DNA from: Candidatus Planktophila lacus
Lineage (GTDB): Bacteria; Actinomycetota; Actinomycetes; Nanopelagicales; Nanopelagicaceae
Assembly (NCBI RefSeq): GCF_002288385.1
Contig: NZ_CP016783.1
Span: 124,001 to 188,000, forward strand
Reading direction: 5' to 3'
DNA: 64,000 bases
This document shows positions 1-64,000 of the stretch, in pieces (the first letter of the stretch is position 1; each line of letters begins with the position of its first letter). A model generated the notes under the pieces. It worked only from the letters and a program-made list of their open reading frames with translations, was not told where the DNA came from and did no database searches. The position numbers were made by a program, and so were the translations under genes.

Positions 1-1884
1 AGAACGTTGCAGTCCAGTTGCTACTGATTCGATATTGCTCTTGCCAGCCATATGTTCTTCGCGAATGCGAGAGAGCAGGAAGAGTTCGTAATCCATGGAA
101 AGTCCAAAGACAACAACGGCAACCAAAATTACGGTGCCCGAGTCTAAAGTGCCGGTAACGGTGAAATCACCGACAAGCCATTTGAGATGACCTTCAATGA
201 AAATCCAAGTGACTGCGCCAAGAGTTGCAGTTAGCGATAGAGCATTTAGCAACACCGCTTTAATCGGCAAGATAATTGAACCGGTAAAGATAAATATCAA
301 TATCATCACCCAGAATGCGATCCAACCAAGTGCCAGCGGCAGAGTTCTGGAGATTCCACTCTGTGAATCTGTGAAATCGGCAGCTGCACCACCAATTAAA
401 GTCCCTGCAGGTTTATCCAATGTGCGAATCTCTTTGATTAGTCTTTCAGCATCCATAGTGCGTGAAGATTGGCCAGGAATTACTTGGATACGCAAATCAT
501 TTCCGTAAGTTTCAATCACACCCACGCGTGAAATTCCTTCGACCTTAGCGACCGTTGAAAGGAAAGTATTTACTTCGCTTTCTCTTCCGACGCCATTTGG
601 GATAACAACTTCAATGGGGCTACCTTCAAATCCGCTAAATCGTTCGGTGATCTTTGCTGAACTAATCGCAGTAGGATCACTTGCTGGCAGAACGCGAGAA
701 TCTACCTGTGCAAATGCAATATTTGTAATTGGCGCAGCCATTACTCCGAGCAGAAGAAGTGAACCAATCACAACAGGCACTGGTCGTTTCATGACATTAC
801 GCGCAGTGTGCGCCCAACGACCATCTTCTTTTGGAGTTATTCCACCTTTTCGTACAGCACCCTTATCAATTTTGTGTCCAAGTAGCGCCATGATTGCAGG
901 TAGCGGAATTAACGCGCCAAGAACTGCCAAGGTAACAACGCTTACTCCGGCATAGCCAAATGACTTAAGAAAATCTAAAGGAAAGAATAAGAGCGCGCTA
1001 AGCGTTACCAGAACTGTGAGTCCTGAGTAGAAAACTGTCTTTCCTGCAGTGTTAATTGTTGTGCGCACCGAGTCCTCAACGCTCTTTCCAGAGTGCAACT
1101 CTTCACGGAAGCGATTGACCATTAATAAGGCGTAATCAATACCAAGACCTAGCCCTAGACCGGTGATCAAGTTAAGAGCAAAAATGCTCACATTGGTAAA
1201 GAGAGTAATTAGATAAATAATAAAGAAGGCGCCGAGGATTGCGCTAATTCCAACTACCAGCGGCATCGCTGATGCAACGAGTGCTCCAAATACAAAGATA
1301 AGTAGTAAGAAAGTCAGCGGTATCGCGATTGATTCGGCAAGCAACAAATCTTGTTCAATTTTATGGTTAATCGCATAAGTAACTACACCGGCACCTGCTG
1401 CATAGATCGTCAGATCTCCGCGTTTACCATCGAAAGCAGCTTGAATATCTTTACCAATTTGTCCGATCGAATCAAAGTCGCCTACCTCAGTATTTGCATA
1501 GGCAAATAAAAATGCCGCTTTACCGTCAGTAGATTTCAAGTTAGGTGCGCCACCAGTTGACCAGAAAGATAAAGTCTTTGAGATTCCAGCAATTTGCCCG
1601 ACTTCTTTCTCAACTGCAAGTGCTTGTTGTGAAATCGCAGCGTCATCAACGCTCTTGTCACCGCTATCAATAATTAAAATAGCAACAGGTTCTTCAACTT
1701 TGAACTTTTCAGATAAGTATGTTGCCGCTTTTGCAGATTCGCTATTGAGGTCTGAATATCCACCCGAATCCAATTTTCCGAAAGCGAGTGAACCGATGCC
1801 ACCGGCGAGGAGAATTCCGAGAGTGAAGAGGATTAAAACACGCTTGCTGCGCTTAACTATGAAATGACCGAGGCGTTCGAACAC
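1..1884 (-). CDS. MMPL/RND-family membrane exporter, C-terminus cut by window edge
   Basis: The frame is open from a GTG at 1884 to base 1, giving 628 residues without a stop; the C-terminal part lies outside the window. The protein starts with a basic segment and a membrane helix (about residues 9-28), followed by a large extracytoplasmic loop and clusters of membrane helices. Both Asp-Tyr pairs typical of MmpL proton relays are visible: GIDYALLMVNRFREE in the first half and GLSMDYELFLLSRIREE near the window edge. Family knowledge: MMPL proteins are proton-driven exporters of lipids or hydrophobic compounds in actinobacteria; the substrate here cannot be assigned. A TTG at 1890 is an alternative start. 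It is divergent from the small gene at 1954, with about 70 bp between them. Confidence 0.9.
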   Translation of the reverse strand, partial: MFERLGHFIVKRSKRVLILFTLGILLAGGIGSLAFGKLDSGGYSDLNSESAKAATYLSEKFKVEEPVAILIIDSGDKSVDDAAISQQALAVEKEVGQIAGISKTLSFWSTGGAPNLKSTDGKAAFLFAYANTEVGDFDSIGQIGKDIQAAFDGKRGDLTIYAAGAGVVTYAINHKIEQDLLLAESIAIPLTFLLLIFVFGALVASAMPLVVGISAILGAFFIIYLITLFTNVSIFALNLITGLGLGLGIDYALLMVNRFREELHSGKSVEDSVRTTINTAGKTVFYSGLTVLVTLSALLFFPLDFLKSFGYAGVSVVTLAVLGALIPLPAIMALLGHKIDKGAVRKGGITPKEDGRWAHTARNVMKRPVPVVIGSLLLLGVMAAPITNIAFAQVDSRVLPASDPTAISSAKITERFSGFEGSPIEVVIPNGVGRESEVNTFLSTVAKVEGISRVGVIETYGNDLRIQVIPGQSSRTMDAERLIKEIRTLDKPAGTLIGGAAADFTDSQSGISRTLPLALGWIAFWVMILIFIFTGSIILPIKAVLLNALSLTATLGAVTWIFIEGHLKWLVGDFTVTGTLDSGTVILVAVVVFGLSMDYELFLLSRIREEHMAGKSNIESVATGLQRS

Positions 1885-1953
1885 AAGCAAACTATGTAGG
1901 ATTAGCCATAGTTAGGCAATTGAGAATTGCGTATTGAGGGGGTGAACCGCGTC

Positions 1954-2073
1954 ATGTCACAACTGTTCCCAGAATCTTCTAAAGATGAACGCGATCCGCG
2001 TGAGGATGAAAACGAATCAAAGCGACGCGAGGAAGAGATTAAAGGCGATAAGCCGCCTCATCACGACGACTGA
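1954..2073 (+). CDS. small acidic/charged 39-aa protein, unknown function
   Basis: A 39-residue frame starting ATG with a GAGGGGG Shine-Dalgarno-like run about 11 bases upstream. An in-frame GTG at 1942 would add four residues. The product is almost entirely charged or polar: it begins MSQLFPESSKDERDP, continues with Glu/Lys/Arg runs and ends in PPHHDD. It contains no hydrophobic segment and no cysteine, so it is probably disordered and cytoplasmic. It sits in the gap between the divergent MMPL gene and the convergent fmdB gene. I do not recognise a family. Support comes from the ribosome binding site, the placement and the lack of any competing gene. Confidence 0.5.
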   Translation: MSQLFPESSKDERDPREDENESKRREEEIKGDKPPHHDD

Positions 2074-2082
2074 TCTCAGCAA

Positions 2083-2289
2083 CTATTCAGATTTAGATGG
2101 TGTTGCAGGTTTTGGTGCTGAATCTGTTTTATAGAAACCAGATCCTTTAAATACAACGCCAACTGCAGAATAAACTTTTTTAACTTCGCCCTTACATTCA
2201 GGGCAGGAAGTTAGGGGCTCATCAGAGAAGCTCTGGAACGCCTCAAAGGCGTGCTCGCAAGCAGAACATTGATATTGATATGTAGGCAC
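2083..2289 (-). CDS. FmdB-type zinc-ribbon regulatory protein
   Basis: A 68-residue protein with the FmdB/CxxC_CXXC_SSSS pattern: MPTYQYQCSACEH at the N-terminus, a second CPEC at about residues 34-37, then a VVFKGSGFYKTD segment and a disordered Pro/Lys/Ser tail. The four cysteines should form one zinc ribbon. Family members were first annotated as putative regulators of formamidase/amidase genes, but the role is unproven. In actinobacteria the gene commonly lies close to 5-formyltetrahydrofolate cyclo-ligase, as it does here a few genes away. The start is ATG with AAGGAGTG upstream on the minus strand. Confidence 0.9.
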   Translation of the reverse strand: MPTYQYQCSACEHAFEAFQSFSDEPLTSCPECKGEVKKVYSAVGVVFKGSGFYKTDSAPKPATPSKSE

Positions 2290-2407
2290 GCGCTATCACT
2301 CCTTCTCTTATTCTTTTAAATCACAGCCCCAAATCACAGGCTAGGGGCTGGTGGTTAAGTCTAAAGAAGTGAGACGATAGAGGCGAATTGAGAGGCAGGT
2401 CTACCAA

Positions 2408-2923
2408 GTGAAGCGTTTAGCGGCAGTCATTGCAGCGCTGGGATTTACCGTTCTTCTAGCAGCGCCTGCGCTTGCTAACTCTCTTGTTGCCACATCACCA
2501 ATCGCTGGTTCGACTCTGAAAGTAGAGCCAAGTGCAGTGACGATCACTGTTGAAATCACACCTATGGATATGGGCAATGAAGTAACTGTCACAGATCCAT
2601 CCGGTCGTCGCGTAGATGATGGCACCTTAACTGTCGCCGGAAACGATTTGATTGTTGGAATGAAACCAATTACTCAGTCAGGTGTTTATAAAGTCTCTTA
2701 CAACATTATCTCCGAAATGGATCTGCCACTCGAAGGATCTTTCGTCTTTAACTTTTCAACTCCAACAATTTCCGTGCCTGAAGAAGTGGTTCCAACAACG
2801 CCTGCAAAGATAGAAGGCAGCGACTTCGGAACAAACTTATTTGTAATCGGACTGCTTGTTGCCTCACTTGCAGTTCTGATTGCACTTGCGCTCTATGCGC
2901 GAAAGATATTTAACGAGCGATGA
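2408..2923 (+). CDS. CopC-like secreted/membrane-anchored protein lacking copper ligands
   Basis: 171 residues starting GTG (AGGCAGGT upstream). Residues 1-23 form a signal peptide ending ALA-N, followed by an Ig-like CopC domain (SLVATSPIAGSTLKVEPSAV onward), a Pro/Thr linker and a C-terminal membrane helix (about 144-164) with a basic tail. Family knowledge: CopC binds copper through an N-terminal histidine after signal cleavage and internal His/Met residues. Here the mature N-terminus is Asn and the whole protein has no histidine and no cysteine, so a classical Cu(II) site is absent. The stop overlaps the start of the CopD-CtaG gene (ATGA), so the two are translationally coupled and probably act together in the membrane. 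Confidence 0.85.
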   Translation: MKRLAAVIAALGFTVLLAAPALANSLVATSPIAGSTLKVEPSAVTITVEITPMDMGNEVTVTDPSGRRVDDGTLTVAGNDLIVGMKPITQSGVYKVSYNIISEMDLPLEGSFVFNFSTPTISVPEEVVPTTPAKIEGSDFGTNLFVIGLLVASLAVLIALALYARKIFNER

Positions 2924-4773
2924 ATTTACTGGAGATAAGTAAATTCTTATCCCTAGCTGCGGGCATCACCACAATCGGTTTGCTCCTGGCCATCGCCTTC
3001 TTTTTAAATGATGTTGAGGGAAAACTTGGCGAGAGAGCCAAAGCCCTAAGAAACATAACTGCAATTGCGGCTCTCACTTGGGCGATAGCAACTGGTATTT
3101 CGATAGTTGCCACATTGGCGACTATTCTCGGAACAGATCTATCTGGGGCTTTAGATCCAACTTCAATGCGTTCCTTTATCTCGCAGATAACGCTCGGCAA
3201 ATATATGTTTGCCCAACTCTGTTTGGCGCTACTAGTTGCATCAGTAGCGATTCGTATCAGAGGCGTTGCCGGAGCAAACGCACTGCTCTTGCTAAGTCTG
3301 GCGGCGATCATCGCACCAGTCTTTGAAAGCCATTCTGCATCTAGCGGTTCACATGCACTGGCGATTGGATCCTTAGTTGTACACGTGGTTGCAATTTCTC
3401 TCTGGGTTGGTGGTTTAGTAGCGATCACCTTCTTAAAAGCTGAAGATCGTGCAATGGCGCTGCCACGCTTTAGCGCTCTGGCTTTATGGGCGGCGATAGC
3501 AGTATCAGCAAGCGGAACTGCAAATGCTTGGGCCAGACTTAATTTCCAAAGCGCTTGGAGTTCAGATTATGCGCGCTTAGTTCTCCTAAAGATTTTATTA
3601 ACTGCAGTACTTATCTTCTTTGGCTATCTAAACCGCCGCCAATTAAAGGGATCACTCAAATTAGATGGAAAGCAGTTGGGCCGTTTACTTTCAGTTGAAG
3701 TATTGATCATGGCTGTAACTACCCTCGTTGGTTCAAAACTTTCAACGATGCAGCCACCTTTGCGTTCCGAAAGCTCTGTACTTGATCCTGGCTTGGCAGT
3801 TGCTGGAATCGCAACGCCACCACCTCCAAACCTTTGGCGCTTGATCTCGCTCTACGATCCTGATGCGTTGATGATTGGTGTATTGGTAACTGCCGTCGCA
3901 CTCTATATAAGAGGAGTAATCATTCTTACGCGCCGCGGAGATAAGTGGCCAGTAGGACGAACCGTTGCCTTTGCACTTGGAATTAGCGCAATTGATTATG
4001 CGACAAGCGGTGGCTTAGGTGTTTACGCCAAGTTCTCATTCGAGTATCACATGATCGCGCACATGCTTCTCGGAATGGTTGCACCAATCGGAATCGTTTT
4101 AGGAGCACCAATTACCTTGGCGCTGCGCACTTTGCCACAAGGTCGTACGAGTGAAGAACGCGGAGTTCGTGGAACGCTAATTGCATTGCTTCATTCAAAA
4201 CCGGCGGCGGTATTCACAAACCCAGTCTCTGCTCTGGCCCTCTTTGATGGCTCACTCTTTGTTCTATATATGACTCCGCTCTTTGGAAATTTGATGCAGT
4301 CGCATCTCGGCCATCTTGTAATGAGCGTTCACTTCTTACTTGCCGGAATTCTTTTCTTCCACGTAATAATTGGCATTGATCCAAATCCCCGAAAAGTTCC
4401 ACACATTGTGCGCATAGTTATTCTCTTTGCAGCTATGAGCATCCACGCCTTCTTTGCGGTCGCACTAATTTCCACTTCGACTCTGCTCGATCAGGGCTAC
4501 TTTGCTTCGCTGCAAACACCATGGAATTTAGATTTGCTGGCAGACCAGCACGCTGGTGGTTCTGTGGCATGGGCGATGGGCGAGATCCCAATCCTGCTTG
4601 CGCTGGTTGCCACTTTTATTCAATGGATGCGCGATGACTCTCGCGAGACCAAGCGCATTGATCGAAATGAAGCGCGCTTAGCGGCCATGGGTGAACCTGA
4701 TGAACTTGCTCAATACAATGCATACTTATCTAACCTTGCAGAACAAGACCGAGATAGAAAAGGCAGAGGCTAA
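2920..4773 (+). CDS. CopD-CtaG fusion membrane protein (cytochrome oxidase assembly / copper transport)
   Basis: 617 residues, very hydrophobic, with at least a dozen predicted membrane helices. The N-terminal half (to about residue 285) resembles CopD/YcnJ membrane domains (HVVAISLWVGGLVAI, then the SALALW helix). The C-terminal half (about 310-590) resembles CtaG, the caa3-type cytochrome c oxidase assembly factor: YHMIAHMLLGMVAPIG, LGHLVMSVHFLLAGILFF and DQHAGGSVAWAMGE carry the conserved histidines. The fusion is usual in actinobacteria. It is coupled to the CopC-like gene by a 4-bp overlap and ends 2 bp before the acyl-CoA dehydrogenase gene. SURF1, another oxidase assembly factor, is encoded near 44 kb. 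Confidence 0.9.
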   Translation: MNLLEISKFLSLAAGITTIGLLLAIAFFLNDVEGKLGERAKALRNITAIAALTWAIATGISIVATLATILGTDLSGALDPTSMRSFISQITLGKYMFAQLCLALLVASVAIRIRGVAGANALLLLSLAAIIAPVFESHSASSGSHALAIGSLVVHVVAISLWVGGLVAITFLKAEDRAMALPRFSALALWAAIAVSASGTANAWARLNFQSAWSSDYARLVLLKILLTAVLIFFGYLNRRQLKGSLKLDGKQLGRLLSVEVLIMAVTTLVGSKLSTMQPPLRSESSVLDPGLAVAGIATPPPPNLWRLISLYDPDALMIGVLVTAVALYIRGVIILTRRGDKWPVGRTVAFALGISAIDYATSGGLGVYAKFSFEYHMIAHMLLGMVAPIGIVLGAPITLALRTLPQGRTSEERGVRGTLIALLHSKPAAVFTNPVSALALFDGSLFVLYMTPLFGNLMQSHLGHLVMSVHFLLAGILFFHVIIGIDPNPRKVPHIVRIVILFAAMSIHAFFAVALISTSTLLDQGYFASLQTPWNLDLLADQHAGGSVAWAMGEIPILLALVATFIQWMRDDSRETKRIDRNEARLAAMGEPDELAQYNAYLSNLAEQDRDRKGRG

Positions 4774-4775
4774 CG

Positions 4776-5927
4776 ATGAGCGCGAACGATCTTTACGCAC
4801 TTCCATCTGAGTACAACGATCTACGTGAGAGCGTTCGCGCGCTTGCTGAAAATGAGATCGCACCACATGCCGCCGCTGTAGATGAAGACCATCGCTATCC
4901 GCAAGAAGCAGCAGATGCTCTGCTTAAAGCCGGACTAAGCGCTGCTCACGTTCCAACTGAATTTGGTGGAGAAGGTGCAGATGCACTTGCCGTAGTAATT
5001 ATTATTGAAGAAGTTGCCCGGGTTTGTGGTTCGTCATCACTTATCCCTGCAGTTAATAAACTTGGATCGTTGCCGCTAATTCTGAGCGGAAGCAAAGCGC
5101 AGAAAGAAAAGTGGCTGCCACAGCTTGCAAAAGGTAAAGGATTTTCTTACTGCCTCTCTGAATCTGAAGCGGGCTCAGATGCATCGGCACTTAAAACCAA
5201 GGCAGAGTTAAAAGATGGATCTTGGGTAATCAATGGAAGCAAAAAATGGATCTCTAACGCTGGCGTATCTGAGTTCTATACAGTTATTGCGCAAACTGAT
5301 CCAAGTAAAGGATCAAAAGGAATAACGGCCTTTATCGTTGAAAAATCTGACCCTGGAGTTTCTTTTGGCGCCCCAGAAAAGAAGATGGGTTTTCGCGGAT
5401 CACCAACGCGTGAAGTTTATTTCGATAACGTAACAATCGGAGATGATCGCCGCATCAGCGAAGTTGGAGCAGGATTTGCACTCGCGATGGATACTTTAGA
5501 TCACACTCGCATCACCATTGCCGCGCAAGCTTTAGGTATTGCACAAGGTGCGTTAGATGTTGCAACCAAGTACTCACACGAACGTAAACAATTTGGTAAA
5601 GAGATCTTTGATTTCCAAGGTGTGCAATTTATCTTGGCAGATATGGCGATGAATATTGAGGCTGCTCGTCAATTAACTTATGCAGCAGCAGCTCGTAGCG
5701 AACGAGGCGATAAAGATCTAAAATTCTTCTCTGCAGCGAGCAAGACATTCGCGAGCGATGTTGCCATGAAGGTAACAACAGATGCAGTGCAGGTTTTGGG
5801 CGGATATGGCTATGTCTCTGACTATCCAGTCGAACGCATGATGCGTGATGCCAAGTTAACTCAAATTTACGAAGGCACTAATCAGATTCAGCGAATTGTT
5901 ATGGCGCGCAATCTACCTAAAGGTTAA
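4776..5927 (+). CDS. acyl-CoA dehydrogenase
   Basis: 383 residues, the normal length for a soluble FAD-dependent acyl-CoA dehydrogenase. Visible family motifs: YCLSESEAGSDASALKT (flavin/substrate site), WISNAG, GFRGSPTREVYFDNV, and QIYEGTNQIQRIVMAR near the C-terminus, where Glu366 is the expected catalytic base. It catalyses alpha,beta-dehydrogenation of acyl-CoA esters in fatty-acid or branched-chain amino-acid degradation; chain-length preference cannot be read from sequence. It begins 2 bp after the CopD-CtaG stop and is probably cotranscribed, with no obvious functional link. No electron-transfer flavoprotein gene is nearby. Confidence 0.93.
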   Translation: MSANDLYALPSEYNDLRESVRALAENEIAPHAAAVDEDHRYPQEAADALLKAGLSAAHVPTEFGGEGADALAVVIIIEEVARVCGSSSLIPAVNKLGSLPLILSGSKAQKEKWLPQLAKGKGFSYCLSESEAGSDASALKTKAELKDGSWVINGSKKWISNAGVSEFYTVIAQTDPSKGSKGITAFIVEKSDPGVSFGAPEKKMGFRGSPTREVYFDNVTIGDDRRISEVGAGFALAMDTLDHTRITIAAQALGIAQGALDVATKYSHERKQFGKEIFDFQGVQFILADMAMNIEAARQLTYAAAARSERGDKDLKFFSAASKTFASDVAMKVTTDAVQVLGGYGYVSDYPVERMMRDAKLTQIYEGTNQIQRIVMARNLPKG

Positions 5928-5933
5928 TTGAAG

Positions 5934-6491
5934 CTAAGAATTGAATCTAAGAATTAAATCTGGTGTTGCCGCAGCGTTTAACGGCATATCAAATTCTTCG
6001 CGAGGTAGATCAACGCTAGAGATCTCATCTGGATGGATCAATCCGATACTCCATGCTGAGAGTTTCGGAAGTGCGCGATCGTAGAAGCCGCCGCCTTGTC
6101 CTAAGCGATATCCAGATCTGTCAATACGTAGAGCCGGAACAACAATTAAATTGATCACTGAAAGATCGGTAAGCGCAGCACCGGTTGGTTCAAGAAGTTG
6201 TTTTGATAACTTGCTTGGCGCAAGTTGATCGCTCGCTCCGCTCCAACGCACCCATGCGAGATCGACGCCGTTTACTCGCGGCAGGTAAAGATCTTTGCCG
6301 CTCTTCAATAACGCTTCATTTAGCTCTTGCGTATTTGGTTCATCGCCATAAGAGATATAACTGGCGATAGCGCTTGCCTTAGAAAATTCTGAAGATGTAG
6401 CAAGGTGTGAAAAAGAGTGATCTAGATATCTTTCGTGGCGTTCAAAACGATAGCGAGTGCGAAGTTCAGACTTCTCGCTTGCTGCACTCAT
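5934..6491 (-). CDS. 5-formyltetrahydrofolate cyclo-ligase
   Basis: 185 residues. It converts 5-formyl-THF to 5,10-methenyl-THF with ATP hydrolysis, salvaging a dead-end folate. The glycine-rich ATP/folate motif is clear at about residues 125-142: RSGYRLGQGGGFYDRAL. The N-terminal basic helix (KSELRTRYRFERH) is also typical. It is convergent with the acyl-CoA dehydrogenase gene (6 bp apart) and divergent from the gephyrin-like gene with only 45 bp between starts. In many actinobacteria this gene, galU and the MoeA-like glp gene are adjacent; galU is missing from this copy of the neighbourhood. Confidence 0.93.
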   Translation of the reverse strand: MSAASEKSELRTRYRFERHERYLDHSFSHLATSSEFSKASAIASYISYGDEPNTQELNEALLKSGKDLYLPRVNGVDLAWVRWSGASDQLAPSKLSKQLLEPTGAALTDLSVINLIVVPALRIDRSGYRLGQGGGFYDRALPKLSAWSIGLIHPDEISSVDLPREEFDMPLNAAATPDLILRFNS

Positions 6492-6522
6492 CTAAATCCC
6501 CAATTATCTACTGCACTAGAAG

Positions 6523-6528
6523 TATTGT
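6523..6528 (+). promoter_or_regulatory. -10 box TATTGT of the gephyrin-like gene
   Basis: TATTGT, eight bases, ATG 6537; no Shine-Dalgarno. It supports the internal start over an upstream in-frame start at 6435, which would lie inside the divergent cyclo-ligase gene. Confidence 0.4.
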
Positions 6529-6536
6529 TTCCGATT

Positions 6537-7463
6537 ATGTCAGACCGCACTCGTGTAGATGAGTTTCTCTCCTCTCTATTAGCGATCTGTCGACCACTCG
6601 AAGCGTTCGAGATGTCCCTGCTAGATGCGCATGGCGCAACTCTTGCCGAGGATATTTATGCCGGAGAACGTCTAGTTCTCAAATCCGGTTCCAGAATTCG
6701 CTCGACCCAGATCGGACTTGCTGCATCTATTGGACGCGATCATTTGCCTACGCGTCCGCACCCGCGCGTTGTTGTGCTTTCAGCAGGTCCAGATTTAGTT
6801 GAACCAGGTAAAGAGTTAAAGGCCGGCGAAGAGTACGAGACTAATTCGTGGTTGCTAACTACTGCAGTGCGTGAAGTTGGAGCAGTTGCATATCGTGTCC
6901 ACACAATTCCTGACGATGAAGCCCAACTGCAGGCGGTTATTGAAGATCAATTAGTTCGCGCTGATTTAATTATTATCAGTGGAGAACGCAATGATGATTC
7001 ATTTGATTTGATTACCCGCACACTTTCGGCAATGGGTGAAATAACCACCGTCGATATCGCTATCGAATCTAGCGGCCGTCATAACTTTGGTGTTATTGGT
7101 CCGGATAAGACTCCGGTCGTAACTCTGCCAGGTGATCCAGTCGCTGCTTACATCTCATTTGAACTTTTCATCCGGCCGATGATTCGCACAATGCTTGGTG
7201 CGGCAACAATTCATCGCCCATCGATTAAGGCAAAGCTGGAGAAAGCAATCACCTCTTCTGGCGGATATCGTTCTTATATCCGTGCGGTCTTATCTGAAGA
7301 TGGAAAATCTGTTCTTCCGTTGCTATCTCAAGGTTCTAGTACTCAAGATGAACAAGCCACTCTCTCTGATGCCAATGCATTTATCGCTGTTCCAGAAGGT
7401 GATCTAAATATCACCGCAGGCAGTGATGTCACAGTTGTCGTGCTCGAGCGCCGTTATATATAA
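6537..7463 (+). CDS. glp: gephyrin/MoeA-like protein, probably the divisome factor Glp
   Basis: 308 residues. I chose ATG 6537 because a TATTGT box lies 8 bases upstream and because MSDRTRVDEFLSSLLAICRPL matches the MoeA N-terminus. The MoeA fold is recognisable (LLDAHGATLAEDI; LPGDPVAAYISFELFIRP; C-terminal barrel), but catalytic motifs are gone: the usual NSAMDGYA segment is absent, and the SGGxSxGxxD loop reads ISGERNDDSFD. It is about 100 residues shorter than an active MoeA because part of the N-terminal domain is missing. Known in Corynebacterium: a gephyrin-like Glp binds FtsZ and a membrane receptor GlpR encoded beside it. Here a GNAT gene and a SepX/GlpR-like gene follow, the same order, so I infer a cell-division role, not molybdopterin synthesis. 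Confidence 0.8.
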   Translation: MSDRTRVDEFLSSLLAICRPLEAFEMSLLDAHGATLAEDIYAGERLVLKSGSRIRSTQIGLAASIGRDHLPTRPHPRVVVLSAGPDLVEPGKELKAGEEYETNSWLLTTAVREVGAVAYRVHTIPDDEAQLQAVIEDQLVRADLIIISGERNDDSFDLITRTLSAMGEITTVDIAIESSGRHNFGVIGPDKTPVVTLPGDPVAAYISFELFIRPMIRTMLGAATIHRPSIKAKLEKAITSSGGYRSYIRAVLSEDGKSVLPLLSQGSSTQDEQATLSDANAFIAVPEGDLNITAGSDVTVVVLERRYI

Positions 7464-7483
7464 GTATTGATATAGGTCTAAAT

Positions 7484-8068
7484 ATGTCTAAGCACTGGCC
7501 GATTTTCTTAACTGATGGCGAGTTGCAATTACGCCCGCTGCGAATCCGCGATCGTCGTCGTTGGCTTCATGTTCGTGCTGAAAATAAAGATTGGCTCTCT
7601 GATTGGGAGGCCACCCTTCCGAAAGTTCCAGGAGAGAAGAACTCCAGCCAACTCCCTTCATTTAGCGAGATGGTGAGATGGCATCGCCGTGAAGGACGAA
7701 ACGGACGCTCTTACTCATTAGCTATCTGGCAGATTAACGAGCAAGGGCGCAACCTAATCGGGCAGATAACGATGGGCGGTGTTTCATATGGAGCGATGCG
7801 CGGGGCGCATATCGGCTATTGGATAGATCGCGCATATGCCAACCGTGGATTTACAACACAAGCGGTAAATGTGTTGACCCGCTTTGGCTTTGAAGAACTG
7901 GCCTTGCATCGAATCGAAATAAATATTCGCCCCGAAAATGCACCTTCGATAAAGGTCGCCGAGAAAGCTGGCTATATTTTTGAAGGTTTACGACCTAGGT
8001 ATTTACATATCGATGGAAAATGGCGTGACCATCACTGTTATGTGAAAGAAAATTTCCAGGTCATTTAA
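7484..8068 (+). CDS. GNAT acetyltransferase, RimJ/RimL type
   Basis: 194 residues with the GNAT fold of the RimJ/RimL class: LRPLRIRDRRRW at the N-terminus, the acetyl-CoA pyrophosphate loop region GYWIDRAYANRGFTTQAV, and the C-terminal LHRIEINIRPENAPSIKVAEKAGY segment shared by protein N-terminal acetyltransferases. The likely reaction is acetylation of a protein N-terminal amine, but the substrate is unknown. In actinobacteria a rimJ-like gene sits between the gephyrin-like gene and sepX/glpR; the same placement is seen here, 20 bp after glp and 50 bp before sepX. Confidence 0.88.
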   Translation: MSKHWPIFLTDGELQLRPLRIRDRRRWLHVRAENKDWLSDWEATLPKVPGEKNSSQLPSFSEMVRWHRREGRNGRSYSLAIWQINEQGRNLIGQITMGGVSYGAMRGAHIGYWIDRAYANRGFTTQAVNVLTRFGFEELALHRIEINIRPENAPSIKVAEKAGYIFEGLRPRYLHIDGKWRDHHCYVKENFQVI

Positions 8069-8103
8069 CCCTCTAAATCCACAGGGTGGCAGGGGTGCTC
8101 CTC

Positions 8104-8109
8104 TAACCT
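8104..8109 (+). promoter_or_regulatory. -10 box TAACCT of the sepX/glpR-like gene
   Basis: TAACCT, nine bases, ATG 8119; no Shine-Dalgarno between. It suggests a separate leaderless transcript for the membrane protein. Confidence 0.4.
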
Positions 8110-8118
8110 TGACCTATC

Positions 8119-8895
8119 ATGGCTTCTGGAATTATTTATCTTTCGATTATCGGCATGTGGGTGGCTTACTTCCTCCCACGCTGGGTGCACGATCGAAACG
8201 AGTTCTCTGGAAAAAATGTAGAAAGATATAAAAGTGCGCTTCGCATAGTTGCAGAAAATTCTCCAGGTGGAAGTTCTGGAACCGGGGTAATTCACACCGA
8301 CCTAGATCGAGAAGCAAAAATTGCCCAACAACTTATGCGCCGCAGAATTATTTTCTTGTTAATTATTATCGCTTTCGTAATGACGACAGTAGGTGCGATT
8401 ATGCAAACTCTTGCAATTTCATTTATCGGAGTGCCAGTAGTTGGATTAGTTCTCTACTTGGTACATGTTCGCCACCAGACAACAACGGACCGAGCGCGTC
8501 GCCGCCGCGTTACTCAGATTCATCGCACAACAGTTGGTGTCTCATCAACAAATTTGGCAGATGTTGTTGCACCGAAGCCTTCAACTGAACATTGGATTCC
8601 ACTTTCCGAACGCGAACTTACTGGTGTAACACTTTTGCCTAAGGGAACAGCAGCCGCTCGCGGAGAATGGCAACCAAACTCTGTGCCGGTTCCAACTTAT
8701 GTAAATGCTCCTAAGGCGATTACTCCAAAGCGGGTAATTGATCTGACGACACCTGGACAGTGGAGTGAAGAACAAGAGCGCCTAGAACGCGAAGCCCTTG
8801 CCGCGGCTGCGCCATCACGTGATGAAATATTTGATCAGCAACTTGCAGATGAAGCTGTTGAGCGCATGAAGCGCAACCGCGCCGCTAACGAATAG
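8119..8895 (+). CDS. SepX/GlpR-like divisome membrane protein
   Basis: 258 residues. An N-terminal membrane helix (MASGIIYLSIIGMWVAYFLP) is followed by a cytoplasmic stretch RWVHDRNEFSGK...RYKSALRIV, two more helices (about residues 75-115), and a long cytoplasmic tail that is Pro- and charge-rich. The N-terminal pattern (G-x-IY-x4-G-W-AY-P-W) is that of Streptomyces SepX and Corynebacterium GlpR, membrane partners of FtsZ-ring components. A TAACCT box 9 bases before ATG suggests a leaderless or nearly leaderless message. The function is inferred from this pattern plus the position downstream of the gephyrin-like and GNAT genes. Confidence 0.78.
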   Translation: MASGIIYLSIIGMWVAYFLPRWVHDRNEFSGKNVERYKSALRIVAENSPGGSSGTGVIHTDLDREAKIAQQLMRRRIIFLLIIIAFVMTTVGAIMQTLAISFIGVPVVGLVLYLVHVRHQTTTDRARRRRVTQIHRTTVGVSSTNLADVVAPKPSTEHWIPLSERELTGVTLLPKGTAAARGEWQPNSVPVPTYVNAPKAITPKRVIDLTTPGQWSEEQERLEREALAAAAPSRDEIFDQQLADEAVERMKRNRAANE

Positions 8896-8901
8896 TTAGA
8901 T

Positions 8902-10176
8902 TTAAACCCAGGAAGGCAGCCACATACGCGCCTGCCATGAATCGTAGGTAATCACATCTCCTGTGAAAAGCGGCAGGAAGAATATGAAGTTTATAAAGAT
9001 CGCAAAGGCGATAAAACCCAGAACCAGATAGGTATTTCGCTTACTTTCAAAGTGCATAAGTAGCGCGTAGGCGCAGTAAATAACGGCGAGAATCAAGAAG
9101 GGCTGAAAGACAATTGCGTAGAAGGTAAAAACCGTGCGCTCTTGAAAGAAGAACCAAGGTAGATATCCAGCAGCCATTCCAGCAATAATTAAATTAAGTG
9201 GCGGCTCATAACGTTTAACGGCTATCGATCTAATCCAAAAGCCAACAACTACAGCAAGTGCGATAGTTCCCAACCACCAGAGCAGCGGAGTTCCAAGCGC
9301 TAAAACTTCTTGCGAACAATTATCTGCCCCGCAGGTCTTTGGGGTTTCGTAGTAGAAAGATGTTGGTCTTCCCATTATCAACCAACTCCAAGGATTGGAT
9401 TGGTAAGAATGTTTTTCGACTAACCCGGTGTGAAAGCCCAACATTTGGGAGTGATAGTGAAGGAATGATGTAATTATATTTTCGGAGTAATCGCGCGCCC
9501 ATCCGCGGCTACTGGCAAACCAACCAGACCAAGAAGTTATATAAATTGATATTGGTAGCAACCCATATTGCGCTGCGGTCTTTACAGTCGGCTTGATTAA
9601 GTCACGCCCAGTGTTATGTGCAAATGCTCGATAGAGTGCAACAACTGCAAATAGCGCAAGGAAATGCAGCCCGCTCCATTTGGTTGCAACCGCTAGACCA
9701 AGTGCGATACCAGCCCACCAGTGCCAACGCGCCAAGAAGAAATAAGTCGCAAGCAGAATGAAGAATGAGAGATAGATATCCAGCAACGCGGTACGAGAAT
9801 GTACTAACGCTAATCCATCCATCGCCATTAGCGCACTTGCCGCAATTGTTAGATAGGAATTTCTAAATAAACGATTTGCGATAAGGGCGATTAAAACAAT
9901 CATGGCAGAGCCAAGAAGTGTGCCCATAAAGCGCCAACCAAATTCGTTATCCCCGAATAGCTTTATACCTAGCGCTATCAGCCACTTTCCAACCGGTGGG
10001 TGAACGACAAATTCTGGGTCATCTCCAGATATTTCAACGCCGTGTGCCAAATAATCGCGCGCACCATCTACGTAATAAACCTCGTCAAAGACGAAGCCCT
10101 TCGGAGTTCCGAGATTGAAGAGCCGCAAGGCAAGTGAGATCAAAGTGATCGCGCCAACGTAGATGCGGGTTTTCAC
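8902..10176 (-). CDS. protein O-mannosyltransferase (Pmt, GT39 family)
   Basis: About 424 residues from GTG 10176; upstream in-frame starts at 10206 (ATG) and 10215 (GTG) would overlap rsmI. It is a multi-span membrane protein with the PMT signature near the N-terminus: RLFNLGTPKGFVFDEVYYV, with the catalytic Asp-Glu pair in FDE, then HPPVGKWLIALG in the first loop. The family transfers mannose from polyprenyl-phosphate-mannose to Ser/Thr of secreted proteins outside the membrane. It is slightly short for an actinobacterial Pmt. It is convergent with sepX (6 bp) and divergent from rsmI. The 10176 start is preferred because a TACGCT box lies 6 bases before it. Confidence 0.87.
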   Translation of the reverse strand: MKTRIYVGAITLISLALRLFNLGTPKGFVFDEVYYVDGARDYLAHGVEISGDDPEFVVHPPVGKWLIALGIKLFGDNEFGWRFMGTLLGSAMIVLIALIANRLFRNSYLTIAASALMAMDGLALVHSRTALLDIYLSFFILLATYFFLARWHWWAGIALGLAVATKWSGLHFLALFAVVALYRAFAHNTGRDLIKPTVKTAAQYGLLPISIYITSWSGWFASSRGWARDYSENIITSFLHYHSQMLGFHTGLVEKHSYQSNPWSWLIMGRPTSFYYETPKTCGADNCSQEVLALGTPLLWWLGTIALAVVVGFWIRSIAVKRYEPPLNLIIAGMAAGYLPWFFFQERTVFTFYAIVFQPFLILAVIYCAYALLMHFESKRNTYLVLGFIAFAIFINFIFFLPLFTGDVITYDSWQARMWLPSWV

Positions 10177-10181
10177 ATACC

Positions 10182-10188
10182 TAGCGTA
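10182..10188. promoter_or_regulatory. overlapping -10 boxes of rsmI and the mannosyltransferase gene
   Basis: TAGCGTA reads TAGCGT on the plus strand (rsmI leader of about 15 bases with GAGAGG) and TACGCT on the minus strand, 6 bases before GTG 10176 of the mannosyltransferase gene. No good -35 is visible for either. Confidence 0.35.
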
Positions 10189-10204
10189 CTGAGAGGATGT
10201 ACCC

Positions 10205-11047
10205 ATGGCGCTCACGTTGGCAGCAACTCCTCTGGGAAATCCCGGCGATGCAAGCCCGCGCCTAAAAGATGCGATCGCAAACGCTGAAGTTATCGCCGCT
10301 GAAGATTCGCGCCGCTTTCATCGCTTATGTTCTGATATCGAAGTTACCTTTACTGGCCGAGTTATTTCATTCTTTGATGGCAATGAAACAGAACGCACGC
10401 AAGAGATTCTTGAATTATTGCGCGCTGGAAAAAACGTCTTGGTTGTATCGGATGCTGGCATGCCAACAATTAGCGATCCGGGATTTCGTTTAGCACGTGA
10501 TGCGATCGCTGAAAATTTAGCGGTAACAGTTATTCCTGGACCAAGTGCACCGGTTATGGCCCTTGCGCTCTCTGGGCTTGCAACAGATCGCTTTACCTTT
10601 GAAGGGTTTGCACCGCGCGCACTTGGCGCGCGTCAAGCACTCTATGAATCACTCCGCTTTGAAGAGCGCACGATGGTTTTCTTCGAAGCGCCACATCGCA
10701 TCACCGAATCACTGCAAGATGCCCTTGCGGTATTTGGTAGCGATCGCAAGGCAGCGATCTGTCGCGAGATGACCAAGACTTATGAAGAAACAGTTCGCGG
10801 AACTCTTGCTGAACTAGTTGCATGGTCGACCTCAAAAGAGATTTTGGGGGAGATAACCATGGTTATTGCAGGCGCGGCTGTCGGAACGGCAGAAGTCACT
10901 GCAGATCAGATGGTTGCGCGAGTTCGTGAATTTGAGGCGGCGGGCATGGATCGCAAGGCGGCAATTGCAACTGTGGCCGATGAATTCGACCTGCCTAAGC
11001 GGATCGTTTATGCAGCGGTAGTTGATGCGAATAAGATGCCTTCGTGA
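10205..11047 (+). CDS. rsmI: 16S rRNA 2'-O-ribose C1402 methyltransferase
   Basis: 280 residues of the SAM-dependent tetrapyrrole-methylase fold. Motifs: LAATPLGNPGDASPR at the N-terminus, AEDSRR, VVSDAGMPTISDPG and PGPSAPVMALALSGL, all characteristic of RsmI, which methylates C1402 of 16S rRNA. The start has GAGAGG 8 bases upstream. The stop overlaps the metG start (GTGA), so it heads an operon with metG, tatD, rsmA and ispE, a common actinobacterial order that also contains the other rRNA methylase gene, rsmA. Confidence 0.93.
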   Translation: MALTLAATPLGNPGDASPRLKDAIANAEVIAAEDSRRFHRLCSDIEVTFTGRVISFFDGNETERTQEILELLRAGKNVLVVSDAGMPTISDPGFRLARDAIAENLAVTVIPGPSAPVMALALSGLATDRFTFEGFAPRALGARQALYESLRFEERTMVFFEAPHRITESLQDALAVFGSDRKAAICREMTKTYEETVRGTLAELVAWSTSKEILGEITMVIAGAAVGTAEVTADQMVARVREFEAAGMDRKAAIATVADEFDLPKRIVYAAVVDANKMPS

Positions 11048-12606
11048 AATCTTTCTACCTAACAACGCCGATTTACTATGTAAATGATGCGCCACATATT
11101 GGCCATGCATATACAACCGTTGCCGGCGATGTCTTAACTCGCTGGCATCGCCAACGCGGCGAATCTGTCTGGTTCTTAACTGGCACCGACGAGCATGGTC
11201 AGAAAGTAATGCGCACCGCTGAGCAAAATAACGTTGCTCCACAAGCGTGGGTAGATCGTTTGGTGCAAGAAGCGTGGAAGCCAAATTGGACTGCGCTTAA
11301 TATCGCGAACGACGATTTCATCCGTACCACTGAAGCCCGTCACACCGAACGTGTGCAAAAGTTTCTGCAATCACTTAAAGATGCTGGGCATATTTATGCT
11401 GGTAAATATGAAGGCCCATATTGCGTCGGCTGCGAAGAATTTAAGCTGCCTGGCGATCTAATCGATGCCGATGGACAGAAGCTCTGCCCTATTCATAGCA
11501 AGCCGGTTGAACTCGTCAATGAAAATAACTGGTTCTTCCGTTTATCTGCATTTGTTGAGCCGCTCTTAGAGCACTACCGCAAAAATCCAGATGCCTGCCA
11601 ACCAGAAAGTGCACGCAACGAAGTTGTCTCATTCCTTGAAGGTGGCGTTTCTGATCTTTCAATTTCACGTTCTACATTTGATTGGGGCATTCCGGTTCCT
11701 TGGGATACCGATCAAGTTGTATACGTTTGGTTTGATGCGCTCCTTAACTACGCAACTGCAGTCGGTTTAACAGATGCGCCAGATACAGAAGGTGGCAAGA
11801 AGTTTGCACAGACTTGGCCAGCAGATGTACATCTAGTTGGAAAAGATATTTTGCGTTTCCACGCAGTTATCTGGCCGGCGATGTTGATGGCTGCAGGTTT
11901 AGAAGTTCCTAAGAAAGTATTTGCTCACGGTTGGTTGCTAGTTGGCGGCGAGAAGATGAGTAAGAGCAAGCTCACTGGTATCGCACCTTCTGATATCACC
12001 GATCACTTTGGCGTTGATGCCTTCCGTTATTACTTCTTGCGCGCTATTCCTTTCGGCAGCGATGGATCTTTCTCTTGGGAAGATATGTCGGCTCGCTACA
12101 CATCAGAGCTCGCAAATGACTTTGGCAACCTGGCTTCACGCTTGGCTGCGATGATTGAAAAATACTGCGAAGGTAAAGTGCCGGCGAAAGCTACCGATGC
12201 CGGACTTTCTGCAGCGCTAACTAGCACCGTTGAAAAAGCCGATGCTGCAATGGTCGCACTTGATTTCCAGGGCGGAATCAACGCGGTTATGGATTTCTGC
12301 AAGAAGGTAAATGGCTATGTCACCGAGAAAGAGCCATGGATCCTGGCGAAAGATCCAGTAAATAAAGCAGTGCTAGAAGAAGTTTTATATAACACCGCCG
12401 AATCACTTCGCGCACTTGCTGTCTTGTTGCATCCGGTAATGCCGGCAACAACAGAAATCTTGTGGGAATCACTTGGTGCAAATGCAACTATTGGTTCACT
12501 TGCAGATCAGCAGATCTCAAAGGTTGCACAATGGGGACAACTTCCCGAAGGAACTCTTGTAACTAAGACTCCAGTGCTATTTCCACGACTCGAGACTAAA
12601 GAGTAA
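11044..12606 (+). CDS. metG: methionyl-tRNA synthetase
   Basis: 520 residues, GTG start overlapping rsmI. Class I synthetase signatures are present: the HIGH motif in NDAPHIGHAYTT and the KMSKS loop in GGEKMSKSKLTG. A zinc-knuckle insert shows CVGC about 25 residues before CPIH, so the fourth ligand would be histidine instead of cysteine. No C-terminal tRNA-binding (EMAP-like) domain is present, as is normal for the short actinobacterial form. It charges initiator and elongator tRNA-Met. It lies 6 bp upstream of tatD. Confidence 0.96.
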   Translation: MKSFYLTTPIYYVNDAPHIGHAYTTVAGDVLTRWHRQRGESVWFLTGTDEHGQKVMRTAEQNNVAPQAWVDRLVQEAWKPNWTALNIANDDFIRTTEARHTERVQKFLQSLKDAGHIYAGKYEGPYCVGCEEFKLPGDLIDADGQKLCPIHSKPVELVNENNWFFRLSAFVEPLLEHYRKNPDACQPESARNEVVSFLEGGVSDLSISRSTFDWGIPVPWDTDQVVYVWFDALLNYATAVGLTDAPDTEGGKKFAQTWPADVHLVGKDILRFHAVIWPAMLMAAGLEVPKKVFAHGWLLVGGEKMSKSKLTGIAPSDITDHFGVDAFRYYFLRAIPFGSDGSFSWEDMSARYTSELANDFGNLASRLAAMIEKYCEGKVPAKATDAGLSAALTSTVEKADAAMVALDFQGGINAVMDFCKKVNGYVTEKEPWILAKDPVNKAVLEEVLYNTAESLRALAVLLHPVMPATTEILWESLGANATIGSLADQQISKVAQWGQLPEGTLVTKTPVLFPRLETKE

Positions 12607-12612
12607 TTTCCT

Positions 12613-13485
12613 ATGGCAGATCGCCACAATCGCGATATTGATCGCCCACTGGCGCCAGCGCCGAAACCACTTCCTGTTCCAACGGTCGATGCACATGCGC
12701 ATTTAGAAATCGTTACCGATGCTGCACCTGATTCGGCAGAAGTAAAGCAAGTTTTAGATGATGCAAAAGCCGCTGGCGTAGATCGCGTTGTACAAGTTGG
12801 ATATTCGGCAGAACAATCAAAATGGTGTGTTGCAGCAGCCGAACACTTTAACGACCGCGTGCTTGCCGCAGTTGCGCTGCATCCCAATGAAGCGCCCGTT
12901 GTTCCTGATTTAGAAGCCGACTTAAAAATCATCGAAGAACTTGCGAGCCACCCACGAGTCCGTGCAATTGGTGAGACGGGTTTAGATTATTTCCGGACTC
13001 CACCAGAACTTCGCAAACGCCAACAGGATTCATTTAAATGGCATATTGAATTAGCAAAGAAGACAAAGAAGGCGTTAGTAATCCACGATCGTGACTCACA
13101 TGATGATGTCTTATCTATCTTGCTCGAAGTTGGCGCTCCCGAAAAGACTGTCTTTCACTGCTTCTCAGGCGGGGTAGATATGGCCAAGCTCTGCATTGAT
13201 CGCGGATACATACTCTCTTTCGCAGGCACGCTAACTTTTAAGAACGCCCCCGAACTTCGCGATGCGGTAAAACTTGTGCCACACGATCAACTATTGGTTG
13301 AAACAGATTCACCTTTCTTATCTCCTATGCCAAATCGCGGCGCGCTAAATACACCAGCGCAGATTGCAAATATCGTTCGCGCTATGGCTGAAGAACGTAA
13401 TGAGAGCGTTGGCGCACTCGCCCAGGCGCTTTCCGATAACGCCGAACGCATCTTTGGATCATTTGCCGCAGGTTCTACGTTATGA
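12613..13485 (+). CDS. TatD-family metal-dependent hydrolase / DNase
   Basis: 290 residues. Amidohydrolase-type metal ligands are visible: DAHAHLE near residue 25, GETGLDYFR, HDRDSHDD, HCFSGG and ETDSPFLSP. The family includes 3'-5' exonucleases acting on DNA and D-aminoacyl-tRNA deacylase-like activities. It has an N-terminal extension of about 20 residues that is Pro-rich (PLAPAPKPLPVPT) before the barrel. The position between metG and rsmA is typical in actinobacteria. The stop overlaps the rsmA start by 4 bp. Confidence 0.93.
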   Translation: MADRHNRDIDRPLAPAPKPLPVPTVDAHAHLEIVTDAAPDSAEVKQVLDDAKAAGVDRVVQVGYSAEQSKWCVAAAEHFNDRVLAAVALHPNEAPVVPDLEADLKIIEELASHPRVRAIGETGLDYFRTPPELRKRQQDSFKWHIELAKKTKKALVIHDRDSHDDVLSILLEVGAPEKTVFHCFSGGVDMAKLCIDRGYILSFAGTLTFKNAPELRDAVKLVPHDQLLVETDSPFLSPMPNRGALNTPAQIANIVRAMAEERNESVGALAQALSDNAERIFGSFAAGSTL

Positions 13486-14321
13486 CCCTGCTTGGTGCTG
13501 CAGAAATTCGCGCCCTTGCTGAAAAGTTAGATTTAAAACCTGCCAAAGCACTTGGCCAGAATTTTGTAATTGATGCCAATGTTTGCCGCAAGATTGTTCG
13601 CACCGCAGGCGTTACTGCCGGTGATGTCGCACTTGAGATCGGTCCGGGCCTCGGTTCGCTAACTCTTGCGCTGATGGAAGAAGCAACCAGCGTAATTGCC
13701 GTTGAAATTGATTCACGTTTAGCAAACCAACTACCTATAACAGCTGCGCTACATAGCGATCGCAGCGAAATTCTCACTGTCATCAATCAAGATGCTCTTC
13801 AAGTTAAATCACTTCCAGGTGAGCCAACAGTCTTAGTTGCGAACTTGCCTTACAACGTTTCAGTTCCGGTCTTCTTACATCTTCTAGAAATTCTGCCAAC
13901 TCTGCGTAGTGGTGTTGTTATGGTGCAAGCCGAAGTTGCAGATCGCTTGGCCGCAAAACCAAACACTAAGGAATATGGAATTCCGAGCGTTAAAGCGGCA
14001 TGGTGGGCAGATGTAACAGGTGCTGGTTCAGTTTCTCGTTCGATCTTCTGGCCAGCGCCAAATGTGGATTCGAAGTTAGTTGGATTTAAACGTCGCGCAA
14101 CACCGGGCGATGAAAAGCTTCGTAAGGAAGTCTTTACGATTATCGATCTAGCATTTGCACAACGTCGCAAGATGCTACGTGCTGCTCTTTCATCTCGCTA
14201 TGGCGGTTCCGCTGCTGCCGAAGCGCACTTGATTGCAGCGGGAATCGACCCAACGTTGCGCGGTGAATCACTCGACATCCATGGCTTCTGCAAAATTGCC
14301 CAACAAGGATTAGAGTCTTAG
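13482..14321 (+). CDS. rsmA: 16S rRNA A1518/A1519 dimethyltransferase
   Basis: 279 residues. KsgA/RsmA motifs: KALGQNFVID, the SAM-binding EIGPGLGSLTLAL and the catalytic NLPYNVS. It dimethylates two adjacent adenosines in helix 45 of 16S rRNA, a late small-subunit assembly step. The start overlaps the tatD stop and the stop is 1 bp before the ispE start, so translation is coupled throughout this operon. Confidence 0.95.
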   Translation: MTLLGAAEIRALAEKLDLKPAKALGQNFVIDANVCRKIVRTAGVTAGDVALEIGPGLGSLTLALMEEATSVIAVEIDSRLANQLPITAALHSDRSEILTVINQDALQVKSLPGEPTVLVANLPYNVSVPVFLHLLEILPTLRSGVVMVQAEVADRLAAKPNTKEYGIPSVKAAWWADVTGAGSVSRSIFWPAPNVDSKLVGFKRRATPGDEKLRKEVFTIIDLAFAQRRKMLRAALSSRYGGSAAAEAHLIAAGIDPTLRGESLDIHGFCKIAQQGLES

Positions 14322-14322
14322 C

Positions 14323-15243
14323 GTGTCCAAAAGTAACCGCAACTCTGTCACCGTACGAGTTCCTGCCAAGGTGAATCTGCAATTGGCAGTTGGCCCACGT
14401 GAGGCCGATGGTTTCCATAATTTAGTTACTGTTTTTCAAGCGATCTCAATTTATGACGATGTCACGATTACAAAATCTGCACCAGGTAACGGAATAACTA
14501 TTTCAATCATCGGTGATCACACACACGGAGTACCAGCCGATTCCACTAATTTGGCGGTAAAGGCAGCGCAGTTAATCGCCGACGACTACGACTTTGTCAT
14601 TGATGCCCATATAGAAGTGAATAAATCGATCCCTGTTGCAGGTGGCATGGCAGGTGGCAGCGCCGATGCCGCCGCAGTAATAGTTGGCGTAAATGAACTT
14701 TACGAACTCGAGATGTCACGAGAAGAGATGCACGAATTCGGCTCACAACTTGGTAGCGATGTTCCATTTATGATTTCTGGTGGCACTGCAATTGGTCAAG
14801 GTCGCGGCGATCAATTAACTGCAGCGTTATCGCGCGGCACATATCACTGGGTTTTAGCGCTCTCAACCGTTGGTTTATCAACTCCTGCGGTTTATCAAGA
14901 GTGCGATCGACTGCGCGCTGGTTTAGATATCGCAGCTCCCCAAACGAGCGATGCGCTGATGCAATCTTTACTCGCTGCAGATTCGAAAGCAGTTGGTCAG
15001 GCGCTACATAACGATCTGCAATCCGCGGCTTGCTCGCTCCGCCCGGCTTTAACTTTAGTTCTAGATGTTGGCGAAGAATATGGCGCACTTGGTTCGATCG
15101 TTTCTGGCTCTGGGCCAACAGTTGCATTCTTGGTTGCCGATGAAGAGCAGGGTTTAGACTTGGCTGTTGCGTTAACTTCTAGCGGAGTTGTTGGAAGCGT
15201 TGCCCGAGCTTATGGACCAGTGCACGGTGCCAAGGTCATCTAA
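14323..15243 (+). CDS. ispE: 4-diphosphocytidyl-2-C-methyl-D-erythritol kinase
   Basis: 306 residues, GTG start. GHMP kinase motifs: VPAKVNLQLAVGPREADGFHN at the N-terminus, the phosphate loop PVAGGMAGGSADAAA, and a C-terminal GSIVSGSGPTVAFL. It phosphorylates CDP-methylerythritol in the MEP pathway of isoprenoid synthesis. IspH of the same pathway is encoded at 51.3 kb and a cis-prenyltransferase at 45 kb. It is the last gene of the rsmI-metG-tatD-rsmA-ispE run. Confidence 0.95.
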   Translation: MSKSNRNSVTVRVPAKVNLQLAVGPREADGFHNLVTVFQAISIYDDVTITKSAPGNGITISIIGDHTHGVPADSTNLAVKAAQLIADDYDFVIDAHIEVNKSIPVAGGMAGGSADAAAVIVGVNELYELEMSREEMHEFGSQLGSDVPFMISGGTAIGQGRGDQLTAALSRGTYHWVLALSTVGLSTPAVYQECDRLRAGLDIAAPQTSDALMQSLLAADSKAVGQALHNDLQSAACSLRPALTLVLDVGEEYGALGSIVSGSGPTVAFLVADEEQGLDLAVALTSSGVVGSVARAYGPVHGAKVI

Positions 15244-15256
15244 TTTTTTTAGTTTT

Positions 15257-15751
15257 CTACTTTTCTTCCAAGTGCGCAGCGAGTGCGCTAAGTAAATCGG
15301 CTAGAGCGACTTTCTGATCACGGGTTAAGCCCTTTAACAGTTCACGTTCTTGTTCAAGCAAACCCTCCAAAGCCTTATCTACTGCGCGCATTCCGGATGC
15401 CGTTAAAGTAACGAGTGATCCACGGCCATCATCAGGATCTGGTTGGCGGGTAATCAATTTCAATTCTTCTAAGCGATCTAAACGATTTGTCATGGTGCCA
15501 CTTGTGACAAGTGTTTCTTGCATAAGTGCGCCAGGGGAGAGTTGATATGGATCGCCAGAACGACGCAGCGCAGCTAAAACATCGAAGCCCGAAGTTTCCA
15601 GATCGGCGAAAGCATCACGACGGGCGATATCTAAATTTCGAGAGATTCGTGAAATACGGCTAAGCACCGCAAAGGGGCTGATATCTAAATCGGGGCGCTC
15701 GCGCTTCCAATCCGCGATTAGGCGGTCGACTTCATCACGGTGCGCGCTCAT
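15257..15751 (-). CDS. MarR-family transcriptional regulator
   Basis: 164 residues when started at ATG 15751 (MSAHRDEVDRLIADWKRERPDL). This is preferred because a longer in-frame extension would run into tRNA-Gln. The winged helix shows LSPGALMQETLVTSGTMTNRLDRLEELKLITR, then the wing DPDDGRGSLVTLTASG, and flanking helices for dimerisation ending in a DLLSALAAHLEEK helix. Ligand and targets cannot be read from sequence. It is convergent with ispE and separates the ispE operon from glmU. Confidence 0.9.
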   Translation of the reverse strand: MSAHRDEVDRLIADWKRERPDLDISPFAVLSRISRISRNLDIARRDAFADLETSGFDVLAALRRSGDPYQLSPGALMQETLVTSGTMTNRLDRLEELKLITRQPDPDDGRGSLVTLTASGMRAVDKALEGLLEQERELLKGLTRDQKVALADLLSALAAHLEEK

Positions 15752-15830
15752 AGGTCTAGAGGATATATCGCTTACGGGGATCGCCCCGAAATGGTCGCGA
15801 GCACACATAGATATGAGGGAGAATATGCGT

Positions 15831-15902
15831 TCCGCCATTGTGTAGTGGCTAGCACATGGGCCTTTGAAGCCCAGGGTCCAGGATCGATACCTGGTGGCGG
15901 AG
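15831..15902 (+). tRNA. tRNA-Gln (anticodon TTG)
   Basis: A cloverleaf can be drawn. The acceptor stem is TCCGCCA paired with TGGCGGA, the anticodon stem TGGGC/GCCCA closes loop CTTTGAA with anticodon TTG (reads CAA), and the T-arm is CCAGG/CCTGG around a seven-base loop. The discriminator is G, as expected for Gln. CCA is not encoded (the sequence continues GCA). It sits between the divergent MarR gene and glmU. Confidence 0.93.
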
Positions 15903-15939
15903 CAATTTAGATTGCCCGCCGATGGTGCTAGCGGAGCGT

Positions 15940-15945
15940 TAGACT
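15940..15945 (+). promoter_or_regulatory. -10 box TAGACT of glmU
   Basis: TAGACT, seven bases, ATG 15953, with no ribosome site, 38 bp after tRNA-Gln. Confidence 0.45.
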
Positions 15946-15952
15946 TAACTAC

Positions 15953-17389
15953 ATGAGTGCAAATCTCGAAACGGTTGTTGTTCTCGCCGCCGGTGAAGGC
16001 ACTCGCATGAAATCATCAACGCCAAAGGTTTTGCACGAAGTTGCCGGTCGCTCACTTGTCGGCCATGTTCTAAACGCCGTTAGCGCGCTCGCCCCAAAAC
16101 AAGTACGCGTTGTCGTTGGCGCAGGACGCGAAGCAGTTGAAGAACATCTACGCGAAGTCGCACCTAACGTCACAACAGTCTTCCAAGAACGTCGCGGCGG
16201 CACCGGCCATGCAACTCAGTTGGCGCTCGCAGGTACAGATATTTCAGGAACTATCTTGATCTTGGCCGGCGATACGCCGATGCTTACCGGCGAATCACTT
16301 AGACAACTTCTCGCCACTCACCACGAAGGTGGCTTCACCGCATCAGTTTTAACTGCAGAACATCCTGACCCAACTGGTTACGGGCGCATTGTTCGCGGCG
16401 ATGATGGCTCACTACTTCGCATCGTTGAAGAGCGCGATGCTGATGATTTTGTTAAGGCTATTTACGAAGTTAATTCAGGGGTTTACGCATTCGATGCTAA
16501 GAAACTTGCTGGAGCGATTGGCAAGCTAACTAACGATAATTCCCAAGGCGAGCTATATCTAACTGATGTCATCGAAATTCTGCGCAATGAAGGCGGAACA
16601 ATCGCAGCTGCGCTAATCGAAGATTTCATCGAAATCTTGGGAGTTAACGATCGCGTCCAGTTAGCAGAAAGCGCTGCTTTGCTCCGTGATCGCATCAACG
16701 AAGGTTTCATGCGCGCGGGAGTAACAATTGTTGATCCGACAACAACTTGGATTGATGCAACTGCAGAGATCGCAAACGATGTAACTATCTTTCCTGGTAC
16801 TGCGATCTTGGGAGCTTCAAAGATCGCAACTGGCGCAGTTATTGGGCCTCGCACAACGCTGGAATCTTGCAAGGTGCTTGAGGGCGCAAACATTGTTGAA
16901 TCGAATTGTTTTGAAGCAACTATCGGCGCCAGTGCAAACGTTGGCCCGTACTCATACTTACGTAAAGGCACCGTTCTTGGAACTGGCGCAAAGGCTGGCG
17001 CATTCGTTGAAATTAAGAATGCAAAAGTTGGCGATGGTTCTAAAGTTCCACATCTTTCATATGTGGGCGATGCCACCATCGGTGAAGGCTCAAATATTGG
17101 CGCGGCCACGATCTTTGTTAACTATGACGGAGTAGATAAGCATCACACCACTATCGGAGATCACGTCCGCATCGGTAGTGATTCGATGTTAGTTGCACCT
17201 GTTTCAATTGGTGACGGGGCTTACACCGCGGCTGGTTCTGTAATTACTGAAGATGTTCCGGCCGGTGCCATGGGTGTCGCTAGAGGTAAGCAACGAAATG
17301 TATTAGGTTGGGTCATGCGCAAGCGATCCGGCACCAAATCAGCAATTGCTGCCGAAGCTTCCGAAAAACGCGACGAGAAGAAAGGCTAA
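15953..17389 (+). CDS. glmU: bifunctional GlcNAc-1-P uridyltransferase / GlcN-1-P acetyltransferase
   Basis: 478 residues with both domains: an N-terminal nucleotidyltransferase (VVLAAGEGTRMKSSTPKVLH, GDTPML, ERDADDF) and a C-terminal left-handed beta-helix of hexapeptide repeats (residues about 260-440), including KVPHLSYVGDATIG and NYDGVDKHHT. It makes UDP-GlcNAc for peptidoglycan and other envelope polymers. A TAGACT box 7 bases before ATG and no Shine-Dalgarno suggest a leaderless transcript. It is followed by prs, rplY and pth, the standard actinobacterial order. Confidence 0.95.
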   Translation: MSANLETVVVLAAGEGTRMKSSTPKVLHEVAGRSLVGHVLNAVSALAPKQVRVVVGAGREAVEEHLREVAPNVTTVFQERRGGTGHATQLALAGTDISGTILILAGDTPMLTGESLRQLLATHHEGGFTASVLTAEHPDPTGYGRIVRGDDGSLLRIVEERDADDFVKAIYEVNSGVYAFDAKKLAGAIGKLTNDNSQGELYLTDVIEILRNEGGTIAAALIEDFIEILGVNDRVQLAESAALLRDRINEGFMRAGVTIVDPTTTWIDATAEIANDVTIFPGTAILGASKIATGAVIGPRTTLESCKVLEGANIVESNCFEATIGASANVGPYSYLRKGTVLGTGAKAGAFVEIKNAKVGDGSKVPHLSYVGDATIGEGSNIGAATIFVNYDGVDKHHTTIGDHVRIGSDSMLVAPVSIGDGAYTAAGSVITEDVPAGAMGVARGKQRNVLGWVMRKRSGTKSAIAAEASEKRDEKKG

Positions 17390-17394
17390 TTTCC

Positions 17395-18375
17395 TTGAGC
17401 GAAATTCGTTTGTCCTCAGAGAAAAAACTTCGACTCTTTTCAGGCCGCGGATTTCCTGAGCTCAGCGAAGCAGTAGCCGAAGAACTTGGTATTCCGCTAA
17501 CACCAACATCCGCATATGACTTTGCCAATGGCGAAATTTTTGTTCGCTTCGAAGAATCAGTTCGTGGTTGCGATGCCTTTGTAATTCAAAGCCACTCTGC
17601 GCCAGTTAATAAGCAGATCATGGAACAACTAATCATGGTCGATGCGCTAAAGCGCGCATCTGCAAAGCGCATCACCGTGGTCGCACCTTTCTATGGTTAT
17701 GCACGTCAAGATAAGAAGCACCGTGGTCGCGAGCCAATTACCGCACGTCTGATGGCAGATCTCTACAAGGCAGCTGGCGCTGACCGCCTAATGGTTGTTG
17801 ATCTTCACACTTCACAGATTCAAGGTTTCTTCGATGGACCAGTTGATCACTTATTTGCACTACCAATGCTCGCAAACTACGTTGGCAGCAAAGTAGATCG
17901 CACTCGCCTAACAATTGTTTCTCCTGACTCAGGTCGCGTACGCGTTGCCGAGCGCTGGTCAGAACTACTTGGTGGCTGCCCAATCGCATTTATCCATAAA
18001 ACCCGCGATCCACGTATTCCAAATGAATCAGTTACCGGAAAAGTTGTTGGTGAAGTCGAAGGCCAGACTTGTGTAGTAATTGATGACATGATCGATACTG
18101 CAGGAACAATCACTAAAGCTGTAGATGCCTTATTTGCAGCAGGTGCAAAAGAAGTTATCGTCGCGGCAACGCACGCGGTCTTTTCTGGCCCAGCAGTTGA
18201 TCGCCTAAAGGCTTCCAAGGTCACCGAAGTTGTCGTGACCGATTCACTTCCGATCGATGAAGATAAGCGCTTTGATGGGCTGACCGTCCTCTCAATCGCG
18301 CCGCTTCTGGCTCGTGCGATCCGCGAAGTCTTCGAAGATGGCTCCGTAACAAGCCTTTTTGACGGACACAGCTAA
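17395..18375 (+). CDS. prs: ribose-phosphate pyrophosphokinase
   Basis: 326 residues from TTG 17395, 5 bp after glmU. An AAGAAAGG run about 10 bases upstream supports this start over longer frames inside glmU. Motifs: RLFSGRGFPELSEAVAEEL, FANGEIFVRFEESVRG, DLHTSQIQGFFDGPVDHL, and the PRPP-binding loop VVIDDMIDTAGT. It makes PRPP from ribose-5-phosphate and ATP for nucleotide, histidine, tryptophan and NAD synthesis. It is coupled to glmU in an operon. Confidence 0.95.
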   Translation: MSEIRLSSEKKLRLFSGRGFPELSEAVAEELGIPLTPTSAYDFANGEIFVRFEESVRGCDAFVIQSHSAPVNKQIMEQLIMVDALKRASAKRITVVAPFYGYARQDKKHRGREPITARLMADLYKAAGADRLMVVDLHTSQIQGFFDGPVDHLFALPMLANYVGSKVDRTRLTIVSPDSGRVRVAERWSELLGGCPIAFIHKTRDPRIPNESVTGKVVGEVEGQTCVVIDDMIDTAGTITKAVDALFAAGAKEVIVAATHAVFSGPAVDRLKASKVTEVVVTDSLPIDEDKRFDGLTVLSIAPLLARAIREVFEDGSVTSLFDGHS

Positions 18376-18516
18376 GCCGCGCTAACCTTTGCCCAGGTTT
18401 CCGGCGAGGGTGAAAAACTCCGTAATCGACGGTAAGGATTTAACTCCTGCTGGAACTTCGTGTTAAAAAAGTAAAGCCCCGAAGTATTCAGATCAAATCA
18501 AACAGGAGTAATAAAA

Positions 18517-19137
18517 ATGGCTGAAATCAAGATCACCGGAACAACTCGCACAGAGTTCGGTAAAGGCGCATCACGTCGCGCACGCGTTGCAGGTCTAGTT
18601 CCTGCAGTTATCTACGGCCATGGCGAGAAGCCACAGCACATCACACTTCCAGCGCGCGAACTCGGCGTTGCTTTGAAGCAATCAAACGTTCTCCTTCAAA
18701 TCGATATCGATGGCAAGGATCAACTAACACTTCCAAAGGCGATTGTTCGCCATCCACTTAAGCAGATCCTTGAGCACATCGACCTAGTCGCTGTTCGTCG
18801 TGGTGAAAAAGTTACTGTTGGCGTTCCTGTTCACACAGAAGGCGAACACGATCGTGACGGAATTCTTGAGCACGTTAACCACACAATTGAAGTTGAAGTT
18901 GAAGCAACTGCTATTCCTTCATTCTTCACACTTGATCTAACAGGTCTTGCAGCTGGTCAATCACTCTATGCAGAGAACGTTGCACTTCCTGCTGGCGTTA
19001 AGTTGATCTCTGACCCACGCACAATCGTGGTTCACCTATCTGAGCGTTCAACTGCGGTTGAAGAAGTTGCAGTTGTTGCACCCGCTGCAGATGCAGCAGC
19101 GGCACCAGCAGCTGATGCAGAGAAGAAAGACGCTTAA
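18517..19137 (+). CDS. rplY: 50S ribosomal protein L25/Ctc (long form)
   Basis: 206 residues: an N-terminal L25 5S-rRNA-binding domain (GTTRTEFGKGASRRARVAGLVPAVIYG), the TL5/Ctc beta domain (VGVPVHTEGEHDRDGILEHV) and an Ala-rich acidic tail of about 25 residues ending AEKKDA. The long, general-stress-type form is usual in actinobacteria. It has its own AGGAG site 9 bases before ATG and a 141-bp upstream gap, so it may start a new transcript. pth follows after 17 bp. Confidence 0.95.
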   Translation: MAEIKITGTTRTEFGKGASRRARVAGLVPAVIYGHGEKPQHITLPARELGVALKQSNVLLQIDIDGKDQLTLPKAIVRHPLKQILEHIDLVAVRRGEKVTVGVPVHTEGEHDRDGILEHVNHTIEVEVEATAIPSFFTLDLTGLAAGQSLYAENVALPAGVKLISDPRTIVVHLSERSTAVEEVAVVAPAADAAAAPAADAEKKDA

Positions 19138-19154
19138 GCCTTACTCTTTACCTC

Positions 19155-19739
19155 GTGAGTACATCTCCTTGGATAATTGTTGGCCTCGGTAACCCGGGCG
19201 AACAATATGAAGCCACTCGCCATAACGTTGGCCAGATGGTTATTGATGAACTCGCTAAACGTCACAACGTAAAGCTAAGTACACACAAGTCACGCACCGA
19301 CATCGCCGCCTATAAGTTAGGCGTCGGTGTCGATGCTTTTTCGGTGATCCTTTCAAAATCAAAGAGTTACATGAACGAATCTGGCGGACCAATCAAAGCT
19401 CTCGCTAACTTCTATTCAGTGGAACCACAACAGGTAATTGTTCTTCATGATGAGTTAGATATTCCCTTTGCCGCAATTCGTTCCAAGATCGCAGGCGGAG
19501 ATAATGGCCATAACGGTTTGAAATCGCTCACCTCAGCGTTTGGCACCGCTGAGTACTACCGCGTTCGCCTCGGCATAGGTCGCCCAATGGGACAGCAAGA
19601 CCCAGCTGACTTTGTATTGAAGCAATTTAGTAAGGAAGAGAAGAAAGATTTAGGAGAATTTCTAGATCGTGGCGCAGATGTTGTTGAGTCTTTAATTTCT
19701 AAGGGGTTGGATTTCACGCAGTCGAGATTCAATGGTTGA
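19155..19739 (+). CDS. pth: peptidyl-tRNA hydrolase
   Basis: 194 residues, GTG start. Motifs: IVGLGNPGEQYEATRHNVGQMV with the catalytic histidine, KSKSYMNESGGP, and VLHDELDIPF with the catalytic aspartate, followed by GGDNGHNGLKS. It releases stalled peptides from tRNA. It follows rplY by 17 bp, the conserved rplY-pth pair. In many actinobacteria mfd comes next; here a small zinc-ribbon gene, gdhA and ppc lie between. Confidence 0.95.
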   Translation: MSTSPWIIVGLGNPGEQYEATRHNVGQMVIDELAKRHNVKLSTHKSRTDIAAYKLGVGVDAFSVILSKSKSYMNESGGPIKALANFYSVEPQQVIVLHDELDIPFAAIRSKIAGGDNGHNGLKSLTSAFGTAEYYRVRLGIGRPMGQQDPADFVLKQFSKEEKKDLGEFLDRGADVVESLISKGLDFTQSRFNG

Positions 19740-19875
19740 GTTTTAGGCTTTCATTTTCTAACCGTTCTACCGCTATTCATTTAAATGTAACTAACTTCTT
19801 TCGGGTTACTTTCAAGTAGACGCTCATACTATTAATGCTTCCCCGGCCATTTCAACACAAAGAAGGGAAGCAGTC

Positions 19876-20046
19876 ATGTCAAAATATTTAGAATTTCCAA
19901 ATTGCTTTGTCTGTCGATCAATTGAGTTGGAAATAGTGAGCAATGACGATTTCGGTCCAATGACGCTATGCGGGGAATGCGGTTATTCCTGGGTAGCCAC
20001 CTTTGAAGATATAACAAATACAATATTCAAGACAATAGCTTCATAA
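19876..20046 (+). CDS. small zinc-ribbon protein (56 aa)
   Basis: A 56-residue frame with a strong AGAAGGGAAG ribosome binding site. Two cysteine pairs, CFVC at residues 10-13 and CGEC near residue 34, form a single zinc-ribbon pattern, followed by GYSWVATF. The protein has no membrane segment. Small ribbons of this kind occur as free-standing RNA/DNA or protein-binding modules; I do not recognise a named family. It is convergent with gdhA (about 50 bp). Its upstream 136 bp hold a CATTTAAATG palindrome at 19778-19787 and a GTAAC...GTTAC inverted repeat just after it. Confidence 0.65.
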   Translation: MSKYLEFPNCFVCRSIELEIVSNDDFGPMTLCGECGYSWVATFEDITNTIFKTIAS

Positions 20047-20099
20047 ATTAGAAGGTATTCGTGGTGAAAACCAGCACCGCGGCCACGCTTTAACTGAAA

Positions 20100-21335
20100 T
20101 CAAACTAGAGAACCTCTCATGTCAAAGGCCTCAGCAACACGGTCAACGGCAACCACCATTGCTGCTGTCCGTAAATCCACTGAGTATTGTTTGGAAACTT
20201 TATGTACATTTCCAAACGCTTTATCCATGCGCAGATCAAGTTCGCGACGAAATTTTTCTAGGGGCCAGCTAAATTCTTGAATATTTTGGGTCCATTCAAA
20301 GTATGAACCCATTACACCTCCAGAGTTGGCCAATATATCTGGAACTATCACTACTCCAGCTGCACGAAGTTCGCGGTCGGCTGTAATTGTTAACGGTTGA
20401 TTGGCACCTTCAACTATGAAATCTGCATTGATCTTTCCGCAATTGGTCTCATTTATTACACCGCCGAGCGCTGCAGGAATCAATACTTCACAGTTTATTT
20501 CCAATACTTCATCTGAAGTAATTCTCTCGTAGCCTTCTACGGTTTCAAGAGTCTTATGCCCGAAAATCTCTTTGATATCAATACCGCTCTTATCTTTAAT
20601 TCCACCTGTTACATCTGAGATTGCAATCACTTTCATGCCAAGTTCTTGGCATACCAGCGCCGCATATCTGCCAACGTTTCCAAACCCTTGTATGGCAACT
20701 GTTGCACCTTTAACTTTTGCATCGTGTTTCTCTAAGGTTGCAGCAGTAATTTGTGCAACTCCACGTCCAGTTGCTTCTTCACGGCCATGTGCGCCGAAGA
20801 GTTCTACCGGCTTGCCAGTTACGCATGCTGGTTGAAATCCTTCCAGGCGATGAAATTCATCCATCAACCATGCCATGGTGCGCGAATCAGTCCCCATATC
20901 GGGCGCTGGAATATCCCGATGATGTCCCAAAACGTGCACAAGCGATCTGGTCCAACGGCGAATAATTTCTTCTTTTTGAATTGGCGTTAACTTAGAAGCA
21001 TCAACAGCGACGCCACCTTTTGCGCCACCGAATGGGACGTCAATCAGGGCGGTTTTCCAAGTCATCAAGGATGCGAGTGCGCGAACCTCATCAAGATCAA
21101 CATCTTGGTGGAATCTAATGCCACCTTTACGAGGTCCACGTGCGCTGTTGTGTTGAACTCGATAACCGGTTAGCACATCCACTTCACCATCACGTCTCAG
21201 CGGAATAGAGATAACAACTTCACGTTCGCAACTGCTAAGGGCCTTTATTACGCCAGGTTTGATTTTTAGTAATTCACCAGCCTGTGCAACTTTTTCGTTT
21301 ACTTCATCAAACGCTGAAGATCCAGAATGTGTCAT
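20100..21335 (-). CDS. gdhA: glutamate dehydrogenase
   Basis: 411 residues from ATG 21335, chosen because a TACTGT box lies 7 bases upstream on the minus strand; a start 21 bases earlier is possible. Hexameric-type GDH motifs: GPRKGGIRFHQDVDLDEV, the active-site lysine in PFGGAKGGV, PDMGTDSRTMAWLMDEF, and the dinucleotide-binding QGFGNVGRYAA. It interconverts 2-oxoglutarate plus ammonia and glutamate; NAD versus NADP preference is not certain. It is next to PEP carboxylase, so the pair links carbon and nitrogen balance around oxaloacetate and 2-oxoglutarate. Confidence 0.94.
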   Translation of the reverse strand: MTHSGSSAFDEVNEKVAQAGELLKIKPGVIKALSSCEREVVISIPLRRDGEVDVLTGYRVQHNSARGPRKGGIRFHQDVDLDEVRALASLMTWKTALIDVPFGGAKGGVAVDASKLTPIQKEEIIRRWTRSLVHVLGHHRDIPAPDMGTDSRTMAWLMDEFHRLEGFQPACVTGKPVELFGAHGREEATGRGVAQITAATLEKHDAKVKGATVAIQGFGNVGRYAALVCQELGMKVIAISDVTGGIKDKSGIDIKEIFGHKTLETVEGYERITSDEVLEINCEVLIPAALGGVINETNCGKINADFIVEGANQPLTITADRELRAAGVVIVPDILANSGGVMGSYFEWTQNIQEFSWPLEKFRRELDLRMDKAFGNVHKVSKQYSVDLRTAAMVVAVDRVAEAFDMRGSLV

Positions 21336-21342
21336 GTTGTAA

Positions 21343-21348
21343 ACAGTA
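21343..21348 (-). promoter_or_regulatory. -10 box TACTGT of gdhA
   Basis: On the minus strand TACTGT is followed by seven bases and ATG 21335. This decides the gdhA start and separates it from the upstream ppc transcript. Confidence 0.4.
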
Positions 21349-21421
21349 TGGAACAATGAAATCTTAGATAAGGAAAATTACCCATATTCTTGGTGAAATC
21401 CAGGTAAACGCGAACATTTGG

Positions 21422-24148
21422 TCAGCCTGTATTCCGAAGGCCTGCTGCGACGCCGTTAATTGTAAGCAAAAGCGCACGAATCAACATGGCATCAGATGAT
21501 TCTCCAGCAGTGCGCACACGGTGCAAGAGGTTTACTTGAAGTAGATGCAGTGGAGAAAGATATGCATCGCGCACCTGCAAGGTACGAGCCAAAATTGGTT
21601 GATCTCCCAGCAGCGTCTCTTTCTCAGTCAGAGCGAGGATCTCTTTTACTGTTAACTCAAATTCCTCAGTAATTGTTTCGAGGAAGTGGTGAAGCTCGGC
21701 CGGAACCAGAGTTTCCACATAACGCTTTGCAGTTACTAAATCTGTCTTCGCTAAAGTCATCTCCACGTTGCTAATAAAGGTATGGAAGAAGTGCCATTCC
21801 TTAAGCATCTTCTTCAAGACATCTGTCTTACCTGCCTCGCGCGCAGCCTTAAGCCCAGTACCAACTCCGAACCAACCTGGCACGATCTGACGTGATTGGG
21901 TCCAACCAAATACCCACGGAATTGCACGGAGTGAATCGAGCCCGCCTGCAGCATCTGGGCGACGCGATGGACGTGAACCTAAGAAGAGATTTCCAAGTTG
22001 TTCTACCGGTGTTGAGGCATAGAAGTAGGCAGGAAGATCTGGATGATCAATCAACTTTCGGTAGCGCGCAAATGAGTTATCGCTAATCAAATTCATGCAT
22101 TCATTCCACTGGGCTAAATCAGTTGGGCTTTGACGGGCCGCGCGATTAAGAATCGTTGCTTCAAGAGATGCGGCAAGTGTTAACTCAACATTCTCGCGAG
22201 CAAGTGCTGGAAGTGCGTACTTGTCGCTAATAACCTCGCCTTGTTCGGTCATCTTGATCTGACCATCAACTGATCCCCATGGAAGTGCAACCAACGCATC
22301 GTAAGTAGGTCCGCCACCACGGCCGACAGAACCACCGCGACCATGGAATAAACGAAGTTTTACGCCGTACTTCATAGCGACATCACGGAGCGCGCGTTGT
22401 GCACGGTGGATCTCCCACTGGCTTGTTGCAATACCTGCATCTTTATTTGAATCTGAATATCCCAACATCACTTCTTGTACATCATCACGCAGTGCAACAA
22501 GTGCGCGATAAGTAGGATCAGAAAGAAGTTTTTCTAGGATTTCACCGGCAGCACGAAGTTCGGCAACTGTTTCAAGAAGTGGTGCAAAACCGATCTTGGC
22601 GACCTTCTTGTCGAGATCAACTAGCCCGGCAGCCTTGCCGATAACTGCTGCAGCAACTAGATCATCTGCACCCTTTGTCATTGAGATGATGTAAGTCTCG
22701 ATGACTTCAGGACCGAATCTTGCAATCAGATCATCAATTGCTTTAAAGGTATCGAAAGTCTTCTTACCGGCTGCGTCTAGCGTTGATAGATCAAGCAAAC
22801 TCTTCTTACCTAACTCTGAAATGAGCAGCGGAAACTTTTCGTCATGTGACAGGTCAATGTAGCCAGCAGGCATGACTTGCTTTAGAAGGCCGTGGTGGGC
22901 ATCTGAATGTTCGCGCACATCGAGAGTTGCATGGGTAAGTCCGAAGGCGGCGATACTGCGGATTGTGCGCTCTAGAAAGCCGGTTGCGATTAGCTCGCCA
23001 CGATGGGCAGCCAATGAATCGCGCATCAAAGTTAAATCTGCAATTAGTTCTGCAGAGTTCGCATAGTCGCGCCCTGGAACGTGTGGAGCCTGTGAAGCAT
23101 GGCGAGTGCGCGTAAAGACCAAACGATGAACGATCGCTGTGGCCTTCAAGCGATATGGCTCTTGTTGATTTAAGCGCAAGAAACGTGGCTCAAACTCTGG
23201 AATATTCTTTAAATCTTTTTCAATAGAAGCTTGTAATTCAGGGGTTGTGCCAACGATGCGAGTTGAAATAGAGAGCATCTGGCGCAGCTCATCCATAGCC
23301 GAAATCGTGGTGCGGATCGCATGAGCAACCTGCAGCGCAATTGCATCTTCAGTTACTTGCGCAGTGATATTTGGATTACCGTCACGATCGCCACCGATCC
23401 AGGTGCCGAAGGTAAGTGGGCGGGCAGATACTGGAAGATTGATATCAAGACGCGTTAGCTCGCGTGCAAAATCATTTAAAACTTCTGGAACGGTATTCAA
23501 AGCAAGATCATCTAGGTAATAAAGAGCGTTCATCGCTTCATCAAGTGGTTCTGGGCGATTAAGGCGAAGTTCATCGGTCTGCCAAAGGAGATCTACAGTT
23601 TCTGCCAAGCGCTCGTTCTGGCGCGGATTTAAATCTTGGTCTAACAACTTTGCTACTTCACCAAGTTTATTGAGGATCGAACGACGCGCAGCTTCGGTTG
23701 GGTGTGCGGTAAATACGGGGCGAACCATAAGTTCGCTAACCCATTGTTCTAAATCTGCCTGAGTAAAGGAATGGCCCGGAGTTTGTGCTTTATAAGCCTC
23801 TTCAATTTTATCGATCGCGCGACTTAGCCAAGAGCCACCTACTGCACGAGATTGCGCAAGAACACGTGCGCGGTGAACTTGTTCTGCGACATTTGCTAAA
23901 TGGAAGTAAGTACTAAAGGCGCGCACCAATTGCACGGAATCTTCGACAGAGAGTTTTTCTAGCAGTTCAATACCGCCACCTTCGCGGACCGCTTTACGTA
24001 CAGATTCAACGAGGTCGAGAAGTTCTTGTCCTTCTTGGCGAACAAGTGATTGACCTAGTAGATCGCCAAGCTTTCGCACATCGCTACGCAAAATCGCATC
24101 ATCGCTTGCGATGTTGTTGGCGTTAGCGGGGCTCTGTGTCACGGGCAT
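21422..24148 (-). CDS. ppc: phosphoenolpyruvate carboxylase
   Basis: 908 residues, close to the usual length. Active-site signatures: VFTAHPTEAARRS, TWIGGDRDGNPNIT, MLGYSDSNKDAGIATSQW, LFHGRGGSVGRGGGP, and the canonical C-terminal ...RNTG. It carboxylates PEP to oxaloacetate, the anaplerotic input of the TCA cycle. It starts at ATG 24148 with GAGAGG very close upstream. The 5' region is divergent from mfd. It lies on the same strand just upstream of gdhA with 86 bp between, but gdhA appears to have its own promoter. Confidence 0.96.
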   Translation of the reverse strand: MPVTQSPANANNIASDDAILRSDVRKLGDLLGQSLVRQEGQELLDLVESVRKAVREGGGIELLEKLSVEDSVQLVRAFSTYFHLANVAEQVHRARVLAQSRAVGGSWLSRAIDKIEEAYKAQTPGHSFTQADLEQWVSELMVRPVFTAHPTEAARRSILNKLGEVAKLLDQDLNPRQNERLAETVDLLWQTDELRLNRPEPLDEAMNALYYLDDLALNTVPEVLNDFARELTRLDINLPVSARPLTFGTWIGGDRDGNPNITAQVTEDAIALQVAHAIRTTISAMDELRQMLSISTRIVGTTPELQASIEKDLKNIPEFEPRFLRLNQQEPYRLKATAIVHRLVFTRTRHASQAPHVPGRDYANSAELIADLTLMRDSLAAHRGELIATGFLERTIRSIAAFGLTHATLDVREHSDAHHGLLKQVMPAGYIDLSHDEKFPLLISELGKKSLLDLSTLDAAGKKTFDTFKAIDDLIARFGPEVIETYIISMTKGADDLVAAAVIGKAAGLVDLDKKVAKIGFAPLLETVAELRAAGEILEKLLSDPTYRALVALRDDVQEVMLGYSDSNKDAGIATSQWEIHRAQRALRDVAMKYGVKLRLFHGRGGSVGRGGGPTYDALVALPWGSVDGQIKMTEQGEVISDKYALPALARENVELTLAASLEATILNRAARQSPTDLAQWNECMNLISDNSFARYRKLIDHPDLPAYFYASTPVEQLGNLFLGSRPSRRPDAAGGLDSLRAIPWVFGWTQSRQIVPGWFGVGTGLKAAREAGKTDVLKKMLKEWHFFHTFISNVEMTLAKTDLVTAKRYVETLVPAELHHFLETITEEFELTVKEILALTEKETLLGDQPILARTLQVRDAYLSPLHLLQVNLLHRVRTAGESSDAMLIRALLLTINGVAAGLRNTG

Positions 24149-24210
24149 ATCCTCTCAGGAATACTCATGAGTTTGATACGCGATTATGCGCGTTAGACTT
24201 AAGGCATTCA

Positions 24211-24235
24211 GCCCCCTCCCTTTTGGGAACGGGGC
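24211..24235 (+). promoter_or_regulatory. GC-rich hairpin in the mfd leader
   Basis: GCCCC-C-TCCC-TTTT-GGGA-AC-GGGGC folds into a nine-pair stem with a small internal bulge. A possible -10 box (TAGACT, 24194-24199) lies before it, so the hairpin would be within a roughly 70-base mfd leader. There is no clean U-run directly after it. It could be an attenuator, an mRNA stabiliser, or a boundary between the divergent ppc and mfd transcripts. Confidence 0.4.
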
Positions 24236-24274
24236 CTTACGGCGTTTTCTCACATATTGGAAAGGGTTGATCAA

Positions 24275-27200
24275 ATGCGTGCATTAGTGCAGATGCTTGG
24301 GGCAGATACTGCCGTTGCATCCTGTATCGACGGTGCGCAAAAGATAATTTCACCAGCTCCGACCTATCCATTTTTGCTTGCGCTACGTGCACAGAGTAAA
24401 CCGCTACTTGTAATCACTAGCTCAAGTCGTGGCGCTGAGGATTTAGCGAGCGAACTCCGAGAGTTACATCAGAACGTTCTTGAATTTCCGGCCTGGGAAA
24501 CTCTGCCTCACGAGCGCTTAAGCCCGCGCAGTGACACTGTTGCCAGGAGGTTGGCGACGCTATCAACGCTTGCGAGAAAAGATTTAGAGAGCCCAATAGT
24601 TGTTGCACCGATTCGCGCAGTTATACATAGATTCATCGCCAATTTAGCAACATCGCCTCTGCAAACTTTAGAAATAGGCGGCGAAGTAGATCTAACTTCG
24701 TTGGTGGAGCATTTAACACAGTTGGCATATACCCGCACCGACTTAGTTGAAAAGCGTGGTGAGTTTGCCGTGCGCGGTGGAATCGTTGATCTCTTCTTAC
24801 CGCTATCGGAACATCCGATACGCATTGACTTCTTTGGCGATGAGATCGAAGAGTTAAGTTATTTCGAGGTTTCATCGCAGAGAACCACCAGCCCAGTTGT
24901 TGGAAAGCTTTCAATTCTGCCGTGCCGCGAACTTTTGCTAAGTGAAGAAATTCGTTTTCGCGCAGAGAAGGCGAAGGATAAGTACCCGGCAGCGCTAGAA
25001 ATTCTCGATCGCATGGCGCAAGGCATCATTTCCGAAGGAATGGAATCGCTAATTCCCATTCTCATCAATGAAACGGAGACAATTTTTCAAAGAATTCCAG
25101 TAGGCAGTGAAGTTGTATTCATTGATGACGAGCGAATTCGTATGCGCACCATGGATTTACTTGCCACAAATGAAGAGTTCTTTGAGGCAGCCTGGTCCCA
25201 CGCCGCACTCGGCGCTGTTGCACCCTTACCCGTTACTGATGCGACCTATCTTTCATGGGATGCACTAAATGAAGAAGTAGTTCGTTGCGGTTTAAAGCAA
25301 CGCGCCCTTAATCCATTTGGCACGGATTTAGATACCGAAGCCACCTTCTTAGATTTCAGCGCCATCGATCCGCTACGAGGAGATGCCGATCGCGCAGTTG
25401 CCGCAATGCAGGAAGCGGTAAGCCAAGGATTTTCAATTATCTTCTCAACTGCTGGCCAAGGAATGGCTGAACGCTATGCCGGCATCTTCCGCGATGCCGA
25501 TCTGCCGGTCTTCATTACGCCAGAGCTAAAAGCAATCCCAACTAAGGCAACGATTCATATAACGCAATCATCCATTGCTCATGGATTCTCTTCCCTTGAA
25601 TCGCGAATTCTATTTATGACCGAACGTGATTTAACTGGAAGTAAGGCATCGGCAAAAGATGGCGTACGTATGCCTTCAAAACGTAAACAAGCTGTTGATC
25701 CGCTAGAACTACGCGCTGGAGATTTTGTGGTGCATGAGCAACACGGCATAGGTCGTTATGTCGAGATGGTGCAGCGCACCATCAATGGTGTCACTCGCGA
25801 GTACTTAGTTATTGAATACGCACCCGCTAAACGCGGCCAACCCGGAGATCGCATCTTTGTTCCAACAGATACTTTGGAACAAGTTTCCAAATACGTTGGC
25901 GGTGAAGCACCTGCAGTGCACCGCATCGGCAGCGGCGAATGGCAGAAAGCAAAGGGTCGTGCACGCAAGGCGGTTAAACAGATCGCTGGCGAGCTAATTC
26001 GTTTATATGCCGCACGTACTTCCTCACCTGGTTATGCATTCTCTGCTGATACGCCTTGGCAGCGCGAGTTAGAAGATGCCTTCTCTTACATCGAAACGCC
26101 AGATCAACTTTCGACTATCGAAGAAGTAAAGCGCGATATGGAGAAGCCTTACCCAATGGATCGCATCATCTGCGGCGATGTTGGTTATGGAAAGACTGAG
26201 ATCGCAATCCGCGCAGCTTTTAAAGCGGTGCAAGATGGTAAGCAGGTCGCTGTTCTTGTTCCAACAACTTTACTTGTGCAGCAGCACGCCAAGACTTTCG
26301 CAGAGCGATATTCAGGTTTCCCAATTCGCGTCGCCGGAATGTCACGCTTTAACACCGCTAAAGAATCGAAAGAAATCCTCGCGGAATTGGCAGCCGGTAG
26401 CGTCGATGTTGTTATCGGCACCCATCGCTTGCTTTCGCAAGATGTGATCTTTAAGGATCTGGGGCTCGTTATTGTCGATGAAGAGCAACGCTTTGGCGTT
26501 GAGCAGAAAGAATCTCTTAAGAAGATGCGCACAACTGTAGATGTTTTAGCGATGTCGGCAACGCCTATTCCGCGCACGCTTGAAATGGCGGTTACAGGTA
26601 TTCGCGAGATGTCCACGATTACAACGCCACCTGAAGAGCGCCACCCAATTCTTACCTATGTTGGACCAAGTGAAGATGCGCAGATTCGCGCAGCAATTCA
26701 CCGCGAACTATTACGCGATGGTCAGATCTTCTACATTCATAACCGAGTTGAATCTATCGATCGCGCAGCCGCAAAGATCCAAGAGTTAGTTCCAGAGGCG
26801 CGTATTCGCATCGCACATGGGCAGATGTCCGAAGGTTCACTTGAAGATGTAATCCTGGGATTCTGGAACCGCGACTTCGATGTACTTGTCTGCACCACGA
26901 TTGTGGAAAGCGGGCTAGATATTGCAAATGCCAATACTTTAATTGTGGAGCGCGCCGAAAACTTTGGGCTCTCACAACTGCATCAATTGCGTGGTCGTGT
27001 TGGTCGCGGACGCGATCGCGCATATGCCTATTTCTTATATCCGCAAGATCAACCACTGACCGAGGTTGCGCTAGATCGCTTGAAAACAATTGCGACGAAT
27101 ACTGACTTAGGTGCAGGTATGCGCGTTGCACTTAAGGATCTGGAAATTCGCGGCGCCGGTAACTTACTGGGCGGTGAGCAATCAGGACACATTGCCGACG

Positions 27201-27760
27201 TTGGATTTGATTTATATATGCGCATGGTCGGTGAGGCAGTTAATGATTACAAGACAGGCATTATTGATAAGGAAGAAGAAAGCCACGAATGTAAAGTTGA
27301 ACTTCCGGTTAACGCGCACCTGGCTGAAAGTTATGTACCAGGAGAGCGTTTACGACTTGATCTCTATCGCCGTTTAGCAGATGTTGCTAAACCTGAAGAT
27401 GTGCAATCAATTCGTGAAGAGTTGCTCGATAGATTCGGCGAACTCCCTGAAGAAGCCGTAGCTTTACTTGCAGTTGCACAATTACGTGCGCTAGCTAAAT
27501 CACAAGGAATCCGCGAAGTAGTAGCCACTGGAAAATTCCTACGCCTCTCACCTATTTCCTTGCCTGAATCACGTCAATTACGACTTGCACGGTTGTATCC
27601 AGGGTCTATATATAAGGGCCCAACGAATACAGCGCTGGTCACTTTGCCGAAAAACCCTGCATGGAACCCGTCTAATCCCACTGCTGAAATAGTGGATACT
27701 TCTCTCCTGACCTGGGTTACTGAGGTCGTCAACCAGCTAACGAAAGCGAGCACCACGTGA
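24275..27760 (+). CDS. mfd: transcription-repair coupling factor
   Basis: 1161 residues from ATG 24275, which has GGAAAGGG 8 bases upstream; a TTG at 24257 is less likely. Domain order: UvrB-like N-terminal region (EFPAWETLPHERLSP), CarD-like RNA polymerase interaction domain (DFVVHEQHGIGRYVEM), RecG-like translocase with Walker A GDVGYGKTEIAIRA and VDEEQRFG, the TRG region GRGRDRAYAYF, and the C-terminal D7 domain. It removes stalled RNA polymerase and recruits UvrA. It overlaps the following lipoprotein gene by 4 bp, the standard actinobacterial mfd order. Confidence 0.96.
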   Translation: MRALVQMLGADTAVASCIDGAQKIISPAPTYPFLLALRAQSKPLLVITSSSRGAEDLASELRELHQNVLEFPAWETLPHERLSPRSDTVARRLATLSTLARKDLESPIVVAPIRAVIHRFIANLATSPLQTLEIGGEVDLTSLVEHLTQLAYTRTDLVEKRGEFAVRGGIVDLFLPLSEHPIRIDFFGDEIEELSYFEVSSQRTTSPVVGKLSILPCRELLLSEEIRFRAEKAKDKYPAALEILDRMAQGIISEGMESLIPILINETETIFQRIPVGSEVVFIDDERIRMRTMDLLATNEEFFEAAWSHAALGAVAPLPVTDATYLSWDALNEEVVRCGLKQRALNPFGTDLDTEATFLDFSAIDPLRGDADRAVAAMQEAVSQGFSIIFSTAGQGMAERYAGIFRDADLPVFITPELKAIPTKATIHITQSSIAHGFSSLESRILFMTERDLTGSKASAKDGVRMPSKRKQAVDPLELRAGDFVVHEQHGIGRYVEMVQRTINGVTREYLVIEYAPAKRGQPGDRIFVPTDTLEQVSKYVGGEAPAVHRIGSGEWQKAKGRARKAVKQIAGELIRLYAARTSSPGYAFSADTPWQRELEDAFSYIETPDQLSTIEEVKRDMEKPYPMDRIICGDVGYGKTEIAIRAAFKAVQDGKQVAVLVPTTLLVQQHAKTFAERYSGFPIRVAGMSRFNTAKESKEILAELAAGSVDVVIGTHRLLSQDVIFKDLGLVIVDEEQRFGVEQKESLKKMRTTVDVLAMSATPIPRTLEMAVTGIREMSTITTPPEERHPILTYVGPSEDAQIRAAIHRELLRDGQIFYIHNRVESIDRAAAKIQELVPEARIRIAHGQMSEGSLEDVILGFWNRDFDVLVCTTIVESGLDIANANTLIVERAENFGLSQLHQLRGRVGRGRDRAYAYFLYPQDQPLTEVALDRLKTIATNTDLGAGMRVALKDLEIRGAGNLLGGEQSGHIADVGFDLYMRMVGEAVNDYKTGIIDKEEESHECKVELPVNAHLAESYVPGERLRLDLYRRLADVAKPEDVQSIREELLDRFGELPEEAVALLAVAQLRALAKSQGIREVVATGKFLRLSPISLPESRQLRLARLYPGSIYKGPTNTALVTLPKNPAWNPSNPTAEIVDTSLLTWVTEVVNQLTKASTT

Positions 27761-28362
27761 AGAAGATCCTTGTAGCCCTAACAATCGCAACAGGGTTGCT
27801 CCTTACCGGCTGCTCACAGTCCAACGAAGCAGCAACAGTTGGCGACTTTAAAATTACCCAAACTGAACTACAGAGCAGCATTGATGCAGTGATGGCAGAG
27901 CGCAAAAAAGTTGATACATCACAGATGCAGCTCGAAACTGGCGATGAGCTAAACCGCGGCCAGCTTCGCTTTAAAATTTTGATGCACACCTTTGATGAGA
28001 TCGCTAAAGAGTTAGATCTTGAGATTACTTCAAGCCAAGTTGTAGCTCGTAAGCAGCAGATCTCTCAATCTCTCGGTGGCGATGCTGAACTTCCAAAGAA
28101 CTTAGTTAACGCTGCGATTGCACCACAAGATTTTGATACCTATGTCCGCGCAATCCTTATCTCTGAGCGCATCACTTCAGCGCTTGCACAATCTGGCGTT
28201 GCCGAAGCCGATGTTGCAACACAACTAGGCAAACTACTTTCTGCAAAAGCGAAAGAACTCGGCGTCAAGATAAATCCACGCTACGGCTTCTGGGATACCG
28301 AAGCAGGCGATGTTGTCGCAGCTGATGTAACTGGCGGCGCCGTAACTCCATCTGCTGAATAA
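27757..28362 (+). CDS. lipoprotein with SurA-N-like chaperone domain
   Basis: 201 residues, GTG start overlapping mfd. The N-terminal signal MKKILVALTIATGLLLTGCS has a lipobox (LTGC), so it is a lipid-anchored outer-face protein. The following helical region resembles the SurA/PrsA N-terminal chaperone domain (VGDFKITQTELQSSIDAV). No peptidyl-prolyl isomerase domain follows, only a short acidic tail. A lipoprotein of this kind usually lies between mfd and mazG in actinobacteria. It probably assists folding of exported proteins; this is inferred from the domain. Confidence 0.88.
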   Translation: MKKILVALTIATGLLLTGCSQSNEAATVGDFKITQTELQSSIDAVMAERKKVDTSQMQLETGDELNRGQLRFKILMHTFDEIAKELDLEITSSQVVARKQQISQSLGGDAELPKNLVNAAIAPQDFDTYVRAILISERITSALAQSGVAEADVATQLGKLLSAKAKELGVKINPRYGFWDTEAGDVVAADVTGGAVTPSAE

Positions 28363-28382
28363 CAGCAAAGCGAGTTAGTTTG

Positions 28383-29027
28383 ATGGCCGGCTCAGAACTT
28401 CAACGCCTCGTTGAGGTAATGGATCGGTTGCGTTCTCCGGGCGGTTGCCCTTGGGATGCAGAACAAACCCACGAGTCACTCGTTAAATACTTACTTGAAG
28501 AGTCATACGAATTTATCGATTCTGTTGATGCAAAAGACCGCGAAGGTATGCGTGAAGAACTCGGCGATGTTTTACTACAAGTTTATTTCCACTCACGTAT
28601 TGCCGAAGATCATCCAACAGATCCATTTTCAATTGAAGATGTAGCGCGCGCAATCGCAGATAAGTTGATTCGCCGCCACCCTCATGTATTTGAAGGTTTA
28701 GAAGTATCTGGCACAGACGAAATCATCGATAACTGGGAAGAGATCAAGGCAAAAGAAAAGGGCCGGACATCAGCCCTTGATGGCGTCGCACTTGCACAGC
28801 CAGCGCTGCCACTTGTTGAGAAACTTCTCTATCGCGCCGAAAAATATAAAGTTCCAGTTGCGCTAAAGAAATATGAAAGTGATCAGCCCGCGACAAATGA
28901 AAGCGTGGGCGAGGCGCTAGCTTCAATAATTGCATGGGCGCGCGATAACGAAATTGACCCAGAAAACGCGCTGCGCCTATATGGGCGCCAAATTGCCGAG
29001 CAAATTAAGGCTACTGAGTCGCGGTAG
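28383..29027 (+). CDS. mazG: nucleoside triphosphate pyrophosphohydrolase
   Basis: 214 residues from ATG 28383 (TTG 28380 adjoins it). MazG motifs: LRSPGGCPWDAEQTHESLVKY, the metal-binding EEsYEfiD helix (LLEESYEFIDSVD) and REELGDVLLQVYFH. It hydrolyses non-canonical and excess nucleoside triphosphates to monophosphates. The C-terminal half is a shorter, less conserved second region. It is followed by eno after 62 bp; eno has its own strong ribosome site and probably its own promoter. Confidence 0.93.
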   Translation: MAGSELQRLVEVMDRLRSPGGCPWDAEQTHESLVKYLLEESYEFIDSVDAKDREGMREELGDVLLQVYFHSRIAEDHPTDPFSIEDVARAIADKLIRRHPHVFEGLEVSGTDEIIDNWEEIKAKEKGRTSALDGVALAQPALPLVEKLLYRAEKYKVPVALKKYESDQPATNESVGEALASIIAWARDNEIDPENALRLYGRQIAEQIKATESR

Positions 29028-29053
29028 TATTGCCCTATACCGTTCAGCGCTGA

Positions 29054-30370
<1,317 letters not shown>

Positions 30371-30383
30371 TTAAGGCTTAAAG

Positions 30384-30824
30384 ATGCGACGCGGGCGACG
30401 TAGTTACTCTTCACGTCGTCCGTCTCGCCGTCTTTCATCTAACCGCCGCAGATCACGTGGCAACGCCCGTCCACTTGCACTAATTGCAATCATCTTCGTT
30501 TTTACTCTGACTCTTGCTCCACCAATTAAGAATTACTTCACACAGCGCGCACAGATCAGCGCACTTAAATCACAAGTAGTCACAGATCGCGCTGCACTCG
30601 ATGCTGCTCGCGCGGAGTTAGAACTTTGGAAAGATCCTGATTACGTTAAATCACGAGCGCGTGAACGTCTGCACTTTGTCTTGCCTGGTGAACGCCAATA
30701 CATCGTCACAGGTACCAAAGACGATCCAACCCTTCCTGATACAACAAAGGTAGTTTCTCAACTCCCTGAAGGCGCACCTTGGTATACCAAGTTGATCGCC
30801 TCCGTTACTGAATCCGGTCTTTAA
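30384..30824 (+). CDS. FtsB/DivIC-type septum formation initiator
   Basis: 146 residues. It has a strongly basic N-terminus (RRGRRSYSSRRPSRRL), one membrane helix (LALIAIIFVFTLTLAPPI, about residues 31-48), a coiled-coil (QRAQISALKSQVVTDRAALDAARAEL split over heptads) and the DivIC core WKDPDYVKSRARERLHFVLPGE. It is a bitopic divisome protein that binds FtsL/FtsQ outside the membrane. It follows eno by 13 bp and precedes DUF501 by 2 bp, the normal order. Confidence 0.92.
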   Translation: MRRGRRSYSSRRPSRRLSSNRRRSRGNARPLALIAIIFVFTLTLAPPIKNYFTQRAQISALKSQVVTDRAALDAARAELELWKDPDYVKSRARERLHFVLPGERQYIVTGTKDDPTLPDTTKVVSQLPEGAPWYTKLIASVTESGL

Positions 30825-30826
30825 CA

Positions 30827-31318
30827 ATGACCGATAAGGCAACACAGAAAGATTTAGATTGCATTGAACTTCAACTAGGACGCACACCTCGCGATGTACA
30901 CGCCATTGCCTACCGCTGTCCTTGCGGCAATCCAGCAGTTGTTGAAACACCTCCGCGCCTTAGCCATGGCGAACCATTCCCGACTTTCTATTACGCAACC
31001 TGCCCACGTTTAACAGGTGCGATCTCCACACTCGAATCAACTGGTTTGATGGCAGAGATGAACGAGCGCCTTGCCGTTGATGCAGAACTAGCCGGCGCAT
31101 ATGCCGCAGCACATGATGATTACCTAGCTGCACGAGCAGCGCTAAAAATGGATGTTCCTGAAGTCGAAGGAATCTCTGCCGGCGGAATGCCCAACCGCGT
31201 TAAATGTTTACATTCACTAGTTGCACATTCACTTTCCGCAGGGCCTGGCGTAAATCCACTCGGTGATGAAGCTCTAGCCAAGTTACCTGAATGGTGGAAG
31301 GACGAACCATGCGAGTAG
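30827..31318 (+). CDS. DUF501 protein
   Basis: 163 residues of the DUF501 family, found mainly in actinobacteria between the ftsB-like gene and ppx. Visible features: LGRTPRDVHAIAYRCPCGNP with a CPC motif, TFYYATCPRLTGAISTLES, and the C-terminal NRVKCLHSLVAHSLSAGPG with conserved Cys and His. The cysteines and histidines suggest a metal site, but no activity is established. It overlaps the ppx start by 10 bp. Confidence 0.9.
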   Translation: MTDKATQKDLDCIELQLGRTPRDVHAIAYRCPCGNPAVVETPPRLSHGEPFPTFYYATCPRLTGAISTLESTGLMAEMNERLAVDAELAGAYAAAHDDYLAARAALKMDVPEVEGISAGGMPNRVKCLHSLVAHSLSAGPGVNPLGDEALAKLPEWWKDEPCE

Positions 31319-32217
31319 CAGCCATCGATTGCGGCACCAACTCAATTCGTTTACTTATTGCAGATATTGAAGGCACCAACTTCCGAGAAGTCACACGACT
31401 TATGGAAGTTGTCCGCTTGGGACAAGGCGTTGATAAAACAGGTCAATTCCATCCAGATGCAATCGCTCGCACACTTGCTGCAGTTGATCTTTACGCTGTA
31501 GAGATTGCAAAGCGCGGTGTTGAAAAGATTCGCTTCTGCGCAACAAGCGCCACTCGCGATGCCACCAACCGCGATCTCTTTATTGAAGGCGTTTTCGAAC
31601 GATTAGGAATCCGCCCAGAAGTTATCTCTGGCGATGAAGAAGCGCGCCTTTCTTTCATGGGCGCAACTAAAGATCTACCCGCAGCCGACGGCCCATTCCT
31701 TGTAGTTGATATTGGTGGCGGATCAACTGAATTCGTATTCGGCACCGAAAGCGTTGAAGCAGCAAAGAGCGTAAACATCGGTTGCGTGCGTATGTCAGAA
31801 CGTCACTTCACTGGAGATCTACCTGATCCTGGCCAAGTAGCCGCAGCAACCGAAGATATTGATGAAGCGATCGCCCAGGCTGCAAAGTTAGTTCCAATCA
31901 CTAAAGCCAAGACTCTTATCGCAGTAGCCGGCACCGCAACAACCGTTGCTGCCGCAGCCTTAGATCTGCCTGAATATGACAGATATGCAATTCATCTTTC
32001 ACATATTCCTGCTGAGAAAGTGCACCAAGTTTCACAAACGCTTATCAAGATGACTCGCACTCAACGTGAATCTCTTGGTTACATGCACCCAGGCCGGGTC
32101 GACGTTATCTCTGCGGGTTCTCTCGTTCTCTCACGAATCATGCGCGCAACAGGTGCAGCTGAATTTGTTGCTTCTGAATCTGACATCCTCGATGGAATGG
32201 CTTGGTCGCTTGTATAA
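31309..32217 (+). CDS. ppx: exopolyphosphatase / pppGpp phosphohydrolase
   Basis: 302 residues from ATG 31309, which has GGAAGGA upstream. ASKHA-fold motifs: AAIDCGTNSIRLLIAD, CATSATRDATNRD, GDEEARLSFMGA and the second phosphate loop VVDIGGGSTEFVFG. The protein is the short form with only the two actin-like domains, as in mycobacterial Ppx1/Ppx2. It degrades polyphosphate or pppGpp; which one cannot be decided. It overlaps DUF501 upstream and the glycosylase gene downstream. Confidence 0.92.
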   Translation: MRVAAIDCGTNSIRLLIADIEGTNFREVTRLMEVVRLGQGVDKTGQFHPDAIARTLAAVDLYAVEIAKRGVEKIRFCATSATRDATNRDLFIEGVFERLGIRPEVISGDEEARLSFMGATKDLPAADGPFLVVDIGGGSTEFVFGTESVEAAKSVNIGCVRMSERHFTGDLPDPGQVAAATEDIDEAIAQAAKLVPITKAKTLIAVAGTATTVAAAALDLPEYDRYAIHLSHIPAEKVHQVSQTLIKMTRTQRESLGYMHPGRVDVISAGSLVLSRIMRATGAAEFVASESDILDGMAWSLV

Positions 32218-32902
32218 ATCGCTCGACCTGCTGGATTCAGCAATTGTTAAATGTAAGAAATGTCCTCGCCTAGTTCAATGGCGCGAAGAAGTCGCCGTTG
32301 TAAAACGTAAAGCTTATGAAAACGAGAAGTATTGGGGAAAGCCGGTCCCTGGTTTCGGTCCTTCTAATGCGCAAATAGTCATCCTTGGTCTTGCACCAGG
32401 TGCACACGGCGCTAACCGCACAGGGCGCGTATTCTCTGGTGATTCATCTGGCGATTGGCTTTACAAATCTCTTCACAAAAATGGTTTAGCAAAGATCGCA
32501 ACAAGTAAAAGTAAAGATGACGGCCAACAGTTAATAAATACCCGCATTCTTTGCGCGGTTCGCTGTGCGCCACCAGATAACAAGCCAACCACCGAAGAGA
32601 AAAACACTTGTGCACCTTTCTACAAAGATGAAATCGCACTTCTGATGCCAACCGCGAGATCCTTCTTAGCTCTTGGCAATCTTGCTTGGACGACACTTCT
32701 TGCAACTCTCCAAGAACTTGGATGCGAGATTCCAAAGCCGAAACCTAAGTTTGGTCACGGTGTAACGGAAACATTTATTGGCCCAGATGGAATCAAGCGA
32801 ACCATCATCGGCAGTTACCATCCCAGCCAACAGAACACTTTTACAGGGAAATTGACCGAGAAGATGTTGGATTCGGTTATTAAAAAGGCAAGTAGACTCT
32901 GA
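32192..32902 (+). CDS. family 5 uracil-DNA glycosylase (UDGb type)
   Basis: 236 residues from ATG 32192, inside the ppx 3' end in another frame. The family-5 motif A is clear (LGLAPGAHGANRTGR), as is motif 3 (GSYHPSQQNTFTG). The N-terminal CKKCPRL plus later cysteines (LCAVRCAPP) fit the [4Fe-4S] cluster of family 4/5 enzymes. It removes uracil and other deaminated bases. As in UDGb, motif A has no catalytic Asp or Asn directly after the GLAP glycine. It lies 10 bp before a tRNA gene. Confidence 0.9.
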   Translation: MEWLGRLYKSLDLLDSAIVKCKKCPRLVQWREEVAVVKRKAYENEKYWGKPVPGFGPSNAQIVILGLAPGAHGANRTGRVFSGDSSGDWLYKSLHKNGLAKIATSKSKDDGQQLINTRILCAVRCAPPDNKPTTEEKNTCAPFYKDEIALLMPTARSFLALGNLAWTTLLATLQELGCEIPKPKPKFGHGVTETFIGPDGIKRTIIGSYHPSQQNTFTGKLTEKMLDSVIKKASRL

Positions 32903-32912
32903 CCTTCGCATG

Positions 32913-32988
32913 GCCCCGATAGCCCAATGGCAGAGGCAGAGGACTTAAAATCCTCCAAGTGTGGGTTCGACCCCCACTCGGGGCACCA
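32913..32988 (+). tRNA. tRNA with anticodon TAA (Leu codon TTA) on a class I body
   Basis: A complete cloverleaf with encoded CCA. The acceptor stem GCCCCGA/TCGGGGC has discriminator A, the D-stem is GCC/GGC, and the anticodon stem GAGGA/TCCTC closes loop CTTAAAA with anticodon TAA at 32946-32948. The T-arm is GTGGG/CCCAC around TTCGACC. The variable region is only CAAGT (5 bases). Bacterial tRNA-Leu normally carries a long variable arm, so the body is atypical for leucine. Confidence 0.88.
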
Positions 32989-33077
32989 TCTGTGCGCAGA
33001 TTCTTACAATGGTTTTCAAGTACTTCTGCCAATCCCCTCCAATTGCGAGTGGGGGTTGGCATCTGATTTTGAATGGC

Positions 33078-33083
33078 TAATAT
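33078..33083 (+). promoter_or_regulatory. -10 box TAATAT of a leaderless gene (KGK1)
   Basis: TAATAT ends 6 bases before ATG 33090, so transcription would start at or next to the start codon. Confidence 0.45.
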
Positions 33084-33099
33084 TCAGGAATGTTCCTGA
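33084..33099. promoter_or_regulatory. palindrome over the KGK1 start codon
   Basis: TCAGGAA-TG-TTCCTGA is a perfect inverted repeat with 7-base arms that covers the ATG of the secreted protein gene and lies directly after its -10 box. It is well placed for a repressor operator at the transcription start, or a small start-codon hairpin. Confidence 0.4.
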
Positions 33100-34649
33100 G
33101 AAAAATTGTCGTTCCAAGCGTGACTGCGCTGATGGTTGCAATTGGATTAACTCCATCCGCACTAGCTGGTGAACCATCCGGAGCTGCAAATGTTGGGCTG
33201 ACTCAATTTCAGATAAAGAGCGATTTTGCACTGCTTTTTTCTGAGGCAAATGCTTCAGGTTTTTACAAACCTGTATTTAGCGGATTTATTGATTACAAAA
33301 CTTCAATTGACTACACAGCAGTACTTCCCAATTGTTCTGCTGATCTAACTAATCCTTGTGTAAAGTCATTTGAAGCTTCTATAGACGGCGGTAAAACTTG
33401 GGTCTCGTCGACATCTTCTAAAACTTATGCCGCAAAAGTATTTGATCAATCGAAGTATCCTGCCGGATCATTTATAAACCAGACGAAGAACTGGACTGGA
33501 GATGAAAAAACTTTACTCCCCTCGGGAGCCGATTCAAGCGTCTTTACTTTTCCTAAAGCGCCACATTTTGGTGGAGCTGAATATCTCTTGCAGCCAATCC
33601 TTGAAGGCGTGAGCACGACTCAAAGTGCTAACGCGAAGGCATGGAGATTATCTCTATCCATAATTCCAGTAAAAACTTATCCTGCTCCAAATCCAAATAA
33701 TTGTAGCGTTTGGCTCACAACATGCTTTGACTCATTCAATTTCAAGAGCGATGTAACTTTCCGAGTTGTGCTAGATCTTAAGTATCTTGCCTCGACTTTT
33801 AGTGGATGGTTTCAGAGCAGAATTCGAAATAGTGAGATACAGCAACTGACTCCCACGGAGTACTCATTTGTTGGCTCTTCAATGTCAGTAAGTTCGGTTC
33901 TAGCGGAGTTTAATCAACCATATTCTGATGCGCTGATTAATGCTTATCCAAATCTAAAGCCTGGATCAGCCCAAAATCAATTTTCATCCAAACTTTACTC
34001 AGTTTTTAGCAATTCAAATACGGCTATAAACAACTGGATCAGTTTAGAAAAAGCGATCCCAACACAAGCAAAATGGGAATCATCAATCTGGAGCGCCGTC
34101 TCTTACTCAACAGGATCTCGTGCAGATATCTACTCTCAGATGAATGGATGCCTGCAATTCAGTAAAGGCATTTTAGGTCAGGTGAGCACCAATGCGACGG
34201 TCTATTCAATTTCTGCGCCACTGTGGGATGCAGCTACAGATTCACTTTCATTCACGGTTGCAGCACCAAGTTTTGATTCTGATGGTGACAAGAAAAAAGG
34301 CGTCTACGATCTTGTTTTAAGAGAAGATATTGCCAAATGTCTTTGGGGTAAAGATCTCGCAAAAACCAGTGCCAAAATCGAAATCTTGAATTCTGATGGA
34401 ACTTCACAAGTAGCAACAACCACATTTCAGATCTTGAATGGTTATGTTTATTTCCGTGCAGCAGGTTTTCACTTCTCGGTTCCAAAAATTAAGGTTTCAG
34501 TTGTCGACGCTATGCCGATGCCTAGCCCTACCGCTAAAGTCTTAACTCCAGTTTCAAAAAAGTCGATCACTTGCGCAAAAGGTAAGGCGACCAAGAAGGT
34601 GACTGGCACCAACCCCAAGTGTCCGTCTGGCTACAAAAAGGTCGCCTAG
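33090..34649 (+). CDS. secreted protein with C-terminal KGK/CPxGYKK tag (KGK1)
   Basis: 519 residues. Signal peptide at residues 1-26 (RKIVVPSVTALMVAIGLTPSALA-G), then a long beta-rich extracellular region with paired cysteines (LPNCSADLTNPC; NNCSVWLTTC), a region CLQFSKGILGQ..., an FHFSVPKIKV motif, a Pro/Thr-rich linker, and a cationic tail with Cys495 and Cys511 (C-x15-C) ending CPSGYKKVA. I do not recognise a named domain. It is a full-length distant paralogue of the protein at 52243 and shares only the tail with the protein at 42268. The tail may be an envelope anchor; this is inference. Confidence 0.82.
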   Translation: MFLRKIVVPSVTALMVAIGLTPSALAGEPSGAANVGLTQFQIKSDFALLFSEANASGFYKPVFSGFIDYKTSIDYTAVLPNCSADLTNPCVKSFEASIDGGKTWVSSTSSKTYAAKVFDQSKYPAGSFINQTKNWTGDEKTLLPSGADSSVFTFPKAPHFGGAEYLLQPILEGVSTTQSANAKAWRLSLSIIPVKTYPAPNPNNCSVWLTTCFDSFNFKSDVTFRVVLDLKYLASTFSGWFQSRIRNSEIQQLTPTEYSFVGSSMSVSSVLAEFNQPYSDALINAYPNLKPGSAQNQFSSKLYSVFSNSNTAINNWISLEKAIPTQAKWESSIWSAVSYSTGSRADIYSQMNGCLQFSKGILGQVSTNATVYSISAPLWDAATDSLSFTVAAPSFDSDGDKKKGVYDLVLREDIAKCLWGKDLAKTSAKIEILNSDGTSQVATTTFQILNGYVYFRAAGFHFSVPKIKVSVVDAMPMPSPTAKVLTPVSKKSITCAKGKATKKVTGTNPKCPSGYKKVA

Positions 34650-34753
34650 CGTCTCCTGTTGCTCAGCAAGCTCCGCTCGCACGCTCAATTTGAGCGCGGC
34701 CTACCCTTTGAAATGAATTTCTCAGGAAAGTGGTTTTAAATAGTCCTACCTAC

Positions 34754-34773
34754 CTCGCCCCGAAGGGGGCGGG
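34754..34773 (+). promoter_or_regulatory. GC-rich hairpin in the yccA leader
   Basis: CTCGCCCC-GAAG-GGGGCGGG forms an 8-pair stem (one G-U) with a four-base loop, 21 bases before the GTG of the YccA-like gene and followed by GATTTCC, not a U-run. It may be a terminator for upstream read-through or a 5' UTR structure. Confidence 0.4.
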
Positions 34774-34794
34774 ATTTCCTAGAAAGGGAAATTA

Positions 34795-35547
34795 GTGCGC
34801 AGTTCAAATCCAGTTCTAACTCGTTCGAACCGTGGTTTTGCTCAAATGGATCCAACTCGTTTGAGTAACGATTCTCTCGAAGCAACATACGCAGCACCAG
34901 CAGCATCATCACTTCGTACCGGTCGTATGACAATGGACGATGTCGTAATGCGCACCGCAACTTTGTTTGCAGTGTTGGTTGCAGTCGGTGCATTTGCATG
35001 GGGCGCTAACAGCCCAGGGCTTGCACTTGTTGGCTTCCTCGGTGGTTTTGTTCTTGCAATGGTTAACACTTTTTCCAAGAAAGTTCGTGTACCTCTAATC
35101 GTTGCCTATGCAGCAGCGCAAGGACTTGCACTCGGAACAATCAGCCGTATCTACAACGAAGCTTATTCAGGCATCGTTGGCCAAGCAGTCATCGGAACAC
35201 TTTGTGCATTCGGTGGAATCTTGGTTGCATACCGCAGCGGAAAGATCCGCGTAACTCCTAAGTTCACACGCATCATGGTTGGTGCGTTGATGGGTTACTT
35301 AGTGTTCTCACTAATCACAATCTTTACAGGACGTCCAGGTGGAGCAACTGGTCTGCTCGTAGCAGTAGCAGCTGTTGCACTTGCAACATTCTTCCTAGTT
35401 CTTGATTTCGATCAGATTGAAAAATCAATTGCTGCAGGCGCTCCTCAAGAAGAGTCATGGCGCATGGCATTTGGCTTGATGGTCACAATCGTTTGGTTGT
35501 ACCTAGAAGTATTGAGACTGCTCTCAATTCTTCGTAATAGTGACTAA
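34795..35547 (+). CDS. Bax inhibitor-1 / YccA-family membrane protein
   Basis: 250 residues, GTG start with AAAGGG about 7 bases upstream. A polar N-terminus (MRSSNPVLTRSNRGFAQMD) is followed by seven hydrophobic helices. Conserved BI-1 features include the charged C-terminal LDFDQIEKSIAAGAPQEESWRMAFGLMVTIVWLYLEVLR (Asp residues of the proposed Ca2+/H+ switch), quoted here only as landmark segments DFDQIE and WLYLEVLRLL. The family forms pH-sensitive calcium leak channels; the bacterial physiological role is unclear. A strong terminator follows. Confidence 0.92.
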   Translation: MRSSNPVLTRSNRGFAQMDPTRLSNDSLEATYAAPAASSLRTGRMTMDDVVMRTATLFAVLVAVGAFAWGANSPGLALVGFLGGFVLAMVNTFSKKVRVPLIVAYAAAQGLALGTISRIYNEAYSGIVGQAVIGTLCAFGGILVAYRSGKIRVTPKFTRIMVGALMGYLVFSLITIFTGRPGGATGLLVAVAAVALATFFLVLDFDQIEKSIAAGAPQEESWRMAFGLMVTIVWLYLEVLRLLSILRNSD

Positions 35548-35556
35548 ATAAATAGA

Positions 35557-36774
35557 TTAACTAGATTGCCCGAGATGCGAAGCCCGCGTCTCGGGCAATT
35601 TTGTTGCCGCAAATAGTGCGATAAACATTAGTCCTGCGCTAACTGCAAATGCAGGGCGAAATCCGTAATGGTCTGCGATAAAGCCAAGTGCGATAGGTGC
35701 AACCATGGCACCGGCATCACCGGACATCTGGAAGAGTGCGATTACTTGTCCGCCTTTGCCCTTCATTACATCGCCGACGATTGCCGCGGTTGAAGATAAG
35801 AAAATAGAGCCGAATGCACCAATAACCATTGAAAGCAAGAACATCCAAGGTTGAACAGTTCCGACGAGAACAACCACTGAAATAGCGAGTAGCGATGTGC
35901 CCATAATTGCAGAGAACTTTCGACCTCTGGAATCCGAAAGTCCACCAGCTTTAATTAGTAGTAAACCTTGGATTACAGATGAGATTGTGAAACCAAGTCC
36001 GAGGTATCCGGCCGTTGATTTCATCTCTTCAACCATAAATAGCGGCAAGATCGAGCGGCTCATACCGAATAGCACTGATGCGCTGCAGAAAGAGATGGTT
36101 AGCGCAATTAGGTAAGGCTTGCTGGAAAGTGCTTCACGAATAGAAGTCTTCTCTTGAACGCTCTTCTCTGTTGGACGTGCAGCAAGTACTGAATTACGAA
36201 GCAGGAAGCCACCGGCAACGCTAGAAACGATGAGCAGTACGCCATAAACGAGTAGCGGTGCGCGAAGTGAGAAGGCGGTTAAGAATCCACCGATAACCGG
36301 ACCTGCCATCATTCCAACAAGAAAACTTGAGTTATAGAGAGATTGTGCGCGGGCACGTCTTGAATCATCTGTTGCACGCAACATGATTGAACCAGCAGCA
36401 ACTGAGAACATTGATGAACCAAGGCCACCGGCTGCTCGAAAACTCAACAGCTGTTCGTAATTTTGAGCGAATGCCGCAGCAAATGAAGAGATAGCCACAA
36501 AGCCAATTCCTGTTGTGTAAACAATTCTTTCACCGAATTTATCAACTAACTTTCCTGCAAATAGCCCACTGGCGAATCGAGCAAATGCGAAAGAAGAGAT
36601 AATCAAGCCCACTTGAGCGTTATTGACGCCAAATGACTTTGCAAAGAGTGGAATTGTTGGCGCGATAATCCCAAATCCAACTGCCACGAAGAAAGAAGAA
36701 AAGACCAGAACGCTGACTTCTCTCGGAAATTCCGCAAAGGGATTAGAACGTTTGAATCGGGCCGAAAGGTTCAA
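35557..36774 (-). CDS. MFS transporter
   Basis: 405 residues, TTG start, twelve predicted membrane helices. It has the MFS motif-A region between helices 2 and 3 (GLFAGKLVDKFGERIVY) and a matching loop after helix 8 (AGGLSDSRGRKFSA). It is most like the drug/metabolite exporter branch (TCR/Tet-like); substrate not assignable. The last 14 residues (KLPETRASHLGQSS) are encoded by the hairpin that serves as terminator of the convergent yccA gene. It is divergent from the ABC exporter genes. Confidence 0.9.
   Translation of the reverse strand: MNLSARFKRSNPFAEFPREVSVLVFSSFFVAVGFGIIAPTIPLFAKSFGVNNAQVGLIISSFAFARFASGLFAGKLVDKFGERIVYTTGIGFVAISSFAAAFAQNYEQLLSFRAAGGLGSSMFSVAAGSIMLRATDDSRRARAQSLYNSSFLVGMMAGPVIGGFLTAFSLRAPLLVYGVLLIVSSVAGGFLLRNSVLAARPTEKSVQEKTSIREALSSKPYLIALTISFCSASVLFGMSRSILPLFMVEEMKSTAGYLGLGFTISSVIQGLLLIKAGGLSDSRGRKFSAIMGTSLLAISVVVLVGTVQPWMFLLSMVIGAFGSIFLSSTAAIVGDVMKGKGGQVIALFQMSGDAGAMVAPIALGFIADHYGFRPAFAVSAGLMFIALFAATKLPETRASHLGQSS
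35565..35602. terminator. intrinsic terminator of the yccA gene, inside the MFS 3' end
   Basis: ATTGCCCGAGA and TCTCGGGCAAT form a perfect 11-bp stem with a 13-base loop, followed by TTTT on the plus strand. It sits 17 bp after the YccA stop and inside the last codons of the convergent MFS gene. On the minus strand the stem is followed by CTAGTTAA, so it favours plus-strand termination. Confidence 0.85.
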
Positions 36775-36836
36775 ATGTTTTTACCGTATGCCTTTCAGGC
36801 GTAGCGAGAGTGTTTCAAAGTTGGGGTTGATTGCGC

Positions 36837-36842
36837 TAAGTT
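36837..36842 (+). promoter_or_regulatory. -10 box TAAGTT of the leaderless ABC exporter gene
   Basis: TAAGTT then six bases then GTG 36849, with no Shine-Dalgarno sequence between. The spacing equals that of other apparent leaderless starts in the window. Confidence 0.4.
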
Positions 36843-36848
36843 TACTCT

Positions 36849-37844
36849 GTGAAATCTGTTATCGCTGAAGACTTAGTTAAAACTTATCGCAATGGGGCAG
36901 TTCGTGCCTTAGATCACCTGTCACTTGATGTTGAAGAAGGCACTGTGTTGAGCGTGCTTGGTCCAAACGGCGCAGGAAAGACAACATGTGTGCGCATTCT
37001 TGCAACGCTGTTACGACCTGATTCAGGTCGTGCGATGGTCGGTGGTATCGATGTAATCAAGCATCCTGAAAAAGTGCGCGAAGTAATTGGTTTATCAGGT
37101 CAATATGCAGCCGTAGATGAGATTTTAACTGGCTGGGATAACTTAGTTATGTTCGGTCAGCTCTATCACTTGGGTAAGAAAGCATCAGTTGCTCGCGCTG
37201 AAGAGTTGCTAGAGCGATTTTCACTTACTGAAAGTGCAAAGCGCCCAATCAAAACCTATTCCGGTGGAATGCGTCGTCGCCTCGACCTAGCGGCATCCCT
37301 AATCGTTAAGCCAAAGGTTCTCTTCCTAGATGAGCCAACTACGGGCCTTGATCCGCGTGGTCGTCAGGAAATGTGGAGCGTTATTGAAGAGCTAGTTAAA
37401 GGTGGAGTTACATTGCTTTTGACTACTCAATATCTAGAAGAAGCAGATCAACTTGCAGATGAAATCGCAGTTATCGATCACGGCAAAGTAATCGCGCGCG
37501 GTACATCAGATGTATTAAAGAAGCAGGTTGGCGGCGAACGCCTTGAGATCGTTGTCGAAAGCCAAAACATCGCAAAGACCATGGAAGTTGTAGCCAATAT
37601 CAGCGGCAACAAAGCAACTCTCGATGAAGGTCTGCGCATGATTTCTGCCCCAGTATCAACTGGTGCAACAGCGCTAATCGAAACACTTCGTTCGCTAGAT
37701 ATTGCTGGTATTCATCCGCTCGATGTCAGCCTAAAGCGCCCATCGCTTGATGATGTCTTCCTTTCACTTACCGGACATGCTGCCGAGGAGAAGAAAGAAG
37801 AAGAAGTTGAAACCAAGGGACGCAGAAAGAAGGCAAAGAAATGA
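36849..37844 (+). CDS. DrrA-type ABC exporter ATP-binding protein
   Basis: 331 residues, GTG start. Walker A LGPNGAGKTTCVRI, Q-loop region LSGQYAAVDEILTG, signature YSGGMRRRLDLA, Walker B VLFLDEPTTGLD and switch histidine region LTTQYLEEAD. The C-terminal extension (to about residue 305) is the domain typical of daunorubicin-resistance DrrA and related lipid/drug exporters, and it ends in a Lys/Glu-rich tail. It is coupled to the permease gene by a 4-bp overlap. Substrate unknown; two copies should dimerise with two permeases. Confidence 0.93.
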   Translation: MKSVIAEDLVKTYRNGAVRALDHLSLDVEEGTVLSVLGPNGAGKTTCVRILATLLRPDSGRAMVGGIDVIKHPEKVREVIGLSGQYAAVDEILTGWDNLVMFGQLYHLGKKASVARAEELLERFSLTESAKRPIKTYSGGMRRRLDLAASLIVKPKVLFLDEPTTGLDPRGRQEMWSVIEELVKGGVTLLLTTQYLEEADQLADEIAVIDHGKVIARGTSDVLKKQVGGERLEIVVESQNIAKTMEVVANISGNKATLDEGLRMISAPVSTGATALIETLRSLDIAGIHPLDVSLKRPSLDDVFLSLTGHAAEEKKEEEVETKGRRKKAKK

Positions 37845-38632
37845 GCGCTGTAACTGACACGCTAATCATTACGCAACGTCAATTGCGTTTGCTCACTCGC
37901 GTTCCAGAAGTTTTAATCTTCTCAACTATTCAGCCGGTGATGTTTGTACTTCTCTTCCGCTATGTATTCGGCGGTTCAATTGATACAGGTCAACCTGGGG
38001 GATATGTACAACTTTTGATGCCAGGTATCTTCGTGCAGACCGTGGCATTTACCTTGGCGGGAACCGCATCCGGCCTTGCTGAAGATATGAAGAAGGGTTT
38101 GATCGATCGCTTTAGGTCGCTACCTATCTCACAATCTGCGCTTGTTATCGGCCGCACACTTGGAGATTCACTACTAAACATCGTGGTTCTCGCAGTTATG
38201 GGTATCGCGGGTTACTTAGTTGGATGGCGTCCATCATCTGGTGCGTTAAACGTCGCCGTTGGTTTCTTATTCCTACTCTTCTTTGGTTACGCACTTTCTT
38301 GGGTGGGTATCTATGTTGGTCTTTCGGCATCTGATGCGCGTGTTGTGCAGAACGTCAGCTTCCTTGTGACATTCCCGCTTACCTTCTTATCAAATGCATT
38401 TGCGCCAACAACCGGAATGCCGCGTGCGCTGCAGTACTTTGCGGAGTGGAACCCAGTCTCAACGATGGTTGCGGCTTGTCGCGAGCTCTTCGGCCTTGAA
38501 AACCAGTTCGGTGCAACCGCTGGCTCATTCCCAAGCGAGAACCCGCTGCTAACTTCATTTATCTACATGATCATCATCATGGCGATATTTATTCCTATAA
38601 GCGTAAGAAAATATAAGCGCGCTGCTGATTAA
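37841..38632 (+). CDS. ABC-2 type exporter permease (DrrB-like)
   Basis: 263 residues with six predicted helices and the ABC-2 pattern: an N-terminal amphipathic region TQRQLRLLTRVPEVLIFS, the loop EDMKKGLIDRFRSLPIS that docks on the ATPase, and the conserved FLSNAFAPTTGMPRALQYFAEWNPV segment. It forms the membrane half of the exporter with the upstream ATPase. It is convergent with the dehydratase gene, 16 bp apart. Confidence 0.92.
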   Translation: MSAVTDTLIITQRQLRLLTRVPEVLIFSTIQPVMFVLLFRYVFGGSIDTGQPGGYVQLLMPGIFVQTVAFTLAGTASGLAEDMKKGLIDRFRSLPISQSALVIGRTLGDSLLNIVVLAVMGIAGYLVGWRPSSGALNVAVGFLFLLFFGYALSWVGIYVGLSASDARVVQNVSFLVTFPLTFLSNAFAPTTGMPRALQYFAEWNPVSTMVAACRELFGLENQFGATAGSFPSENPLLTSFIYMIIIMAIFIPISVRKYKRAAD

Positions 38633-38648
38633 GAACTGATCTAGATAG

Positions 38649-40355
38649 TTAGTGAGATTCGCGGGAGATATGTTCTCCGCTAGAACCAACTAAGAAATCA
38701 AGATCACAACCTGTATCAGCCTGCATTACATGGTCGATATATAACTTCTGCCATCCACGTGCAGATTTAGCGAAACCATCAACTGTTGCGGTATTTGGCT
38801 TACGCGCAGCAAGGTCAGCATCGGAAATATCTATATTTAGCGTGCGAGCTTCAACATCGAGTTCAATGAAGTCACCTGTCTGCACAAGTCCGAGCGGTCC
38901 ACCTGCTGCAGCTTCTGGTGCAACATGTAGAACAACAGTTCCGTAGGCAGTACCGCTCATGCGACCATCACAGATACGCACCATGTCACGTACGCCTTTA
39001 TCGAGCATCTTCTGTGGCATCGGCATATTGGAAACTTCTGGCATTCCGGGATAACCCTTAGGTCCGCATCCGCGCAGAATCAAAACTGAATTTTCATCAA
39101 CATCAAGATTTGGATCGTTGATACGCGCTTTGAAATCTTCAATGCTGTCGAAGACCATCGCTTTACCGCGGTGCTTTAACAAGTTGGCACTTGCTGCAGC
39201 TGGCTTAATAACTGCGCCAAGTGGAGCAAGATTTCCGCGCAGAACGGCAATTCCAGCACTTGGCTGCAATGGTTCTTTGCGAGAGCGGATCACATCTGTG
39301 TCATAAATTTCAGCTTCTGATAAGCCTTTAACCAAAGGAGTTCCGAGCACTGTTAGCGCCTTTGGATCAAGTAGATCTTCAAGTTCCTTAAACACTGCGC
39401 GTAAACCACCAGCGCGATGGAAATCTTCCATCAAGTACTTGCCGGCAGGTTGGAGATTAACTAGTAGCGGAACACGAGAACCCGTGCGATCGAAATCATC
39501 GAGCGTTAGATCAATACCTAAGCGGCCAGCAATCGCGAGCAAGTGCACAACCGCATTAGTAGATCCACCGATACCAGCAAGGGCCACGATGGCATTTAAG
39601 AATGAACCTTTAACCATGATGTCACTTGGCTTTAAACCTTCATGCACCATCTCAACGATGCGGCGACCAGACTCTTGTGAGTACTGAAGCAAGCGGCTAT
39701 CCGGTGCTGGCGTGCCTGCGATTCCTGGAATAACCATGCCAAGTGCTTCAGCCATGATTCCCATAGTTGATGCAGTTCCCATGGTGTTGCAATGTCCACG
39801 GCTACGGATCATCGCGGATTCTGAATCTAAGAACTTTGCTTCGCTAAGTTTCTTAGCGCGCACTTCTTCGCTCAATCTAAATACATCTGTGCCGCAGCCA
39901 AGTGGTGTTCCTTGGAAAGTTCCGGTCAACATCGGCCCACCAGGAACAACTAGCGCTGGAATATCAACTGAAGATGCCGCCATCAACAAAGATGGAATCG
40001 TCTTATCGCAACCGCCGAGAAGAACAACGCCATCAATCGGATTAGCGCGGATCAATTCTTCTGTTGCCATTGCCGCCATATTGCGCCACAACATTGCTGT
40101 AGGGCGAACCAGAGTTTCACCCAATGAAACAGCTGGCATATTTAGCGGAACGCCGCCGGCTTCCCAGATTCCGTTCTTTACATACTCCATCACTTCATTT
40201 AAGTGAGAGTTGCAGGGAGTTAAATCTGATGCGGTATTTGCAATCGCGATATGTGGACGGCCATCAAAGGCATCTTTCGGCAAACCCCGGCGCATCCATG
40301 CGCGGTGAATGAATCCATCACGGTCTTTGCCGCCATACCAATGGGCGCTGCGCAT
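38649..40355 (-). CDS. IlvD/Edd-family sugar-acid dehydratase
   Basis: 568 residues. It begins RSAHWYGGKDRDGFIHRAW, the pattern of pentonate/aldonate dehydratases (arabonate, xylonate type) and not of biosynthetic dihydroxy-acid dehydratase. Cluster cysteines are visible in LTPCNSHL, LLGGCDKT and SRGHCNTMGTAS. It dehydrates a sugar acid to a 2-keto-3-deoxy acid. AAAGGAG lies about 9 bases before ATG. It is divergent from a zinc dehydrogenase and an SDR across a 64-bp promoter-operator region, so all three probably belong to one oxidative sugar pathway. The exact sugar cannot be decided. Confidence 0.88.
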   Translation of the reverse strand: MRSAHWYGGKDRDGFIHRAWMRRGLPKDAFDGRPHIAIANTASDLTPCNSHLNEVMEYVKNGIWEAGGVPLNMPAVSLGETLVRPTAMLWRNMAAMATEELIRANPIDGVVLLGGCDKTIPSLLMAASSVDIPALVVPGGPMLTGTFQGTPLGCGTDVFRLSEEVRAKKLSEAKFLDSESAMIRSRGHCNTMGTASTMGIMAEALGMVIPGIAGTPAPDSRLLQYSQESGRRIVEMVHEGLKPSDIMVKGSFLNAIVALAGIGGSTNAVVHLLAIAGRLGIDLTLDDFDRTGSRVPLLVNLQPAGKYLMEDFHRAGGLRAVFKELEDLLDPKALTVLGTPLVKGLSEAEIYDTDVIRSRKEPLQPSAGIAVLRGNLAPLGAVIKPAAASANLLKHRGKAMVFDSIEDFKARINDPNLDVDENSVLILRGCGPKGYPGMPEVSNMPMPQKMLDKGVRDMVRICDGRMSGTAYGTVVLHVAPEAAAGGPLGLVQTGDFIELDVEARTLNIDISDADLAARKPNTATVDGFAKSARGWQKLYIDHVMQADTGCDLDFLVGSSGEHISRESH

Positions 40356-40376
40356 CTTTGCTAACTCCTTTAATTC

Positions 40377-40392
40377 GCACCGCTATCGGTGC
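40377..40392. promoter_or_regulatory. operator-like inverted repeat between divergent sugar genes
   Basis: GCACCG-CTAT-CGGTGC is a perfect 6+6 inverted repeat in the 64-bp gap. ATCGGT of the right arm is repeated 12 bases further on. It covers the -35 region of the rightward promoter and lies in the leader of the leftward transcript, so a bound repressor would block both. Confidence 0.55.
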
Positions 40393-40405
40393 TGATATCG
40401 GTTTG

Positions 40406-40413
40406 AGTATAGT
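40406..40413. promoter_or_regulatory. overlapping bidirectional -10 boxes (TATAGT / TATACT)
   Basis: AGTATAGT gives TATAGT on the plus strand, 6 bases before ATG 40420 (leaderless), and TATACT on the minus strand, about 50 bases before the dehydratase ATG, leaving room for its Shine-Dalgarno leader. The two promoters share the same melt site. Confidence 0.5.
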
Positions 40414-40419
40414 GACGGC

Positions 40420-41436
40420 ATGAAGGCCCTGACTATAACTTCGCCAAATAATTCCATTGTCGAAGATGTTCCAGAGCCAGTAGCAGGGGATAACCAAGTC
40501 GTTGTCGATGTAACGCGAGTTGGAATCTGTGGCACCGATCAAGAGTTCTTCACCGGTGAAATGGTTTATCTCCACAGCAATCAAGCAAAATATCCAGTTC
40601 GCATCGGCCACGAATGGTGCGGTGTTGTTTCTGAAATTGGCAAAGGTGTAAATCCCAAGTGGCTTGGTCAACGCGTCACCGGTGACACGATGCTTGGATG
40701 CGGAACTTGTTACCGCTGCACATCAGGTCGCCAACATGTTTGCGATGATCGTTTTGAAATTGGAGTTCGCAACGGATGGCCCGGTGCTTGCGCTGAAAAA
40801 CTTCTAGTTCCAGAACGCGCGCTACACGCACTTCCAGATTCAATTGATGATGCCGTTGGCGCGCTTATCGAACCTGCCGGCAACTCACTGCGCGCAGTTG
40901 AAGCAGCACTTGCTGGACCTGGCAAAGAAATATTGATTTACGGAACCGGCACCATCGGACTTCTCTGCGCGCAACTTGCACAGGCCGCAGGTGCCAACGT
41001 GCACTTAGTCGGTCGCAACGAACGCACGATAAAACTTGCACATGAAATCGGAATCAAAAACGCCGGAACTGAGTTAGTAAAACCAAGAACTGGCTTTGAC
41101 GGAATCATTGATGCAACTAATCACAAATCTATTCCGCACGAGATAGTGCTGGCTGTTGAGCCAGGCGGGCGCGTTGTTTACATCGGTATCTCAGGAGAGC
41201 CAAGCCTGATCGATTCACGTGATCTCGCGCTTAAAGATGTAACCGCAGTCGGAATCTTGTCGGCATCTCCCGGTCTAAAAGGTGCCATTGAAATCTTTGC
41301 GCGCGGTGAAGTAGATCCTCGCCCGCTAATTGCAGCAACAATTTCACTAAATGAAGTACATGATGTATTTATGGGTAAGCGTCCTGCAGGTGCCGGCGAT
41401 GGCCCAAAGATCCATATCGATCCCCGGATGAAGTAA
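40420..41436 (+). CDS. zinc-dependent sugar/polyol dehydrogenase (MDR family)
   Basis: 338 residues. Catalytic zinc ligands: GICGTDQEF (Cys), GHEWCG (His-Glu). Structural zinc region: GCGTCYRCTSGRQHVC, where four cysteines can be counted. Rossmann motif: IYGTGTIGLLCAQLAQAAG. The N-terminal KALTITSPNNSIVEDVPEP resembles glucose/galactose and polyol dehydrogenases. Given the divergent aldonate dehydratase, the likely job is oxidation of a free sugar to its lactone. It starts 6 bases after a -10 box without a ribosome site. The SDR gene follows by 9 bp. Confidence 0.88.
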   Translation: MKALTITSPNNSIVEDVPEPVAGDNQVVVDVTRVGICGTDQEFFTGEMVYLHSNQAKYPVRIGHEWCGVVSEIGKGVNPKWLGQRVTGDTMLGCGTCYRCTSGRQHVCDDRFEIGVRNGWPGACAEKLLVPERALHALPDSIDDAVGALIEPAGNSLRAVEAALAGPGKEILIYGTGTIGLLCAQLAQAAGANVHLVGRNERTIKLAHEIGIKNAGTELVKPRTGFDGIIDATNHKSIPHEIVLAVEPGGRVVYIGISGEPSLIDSRDLALKDVTAVGILSASPGLKGAIEIFARGEVDPRPLIAATISLNEVHDVFMGKRPAGAGDGPKIHIDPRMK

Positions 41437-41445
41437 GGAATAGAA

Positions 41446-42207
41446 ATGACCAGCACTTCATCAGTTGAATTCAACGGCCAAGTAGTCGTTATCTCAGGAG
41501 CAGCAACCGGCATTGGCAAAGCTAGCGCACAGTTAATTGCAGCTCGTGGTGCCACCGTGATCGCACTTGATTTCAATGCCGCAGCGCTGACTGATCTTTC
41601 AAAAGAGCTTTCACTTGCTACAAACCAAAGTCACATCTGCGATATTTCTAGCCAAGACCAGATAGATAAAGCGATCTCAGCAATCTTGAAAGACCACGGC
41701 AAAATCGATGCGCTTATCAACACCGCTGGAATCGTTGGTCCATCGAACACAACAGTCGAAAATGTTAATTGGCCAGACTTTGAAAAAGTTTTGCAAGTAA
41801 ATCTATACGGAGCAATCTGGCTTACTCAAGCTGTTATTCCTTCGATGAAAGAGAAGCAGTATGGCCGCATCGTTCACTTGGCATCTATCGCAGGCAAAGA
41901 AGGCAACCCAGGACTCTCTCCTTACAACACTTCAAAAGCCGGAATGATCGGTTTTGTTAAAGGCGTTGCAAAAGAAGTTGCACCACATGGTGTTGTAATC
42001 AACGCGCTTGCTCCTGCAGTCATCAGCACGCCAATGAATTCAAATACCAGCGAAGAAACCTTGAAATACATGATAAGCCGAATCCCGATGGGCCGTGTCG
42101 GTCAGCCTGAAGAAGTCGCCGAGATCGTTGCCTTCATGGCATCTAAGGCGTGCTCATTTACAACAGGATTTACCTTCGATGCCTCTGGCGGTCGCGCTAC
42201 TTACTAG
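41446..42207 (+). CDS. short-chain dehydrogenase/reductase (SDR)
   Basis: 253 residues, classical SDR. Cofactor motif: VVISGAATGIGKASAQ; NTAGIVGPS; catalytic Ser in LASIAGKEGN and YNTSKAGMIGFVKG with Tyr and Lys; C-terminal FTTGFTFDASGGRATY. Asp after the second strand (ALDFN) favours NAD(H). The C-terminal FDASGGRATY resembles 2-keto-3-deoxy sugar-acid dehydrogenases of non-phosphorylative rhamnose/fucose pathways, but the substrate is an inference from context. AAGGAATAG lies just before ATG, and the gene is cotranscribed with the zinc dehydrogenase. Confidence 0.88.
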   Translation: MTSTSSVEFNGQVVVISGAATGIGKASAQLIAARGATVIALDFNAAALTDLSKELSLATNQSHICDISSQDQIDKAISAILKDHGKIDALINTAGIVGPSNTTVENVNWPDFEKVLQVNLYGAIWLTQAVIPSMKEKQYGRIVHLASIAGKEGNPGLSPYNTSKAGMIGFVKGVAKEVAPHGVVINALAPAVISTPMNSNTSEETLKYMISRIPMGRVGQPEEVAEIVAFMASKACSFTTGFTFDASGGRATY

Positions 42208-42255
42208 TCAAAAAAGAAAAGTATCGTTTTCCCTAGATCTTCACGCGAATGTAGT

Positions 42256-42261
42256 TAGTAT
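42256..42261 (+). promoter_or_regulatory. -10 box TAGTAT of the leaderless KGK2 gene
   Basis: TAGTAT then CGATAC then ATG 42268. The 6-base spacing equals that of the KGK1 gene. An overlapping TATCGATA palindrome spans 42259-42266. Confidence 0.45.
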
Positions 42262-42267
42262 CGATAC

Positions 42268-43014
42268 ATGAAACGTATTCTTTTGGTTTTGGCCCTTGGG
42301 CTTTCAACATTGACTGCAATTCAACCAGCTCAAGCTGCTGAATTGTGTGCTGCGTTAAATGTTGGGTTAGTTGCTGATGACAATTTGACTGTAACGATGA
42401 AGTCAATAGAAATAACCGAAAAAACTGGCTCAAATTTATTAAAAATCTCGTACAACCAATTGAATGCGACAACTGATAAGAAACTAGATGAAGGTTCATT
42501 CAAGTTATTTTTCGCTGATGGAACCTCTGAACCGCAATATGGAGGATTTAACTACTTTTTCCCATCGGATACACGCGATCGTACATACACATGGGAATTC
42601 TTGAAAACCAAGGAACCACTTGTTATTGGATACAACTCAGGATTTTTCTCAGCAAAATATGACACTTCAAAATTGAACTGGGTTCTACCTGGAAAACCCT
42701 GCAACCTTGCTCCAACAGCACCCGCTGTCGATTGGACAGGTAAACAGCGCTATACAAGCGAACTAGATTATAAATTGTGCGTTGGTGGTGCTGAAATTTC
42801 AGGCACTAAGTCAAACTGCGGAATAGATCCGGCAGTAGTAAAAGCAGAGGCCAAAGCGAAAGCCGAGATCGATAAGTTGCTGGCAGACGTGATCGCGATC
42901 CAGGAAAAATTTAAGGGAACAAAAGCCTCGACGATAACGTGCTTGAAAGGCAAAGTTGCCAAGAAAGTTACTGCGGTTAAACCAAAGTGCCCTGCCGGCT
43001 ATAAAAAGAAGTAA
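42268..43014 (+). CDS. secreted protein with C-terminal KGK/CPxGYKK tag (KGK2)
   Basis: 248 residues. Signal peptide MKRILLVLALGLSTLTAIQPAQAA, then a beta-rich domain (residues about 28-150) with Cys27 and a second cysteine in LPGKPCNLAP that could be bridged, a short helical Ala/Lys/Glu segment (VKAEAKAKAEIDKLLADVIA), and the cationic tail with Cys225 and Cys241 (C-x15-C) ending CPAGYKKK. Outside the tail I see no similarity to the other two tagged proteins. No named family is recognised. It is convergent with greA, with stops directly adjacent. Confidence 0.8.
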   Translation: MKRILLVLALGLSTLTAIQPAQAAELCAALNVGLVADDNLTVTMKSIEITEKTGSNLLKISYNQLNATTDKKLDEGSFKLFFADGTSEPQYGGFNYFFPSDTRDRTYTWEFLKTKEPLVIGYNSGFFSAKYDTSKLNWVLPGKPCNLAPTAPAVDWTGKQRYTSELDYKLCVGGAEISGTKSNCGIDPAVVKAEAKAKAEIDKLLADVIAIQEKFKGTKASTITCLKGKVAKKVTAVKPKCPAGYKKK

Positions 43015-43491
43015 TTAATAAGCAGTTGCGGCTTTAATCTCGACTTTGATCTCTTTGCCGTTTGGCGCGGTGTAAGAAACTGTGTCACCGATCTTTGCGC
43101 CCATAACGGCTGCACCAAGCGGAGATTTCTCGCTATAAACGCTTAGGTCGCCAGATGCGATTTCACGTGAACCAAGTAAGAATTTCTCTTCATCGCCAGC
43201 AATGATTGCGGTGATAACCATGCCGGGACCAACGGTGCCATCTTCAGAAGCTGGTGGAGTTCCGATGTGTGCGTTCTCGAGCATCTGCTTGAGTTGGCGA
43301 ATACGCGCTTCCATCTTGCCTTGTTCATCGCGCGCAGCGTGATAGCCGCCGTTCTCCTTTAGATCTCCTTCTGCGCGAGCAGCCTCAATCTTTGCGGTGA
43401 CTTCTTTACGGCCAACGTTCTCGAGGTTTTCGAGTTCGGCGCGTAAGCGATCAGCGGCTTCTTGGGTAAGCCAAGTTTGTGGGGTACTCAT
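43015..43491 (-). CDS. greA: transcription elongation factor GreA
   Basis: 158 residues from ATG 43491, which has TATACC 10 bases upstream and no ribosome site. The N-terminal coiled coil carries the acidic tip residues (AAR-AEGDLKENGGYHAARDEQG), followed by the FKBP-like domain (SPLGAAVMGAKIGDTVSYTAPNG). GreA stimulates cleavage of backtracked RNA in RNA polymerase. The gene is followed upstream by a DUF4307 gene on the same strand, an actinobacterial pairing. Confidence 0.94.
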   Translation of the reverse strand: MSTPQTWLTQEAADRLRAELENLENVGRKEVTAKIEAARAEGDLKENGGYHAARDEQGKMEARIRQLKQMLENAHIGTPPASEDGTVGPGMVITAIIAGDEEKFLLGSREIASGDLSVYSEKSPLGAAVMGAKIGDTVSYTAPNGKEIKVEIKAATAY

Positions 43492-43501
43492 AAGGGGCAA
43501 C

Positions 43502-43507
43502 GGTATA
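43502..43507 (-). promoter_or_regulatory. -10 box TATACC of greA
   Basis: On the minus strand TATACC is followed by ten bases and ATG 43491, so the leader would be only a few bases long. Confidence 0.4.
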
Positions 43508-43515
43508 CGAAGTAA

Positions 43516-43905
43516 TTATTCGGCGCGACAACGGGCGATGCTGGCAGTGAACGGCGCTGAGCGTGTGGGAATAGCAGTTACTTGCTGGCTAAAGCGCTCA
43601 CCTGCAGGGATAGTGTCATCAATTTGGCCAACAACGCTTTTATCTTGATCTAAAGCTTTTAGCGTGCAGATAACTACTTGATCTGAATCTGTGCGATTTA
43701 TTGAATAGCGAAGAGAAATCTCTTTTTCACCTGTTACTTCAAATGAAATTAATTGGCTACTTATTGATGGATTTGCATGATGAAGTCCTGCCCAGAAAAT
43801 CCACAGAAGTCCTACGATAGAAATCGCAAAGGCATATGCAATCCAACGATTTCCGCCGGCTTTGCCATAGCGATCTTCGTAGGAAAACTCCTGCGCTTCT
43901 TTCAT
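43516..43905 (-). CDS. DUF4307 membrane protein
   Basis: 129 residues. A short N-terminal tail (SYEDRYGKA) leads to one membrane helix (WIAYAFAISIVGLLWIFWAGL, about residues 21-41) and an extracytoplasmic beta domain of about 85 residues (ISFEVTGEKEISLRYSINRT...), the DUF4307 pattern. Function is unknown. In actinobacteria this gene is generally beside greA, as here. A CATAAT box lies 6 bases before ATG on the minus strand, and the divergent small gene starts only 25 bp away. Confidence 0.87.
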   Translation of the reverse strand: MKEAQEFSYEDRYGKAGGNRWIAYAFAISIVGLLWIFWAGLHHANPSISSQLISFEVTGEKEISLRYSINRTDSDQVVICTLKALDQDKSVVGQIDDTIPAGERFSQQVTAIPTRSAPFTASIARCRAE

Positions 43906-43930
43906 GAGTTGATTATGGCATGATTAGGGT

Positions 43931-44074
43931 ATGCGAGAAACTGTAGATCAAGGCTGGCCCGGATCACTTACCGTTTTATTTCTCTGTATCTCCGTTGCCT
44001 TTTTGCTGCGTAGTTTCTACAAGCGTTACATGCGTATGAACGCCCGCAAAGATGAAAATCCAACCGATAATTAA
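43931..44074 (+). CDS. 47-aa single-span membrane peptide upstream of SURF1
   Basis: A 47-residue frame: a short N-terminus (MRETVDQGWPG), one hydrophobic helix (SLTVLFLCISVAFLLRSFY), and a basic then acidic C-terminal tail. The positive-inside pattern (KRYMRMNARK after the helix) places the tail in the cytoplasm. It overlaps the SURF1 gene by 23 bp in another frame, so the two are co-translated. Its size, topology and position suggest an accessory peptide for oxidase assembly, but I know no named family for it. Divergent from DUF4307. Confidence 0.6.
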   Translation: MRETVDQGWPGSLTVLFLCISVAFLLRSFYKRYMRMNARKDENPTDN

Positions 44075-44768
44075 AAAGTTTTTTCAAGGCGCTGCGGTTA
44101 TTTCGCTAGCGCTAATTTTTATAGCCCTAGGTAATTGGCAGTTAGATCGCTCAGTAATTGTTAGAGAGTTAAATGCCGCAGCCAAAGTCATTGACCCAAA
44201 GATCTATTCAATAGGTGAATTAGCAAAGCCTTCGGTAACCCTTGATTCAAGAAATGTAAACAAGAGCGTTGCGGTATCTGGGTTTTATGTTGCTAACTTC
44301 AAAGCGCCTGTACAGAGAGATATTGATGGCCAGGTAAGTGATTGGGAAGTTGCTTTGTTGCAGGTGGATGGTTCTGACCCACTATCTGGAATATTGGTAG
44401 TTCGCGGGCTCTGGGCAGATCGTTTAAATAACCCAGAAGTTGCTATGTCGACGAGGGTTGAAATTGTTGGCGCTCTGCAGCCGCATCAAAACGATGATCG
44501 CGCAGAAAATGTACCTGGGGTTATCTCAAGGTTAGACAGCAGCGTAATTGTTGGCCTTACCGATCTTGAACTATATGACGGATTCGTTGTCGCAAAATCT
44601 GAAAAGACTGGCGCTGGTGATTTGATTCGCGATCGCGTGGTTGCCGCACCTCCTGTTTCCAAAGTAGCCGGCTATTACTGGCAACATATTTCCTATGTAG
44701 CGATCTGGTGGCTAATGGCCGCAATCGTTCTTTACCTTCCCTTCTATCGCCGTAGTATTAAGCCATGA
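44052..44768 (+). CDS. SURF1-family cytochrome oxidase assembly protein
   Basis: 238 residues with the SURF1 layout: an N-terminal membrane helix leading into LIFIALGNWQLDRS (the family G-x-WQ-x-R motif), a large extracytoplasmic domain including VRGLWADR, and a second helix near the C-terminus (HISYVAIWWLMAAIVLYLPFY). It assists heme a insertion into heme-copper oxidases. With the CtaG-containing protein at 2.9 kb it indicates an aerobic aa3-type oxidase elsewhere in the genome. The stop overlaps the DUF3817 start. Confidence 0.88.
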   Translation: MKIQPIIKKFFQGAAVISLALIFIALGNWQLDRSVIVRELNAAAKVIDPKIYSIGELAKPSVTLDSRNVNKSVAVSGFYVANFKAPVQRDIDGQVSDWEVALLQVDGSDPLSGILVVRGLWADRLNNPEVAMSTRVEIVGALQPHQNDDRAENVPGVISRLDSSVIVGLTDLELYDGFVVAKSEKTGAGDLIRDRVVAAPPVSKVAGYYWQHISYVAIWWLMAAIVLYLPFYRRSIKP

Positions 44769-45064
44769 GCGGTGCGGTAAAGAGATTTCGAGTAATGGCG
44801 TTAATCGCCGGAGTAATGTCCCTGCTTCTCTGGTTTGTTGATCTGCCAGTGGCATACCTGCTTGATAATGAAGACTGGAAAGCCAAAGTCGCTTGGATTC
44901 CCTTTGTTCACGGCTGGGTCTATGCCGTTTACCTTTTAGCGGCGATCCAATTTTCTGTAAAAGCGCGCTGGGAGTTGCGCCGCGTTATCTGGCTGGCCCT
45001 AGCTGGCACTTTGCCAATTGCTTCATTTATTGCAGAGCGCAAAATTGTTAAGACCTATTCGTAA
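44765..45064 (+). CDS. DUF3817 membrane protein
   Basis: 99 residues of the DUF3817 family. Three hydrophobic helices are interrupted by charged turns: VMALIAGVMSLLLWFVDLPV, a loop with NEDWKAKVAWIPFVHGWVY, and VIWLALAGTLPIASFIAERK at the end. The conserved HGW is present. Function is unknown; the family is often encoded beside SURF1 or other respiratory assembly genes in actinobacteria. It overlaps SURF1 by 4 bp and the prenyltransferase start by about 20 bp. Confidence 0.85.
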   Translation: MSGAVKRFRVMALIAGVMSLLLWFVDLPVAYLLDNEDWKAKVAWIPFVHGWVYAVYLLAAIQFSVKARWELRRVIWLALAGTLPIASFIAERKIVKTYS

Positions 45065-45821
45065 CGCAATCAAATCTGCGCTCTATCCACTTTATGAGTG
45101 GCGGATTGTTAAAGATCTAGATTTCTCAAAGACCCCGCGCCACGTTGGAGTAATCCTCGATGGCAACCGCCGTTTTGCGAAAGAGAATCCAAGTCCTGTC
45201 GATCCCAAGGGCCATCGCCGTGGGGCGAGCAAGATCGTGGAATTTCTCGGCTGGTGCGATGAAGCCCAAGTAGAAGTTGTAACGCTCTGGCTGTTATCAA
45301 CTGAAAACTTTAAACGCACCCCTGAAGAACTCGATGGCTTACTTAAGATTATTGGCGATACCGTTGATGAACTATGTGCAACGGGTAAGTGGAATATCAA
45401 GGCCGTAGGGGCGTTAGACCTATTGCCGCCTTGGCTTAGCGAGAAGCTCGCAAACCTGCCTCCGGTTATCGATGGTGGAGTCGAAGTAAACGTTGCGATT
45501 GGCTACGGCGGCCGGCGCGAAATTGTGGATGCCGTTAAGGGATATCTGCAGGGCAAGAGCGCAACTGGCGCAACGCTAGAAAGCGCAGCCAACGAGCTAA
45601 GCGCTGATGAGATCTCAAAGTTTTTATATACCGCCGGCCAACCCGACCCAGAACTTTTAATCCGCACATCAGGTGAACAACGACTTGGCGGATTCTTGTT
45701 ATGGCAGAGCGCGTTATCAGAGTTCTATTTCTGCGAAGCCTATTGGCCTGATTTCCGCCGCGTTGATTTTTTACGTGCTCTTCGTGCATATTCACAGCGC
45801 CACCGTCGTTTAGGGGCGTAG
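45045..45821 (+). CDS. short-chain cis-prenyltransferase (UppS family)
   Basis: About 258 residues from TTG 45045; earlier in-frame TTG codons at 45018 and 45030 are possible. I chose 45045 because the distance to LYEWRI then matches the mycobacterial Z-farnesyl diphosphate synthase. Motifs: HVGVILDGNRRFAKEN, LWLLSTENFKR, NVAIGYGGRREIVDAV, and RTSGEQRLGGFLLWQSALSEFYF. It condenses isopentenyl diphosphate with an allylic primer. It resembles the actinobacterial short-chain (C15) enzyme more than decaprenyl synthase; product length is inference. Confidence 0.9.
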   Translation: MLRPIRNAIKSALYPLYEWRIVKDLDFSKTPRHVGVILDGNRRFAKENPSPVDPKGHRRGASKIVEFLGWCDEAQVEVVTLWLLSTENFKRTPEELDGLLKIIGDTVDELCATGKWNIKAVGALDLLPPWLSEKLANLPPVIDGGVEVNVAIGYGGRREIVDAVKGYLQGKSATGATLESAANELSADEISKFLYTAGQPDPELLIRTSGEQRLGGFLLWQSALSEFYFCEAYWPDFRRVDFLRALRAYSQRHRRLGA

Positions 45822-45958
45822 TTAAGTTTCTAATTTAATCAAGCGTTAATAAATCGCTATGGCGTGTCGCACCTGAAAGACCTCTCCTGCGTTCTATCTT
45901 TTTCTAGTCAGAAGCAAGTCCCATCGGATACAACTAAAGAGAATGTGAGAGCTGGCCA

Positions 45959-47287
45959 TTGGCTACTCCAGTATCTTCAAGTAAGAAAAAGAATTTAATA
46001 AAGACTTACGTCATAGATACCAGCGTTCTCCTGGCAGATCCGAACGCGCTCTCGAAATTTGAAGAGCATGAAGTCATCATCCCAATCGCAGTAATTGGCG
46101 AGTTAGAGACCAAACGCGATCATCCTGAACTTGGATACTTTGCCCGCGCCGCACTTCGCACCCTTGATGATTTACGCGTTTCACACGGCCGCCTCGATCA
46201 ACCACTAGTGATTACCCCAGAAGGCGGCACGCTTTCAGTTGAGTTAAACCACACCGATTTGAGCACCTTGCCTCACGGCTTCTTGCGCGATGGCACAAAT
46301 GATTCGCGCATCCTGGCGATCGCCAAGAATTTAATGTCTGATGGAAAACAAGTTGTTCTCGTTACTAAAGATTTGCCGCTTCGCGTTAAAGCATCTTCAG
46401 TTGGCGTTGAAGCGCAAGAGTATTTAGCCGAACTAGTTTCCAATAGCGGCTGGACCGGAATCGAAGAAGTCGATTGCGGTCACAACGTTATCGATGAGCT
46501 CTATGCTTCAGATCGCGCAGACCATGAAGCCGCACATCAATTACCAGTGCATACCGGAATCGTTTTACATTCTGAAAAAGGTAGCGCCCTGGCCCGAGTC
46601 ACCGCCGATAAGCGCCTGCAGTTGGTGCGCGGTGATCGCAACGCCTTTGGTCTTCACGGTCGCTCCGCCGAACAACGGATTGCACTCGACCTTTTATTAG
46701 ATCCCGATATCGGAATCGTCTCTCTTGGTGGTCGCGCCGGAACCGGAAAGTCGGCGCTCGCACTTTGCGCCGGCCTTGAAGCGGTTATGGAAAAGCGCCT
46801 CCATAAAAAGGTAATCATCTTCCGTCCGCTCTATCCGGTTGGCGGCCAAGAGCTCGGCTACCTGCCGGGCAGCGAAGGCGAAAAGATGTCGCCGTGGGCC
46901 CAAGCGGTCTTCGATACTTTGGGCGCTCTGGTTTCAGAAGCCGTAATCGAAGAAGTGATGGCGCGCGGCCTAATCGAAGTTCTGCCGCTGACCCATATCC
47001 GTGGACGTTCGCTCCACGACTCATTCGTGATTGTTGACGAAGCCCAGTCGCTCGAACGCGGCGTCTTGCTCACCGTCCTGTCCCGAATCGGCCAATCCTC
47101 ACGAGTTGTGCTGACCCACGACGTCGCCCAGCGCGACAACCTGCGCGTTGGTCGCCATGATGGCGTCGTCGCGGTCGTGGAAACCCTCAAAGGCCACCCG
47201 CTCTTTGCCCACGTGACCCTGACCCGAAGCGAGCGCTCGCCGATCGCCGCGTTGGTGACCGAGATGCTCGAAGGACCCATCAGTTAG
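45959..47287 (+). CDS. PhoH-like protein with N-terminal PIN domain (PhoH2 type)
   Basis: 442 residues, TTG start. The N-terminal PIN ribonuclease domain ([55 protein letters not shown]) is fused to a PhoH ATPase with Walker [18 protein letters not shown] and Walker [12 protein letters not shown]. PhoH2 proteins are RNA helicase/RNases. The last third has clearly higher GC and different codon choice than the first third: 39 of 60 bases at 47041-47100 are G or C against 23 of 60 at 46321-46380. It ends 241 bp before the transglycosylase gene. Confidence 0.93.
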
Positions 47288-47459
47288 CACCCCTTTTTAA
47301 ATCTCACAGTCACAATTCGGACATTACGGACTTCGCCCTAACTGAGCAGGACTTTTGCTCGTCCACAGCCAGCGACTTTCCTGAGAATTTACGCCACACG
47401 CAGGCTTTAATTTGCGACATCTCACCCCACTTGCCACCCTTAACTCATTCCCCGCAGGT

Positions 47460-47483
47460 CATCAACCTATTTTTAGGTCGATG
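47460..47483 (+). promoter_or_regulatory. hairpin in the transglycosylase leader
   Basis: CATCAACCTA-TTTT-TAGGTCGATG pairs nine of ten bases around a T4 loop, about 45 bases before the ATG. No U-run follows. The gap also holds GAGCA...TGCTC overlapping GGAC...GTCC, so the leader may be structured. I could not match it to a known riboswitch. Confidence 0.35.
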
Positions 47484-47528
47484 CGCCACGGGCCAAGGAA
47501 GTAAACGAGAGCAGAGAAGGAGGCAACG

Positions 47529-48152
47529 ATGGCAAGAAAGAAGTCGAGTACGTATTCACTTACGCGCTCCAACCGCTTTAAGTCGCGCGCCCTTTGGACT
47601 CTGGTTGCCACCTTCATTCTGACGACCGCGGCCCAACCAACGGCTAACGGTCTCGACTTCCCAACGACGACAAGTCTGGCCTTGCCGACTTCGGCGAAGT
47701 TGATGAAATCAGTTAACTTTAATAACGAGGTCGATCTTTCAGAAGGCGCCGCTCTTTACACCCAGCTCGATGAGAAGGCCGATCTCTTTGCTTCGCAGAT
47801 GGCGCTCGCCGCCGCAGTGAGCCAGCAAGTTGAAGCCGCTCGCACAATCATTGGTGCCAAGAAGGTTGCCAAGGCGATCGCGCTGACTGAATATGCCTGG
47901 GGCGAAGATCAGTACCTCTGCCTAAACCGTCTTTGGACTAAAGAGAGCCACTGGAATTACAAGGCTCGCAACAGGGTCTCTGGCGCACATGGAATTCCGC
48001 AGGCTCTGCCGGCATCGCGTATGGATGTTGTTTCAACCGATTGGCGCACCAACCCCGTAACGCAAATTCGTTGGGGACTTCGCTATATCGAGGCGCGCTA
48101 TGACAACCCATGTAAAGCATGGGCTAAGTTCAAGCGCAGCAATTACTACTAA
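47529..48152 (+). CDS. secreted lytic transglycosylase-like protein
   Basis: 207 residues. A long basic N-terminus (ARKKSSTYSLTRSNRFKSR) precedes a signal helix (WTLVATFILTTAAQPTANG), then an alpha-helical stalk and a C-terminal SLT-like domain: YLCLNRLWTKESHWNYKARN with the catalytic-type Glu, SGAHGIPQALP, and RWGLRYIEARYDNPCKAW. The two domain cysteines may bridge. It is similar to actinobacterial resuscitation/transglycosylase proteins that cut peptidoglycan. An unusually strong AGAAGGAGG site precedes ATG after a 241-bp gap, suggesting tight control in the leader. Confidence 0.86.
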   Translation: MARKKSSTYSLTRSNRFKSRALWTLVATFILTTAAQPTANGLDFPTTTSLALPTSAKLMKSVNFNNEVDLSEGAALYTQLDEKADLFASQMALAAAVSQQVEAARTIIGAKKVAKAIALTEYAWGEDQYLCLNRLWTKESHWNYKARNRVSGAHGIPQALPASRMDVVSTDWRTNPVTQIRWGLRYIEARYDNPCKAWAKFKRSNYY

Positions 48153-48162
48153 AAACTAAGAA

Positions 48163-49821
48163 TTAAACTTCTGATCTCTTGCCGATAGATAACGGCTTCG
48201 AAGTCTCCGCGAAAAAGTCATTGCCCTTATCGTCTACAACGATAAATGCTGGGAAGTCCACGACATCTATTTTGTAGACCGCTTCCATCCCTAAATCTTC
48301 GAAATCCAAGACTTCAACTTTCTTGATGCAATCTTGAGCAAGACGCGCAGCGGGTCCGCCGATTGAACCTAAGTAAAAACCACCGTGTGATTTACATGCA
48401 TCGGTTACAGCCTTTGAACGATTTCCTTTAGCGAGCATTACAAATGATCCGCCGGCTGCCTGGAATTGTTCAACGTATGAATCCATACGACCTGCAGTTG
48501 TCGGACCAAAAGAACCAGATGCAAACCCTGTTGGAGTCTTGGCAGGGCCTGCGTAGTAAACGGCGTAATCCTTCATGTATTGCGGCAAGCCTTTGCCGGC
48601 ATCAAGGCCCTCTTTAATGCGCGCGTGTGCCAAGTCGCGCGCAACAACAATGGTGCCGGTTAGCGAAACGCGAGTCTTAACTGGGTGCTTAGAAAGTTCG
48701 GCGCGTACTGCAGCCATTGGTTGATTTAAATCAATCTTTACAACGTTATCGTCCAAGTGAGAATCAGTTGTCTCAGGCAAGAAATGCGCTGGATCGCGTT
48801 CTAACTCTTCAAGGAAGATGCCATCTTTGGTGATCTTCGCCTTTGCCTGGCGATCAGCCGAACAAGAAACAGCGATAGCAATCGGCAGAGATGCCCCGTG
48901 ACGCGGCAAGCGAATAACGCGAACATCGTGGCAGAAGTACTTGCCGCCGAACTGCGCGCCGATTCCCAAGGTGCGAGTTAGTTCTAGAACCTCTTTTTCA
49001 AGTTCAATATCGCGGAAACCATGGCCGGTTGCGGCATCTCCTGATGTTGGAAGTGAATCTAAATACTTAGTACTGGCGAGCTTTGCAGTCTTAACTGTGT
49101 GCTCGGCACTTGTTCCGCCGATGACAATTGCCAAGTGATACGGAGGGCATGCTGCAGTACCGATAGAACGGAGCTTTTCATCGAGCCAGGTCATAAATGA
49201 CTTGGGATTTAGAACCGCTTTAGTCTCTTGATACAGGAATGATTTATTAGCGCTACCGCCGCCTTTAGCGATAAACATAAAGTTGTATTCATCTTGGTGA
49301 TCTGAGTCAGCAAAGATTTCGATCTGTGCCGGCAAGTTATTGCCAGTGTTCTTCTCATCCCAAGTAGTCACGGGAGCCATCTGCGAATAACGCAGATTTA
49401 ACTTTGTGTAGGCATCGTAAATTCCTTGCGAGATCGCAACTTCATCTTTAGCGGTAGTCAATACATATTGACCCTTCTTACCCATCACAAGTGCAGTACC
49501 GGTGTCTTGGCACATTGGCAGAATTCCGCCGGCTGAAATGTTGGCGTTCTTCAATAGATCCAGCGCCACAAAGCGATCGTTAGGTGAGGCTTCAGGGTCT
49601 TTCAAAATGTTTGCTAACTGCTGCAAGTGTTCTGCGCGCAGGTAATGCGAGATATCGTGGATCGCAGTTTCGGTAAGTAAAGTCAAAGCCTCTGGCGCAA
49701 CTTGCAAGAATTCGCGATCGCCGAGCTTGATGACGCTTACGCCATCTTTTCCAATATTGCGGTACTTAGTTTTATCTTCGCCAATTGGCAGCAAATCAGA
49801 GTATGAAAATTGTGGAGCCAT
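48163..49821 (-). CDS. class I fumarate hydratase (iron-sulfur)
   Basis: 552 residues with both class I fumarase regions. N-terminal part: cluster ligand in [44 protein letters not shown], and [12 protein letters not shown]-terminal part: the beta domain [46 protein letters not shown]. It interconverts fumarate and malate in the TCA cycle and uses an oxygen-sensitive [4Fe-4S] cluster. The start overlaps the xseB stop by 1 bp, so the fumarase is downstream of xseA-xseB in one operon. Convergent with the transglycosylase gene, 10 bp. Confidence 0.94.
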
Positions 49822-50024
49822 TATTGCGCCGGCTTCTTTGCGGCATCTAACTTCTTCTTAGCTCCGTCCAACCATTCTTGGCAGATCTTGGCTAACTCTT
49901 CGCCGCGCTCCCAGAGCTTTAACGATTCTTCTAAAGTGGCGCTGCCATCTTCAAGTGATTCAACGATTTCAGCGAGCTCATCTCGAGCTTCTTCATATGA
50001 AGGTTTTCCATCTTTAGCGGCCAT
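49821..50024 (-). CDS. xseB: exodeoxyribonuclease VII small subunit
   Basis: 67 residues, normal for Xse[37 protein letters not shown] is the family core, noted here by its segments [10 protein letters not shown] and [13 protein letters not shown]. It is helical with a Lys/Ala-rich tail. It forms a large oligomer with XseA and is needed for nuclease activity. It lies 17 bp after xseA on the same strand. Confidence 0.93.
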
Positions 50025-50041
50025 GGGTTAAATCTACTCTT

Positions 50042-51253
50042 TCATTCTGGTTTAAGTTCAAGAACGCTTGCACGGGCTTCGCCCTTAGCGGCCCGGATAC
50101 GCAGTACAGCGCCAGCCTTTAACTTTGTGGCATCGCGCACAATCTTTCCGTCATCGCTTTGAACTACTGAATATCCGCGGTCCATCGTTGATTGCGGCGA
50201 AAGCGAACGCAGATGGGCAATCACGCCCTTGATCTCTTTCTTCTCAATATCAAGCAGCGCTTTGAATCCGCGATGGGAACGATCGCGCAAAGCGTTTAAC
50301 TCTTCCACGCGAACTTTGACCATCACGCTTGGGTCTTTCATCACTGGGCGATTGCGTAGTTGGGAAATCTGATTTAACTCGTAATCAATCGTTGAAACCA
50401 AGCGTCGATAGATGCGATCGCGGATCTTATTTATATCGGCAATCTCTTGCTCGATATCTGGCACCACGCGCTTTGCCGCATCGGTTGGGGTTGACGCGCG
50501 ATAGTCGGCGACTAAATCAAGGAGCGGTGAATCTTTCTCGTGGCCGATTGCGCTAACAATTGGTGTTTCACAACTTGCCGCAAGGCGAACCAAACTCTCA
50601 TCGCTAAATGGCAATAAGTCTTCGAATGATCCACCACCGCGAGTAATGATGATGACATCGACATCTTCGATACTTTCTAGCTCGCGCAGCGCTTCAGAGA
50701 CTTCAACGACAGCGGCGGCGCCTTGCACAGCAACTTCGCGGATCTCAAATTCAACTGCGGGCCAACGTCGGCGCGCATTTTCAACAACATCTTTCTCGGC
50801 ATCGGTATTGCGGCCGCAGATCAAACCAACTTTGCGTGGCAAGAGCGGCAGAGCGACTTTGCGATCAGCACTGAATAAACCTTCTGCAGCCAGCACGCCC
50901 TTAAGCGCTTCAAGACGTGCAAGTAGTTCGCCAACGCCAACTTGGCGGATCTCTTTTGCTGACATTGTGAGCGAACCATTTTTTGTAAACCAAGATGCTT
51001 TGGCGTGAATAACAACGCGCGCATTTGCCGGCAGAGGTTGCACAGCTGCCAAAACGTTTTTGTAACACATCACGGAAAGGCTCATATCAACTGATGTATC
51101 GCGCAGGCGCATAAAGGCCATTCCGCCGCTGCGTTCGTTGAGTTCTGAGATCTCGCCTTCAATCCAAATCGGGCCGAGGCGTTCTACATATTCTTTGATC
51201 GCCTCAGATACCACCCGAACTGGCGCGGGGGATTCGCTTGAAGTTTCGAACAT
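50042..51253 (-). CDS. xseA: exodeoxyribonuclease VII large subunit
   Basis: 403 residues. N-terminal OB fold ([25 protein letters not shown]), then the catalytic domain with [46 protein letters not shown] and [26 protein letters not shown], a coiled-coil, and a C-terminal [16 protein letters not shown] segment. It degrades single-stranded DNA in both directions. The start is 26 bp from the divergent ispH start, so promoters of the two overlap. Confidence 0.95.
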
Positions 51254-51263
51254 GGGGCGAGCC

Positions 51264-51269
51264 TAATAG
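51264..51269 (+). promoter_or_regulatory. -10 box TAATAG of ispH
   Basis: TAATAG is followed by ten bases and ATG 51280, with no Shine-Dalgarno. The region also covers the xseA start on the other strand. Confidence 0.45.
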
Positions 51270-51279
51270 ACTCACCCAC

Positions 51280-52233
51280 ATGGCTAAGAGAGTTCTCCTT
51301 GCAGCGCCACGCGGATATTGCGCTGGCGTAGACCGTGCGGTCATTACCGTGGAAAAGTCCCTCGAACTCTATGGCGCTCCAATTTATGTCCGTAAAGAGA
51401 TCGTCCACAACAAGCACGTGGTCTCAACCCTCGAAGCTCGCGGCGTCATCTTTGTTAACGAGACCGATGAAGTTCCAGAAGGTTCAACGGTTGTCTTCTC
51501 AGCTCATGGAGTCTCTCCTGCGGTTCACGAACAAGCAGCCGCTCGTAATCTAAAGACTATTGATGCAACTTGCCCGCTTGTAACAAAGGTTCATAACGAG
51601 GTAAAACGTTTTGCCGATGATGAAACTGAAATTCTTTTAATCGGCCATAACGGCCACGAAGAAGTTGAAGGTACCGCTGGAGAAGCTCCAGGCAAGGTAC
51701 GCATCGTCGATGGTCTTGATGAAGCGCGCACAATCGTTCCAACACCAGGAAAGAAATTGGTTTGGCTGACTCAAACAACTTTAAGCGTTGATGAGACCAT
51801 GCAATCAGTTGCAATCCTTAAAGAGCGTTTCCCAGAGATCGCTAATCCACCATCAGATGACATTTGTTATGCAACGCAGAACCGTCAAGAAGCGATTAAG
51901 CAGATTGCTCCACAAGCAGAATTGGTTATCGTCGTTGGTTCAACCAACTCCTCAAACTCTGTTCGCTTGGTAGAAGTTGCGAAAGAATATGGCGCAGCAA
52001 ACGCTTATCTAATCGATTTTGCTGAAGAAGCTGATGATGCATGGCTAAATGGCGTTGAGACCATTGGCGTTACAAGCGGTGCGTCAGTGCCTGAGATTTT
52101 GGTTCGCGATCTATTGGCTTGGCTTGCAGAACGCGGCTTTGGCAGCGTTGAAGAAGTTACTGCGACACAAGAGACGCTTCTTTTTGCACTTCCACCCGAG
52201 CTCCGTAAAGAGTTAAAGACCGCCGGTAAGTAA
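51280..52233 (+). CDS. ispH: 4-hydroxy-3-methylbut-2-enyl diphosphate reductase
   Basis: 317 residues from ATG 51280. All three cluster cysteines are visible: [24 protein letters not shown] and [13 protein letters not shown]. Substrate motifs are [30 protein letters not shown] and [11 protein letters not shown]. It performs the last MEP-pathway step to IPP and DMAPP. The gene is opposite xseA, the usual actinobacterial arrangement. The KGK3 gene follows after 9 bp with its own AAGGAG site and is probably in the same transcript. Confidence 0.96.
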
Positions 52234-52242
52234 GGAGCTAAA

Positions 52243-53739
52243 GTGAAAAAGATCGGATTATTGTTTTCGATCTTGGCGTTAGTTCTATCCTCAACACAAG
52301 CGATAGCTGCTGAAAACGTCTCAGTAAGTATTGGCGTGGATAATCAGAACGATAACGTTTATGAATCTGAGATAAAGAAAGTTAACTGGGTTGGGATTAA
52401 TAATGGCTTGCCCTACATGTATGGTCTCCAAAAGTGTGAAAGTTTCAACGATTTAGATTGCCTTAATTCCAATCCGGTCGGAATCGTGGCTACAACTATT
52501 CTGCCGCTCTGCAATGCGGAGAATAAATCCAATTGCCTTCTACTTCTACGAATAGGCATCGCTGGTGGCGATAAAGTTGAAGCCAGTTATTTGGGCTCCG
52601 CTGACGGAAACACGTTTCCTAGCGATGCTGCCAATGGAATTTCGGCAGGATCTACTTCGAGCATTTTTTTAGTAAAGGATAAAGACGGCGTCCAGCGATA
52701 CTTTGCATTGACAGCACAGATACAACAATTAAAGTCTCGTAAATTACCTGTTGGGTATCGCGACGTACAGGTTCCATACTTTAGCGTTGACATTAAAGAG
52801 ATTAATTTAAATTCACTAGGGCAATGCCTATTCTTGTTTAAAGATAAATGTGTAACTCATAAAACCACTGGAACATTTTCTGCAGAAGTTAAATTACGCC
52901 TCAGTAATGATCCACCAAAGTGGCTCGCGGGAAGAATGGCAGATCCAACAATTAAGTTCACCAAGTTAGCTCAGGGCAAGGAAGTAGTTATCTCCGGCGC
53001 AAGTGTTGCTGTGCCACTAATCGAAGGTAGCGTCCCTACATCATTATTCGCTAAATACCCAAGAGGCATAACTAGCCAAATGGTAAACACTGCCGCGCAA
53101 AATGGAACAAATGTAGAAATCGATTCAGGACTTGCAATTATGTATGCCACAGATGTGTTTACTGCGCTAAAAGAGAAATCAACTAAAGTTGTGAATTTCT
53201 GGAATATAAATGGATCTTCTCCGTTTACCGCTTTTTGTGCCGAGGATCTACAAGTTGACTGTCTTCAAGGTGGTAGCGGACCCTGCGTTGAGCAATCTAA
53301 AGACTTTGTTGGATTGCTTGCCACGAATGCCCTTATATTTAATAGAAACCCACCTCGTTTAATTGGCGATGAAATACAGTTTTTACTCGCATCCCCACAC
53401 TTGTTGCCGAACTCCCAAGCCACAGTTGGAAACTTCAATTTAGAAGCGTCATCGAGCATGCTCCGATGTATTTATGGGCTGCCCGATCTACCGCTCTTTG
53501 CTGAAATCTCAGTGGTAAATGATGCAGGTATAGAGAAAATTGCCACTAAGTCGTTCTTGGAGAAAAAAGGAGTCTCATATATTTCCGTGAATAACTTTTC
53601 GTTTTCAGTGCCGAAAATTAAGATCAAGCTGTATCAATCAAAGAAGCGAGTATCAATTAACTGCGTTAAGGGAAAAGTTAAGAAGTCAGTTAGCGGAGTA
53701 AAGCCAACCTGCCCAAAGGGCTATAAAAAAGTTGCTTAA
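52243..53739 (+). CDS. secreted protein with C-terminal KGK/CPxGYKK tag (KGK3)
   Basis: 498 residues, GTG start with AAGGAG 6 bases upstream, 9 bp behind ispH. Signal peptide KKIGLLFSILALVLSSTQAIAA, then an extended beta-rich region with many paired cysteines (KCESFNDLDC; PLCNAENKSNC; QCLFLFKDKC), FSFSVPKIKIKL, and a cationic tail with Cys474 and Cys490 ending CPKGYKKVA. It aligns over most of its length with the protein at 33090 (shared W-[LF]-x2-R, C-x2-SK, RC[LI]-[WY]-G and FSVPKIK landmarks). No named domain is recognised. Convergent with DUF6542; the stop codons overlap by 4 bp. Confidence 0.82.
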   Translation: MKKIGLLFSILALVLSSTQAIAAENVSVSIGVDNQNDNVYESEIKKVNWVGINNGLPYMYGLQKCESFNDLDCLNSNPVGIVATTILPLCNAENKSNCLLLLRIGIAGGDKVEASYLGSADGNTFPSDAANGISAGSTSSIFLVKDKDGVQRYFALTAQIQQLKSRKLPVGYRDVQVPYFSVDIKEINLNSLGQCLFLFKDKCVTHKTTGTFSAEVKLRLSNDPPKWLAGRMADPTIKFTKLAQGKEVVISGASVAVPLIEGSVPTSLFAKYPRGITSQMVNTAAQNGTNVEIDSGLAIMYATDVFTALKEKSTKVVNFWNINGSSPFTAFCAEDLQVDCLQGGSGPCVEQSKDFVGLLATNALIFNRNPPRLIGDEIQFLLASPHLLPNSQATVGNFNLEASSSMLRCIYGLPDLPLFAEISVVNDAGIEKIATKSFLEKKGVSYISVNNFSFSVPKIKIKLYQSKKRVSINCVKGKVKKSVSGVKPTCPKGYKKVA

Positions 53740-54149
53740 CCGCGTGGCTTTGGTTTACGCGCTTTTGCTTTCTCGTTAAGAAATACAAACCAGCCATAAA
53801 GTGCGCTAACCATTAGGTATGGAGCGATGCTGGCAAGAGATGCGATGAAATCAATTCCTAAACGAGATGGCTTAAATCCAACAGAGAGAATTAGATAGAG
53901 CAAGACTGTTGCTGCATATGCCAAAGGCGGCGTAACAACAGAGACGTATGTTGTGCCTTTGCGCCCAAAGCGAAGACCTCCGTAGAGAACAACGCAGATG
54001 ATGAGGCCCGAGACGATGCCGGCGCCGCTGCGGATAAGAAGTTCAAGGCCGGCAAAGAGCGCGATAAATAAAGTTTGCAGAACGACTACGCCTTCTTTCT
54101 TTAGGCCAGGGCCTTTGATCAAAGGTTTTGTATCTACATTTGTGCTCAT
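53736..54149 (-). CDS. DUF6542-like small membrane protein
   Basis: 137 residues with four hydrophobic helices: VVVLQTLFIALFAGLELLI, GIVSGLIICVVLYGGLRFG, VVTPPLAYAATVLLYLILSV and YLMVSALYGWFVFLNE, with a Lys/Arg/Pro-rich tail. The pattern fits the actinobacterial DUF6542 family; function unknown. The start overlaps the rmuC stop by 4 bp, so it is the second gene of an rmuC operon. A family member near xseA/ispH is common in actinobacteria. Confidence 0.8.
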   Translation of the reverse strand: MSTNVDTKPLIKGPGLKKEGVVVLQTLFIALFAGLELLIRSGAGIVSGLIICVVLYGGLRFGRKGTTYVSVVTPPLAYAATVLLYLILSVGFKPSRLGIDFIASLASIAPYLMVSALYGWFVFLNEKAKARKPKPRG

Positions 54150-55303
54150 TCTTCATCCTTTACTTCTTCTGCATCAATGAAATCTTCTTCGCCGCCGAGT
54201 TCGGAGTTCTTTAACTCACGCACTTCAGCAGGCGCATCTGGGTAGGTAAGTGAGAGTTTATCTTTATCTCCCGAGACTCCAAAGCTAATGATCTTGGCTG
54301 CGGCGCGCTTAACAGTTGATTCGGCAGTTGGAATTAACTCGCCATACGCCTTGGAGAGTGAATTAAGTGCTGTACCGACCTTGATGATCTTGGTGTGGAG
54401 CAGCGTTAAATCTTTCATAAAGAGACCGGCAGATTTAGCAATGTTTTCAGCGTTAAGAGCCACTGAGTTGCGAGAGTAAACGTTGCCGATAGTGCGCAAC
54501 AGAGCCATCATCGAGGTTGGCGTTGCAATTGTGACATTTTGTTTAAAGGCAGTGTCAAGAAATAGCGGATCAACGCGAAGCGCCTCGGTGAGCAGTGATT
54601 CAAATGGAACAAAGAGAATTACAAAATCTGGTGAATCTTGTGACTCGTGATAACCGCGCTTGGCAAGGGCGGTAACGTGGCTAGCGAGATCTTTCTTATG
54701 TTCATGGAATAAACGCTCGCGTTCGGCGCCATCTTCAACTTCGTGGGCTTCAATGAAGCGATCGAATGGAAATTTGGAGTCGATAAATAATTTGGTACCG
54801 CCTGGCATGCGCACCGTGATGTCGGGGATACCGGATGAGTCATCATCGGTTGTGGAACGCTGCGCGGTGTATTCAATGCCCTTATGGAGACCTGCATCCT
54901 CGAGCATGAGTTCTAGTTGTGCTTCGCCGAATTTTCCGCGCTTCTGTGAATGTGAAAGTGCGCCTGCAATTGCTTTGGTCTGCGCAACAAGTGATTCGTT
55001 GTGGTTAGACATCGCTTTAACTTGAGTGCGGATATCGGATTCGGCTTCGATGCGACGACGGTCGGCATCAGATGCTTCCTTCTGCAATTTCTCCATCGCA
55101 CTTTTCATAGCTTCAATTTCGGTTGCAAGTTTTGAGCCGGCCATCGCGTTATCGCGTTCGGATTTATATAGATCGCGTTCGGCGCGCACTGATGCAAACT
55201 CTGCAGCAGAGACGCCATCTTTCGAGGTGCGCCTGCTGGCGATGAAATAACCGAGAACGAGCCCGATAACTAGTGTAAGAATGGCCACTGCTGCGCTTGA
55301 CAT
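54146..55303 (-). CDS. rmuC: RmuC-type DNA recombination nuclease
   Basis: 385 residues. An N-terminal membrane helix (AVAILTLVIGLVLGYFIASRR) leads to a coiled-coil (about residues 30-115) and the RmuC nuclease domain: GKFGEAQLELMLEDAGL, LFIDSKFPFDRFIEA with the D-x-K core, FVPFESLLTEALRVDP and NVTIATPTSMMALLRTIG. The family limits recombination at short inverted repeats. A long acidic C-terminal tail ends in EDFIDAEEVKDEE. It is divergent from ychF, 51 bp between starts. Confidence 0.9.
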   Translation of the reverse strand: MSSAAVAILTLVIGLVLGYFIASRRTSKDGVSAAEFASVRAERDLYKSERDNAMAGSKLATEIEAMKSAMEKLQKEASDADRRRIEAESDIRTQVKAMSNHNESLVAQTKAIAGALSHSQKRGKFGEAQLELMLEDAGLHKGIEYTAQRSTTDDDSSGIPDITVRMPGGTKLFIDSKFPFDRFIEAHEVEDGAERERLFHEHKKDLASHVTALAKRGYHESQDSPDFVILFVPFESLLTEALRVDPLFLDTAFKQNVTIATPTSMMALLRTIGNVYSRNSVALNAENIAKSAGLFMKDLTLLHTKIIKVGTALNSLSKAYGELIPTAESTVKRAAAKIISFGVSGDKDKLSLTYPDAPAEVRELKNSELGGEEDFIDAEEVKDEE

Positions 55304-55339
55304 GGGCCTATCGTGGCAGGAAGGGCTGACAATGGCGCG

Positions 55340-55345
55340 TAGGCT
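55340..55345 (+). promoter_or_regulatory. -10 box TAGGCT of ychF
   Basis: TAGGCT, nine bases, then ATG 55355, with no ribosome site; it fits the leaderless-type starts seen elsewhere in the window. Confidence 0.4.
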
Positions 55346-55354
55346 CTACTCCTT

Positions 55355-56428
55355 ATGAGCCTGTCAATTGGAATCGTCGGACTGCCAAACGTTGGAAAGT
55401 CGACCCTCTTTAATGCGCTCACCAAAAATAACGTCCTCGCCGCTAATTATCCCTTCGCCACAATCGAGCCAAATGTCGGCGTCGTAGGCGTACCGGATGA
55501 GCGCTTAGCCAAACTGGCCACAATCTTTAGCTCTGAGAAGTTGCTTCCAGCGGCCCTATCTTTCGTAGATATCGCAGGCATTGTTAAAGGCGCATCAGAA
55601 GGTGCCGGCCTTGGAAATAAATTCTTAGCCAATATCCGCGAAACCGATGCGATCTGTCAGGTTATCCGCGTCTTCAACGACGGCGATGTTGTGCACGTTG
55701 ATGGGCGCATCGATCCAGGTAGCGATATGGAAACAATTAATACAGAACTGGCGCTCGCTGATTTACAGACAATTGAGAAAGCGCTGCCCCGTCTTGAAAA
55801 AGAAGCACGTACCAATAAAGAGATTGCGCCAGTTGTAGAAGCAGTTAAGAAAGCTGAAGCGCACTTGCAGAGCGGAAAGCCACTTTCATCATCAGGTCTT
55901 GATCTCGAACTACTTCGCGACCTACACCTGTTAACTGCAAAGCCATTCTTATATGTATTTAACGTTGATGCCGCAGAACTTAACGATGGCGATCTGCGTA
56001 AGAAGTTGGCTGATCTTGTTGCACCAGCCGAAGCCATTTTCCTTGATGCTAAAACTGAAGCAGAGCTTGCTGAACTCAGCGATGAAGATGCCCTTGAGCT
56101 TCTGCAATCAATCGGAATGAAAGAGCCAGGCCTTGCAACGCTGGCTCGCGTTGGATTTAGCGTTCTTGGACTACAGACTTATCTAACTGCTGGGCCAAAA
56201 GAAGCGCGCGCTTGGACAATTCATAAAGGTGACACTGCGCCAATGGCTGCCGGAGTTATCCATACCGATTTCCAAAAAGGATTTATCAAAGCCGAAATCG
56301 TTAGCTTTGAAGATCTAATGGCCGCAGGATCAATGGCTGAAGCGAAAGCTAAAGGCAAGGTCCGTATGGAAGGCAAGGAATATGTGATGGCCGATGGAGA
56401 CGTTGTGGAGTTTAGATTTAACGTCTAA
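55355..56428 (+). CDS. ychF: Obg-family ATPase YchF
   Basis: 357 residues. P-loop [17 protein letters not shown]; switch region [22 protein letters not shown]; the NxxE-type specificity motif (FNVDAAEL) in place of NKxD, which gives ATP preference; and a C-terminal TGS-like domain ([24 protein letters not shown]). YchF/OLA1 acts in ribosome-associated stress responses. It is a housekeeping gene, convergent with the aminotransferase gene. Confidence 0.95.
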
Positions 56429-56442
56429 ATTTTTTGAAGAAC

Positions 56443-57795
56443 TTAAGCGCCGGTGTAGTGCTTAGCAATTTCACCAAGTGATTTATCAATAATCTCTAAG
56501 CCAAGTTTCGCATCTGCTTCACTGATATTGCATGGTGGGCATAAGTGAATACGGTTGAAGTTATTAAATGGCATTAGCCCGTTCTTCTTACAGGCCGCCA
56601 CTAATTCATTCATCGCAGGACTTGAAGCGCCATAAGGTGCAAGCGGTGCACGTGTTGCGCGATCGGTAACGAGATCAACGCCCCAGAAGACGCCCATGCC
56701 GCGAATATCGCCGATTAACTTATGTTTCTTCGCCATTTCGTGAAGCCCAGGGCCAAGAATCTTTTCACCGATAGTCGCTGCATTCTCGACCATCTTCTCT
56801 TCCTTCATTACTTGAATCGTTGCAACGGCAGTTGCAGTAGCAAGTGGGTGGCCCATATAAGTAAGTCCACCAGGAAAAACTGTTTCATCAAAGGTCTTTG
56901 CAACATCACCGCTGATAACAACGCCACCAAGTGGGATGTAACCCGATGTAACGCCCTTAGCGAAGGTAATTAGATCTGGAGTTGCAGCTGAGTGCTGGAA
57001 TCCAAACCATTTACCGGTGCGACCAAAGCCAGCCATAACTTCATCTGCGATCCAAAGAATCTTGTACTTATCGCAGAGCGCGCGAACGCCTTCGAGATAA
57101 CCCTTAGGTGGAACCAATACACCGGCAGTTCCGGGAATTGATTCGATCAAAATTGCAGCAATTGTGTTTGGACCTTCAAAGATAATGGTCTGCTCAAGAT
57201 GTTCTAATGCGCGCGCGCATTCTTGCGCTTCATCGGTTGCCCAGAATGAAGTGCGGTAAAGGTAAGGGCCCCAGAAGTGAACATGTCCGAAGGCAAATTC
57301 ATTTGGGAAACGGCGTGGATCGCCAGTTGCATTAATCGCAGCGCCGGTATTGCCGTGATACGAACGGTAGGTAGATAGAACTTTATGCTTGCGAGTATGT
57401 AAACGCGCCATGCGAATTGCGTTTTCAATAGCGTCGGCACCTGCGGTTGTGAAAAATACTTTCGCAAATTTATCGCCGGCTAATTCAACGATGTCACGCG
57501 CTGCTTGGTTACGAACTTCGCTGGCATGTTGTGGCGCCATAGTTGTAATAACAGCGGCTTGCTCTTGAATCGCCTTAACAACCTTTGGATGTTGGTGACC
57601 AATGTTGGTAAAGACAAGTTGTGAAGAGAAATCTAGATAAGTGTTTCCTTCGTAATCCCAGAAACGTGAACCAGCGCTGCCAGAAATAGGAAGTGGCTTA
57701 ATTGCGCCCTGCGCAGACCATGAGTGAAAGACAAATTCATGATCATCAGCTGAAATCGCTGCGCTCTTTGCTGGATCATTAACTGCTTGTGACAT
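56443..57795 (-). CDS. class III aminotransferase (omega-transaminase type)
   Basis: 450 residues, PLP fold type I. Landmarks: FWDYEGNTYLDFSSQLVFTNIGHQHP, STYRSYHGNTGAA, the PLP-aspartate in IADEVMAGFGRTGKWFG and the PLP-lysine in TFAKGVTSGYIPLGGV. It resembles beta-alanine/taurine-pyruvate type transaminases; the amine donor is not assignable from sequence. The 205-bp upstream gap to typA holds a TTGGATCCAA palindrome and a spaced inverted repeat, suggesting the gene is regulated. Confidence 0.9.
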   Translation of the reverse strand: MSQAVNDPAKSAAISADDHEFVFHSWSAQGAIKPLPISGSAGSRFWDYEGNTYLDFSSQLVFTNIGHQHPKVVKAIQEQAAVITTMAPQHASEVRNQAARDIVELAGDKFAKVFFTTAGADAIENAIRMARLHTRKHKVLSTYRSYHGNTGAAINATGDPRRFPNEFAFGHVHFWGPYLYRTSFWATDEAQECARALEHLEQTIIFEGPNTIAAILIESIPGTAGVLVPPKGYLEGVRALCDKYKILWIADEVMAGFGRTGKWFGFQHSAATPDLITFAKGVTSGYIPLGGVVISGDVAKTFDETVFPGGLTYMGHPLATATAVATIQVMKEEKMVENAATIGEKILGPGLHEMAKKHKLIGDIRGMGVFWGVDLVTDRATRAPLAPYGASSPAMNELVAACKKNGLMPFNNFNRIHLCPPCNISEADAKLGLEIIDKSLGEIAKHYTGA

Positions 57796-57804
57796 CTTCC
57801 AACC

Positions 57805-57886
57805 TCTTCATTATTGGGTTCGTACTTGAATCTTATTTGGATCCAATAGGCATTTAGTATGTAGTAAATCACTCAAATAATGAAGA
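57805..57886. promoter_or_regulatory. spaced inverted repeat with central palindrome upstream of the aminotransferase
   Basis: TCTTCATTAT (57805-57814) and its exact complement ATAATGAAGA (57877-57886) flank 62 bases that contain TTGGATCCAA (57837-57846). The proximal arm overlaps the leader just before ATG. This could be a two-site operator. The rest of the 205-bp gap has no gene; its right end carries the typA leader. Confidence 0.35.
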
Positions 57887-58000
57887 ATTCTCATCGCTTC
57901 TACGCGGGCAATTAGTCCATATGAAGAGCCTTTAGTAGGATCGCTACTTGTCTGAATGAGATTTCCTTATTCCTAGTGATGCCTAACGAAAGTTGCTCCT

Positions 58001-59905
58001 TTGTCTAAGAAACAAGCCCACCTAAAAGATCTGCCAGAAAAAAAGCGCGAAGATTTGCGTAACGTAGCGATCATCGCTCACGTTGACCACGGCAAGACCA
58101 CTCTGGTCGATGCCATGCTTTGGCAATCTGGTGCATTCGCTGCCCACAAAGTTCAGGGCGAAGGCCAAGACCGCATGATGGATTCCATGGATCTAGAACG
58201 CGAAAAGGGAATTACGATCCTTGCTAAGAACACAGCGGTAAAGCGCGGCAACACGATCGTTAACATCATTGATACTCCAGGCCACGCTGACTTCGGTGGC
58301 GAAGTAGAACGCGGACTAGAAATGGTCGACGGCGTGATCTTGTTGGTCGATGCATCTGAAGGTCCACTTCCTCAGACACGTTTCGTATTGCGCAAAGCGC
58401 TAGAAAAGAATTTGCCGGTTATCTTGTTGATCAACAAGGTCGACCGTCCCGATTCACGTATCGCTGAAGTTGTCGATGAAGCTTACGAACTCTTCTTAGA
58501 TCTCGGCGCAAATGAAGAACAAATCGAATTCCCAGTTGTGTATGCATCTGCCAAGGCAGGTCGTGCATCGCTAACTCGTCCAGCAGATGGCGGAATGCCT
58601 GCAGAAGAGAACCTCGATGTTCTATTCGACACTATCTTCTCTGCAATTCCGGCACCGATTTATCACGAAGGCGCACCACTACAAGCGCACGTTACAAACC
58701 TTGACTCATCTCCATTCTTGGGTCGTCTGGCACTTTGCCGCGTACGCGAAGGTGTTATCAAAAAGGGTCAGAACGTTACTTGGATTAAGACAGATGGAAC
58801 TCAAGAGCGCGTAAAGATTTCTGAGCTCTTGATTACTGAAGCGCTAGAACGCGTTCCGGCACTTGAAGCGCACCCAGGCGACATCATCGCTGTTGCAGGT
58901 ATTGAAACAATTACCTTGGGCGAAACTCTGGCTGATCTTGAATCACCACATGCACTTCCACTTATTACCGTTGATGAACCATCAATTTCGATGACAATTG
59001 GTATCAATACATCTCCTTTGGCTGGCAAAAGCGGAAAAATGCTTACTGCGCGCCAGGTTAAGGGCCGTCTTGATGCAGAGCTCGTCGGTAACGTTTCATT
59101 GCGCGTTCTAAATACTGATCGTCCAGATACTTGGGAAGTACAAGGTCGTGGCGAACTTCAGCTTGCTGTTCTTGTTGAAATCATGAAGCGCGAAGGCTTC
59201 GAACTAACTGTTGGTAAGCCACAGGTAGTTATCAAGAAGATCGACGGAAAAATTCACGAACCGATGGAACGTTTAACAATTGATGCACCTGAAGAATATC
59301 TCGGCGTGCTTACTCAGTTGATGGCGCTTCGTAAGGGTCGCATGGAACAAATGGTTAACCACGGAACCGGTTGGATCCGTCTTGATTACAAAGTTCCATC
59401 ACGTGGTTTGATCGGTTTCCGTACTGAGTTCTTAACTGAAACTCGCGGTACAGGTTTGCTCCACCACGTCTTCGATGGTTACGAGCCTTGGTACGGCGAT
59501 ATCCGCACACGTGCAACAGGATCACTTGTTTCAGACCGTATGGGAACAGTTACTTCATACGCACTTTACGGAACACAAGATCGCGGAACAATATTTGTTG
59601 AGCCAGGCGATGAAGTTTACGAAGGCATGGTTATCGGTGAGAACTCTCGCAGTGATGACATGGACGTTAACTGTGTTCGCGAAAAGAAACTTACAAATAT
59701 GCGCGCATCAGGAACTGATGAATCAGAGCGTTTGATTCCGCCAAAGAAGTTAAATATGGAAGGCGCTCTCGAATTCTGTCGCGAAGATGAATGCGTAGAA
59801 GTAACTCCTGCTGTAGTACGTATCCGTAAGGTGACTTTAAATGGTGACGAGCGCGCACGTGCGACTTCTCGCCAGAAGAAAGCCAACCTGGCCGCAGATA
59901 GTTAA
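58001..59905 (+). CDS. typA: ribosome-associated GTPase TypA/BipA
   Basis: 634 residues, TTG start. G1 VAIIAHVDHGKTTLVDA, switch 2 NIIDTPGHADFGGEVER, NKVDRPDSR as the guanine motif, followed by EF-G-like domains II, III and V and the BipA-specific C-terminal domain (GTLVSDRMG-type segment SLVSDRMGTVTSYALYG). It is a translational GTPase for large-subunit assembly and stress growth. The actinobacterial Lys-rich N-terminus (SKKQAHLKDLPEKKRED) is present. Confidence 0.95.
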   Translation: MSKKQAHLKDLPEKKREDLRNVAIIAHVDHGKTTLVDAMLWQSGAFAAHKVQGEGQDRMMDSMDLEREKGITILAKNTAVKRGNTIVNIIDTPGHADFGGEVERGLEMVDGVILLVDASEGPLPQTRFVLRKALEKNLPVILLINKVDRPDSRIAEVVDEAYELFLDLGANEEQIEFPVVYASAKAGRASLTRPADGGMPAEENLDVLFDTIFSAIPAPIYHEGAPLQAHVTNLDSSPFLGRLALCRVREGVIKKGQNVTWIKTDGTQERVKISELLITEALERVPALEAHPGDIIAVAGIETITLGETLADLESPHALPLITVDEPSISMTIGINTSPLAGKSGKMLTARQVKGRLDAELVGNVSLRVLNTDRPDTWEVQGRGELQLAVLVEIMKREGFELTVGKPQVVIKKIDGKIHEPMERLTIDAPEEYLGVLTQLMALRKGRMEQMVNHGTGWIRLDYKVPSRGLIGFRTEFLTETRGTGLLHHVFDGYEPWYGDIRTRATGSLVSDRMGTVTSYALYGTQDRGTIFVEPGDEVYEGMVIGENSRSDDMDVNCVREKKLTNMRASGTDESERLIPPKKLNMEGALEFCREDECVEVTPAVVRIRKVTLNGDERARATSRQKKANLAADS

Positions 59906-59969
59906 GCCTGCGCGCTATAAAAGCGTGTAATTGGAATAAAAGTCAGTGGTGTGGGGTTCAATACCTCAT

Positions 59970-62900
59970 ATGACCACGCCATCCATAAAGCTCACTCGCG
60001 CACCCGCTGCGCCTGCGCTTTTGGAGCTAGATGCCACACAGGCAAAGGCGGTGGCACACCGCGGATCACCACTTTTAATTGCAGGTGGACCGGGCACAGG
60101 TAAAACTTCTGTATTAATCGAAGCTGCGTTATCGCGCATTGCGGCAGGGCAAGATCCAGATTCAATTCTGCTGATTACTTACGGCCGCGAACGCGCATCC
60201 GAACTCCGCGATGCCATTGCACTTCGCACAACGGTGACGATGCACGAACCGCTGGCTCGTACATTTCACTCACTTGCTTACTCGATTTTAAAGATGGACT
60301 CAGGCGATAACTACCACGAACCAATTTTGTTATCTGGCCCCGAACAAGAAAACTTTATCGGCCAACTGCTTGAAGGCGATGTCATCGACGGTTATCGAAA
60401 ATGGCCAACTGATCTACACGATGGCGAAGATAAGAAAGGCAATCCGCTTTTAACCCAGGGCTTTATCCGCGAACTCCGCGATTTAATTATGCGCGCCAAT
60501 GAACGCGGTATTACCCCTGACGAGCTTGCTAATCGCGGAGAACGAGTAAATGAAAAATACTGGGCGCCAGCTGCAGATTTCTGGAAGCGCTACAAAGAAG
60601 TTATGGCGATCCGCGAAGACACCGCCGGCGATGCCAAGATGCGTATCGATCCTTCAGAATTGATTAATGTGGCAATTGCTTATCTGCAGAAAAATGAAAA
60701 GCTGCGTGCACAGTTGCAGGCGCGTTTTGCCACGATCATGGTTGATGAATACCAGGAAAGCGATCCTGCACAGCGCAAACTTCTCGATCTCTTATCTGGC
60801 CCTGATCTTGTAATTGCCTATGACGCCGATTCATCGGTTGGTCGCTTCCGAGGTGCAGATCCCGATGGTCTTAAACAGGTTGTTGATTCATACCTTGAAA
60901 AGGGTGCAACCCAAATACTTTTGCAGAACTCTTATCGCTGCCGCCCCGAGATTTTTGAGATCGGCCAGAAAGTTACAGCGGCCTTCCGCGCACCGTCTAG
61001 TACTCGTTCTCGCACCTGCACAAATAGCGCCAAACCAGCGCTAGATAACCCTTTCACCACTGCACGACTTAATTCACAATCTGAAGAAGCGCAATACATC
61101 GCCTACCTTTTCAAGCGCGCACATTTAATGCACGGCATTCCTTATTCGCAGATGGCAGTTATCTTGCGTTCTGCGGGCACGCAAGCAAGTGCACTACGAC
61201 GCGCCTTTGCTCAAGTTTCAATTCCAGTTGCCGGAGATCTCGAAGCGCTCTCCACCAATCCTGCGATTGCGCCATTTATTCTCATCGCGCGAGTTGCAAC
61301 TGGTGATCAACCGCTAAACCTCGATACTTGCGAGCGTTTATTGCTCGCGGAATTCGGGGGATCGGATTCAATCTCTTTGCGCCGAATTCGTACAGCGCTT
61401 TTAGCGGCGCGCGATGATGCCACCGACACTCGTGGCGGAACACAGCTCTTAATCGATGCCATTGATAAAGGTGAGATCAACATTGAAGAAAGCGCTGGAC
61501 TCACCCGTGTTCACGAACTATTGCTCGCTGCCCGTAAAGTATTAACATCGATCGATGCTCGCCCCGAAGATTTGCTATGGGCTATTTGGGATAACGCAAA
61601 AACTAGCGATAATGAAAAGCTAAGCACCGCTTGGCGTAACACCGCACTTCGTGGCGGCAATCGTGGGGCAGCAGCTGATCGCGACCTCGATGCGATGATC
61701 CAACTCTTTGATTCGGCACAGCGCTTCTCGGAGCGCTTCCCATATTCCAAACCATCAGCGTTTCTTGACGAGCTTTCCCGCGAATCAATTGTCGGTGACA
61801 TCATCACTGCACAAGGCGTTCGCCCCGATGTTGTTGAAATCCTTACCGTGCACTCTGCCAAGGGGCGCCAGTGGGAAGTCGTTGCAGTTGCCGGTTTACA
61901 AGAGGGTGTTTGGCCAAACTTGCGTCAGCGCAGTTCGCTACTTGGTAGCGAAAGACTTGTAGAACGCGAACGCCACGGTGACTTAGCGCGCTTAGAACTT
62001 GATTTAATCGCAGCTGGTGCGCTGGCTGAAGATGAGCGTCGTTTGCTCCATGTGGCTGTAACCCGCGCCCGCCAGGCTTTAATCGTCACCGCAGTGCAGC
62101 GTGAAGATGACGAACCATCTGCCTATTTCGAAGAACTAGATAACACCGGAGATCTCGATGCTCCCGTGATTACTAAAGTGCCACGTCCTCTTACAACGTC
62201 TGCACTTGTCGCAACGCTGCGCCAGAATTTAAGTGGAGATTCGGCAGAAACCGCCGCTTCGATTTTAAAGACCCTTTCCCAATCACAAATCACTTCAGCA
62301 GATCCAGCACACTGGACTGGATCACTTCCAATCTCTTCAACAGAGACCGTTGTTGCTGCAGATGAGTTAGTACCTGTTTCACCATCAGGTGCTGAAAACT
62401 TTACCGAGTGCGGAGTTAAGTGGTTCCTCGAACGCAGCGGTGGAACAAATGGAGATTCAACAGCGCAGATTCTTGGTTCAGCAATTCACGAATTCGCACG
62501 GATCAAAGTAGAAGATCCATCTATCTCTGAAACCGATTTGATTGCAAAGCTCGAAGCGTCTTGGTCTTTGATTGATCCAACTGAAGGCTGGATCAGCAAC
62601 TCATCCCTTAAGCGCGCAGTAAAGATGCTCGAGCGCTTTAGCCGCTATCACGCCGCCACAACTCGCGATGTAGTTGGCGCCGAACTTAACTTTAAGATCC
62701 AAGTCGGTCGCGCTGAAATTCGCGGAAGCGTCGACCGCATCGAAGTCGATTCAGATGGCAACCATTACGTAATTGATTTCAAAACTGGCAAGACTCAGAT
62801 CACCGCCGAAAAAGCGAAAGAGAATTTGCAACTTGCCTGCTACCAATTAGCAGTTGCTCTCGATGGCTTCGAAAAGAAGTTAACAACAACCTCTTCATCA

Positions 62901-63116
62901 GGTGCTGAACTCGTTTACCTTGCAAAAGATTCAGTAAAGGTCACAACTCGTCAGCAATACAAGATCGATGAAGTCGAAGTTAAGGCGAAGATCGAAGAAA
63001 TCGCTGAAGGCATGGGAGCCGAAACTTTCCAGGCGCGTATCAACACTATGTGCGAAAACTGCGTCGTTAAGGCCTGTTGTCCGATCCAGAGCCAGGGCCG
63101 GACGGTGATCGAATGA
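59970..63116 (+). CDS. adnB: AdnB-like helicase-nuclease subunit
   Basis: 1048 residues from ATG 59970. UvrD-type helicase: Walker A IAGGPGTGKTSVLIEAAL, Walker B TIMVDEYQESD, motif SYRCRPE, HSAKGRQWEVVAVAGLQEG and VAVTRARQAL. The C-terminal RecB-type nuclease has GSAIHEFARIK, RGSVDRIEVDSDGNHYVIDFKTGKT and QLACYQLAV, flanked by cysteines (TECGVKWF; MCENCVVKACCPI) that fit a [4Fe-4S] clasp. In mycobacteria the AdnAB pair resects DNA ends for recombination. The length (mycobacterial AdnB is about 1050) and first position in the operon identify it as AdnB. The stop overlaps the next start by 3 bp. Confidence 0.88.
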   Translation: MTTPSIKLTRAPAAPALLELDATQAKAVAHRGSPLLIAGGPGTGKTSVLIEAALSRIAAGQDPDSILLITYGRERASELRDAIALRTTVTMHEPLARTFHSLAYSILKMDSGDNYHEPILLSGPEQENFIGQLLEGDVIDGYRKWPTDLHDGEDKKGNPLLTQGFIRELRDLIMRANERGITPDELANRGERVNEKYWAPAADFWKRYKEVMAIREDTAGDAKMRIDPSELINVAIAYLQKNEKLRAQLQARFATIMVDEYQESDPAQRKLLDLLSGPDLVIAYDADSSVGRFRGADPDGLKQVVDSYLEKGATQILLQNSYRCRPEIFEIGQKVTAAFRAPSSTRSRTCTNSAKPALDNPFTTARLNSQSEEAQYIAYLFKRAHLMHGIPYSQMAVILRSAGTQASALRRAFAQVSIPVAGDLEALSTNPAIAPFILIARVATGDQPLNLDTCERLLLAEFGGSDSISLRRIRTALLAARDDATDTRGGTQLLIDAIDKGEINIEESAGLTRVHELLLAARKVLTSIDARPEDLLWAIWDNAKTSDNEKLSTAWRNTALRGGNRGAAADRDLDAMIQLFDSAQRFSERFPYSKPSAFLDELSRESIVGDIITAQGVRPDVVEILTVHSAKGRQWEVVAVAGLQEGVWPNLRQRSSLLGSERLVERERHGDLARLELDLIAAGALAEDERRLLHVAVTRARQALIVTAVQREDDEPSAYFEELDNTGDLDAPVITKVPRPLTTSALVATLRQNLSGDSAETAASILKTLSQSQITSADPAHWTGSLPISSTETVVAADELVPVSPSGAENFTECGVKWFLERSGGTNGDSTAQILGSAIHEFARIKVEDPSISETDLIAKLEASWSLIDPTEGWISNSSLKRAVKMLERFSRYHAATTRDVVGAELNFKIQVGRAEIRGSVDRIEVDSDGNHYVIDFKTGKTQITAEKAKENLQLACYQLAVALDGFEKKLTTTSSSGAELVYLAKDSVKVTTRQQYKIDEVEVKAKIEEIAEGMGAETFQARINTMCENCVVKACCPIQSQGRTVIE

Positions 63117-64000
63117 TCGAGAAGTACTCACCGCAAGATATCGCAGCCGCGCTGCAGAAAGTTGGCGCCAAGGTTTACAAACCAACTGATGAACAAAGCG
63201 CAATTATTTCTATCGCATCTAATCCGCTCGAACCTGCCGTTGTTATCGCGGGCGCTGGTTCAGGTAAGACTGAAACGATGGCAGCGCGCGTGATTTATTT
63301 AGTTGCCAATGGTTTTGCGCGACCTGATCAAATACTTGGTCTGACATTTACTCGTAAAGCTTCCGGGGAACTCGCGATCCGTATCCGCACCAGACTGCGC
63401 CAACTTCGCGCCGCCAAGTTAATCCCAGAGGACACACCACTTGAAGTTGCCGTTACTACTTATCACTCTTATGCCGCGCGTTTACTTTCCGAGCACTCAA
63501 TTCGCTTTGGTATCGATGCCGATATCCAACCGATGGGCGATGCTGCGATGTGGCAACTCGCCAATGACATTGTGCGTAATTGGGAAGATGCTTCGTACTC
63601 AAATGAATCTGCCGTTGGCACAGTTGTGGAAGATTTACTTGGCCTAACCAAGTTGATGCTCGAACATCAGGTTTCTCCCGAAGCAATCGCTGCAGCAGAT
63701 AACGAAGTCCTTGAGCAATTGGCACAGATGTCTGGTGCAACAAATCCAGAGGTACGTAAAGTTGCAAAAGTCTTAAGTCAACGTACCGCTTTACTTCCAA
63801 TGGTCGAACGCTTTATCCAACGCCGCCAAGAATCCGGTCAACTCTCATTCGATGATCAGATGTCACTTGCGGCAGATATCTCGGTTAAGTTTTCCGATAT
63901 CGGCGAGCTAGAACGCGCAAAGTATTCCGTTGTATTACTTGATGAATATCAAGACACTTCGCAATCACAGGTGCGAATGCTGTCATCACTCTTTGGCGGG
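63113..64000 (+). CDS. adnA: AdnA-like helicase-nuclease subunit, 3' end beyond window
   Basis: 296 residues are visible from ATG 63113, in frame to the last base. A Q-motif region (YKPTDEQSAIISIASNPLEP) precedes Walker A VIAGAGSGKTETMAARVI, LGLTFTRKASGELAIRIRTRL, TTYHSYAARLLSEH and Walker B VVLLDEYQDTSQSQ. It is the second UvrD-type subunit of the AdnAB end-resection complex; the nuclease domain would lie outside the window. It is translationally coupled to adnB (ATGA overlap). Confidence 0.88.
   Translation, partial: MIEKYSPQDIAAALQKVGAKVYKPTDEQSAIISIASNPLEPAVVIAGAGSGKTETMAARVIYLVANGFARPDQILGLTFTRKASGELAIRIRTRLRQLRAAKLIPEDTPLEVAVTTYHSYAARLLSEHSIRFGIDADIQPMGDAAMWQLANDIVRNWEDASYSNESAVGTVVEDLLGLTKLMLEHQVSPEAIAAADNEVLEQLAQMSGATNPEVRKVAKVLSQRTALLPMVERFIQRRQESGQLSFDDQMSLAADISVKFSDIGELERAKYSVVLLDEYQDTSQSQVRMLSSLFGG

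Follow-up and report, generated by a model that had tools for sequence, protein, structure and literature searches.

Many exported proteins of Candidatus Planktophila lacus and its relatives end in a lysine-rich tag of about 28 residues with two cysteines (C-x15-C) that, judged by sequence, is a real modular element, unnamed in the sources searched and under selection at the level of the peptide. There is about an even chance that this tag is a disulfide-stapled, lysine-rich β-hairpin by which Sec-exported proteins are retained at the envelope through non-covalent binding of an anionic partner. The hairpin itself is predicted, and the retention reading, which may be put forward on sequence features, draws on signal peptides, modularity, end position, charge, co-conservation of the cysteines, peptide-level selection and presence on phage contigs.

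Three copies of the tag are encoded on the forward strand of the window (the whole stretch of 64,000 nucleotides that was analysed, C1:124001-188000 of the source genome, which is a single contig of 1,410,107 bases). The first, at 34557-34646, forms the C-terminus of the 519-residue protein P0001 (33090-34649), the second, at 42922-43011, that of the 248-residue P0002 (42268-43014), and the third, at 53647-53736, that of the 498-residue P0003 (52243-53739); a profile built from the three tails matched them with E-values of 6e-17, 1.3e-15 and 3e-17, respectively. Putative signal peptides were located in all three (33090-33167, 42268-42339 and 52243-52311) using a hydropathy score, with cleavage sites placed by eye. 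Three reading frames with signal-peptide-like starts and a common C-terminal element were therefore present as an earlier note on this DNA had described them, and the cysteines are indeed exactly 16 positions apart in each protein (495/511 in P0001, 225/241 in P0002 and 474/490 in P0003). Shuffling each of the three proteins 20,000 times at constant composition never reproduced the pattern C-x15-CPxGYKK, which, together with 22 matches of the profile in the genome itself, rules out chance as the origin of the likeness. The tag had been described as the extreme C-terminus, ending in CPxGYKK; it is terminal in all three proteins, but CPxGYKK stops one or two residues before the stop codon, the ends being GYKKVA in P0001 and P0003 and GYKKK in P0002. 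The claim that the exported bodies differ holds for P0002, which has a different body and, by pairwise alignment, only 26 tag residues in common with P0001 (18 of 26 identical), whereas P0001 and P0003 are paralogues (31 % identity over 166 C-terminal residues, tag included) and, for that reason, are not independent bodies. A close tagged relative of P0002 occurs in locus L184.

P0001 and P0003 belong to a family that carries a common domain of about 90 residues, A3, directly upstream of the tag (34242-34502 in P0001, A3 profile E 2.6e-34 and also modelled; 53374-53637 in P0003, E 2.5e-29). Over the whole source genome, the three-tail profile recovered 22 tag copies in 20 proteins (E 3e-17 to 3e-7, the three source tails included). 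All 20 have a signal-peptide-like start by a lax score, and in 19 the motif begins 26-30 residues from the C-terminus; one carrier of 745 residues has three copies with Pro/Gln-rich linkers and 28 residues after the last copy. The A3 domain is found just upstream of the tag in 18 of the 20 proteins, and the A3 profile matches exactly those 18 tag-bearing places in the genome. A3 is lacking in two carriers, P0002 and a protease-like protein (C1:452370) that contains the motif GDSGGS; the latter had no Pfam match at E 0.01 and is called trypsin-like because it has this motif and clusters with L121 and L138. Because 18 of 20 carriers in this genome, and 133 of the 244 in the full set presented below, represent one domain family, the carriers are less independent than the raw counts. 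A3 paralogues were also seen in tandem arrays of the source genome, a small one (C1:1131742-1138950, four genes; C1:982252-987984, three; C1:80399-83671, two), in which they are about 24-36 % identical where alignable. The fold predicted for A3 by AlphaFold2 is a β-sandwich, for which the best Foldseek match had an E-value of 0.17; kinship with Gram-positive pilin or antigen I/II domains was rejected, as the VIA-align Z-scores (at most 6.0) were under the level of true relatives. The lists from these fold searches scarcely cover the tag, which was modelled together with the body.

In nine relatives, 53 A3 copies were found in eight genomes, and 51 of them are followed by the tag (positions matched by hand), which brings the total to 69 of 71 domain copies (18 of 18 in the source genome). 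Of the two exceptions, one has KTTKKG at its end, and the other, in L351 (G012:C93), has a different C-terminal segment instead. Such constancy would suit a stability or assembly cap, with the hairpin packing on the neighbouring domain or mediating oligomerisation and having no envelope ligand. We consider this role very unlikely, as the same element is found on unrelated bodies and the same body occurs both with and without it; moreover, the A3-tag linker block has a pLDDT of 72 and the model a pTM of 0.66, which gives no indication that the tag packs firmly on A3.

A search of related genomes with the three-tail profile, as proposed in the earlier note, contributed to a carrier set drawn from 295 loci or sources, the patterns coming from the same clade. 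After frames lacking a stop had been dropped and carriers with identical last 70 residues merged, 244 distinct carriers remained, each with a stop codon; 12 of them are on viral loci. The tag lies within 5 residues of the end in 233, at 6-15 residues in two, at 16-60 in three and at more than 60 in six. A strict secretory filter was passed by 182 of 203 carriers with a complete start and by 3 of 53 non-carrier reading frames, a background that comes from this window only and in which one of the three positives (24203) is doubtful. The matches were thus mostly terminal and secretory, not cytoplasmic or mid-sequence, in keeping with what had been expected of the tag. Some of the 21 carriers that failed the filter are fragments or lack a start, several have a signal peptide by eye, and one, in L230, is an AT3-SGNH protein with multiple membrane spans. 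A looser signal-peptide score was discarded as evidence since it was passed by 195 of 203 carriers but also by 27 of 56 reading frames of the window.

The 111 carriers without A3 group into 33 clusters, six of which are fragments, leaving about 27 body clusters, an approximate number as some bodies were merged and remote relatives were possibly split. The largest cluster, with 36 members, mixes trypsins with other bodies (GDSG in 19 of 36). Among 30 carrier bodies, Pfam matches were obtained to Trypsin, Peptidase_S8, RCC1, fn3, BIg21, Peripla_BP_6 (two), Acyl_transf_3 with SGNH, DUF1501, Laminin_G_3, Kelch, Neocarzinostat, FMN_bind and others, names that are, to all appearances, of extracytoplasmic types. 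The idea of a modular basic two-cysteine element on different exported bodies, predicted to be a hairpin, is thereby upheld by about 27 clusters beside the A3 family. The tag occupies a free end of the body, in many cases separated from it by a linker that is rich in Pro/Ala or a coiled coil, and also stands at the C-terminus of an AT3-SGNH-type membrane protein (L230:2930-4993). The six carriers with the tag more than 60 residues from the end form one family of small exported proteins (L107, L111, L115, L117, L160 and L161), in which it is located near the N-terminus, directly behind the signal peptide. By its motif GGTGKYAGA, this family may be allene-oxide-cyclase/dirigent-like; L107 had no Pfam match. 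Four carriers of the set contain 3, 3, 3 and 4 tag copies followed by 13-28 residues.

The tag stands at the extreme C-terminus of many different bodies (233 of 244 carriers), and this position, its many copies per genome and its distribution over largely one bacterial family could all be those of a sorting or maturation signal, in which case a dedicated membrane enzyme would recognise the C-terminal tag, cleave it off and/or attach the protein covalently to the envelope. The LPXTG, PEP-CTERM and GlyGly-CTERM signals work by means of such enzymes, and the latter two are C-terminal sorting tags in which a motif precedes a transmembrane helix and a basic cluster. The tag resembles these signals in being short, C-terminal, lineage-restricted and present on many unrelated exported bodies per genome. 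Unlike them, it has no hydrophobic helix, is predicted to be folded, and is also found N-terminally and in tandem. Its columns are rich in K, T, V, C, P and G with no hydrophobic stretch, and no NCBIfam match to a tag of the PEP-CTERM/GlyGly-CTERM type was obtained. The pattern LP.[TS]G was absent from the last 60 residues of all 195 carriers with a signal-peptide-like start, and a search limited to the Pfam sortase model PF04203 gave no match in the source genome, the controls being positive in 3 of 14 genomes (B. subtilis, C. glutamicum and L. lactis). An enzyme-cleaved signal would be expected once per protein and at its end. The N-terminal tags of six carriers and the multiple copies in four argue for a binding module and against an enzyme-cleaved signal, and so, as regards a general role, does the predicted folding of the tag. 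Sorting by an enzyme is consequently regarded as quite unlikely, and the suggestion that a processing enzyme recognises the tag has lost ground.

Lipid anchors were also looked for. A lipobox pattern was matched in 3 of the 195 carriers, none convincing by eye, and none was seen by eye in the Peripla_BP_6 carriers L173 and L156; Peripla_BP_6 proteins are usually lipid-anchored in Gram-positive bacteria. The notion that the tag replaces a lipid anchor is nevertheless weak because lipoboxes are also rare in untagged secretory reading frames (5 of 68; one of the 68, L217, actually carries a variant tag).

The sequence of the tag is highly constrained. In 253 tags, the cysteines are 16 positions apart in 246 and 17 apart in five, all of the latter from multi-copy proteins, while the pair is missing in two, both truncated (L164 and L090); 251 of 253 tags thus have both cysteines at a fixed spacing, in an element predicted to be a hairpin. 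Aspartate and glutamate are absent from 241 of the 253, and the mean net charge is +8.9. Among 246 aligned tags, the columns conserved to at least 95 % are the isoleucine two positions before the first cysteine, both cysteines, a later lysine and glycine, and the final glycine; proline flanks the second cysteine in 98 % (before) and 99 % (after), the C, C, P-C-P, G and K-G columns range from 96 to 100 %, and the aromatic residue after the glycine is Y in 79 % and F in 20 %. Two AlphaFold2 models, of different bodies and from separate alignments, contain the same two-strand hairpin. In A3 plus tag, its predicted strands are residues 115-121 and 124-130 (pLDDT 90-95; mean of the model, 91.9); on the unrelated body of a phage Ig-like protein, they are residues 541-547 and 550-556 (pLDDT 82-86; overall, 67.1).

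A disulfide between the cysteines is plausible and is put no higher, because the source genome encodes a DsbA-like protein with CPAC and an N-terminal hydrophobic segment, either membrane-anchored or exported (C1:587682-588122, L352), but had no match to Pfam VKOR or DsbB. The DsbA-like gene adjoins one for a small membrane protein with DCGCFGG. By its mean charge of +8.9 and its cysteine pair within a hairpin known from prediction, the tag resembles hairpin antimicrobial peptides, and one might think of an encrypted cationic hairpin that is released to kill competitors. Its presence on 20 proteins of the source genome and, elsewhere, on binding proteins, a membrane acyltransferase and phage-contig proteins makes this highly improbable.

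When the tags of the source genome were compared in 231 pairs, identical residues were encoded by the same codon in 41.7 % of 3,888 comparisons; codon usage in the window would predict 40.0 %. Synonymous codons are thus randomised (0.417 versus 0.400), and selection therefore acts on the tag peptide, the DNA of which has diverged to saturation while the peptide was held. Since codon sharing equals the expectation from codon usage, recent duplication or gene conversion was rejected as the cause of the likeness for the set as a whole. In the adjacent pair C1:80399 and C1:81968, the tags are identical as peptides and share 69 % of their codons.

A class-level scan of 394 genomes, in which up to 20 candidates per genome were scored, found the tag in 31 of the 41 genomes listed for the source family (the source genome included) and in 1 of 353 others. 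As the remaining 10 of the 41 had no match at E 0.001, the tag is not essential to the family. In a scan of 41 relatives, it was present in 16, all of the same genus as the source, and a scan of 396 genomes of the phylum gave three matches, namely the source genome and two genomes of one other family, in both of which a small exported protein ends in the tag. One of the 30 bodies examined with Pfam matched Neocarzinostat and is, by sequence, the one from this other family. The tag is largely confined to one bacterial family, other phyla having been reached through the contig profile search of relatives, which covered 80 of 313. Some of the tagged contigs bear names, among them IMCC26103, IMCC19121 and SCGC AAA044-N04. 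The titles of the metagenome-assembled genomes behind L169, L176, L182, L222 and L241 (Bifidobacterium breve, Streptomyces griseus, Ferrithrix) clash with their acI-like tagged content and look mislabelled.

Beyond single weak matches, no model of Pfam, NCBIfam or PHROGs matched the tag, in agreement with the earlier statement that no named domain has this pattern. In the PDB, the best match covers 14 residues of an eggshell-membrane protein (E 0.0016), and no stretch passed alone. One of 45 tags gave TSP_1 at E 0.042 and another cEGF at E 0.18, both chance-level values; like TSP type 1 and cEGF domains, the tag is a small extracellular cysteine module, but those domains have more cysteines, whereas the tag has only two. 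No description of the element was found in the open-licence papers searched, so that it may have been described elsewhere, and the terms looked for in PMC6802176 do not occur there. The non-covalent wall-binding domains of monoderms comprise LysM, CWB1/CWB2, SLH, GW/SH3-8, WxL and CW-7 (PMC5817068, Table 1), of which GW is said in the same source to need two copies and CWB1 three. The tag is like these domains in being modular, attached to Sec-exported bodies and sometimes repeated, and by analogy it may, as they do, hold proteins at the envelope. It differs from them in its length of about 28 residues, its cysteine pair and its near lack of acidic residues and, compared with GW and CWB1, in usually being present once per protein. 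The Pfam models for LysM, SLH, CWB2, SH3, WxL, CW_7 and PG_binding had no match, at the thresholds applied, in the three window proteins, 45 tags and 30 bodies.

Retention at the envelope is favoured because the bodies are of extracytoplasmic types and include binding proteins and a membrane enzyme, the tag is positively charged and stands at the free end, and few other anchors were found. In the mechanism proposed, the body would be exported by the Sec pathway with the tag as a small, independently folding unit, the cysteine pair of which would staple the lysine-rich β-hairpin by a disulfide. The hairpin would then bind an anionic component of the envelope, either a wall glycopolymer or a surface polysaccharide, and thereby keep the protein at the cell surface; the 3-4 copies strung together in one protein family would provide avidity. 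The ligand would be located on the producing cell, and binding would be electrostatic and non-covalent. DNA, humic acids or a substrate could also be bound through positive charge alone. Speaking against retention are the tag-free genomes in the family, the untagged phage and host homologues discussed below and an exported transglycosylase-like protein at 47529-48152 that has no tag (SLT, 19.5 bits, under the cut-off of 21.3). The latter also argues against the idea that the tag simply targets wall enzymes to peptidoglycan.

Proteases and lectin-like and Kelch-type proteins are among the tagged bodies and tag copies occur in tandem, as is also usual in substrate-binding modules. The tag could accordingly be an environment-facing module for a carbohydrate, a particle or an anionic polymer, by which secreted enzymes and adhesins stick to substrates or to other cells instead of to the producer. 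We hold this to be unlikely, since the same tag is carried by bodies expected to stay on the cell (Peripla_BP_6, AT3-SGNH) and by a surface-type protein with tandem Ig-like domains.

The latter protein comes from phage contigs. In three viral scans, the tag was found on 38 distinct IMG/VR contigs (10, then 9 and 19 new ones), which are viral by IMG/VR prediction and in a few of which the phage genes beside the tag were inspected. According to the reading frames, the tag is on an exported protein of 562-568 residues in 29 contigs and on proteases in nine; Pfam Trypsin was over its cut-off in eight of these nine and under it in L250. Tagged exported trypsin-like proteases were seen in L249, L253, L254 and L255, that of L249 having as neighbours an HslV-like peptidase and a carbamoyltransferase (PHROGs matches). 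The 562-residue type is encoded directly downstream of the terminase large subunit in L247 and L287, and L287 also has RuvC and endolysin matches. Its model consists of tandem Ig-like domains, a helix at 509-537 and the tag hairpin; it is weak (mean pLDDT 67, pTM 0.37) and matches invasin, FdeC, SbsC and Sap, so that S-layer-like would be a description and not an assignment. The body of this protein had no Pfam match. Exported tandem-Ig proteins of about 536-568 residues, tagged or not, were observed in L246, L247, L248, L287, L291 and related IMG/VR loci.

Five of ten viral relatives of this body are tagged, four end in a coiled coil and one is cut off. Two distant host homologues, in G014 and G241, also lack the tag; among the family-genome matches listed for the phage protein, most align by the tail alone, and the body was aligned in these two. 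The Ig body thus exists with and without the tag, which must therefore have been gained or lost on one body. Curated phage records contained no match to the phage Ig protein or to a phage trypsin, and the 29-residue tag had no match in curated phage or plasmid records, where low-complexity filtering may hide it; the first of two parts of the article describing the earliest Planktophila phages brought into culture (PMC10202952) makes no mention of such a tag. The tandem-Ig protein is possibly a surface shield or an exclusion protein. More speculatively, and on balance doubtful, the tag might address proteins to a surface-attachment system of acI actinobacteria that has yet to be described and has a dedicated receptor in the envelope, and freshwater phages would have copied this label to place tandem-Ig shields and proteases on infected cells.

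The open-licence literature searched gave no account of how acI actinobacteria retain proteins at the cell surface. The tag carriers are exported proteins of these abundant freshwater bacteria, and the tag gives a handle on their surface proteome, with 20 proteins in the source genome. It would serve as a sequence criterion for annotating that proteome and may be a possible marker for phages of acI hosts.
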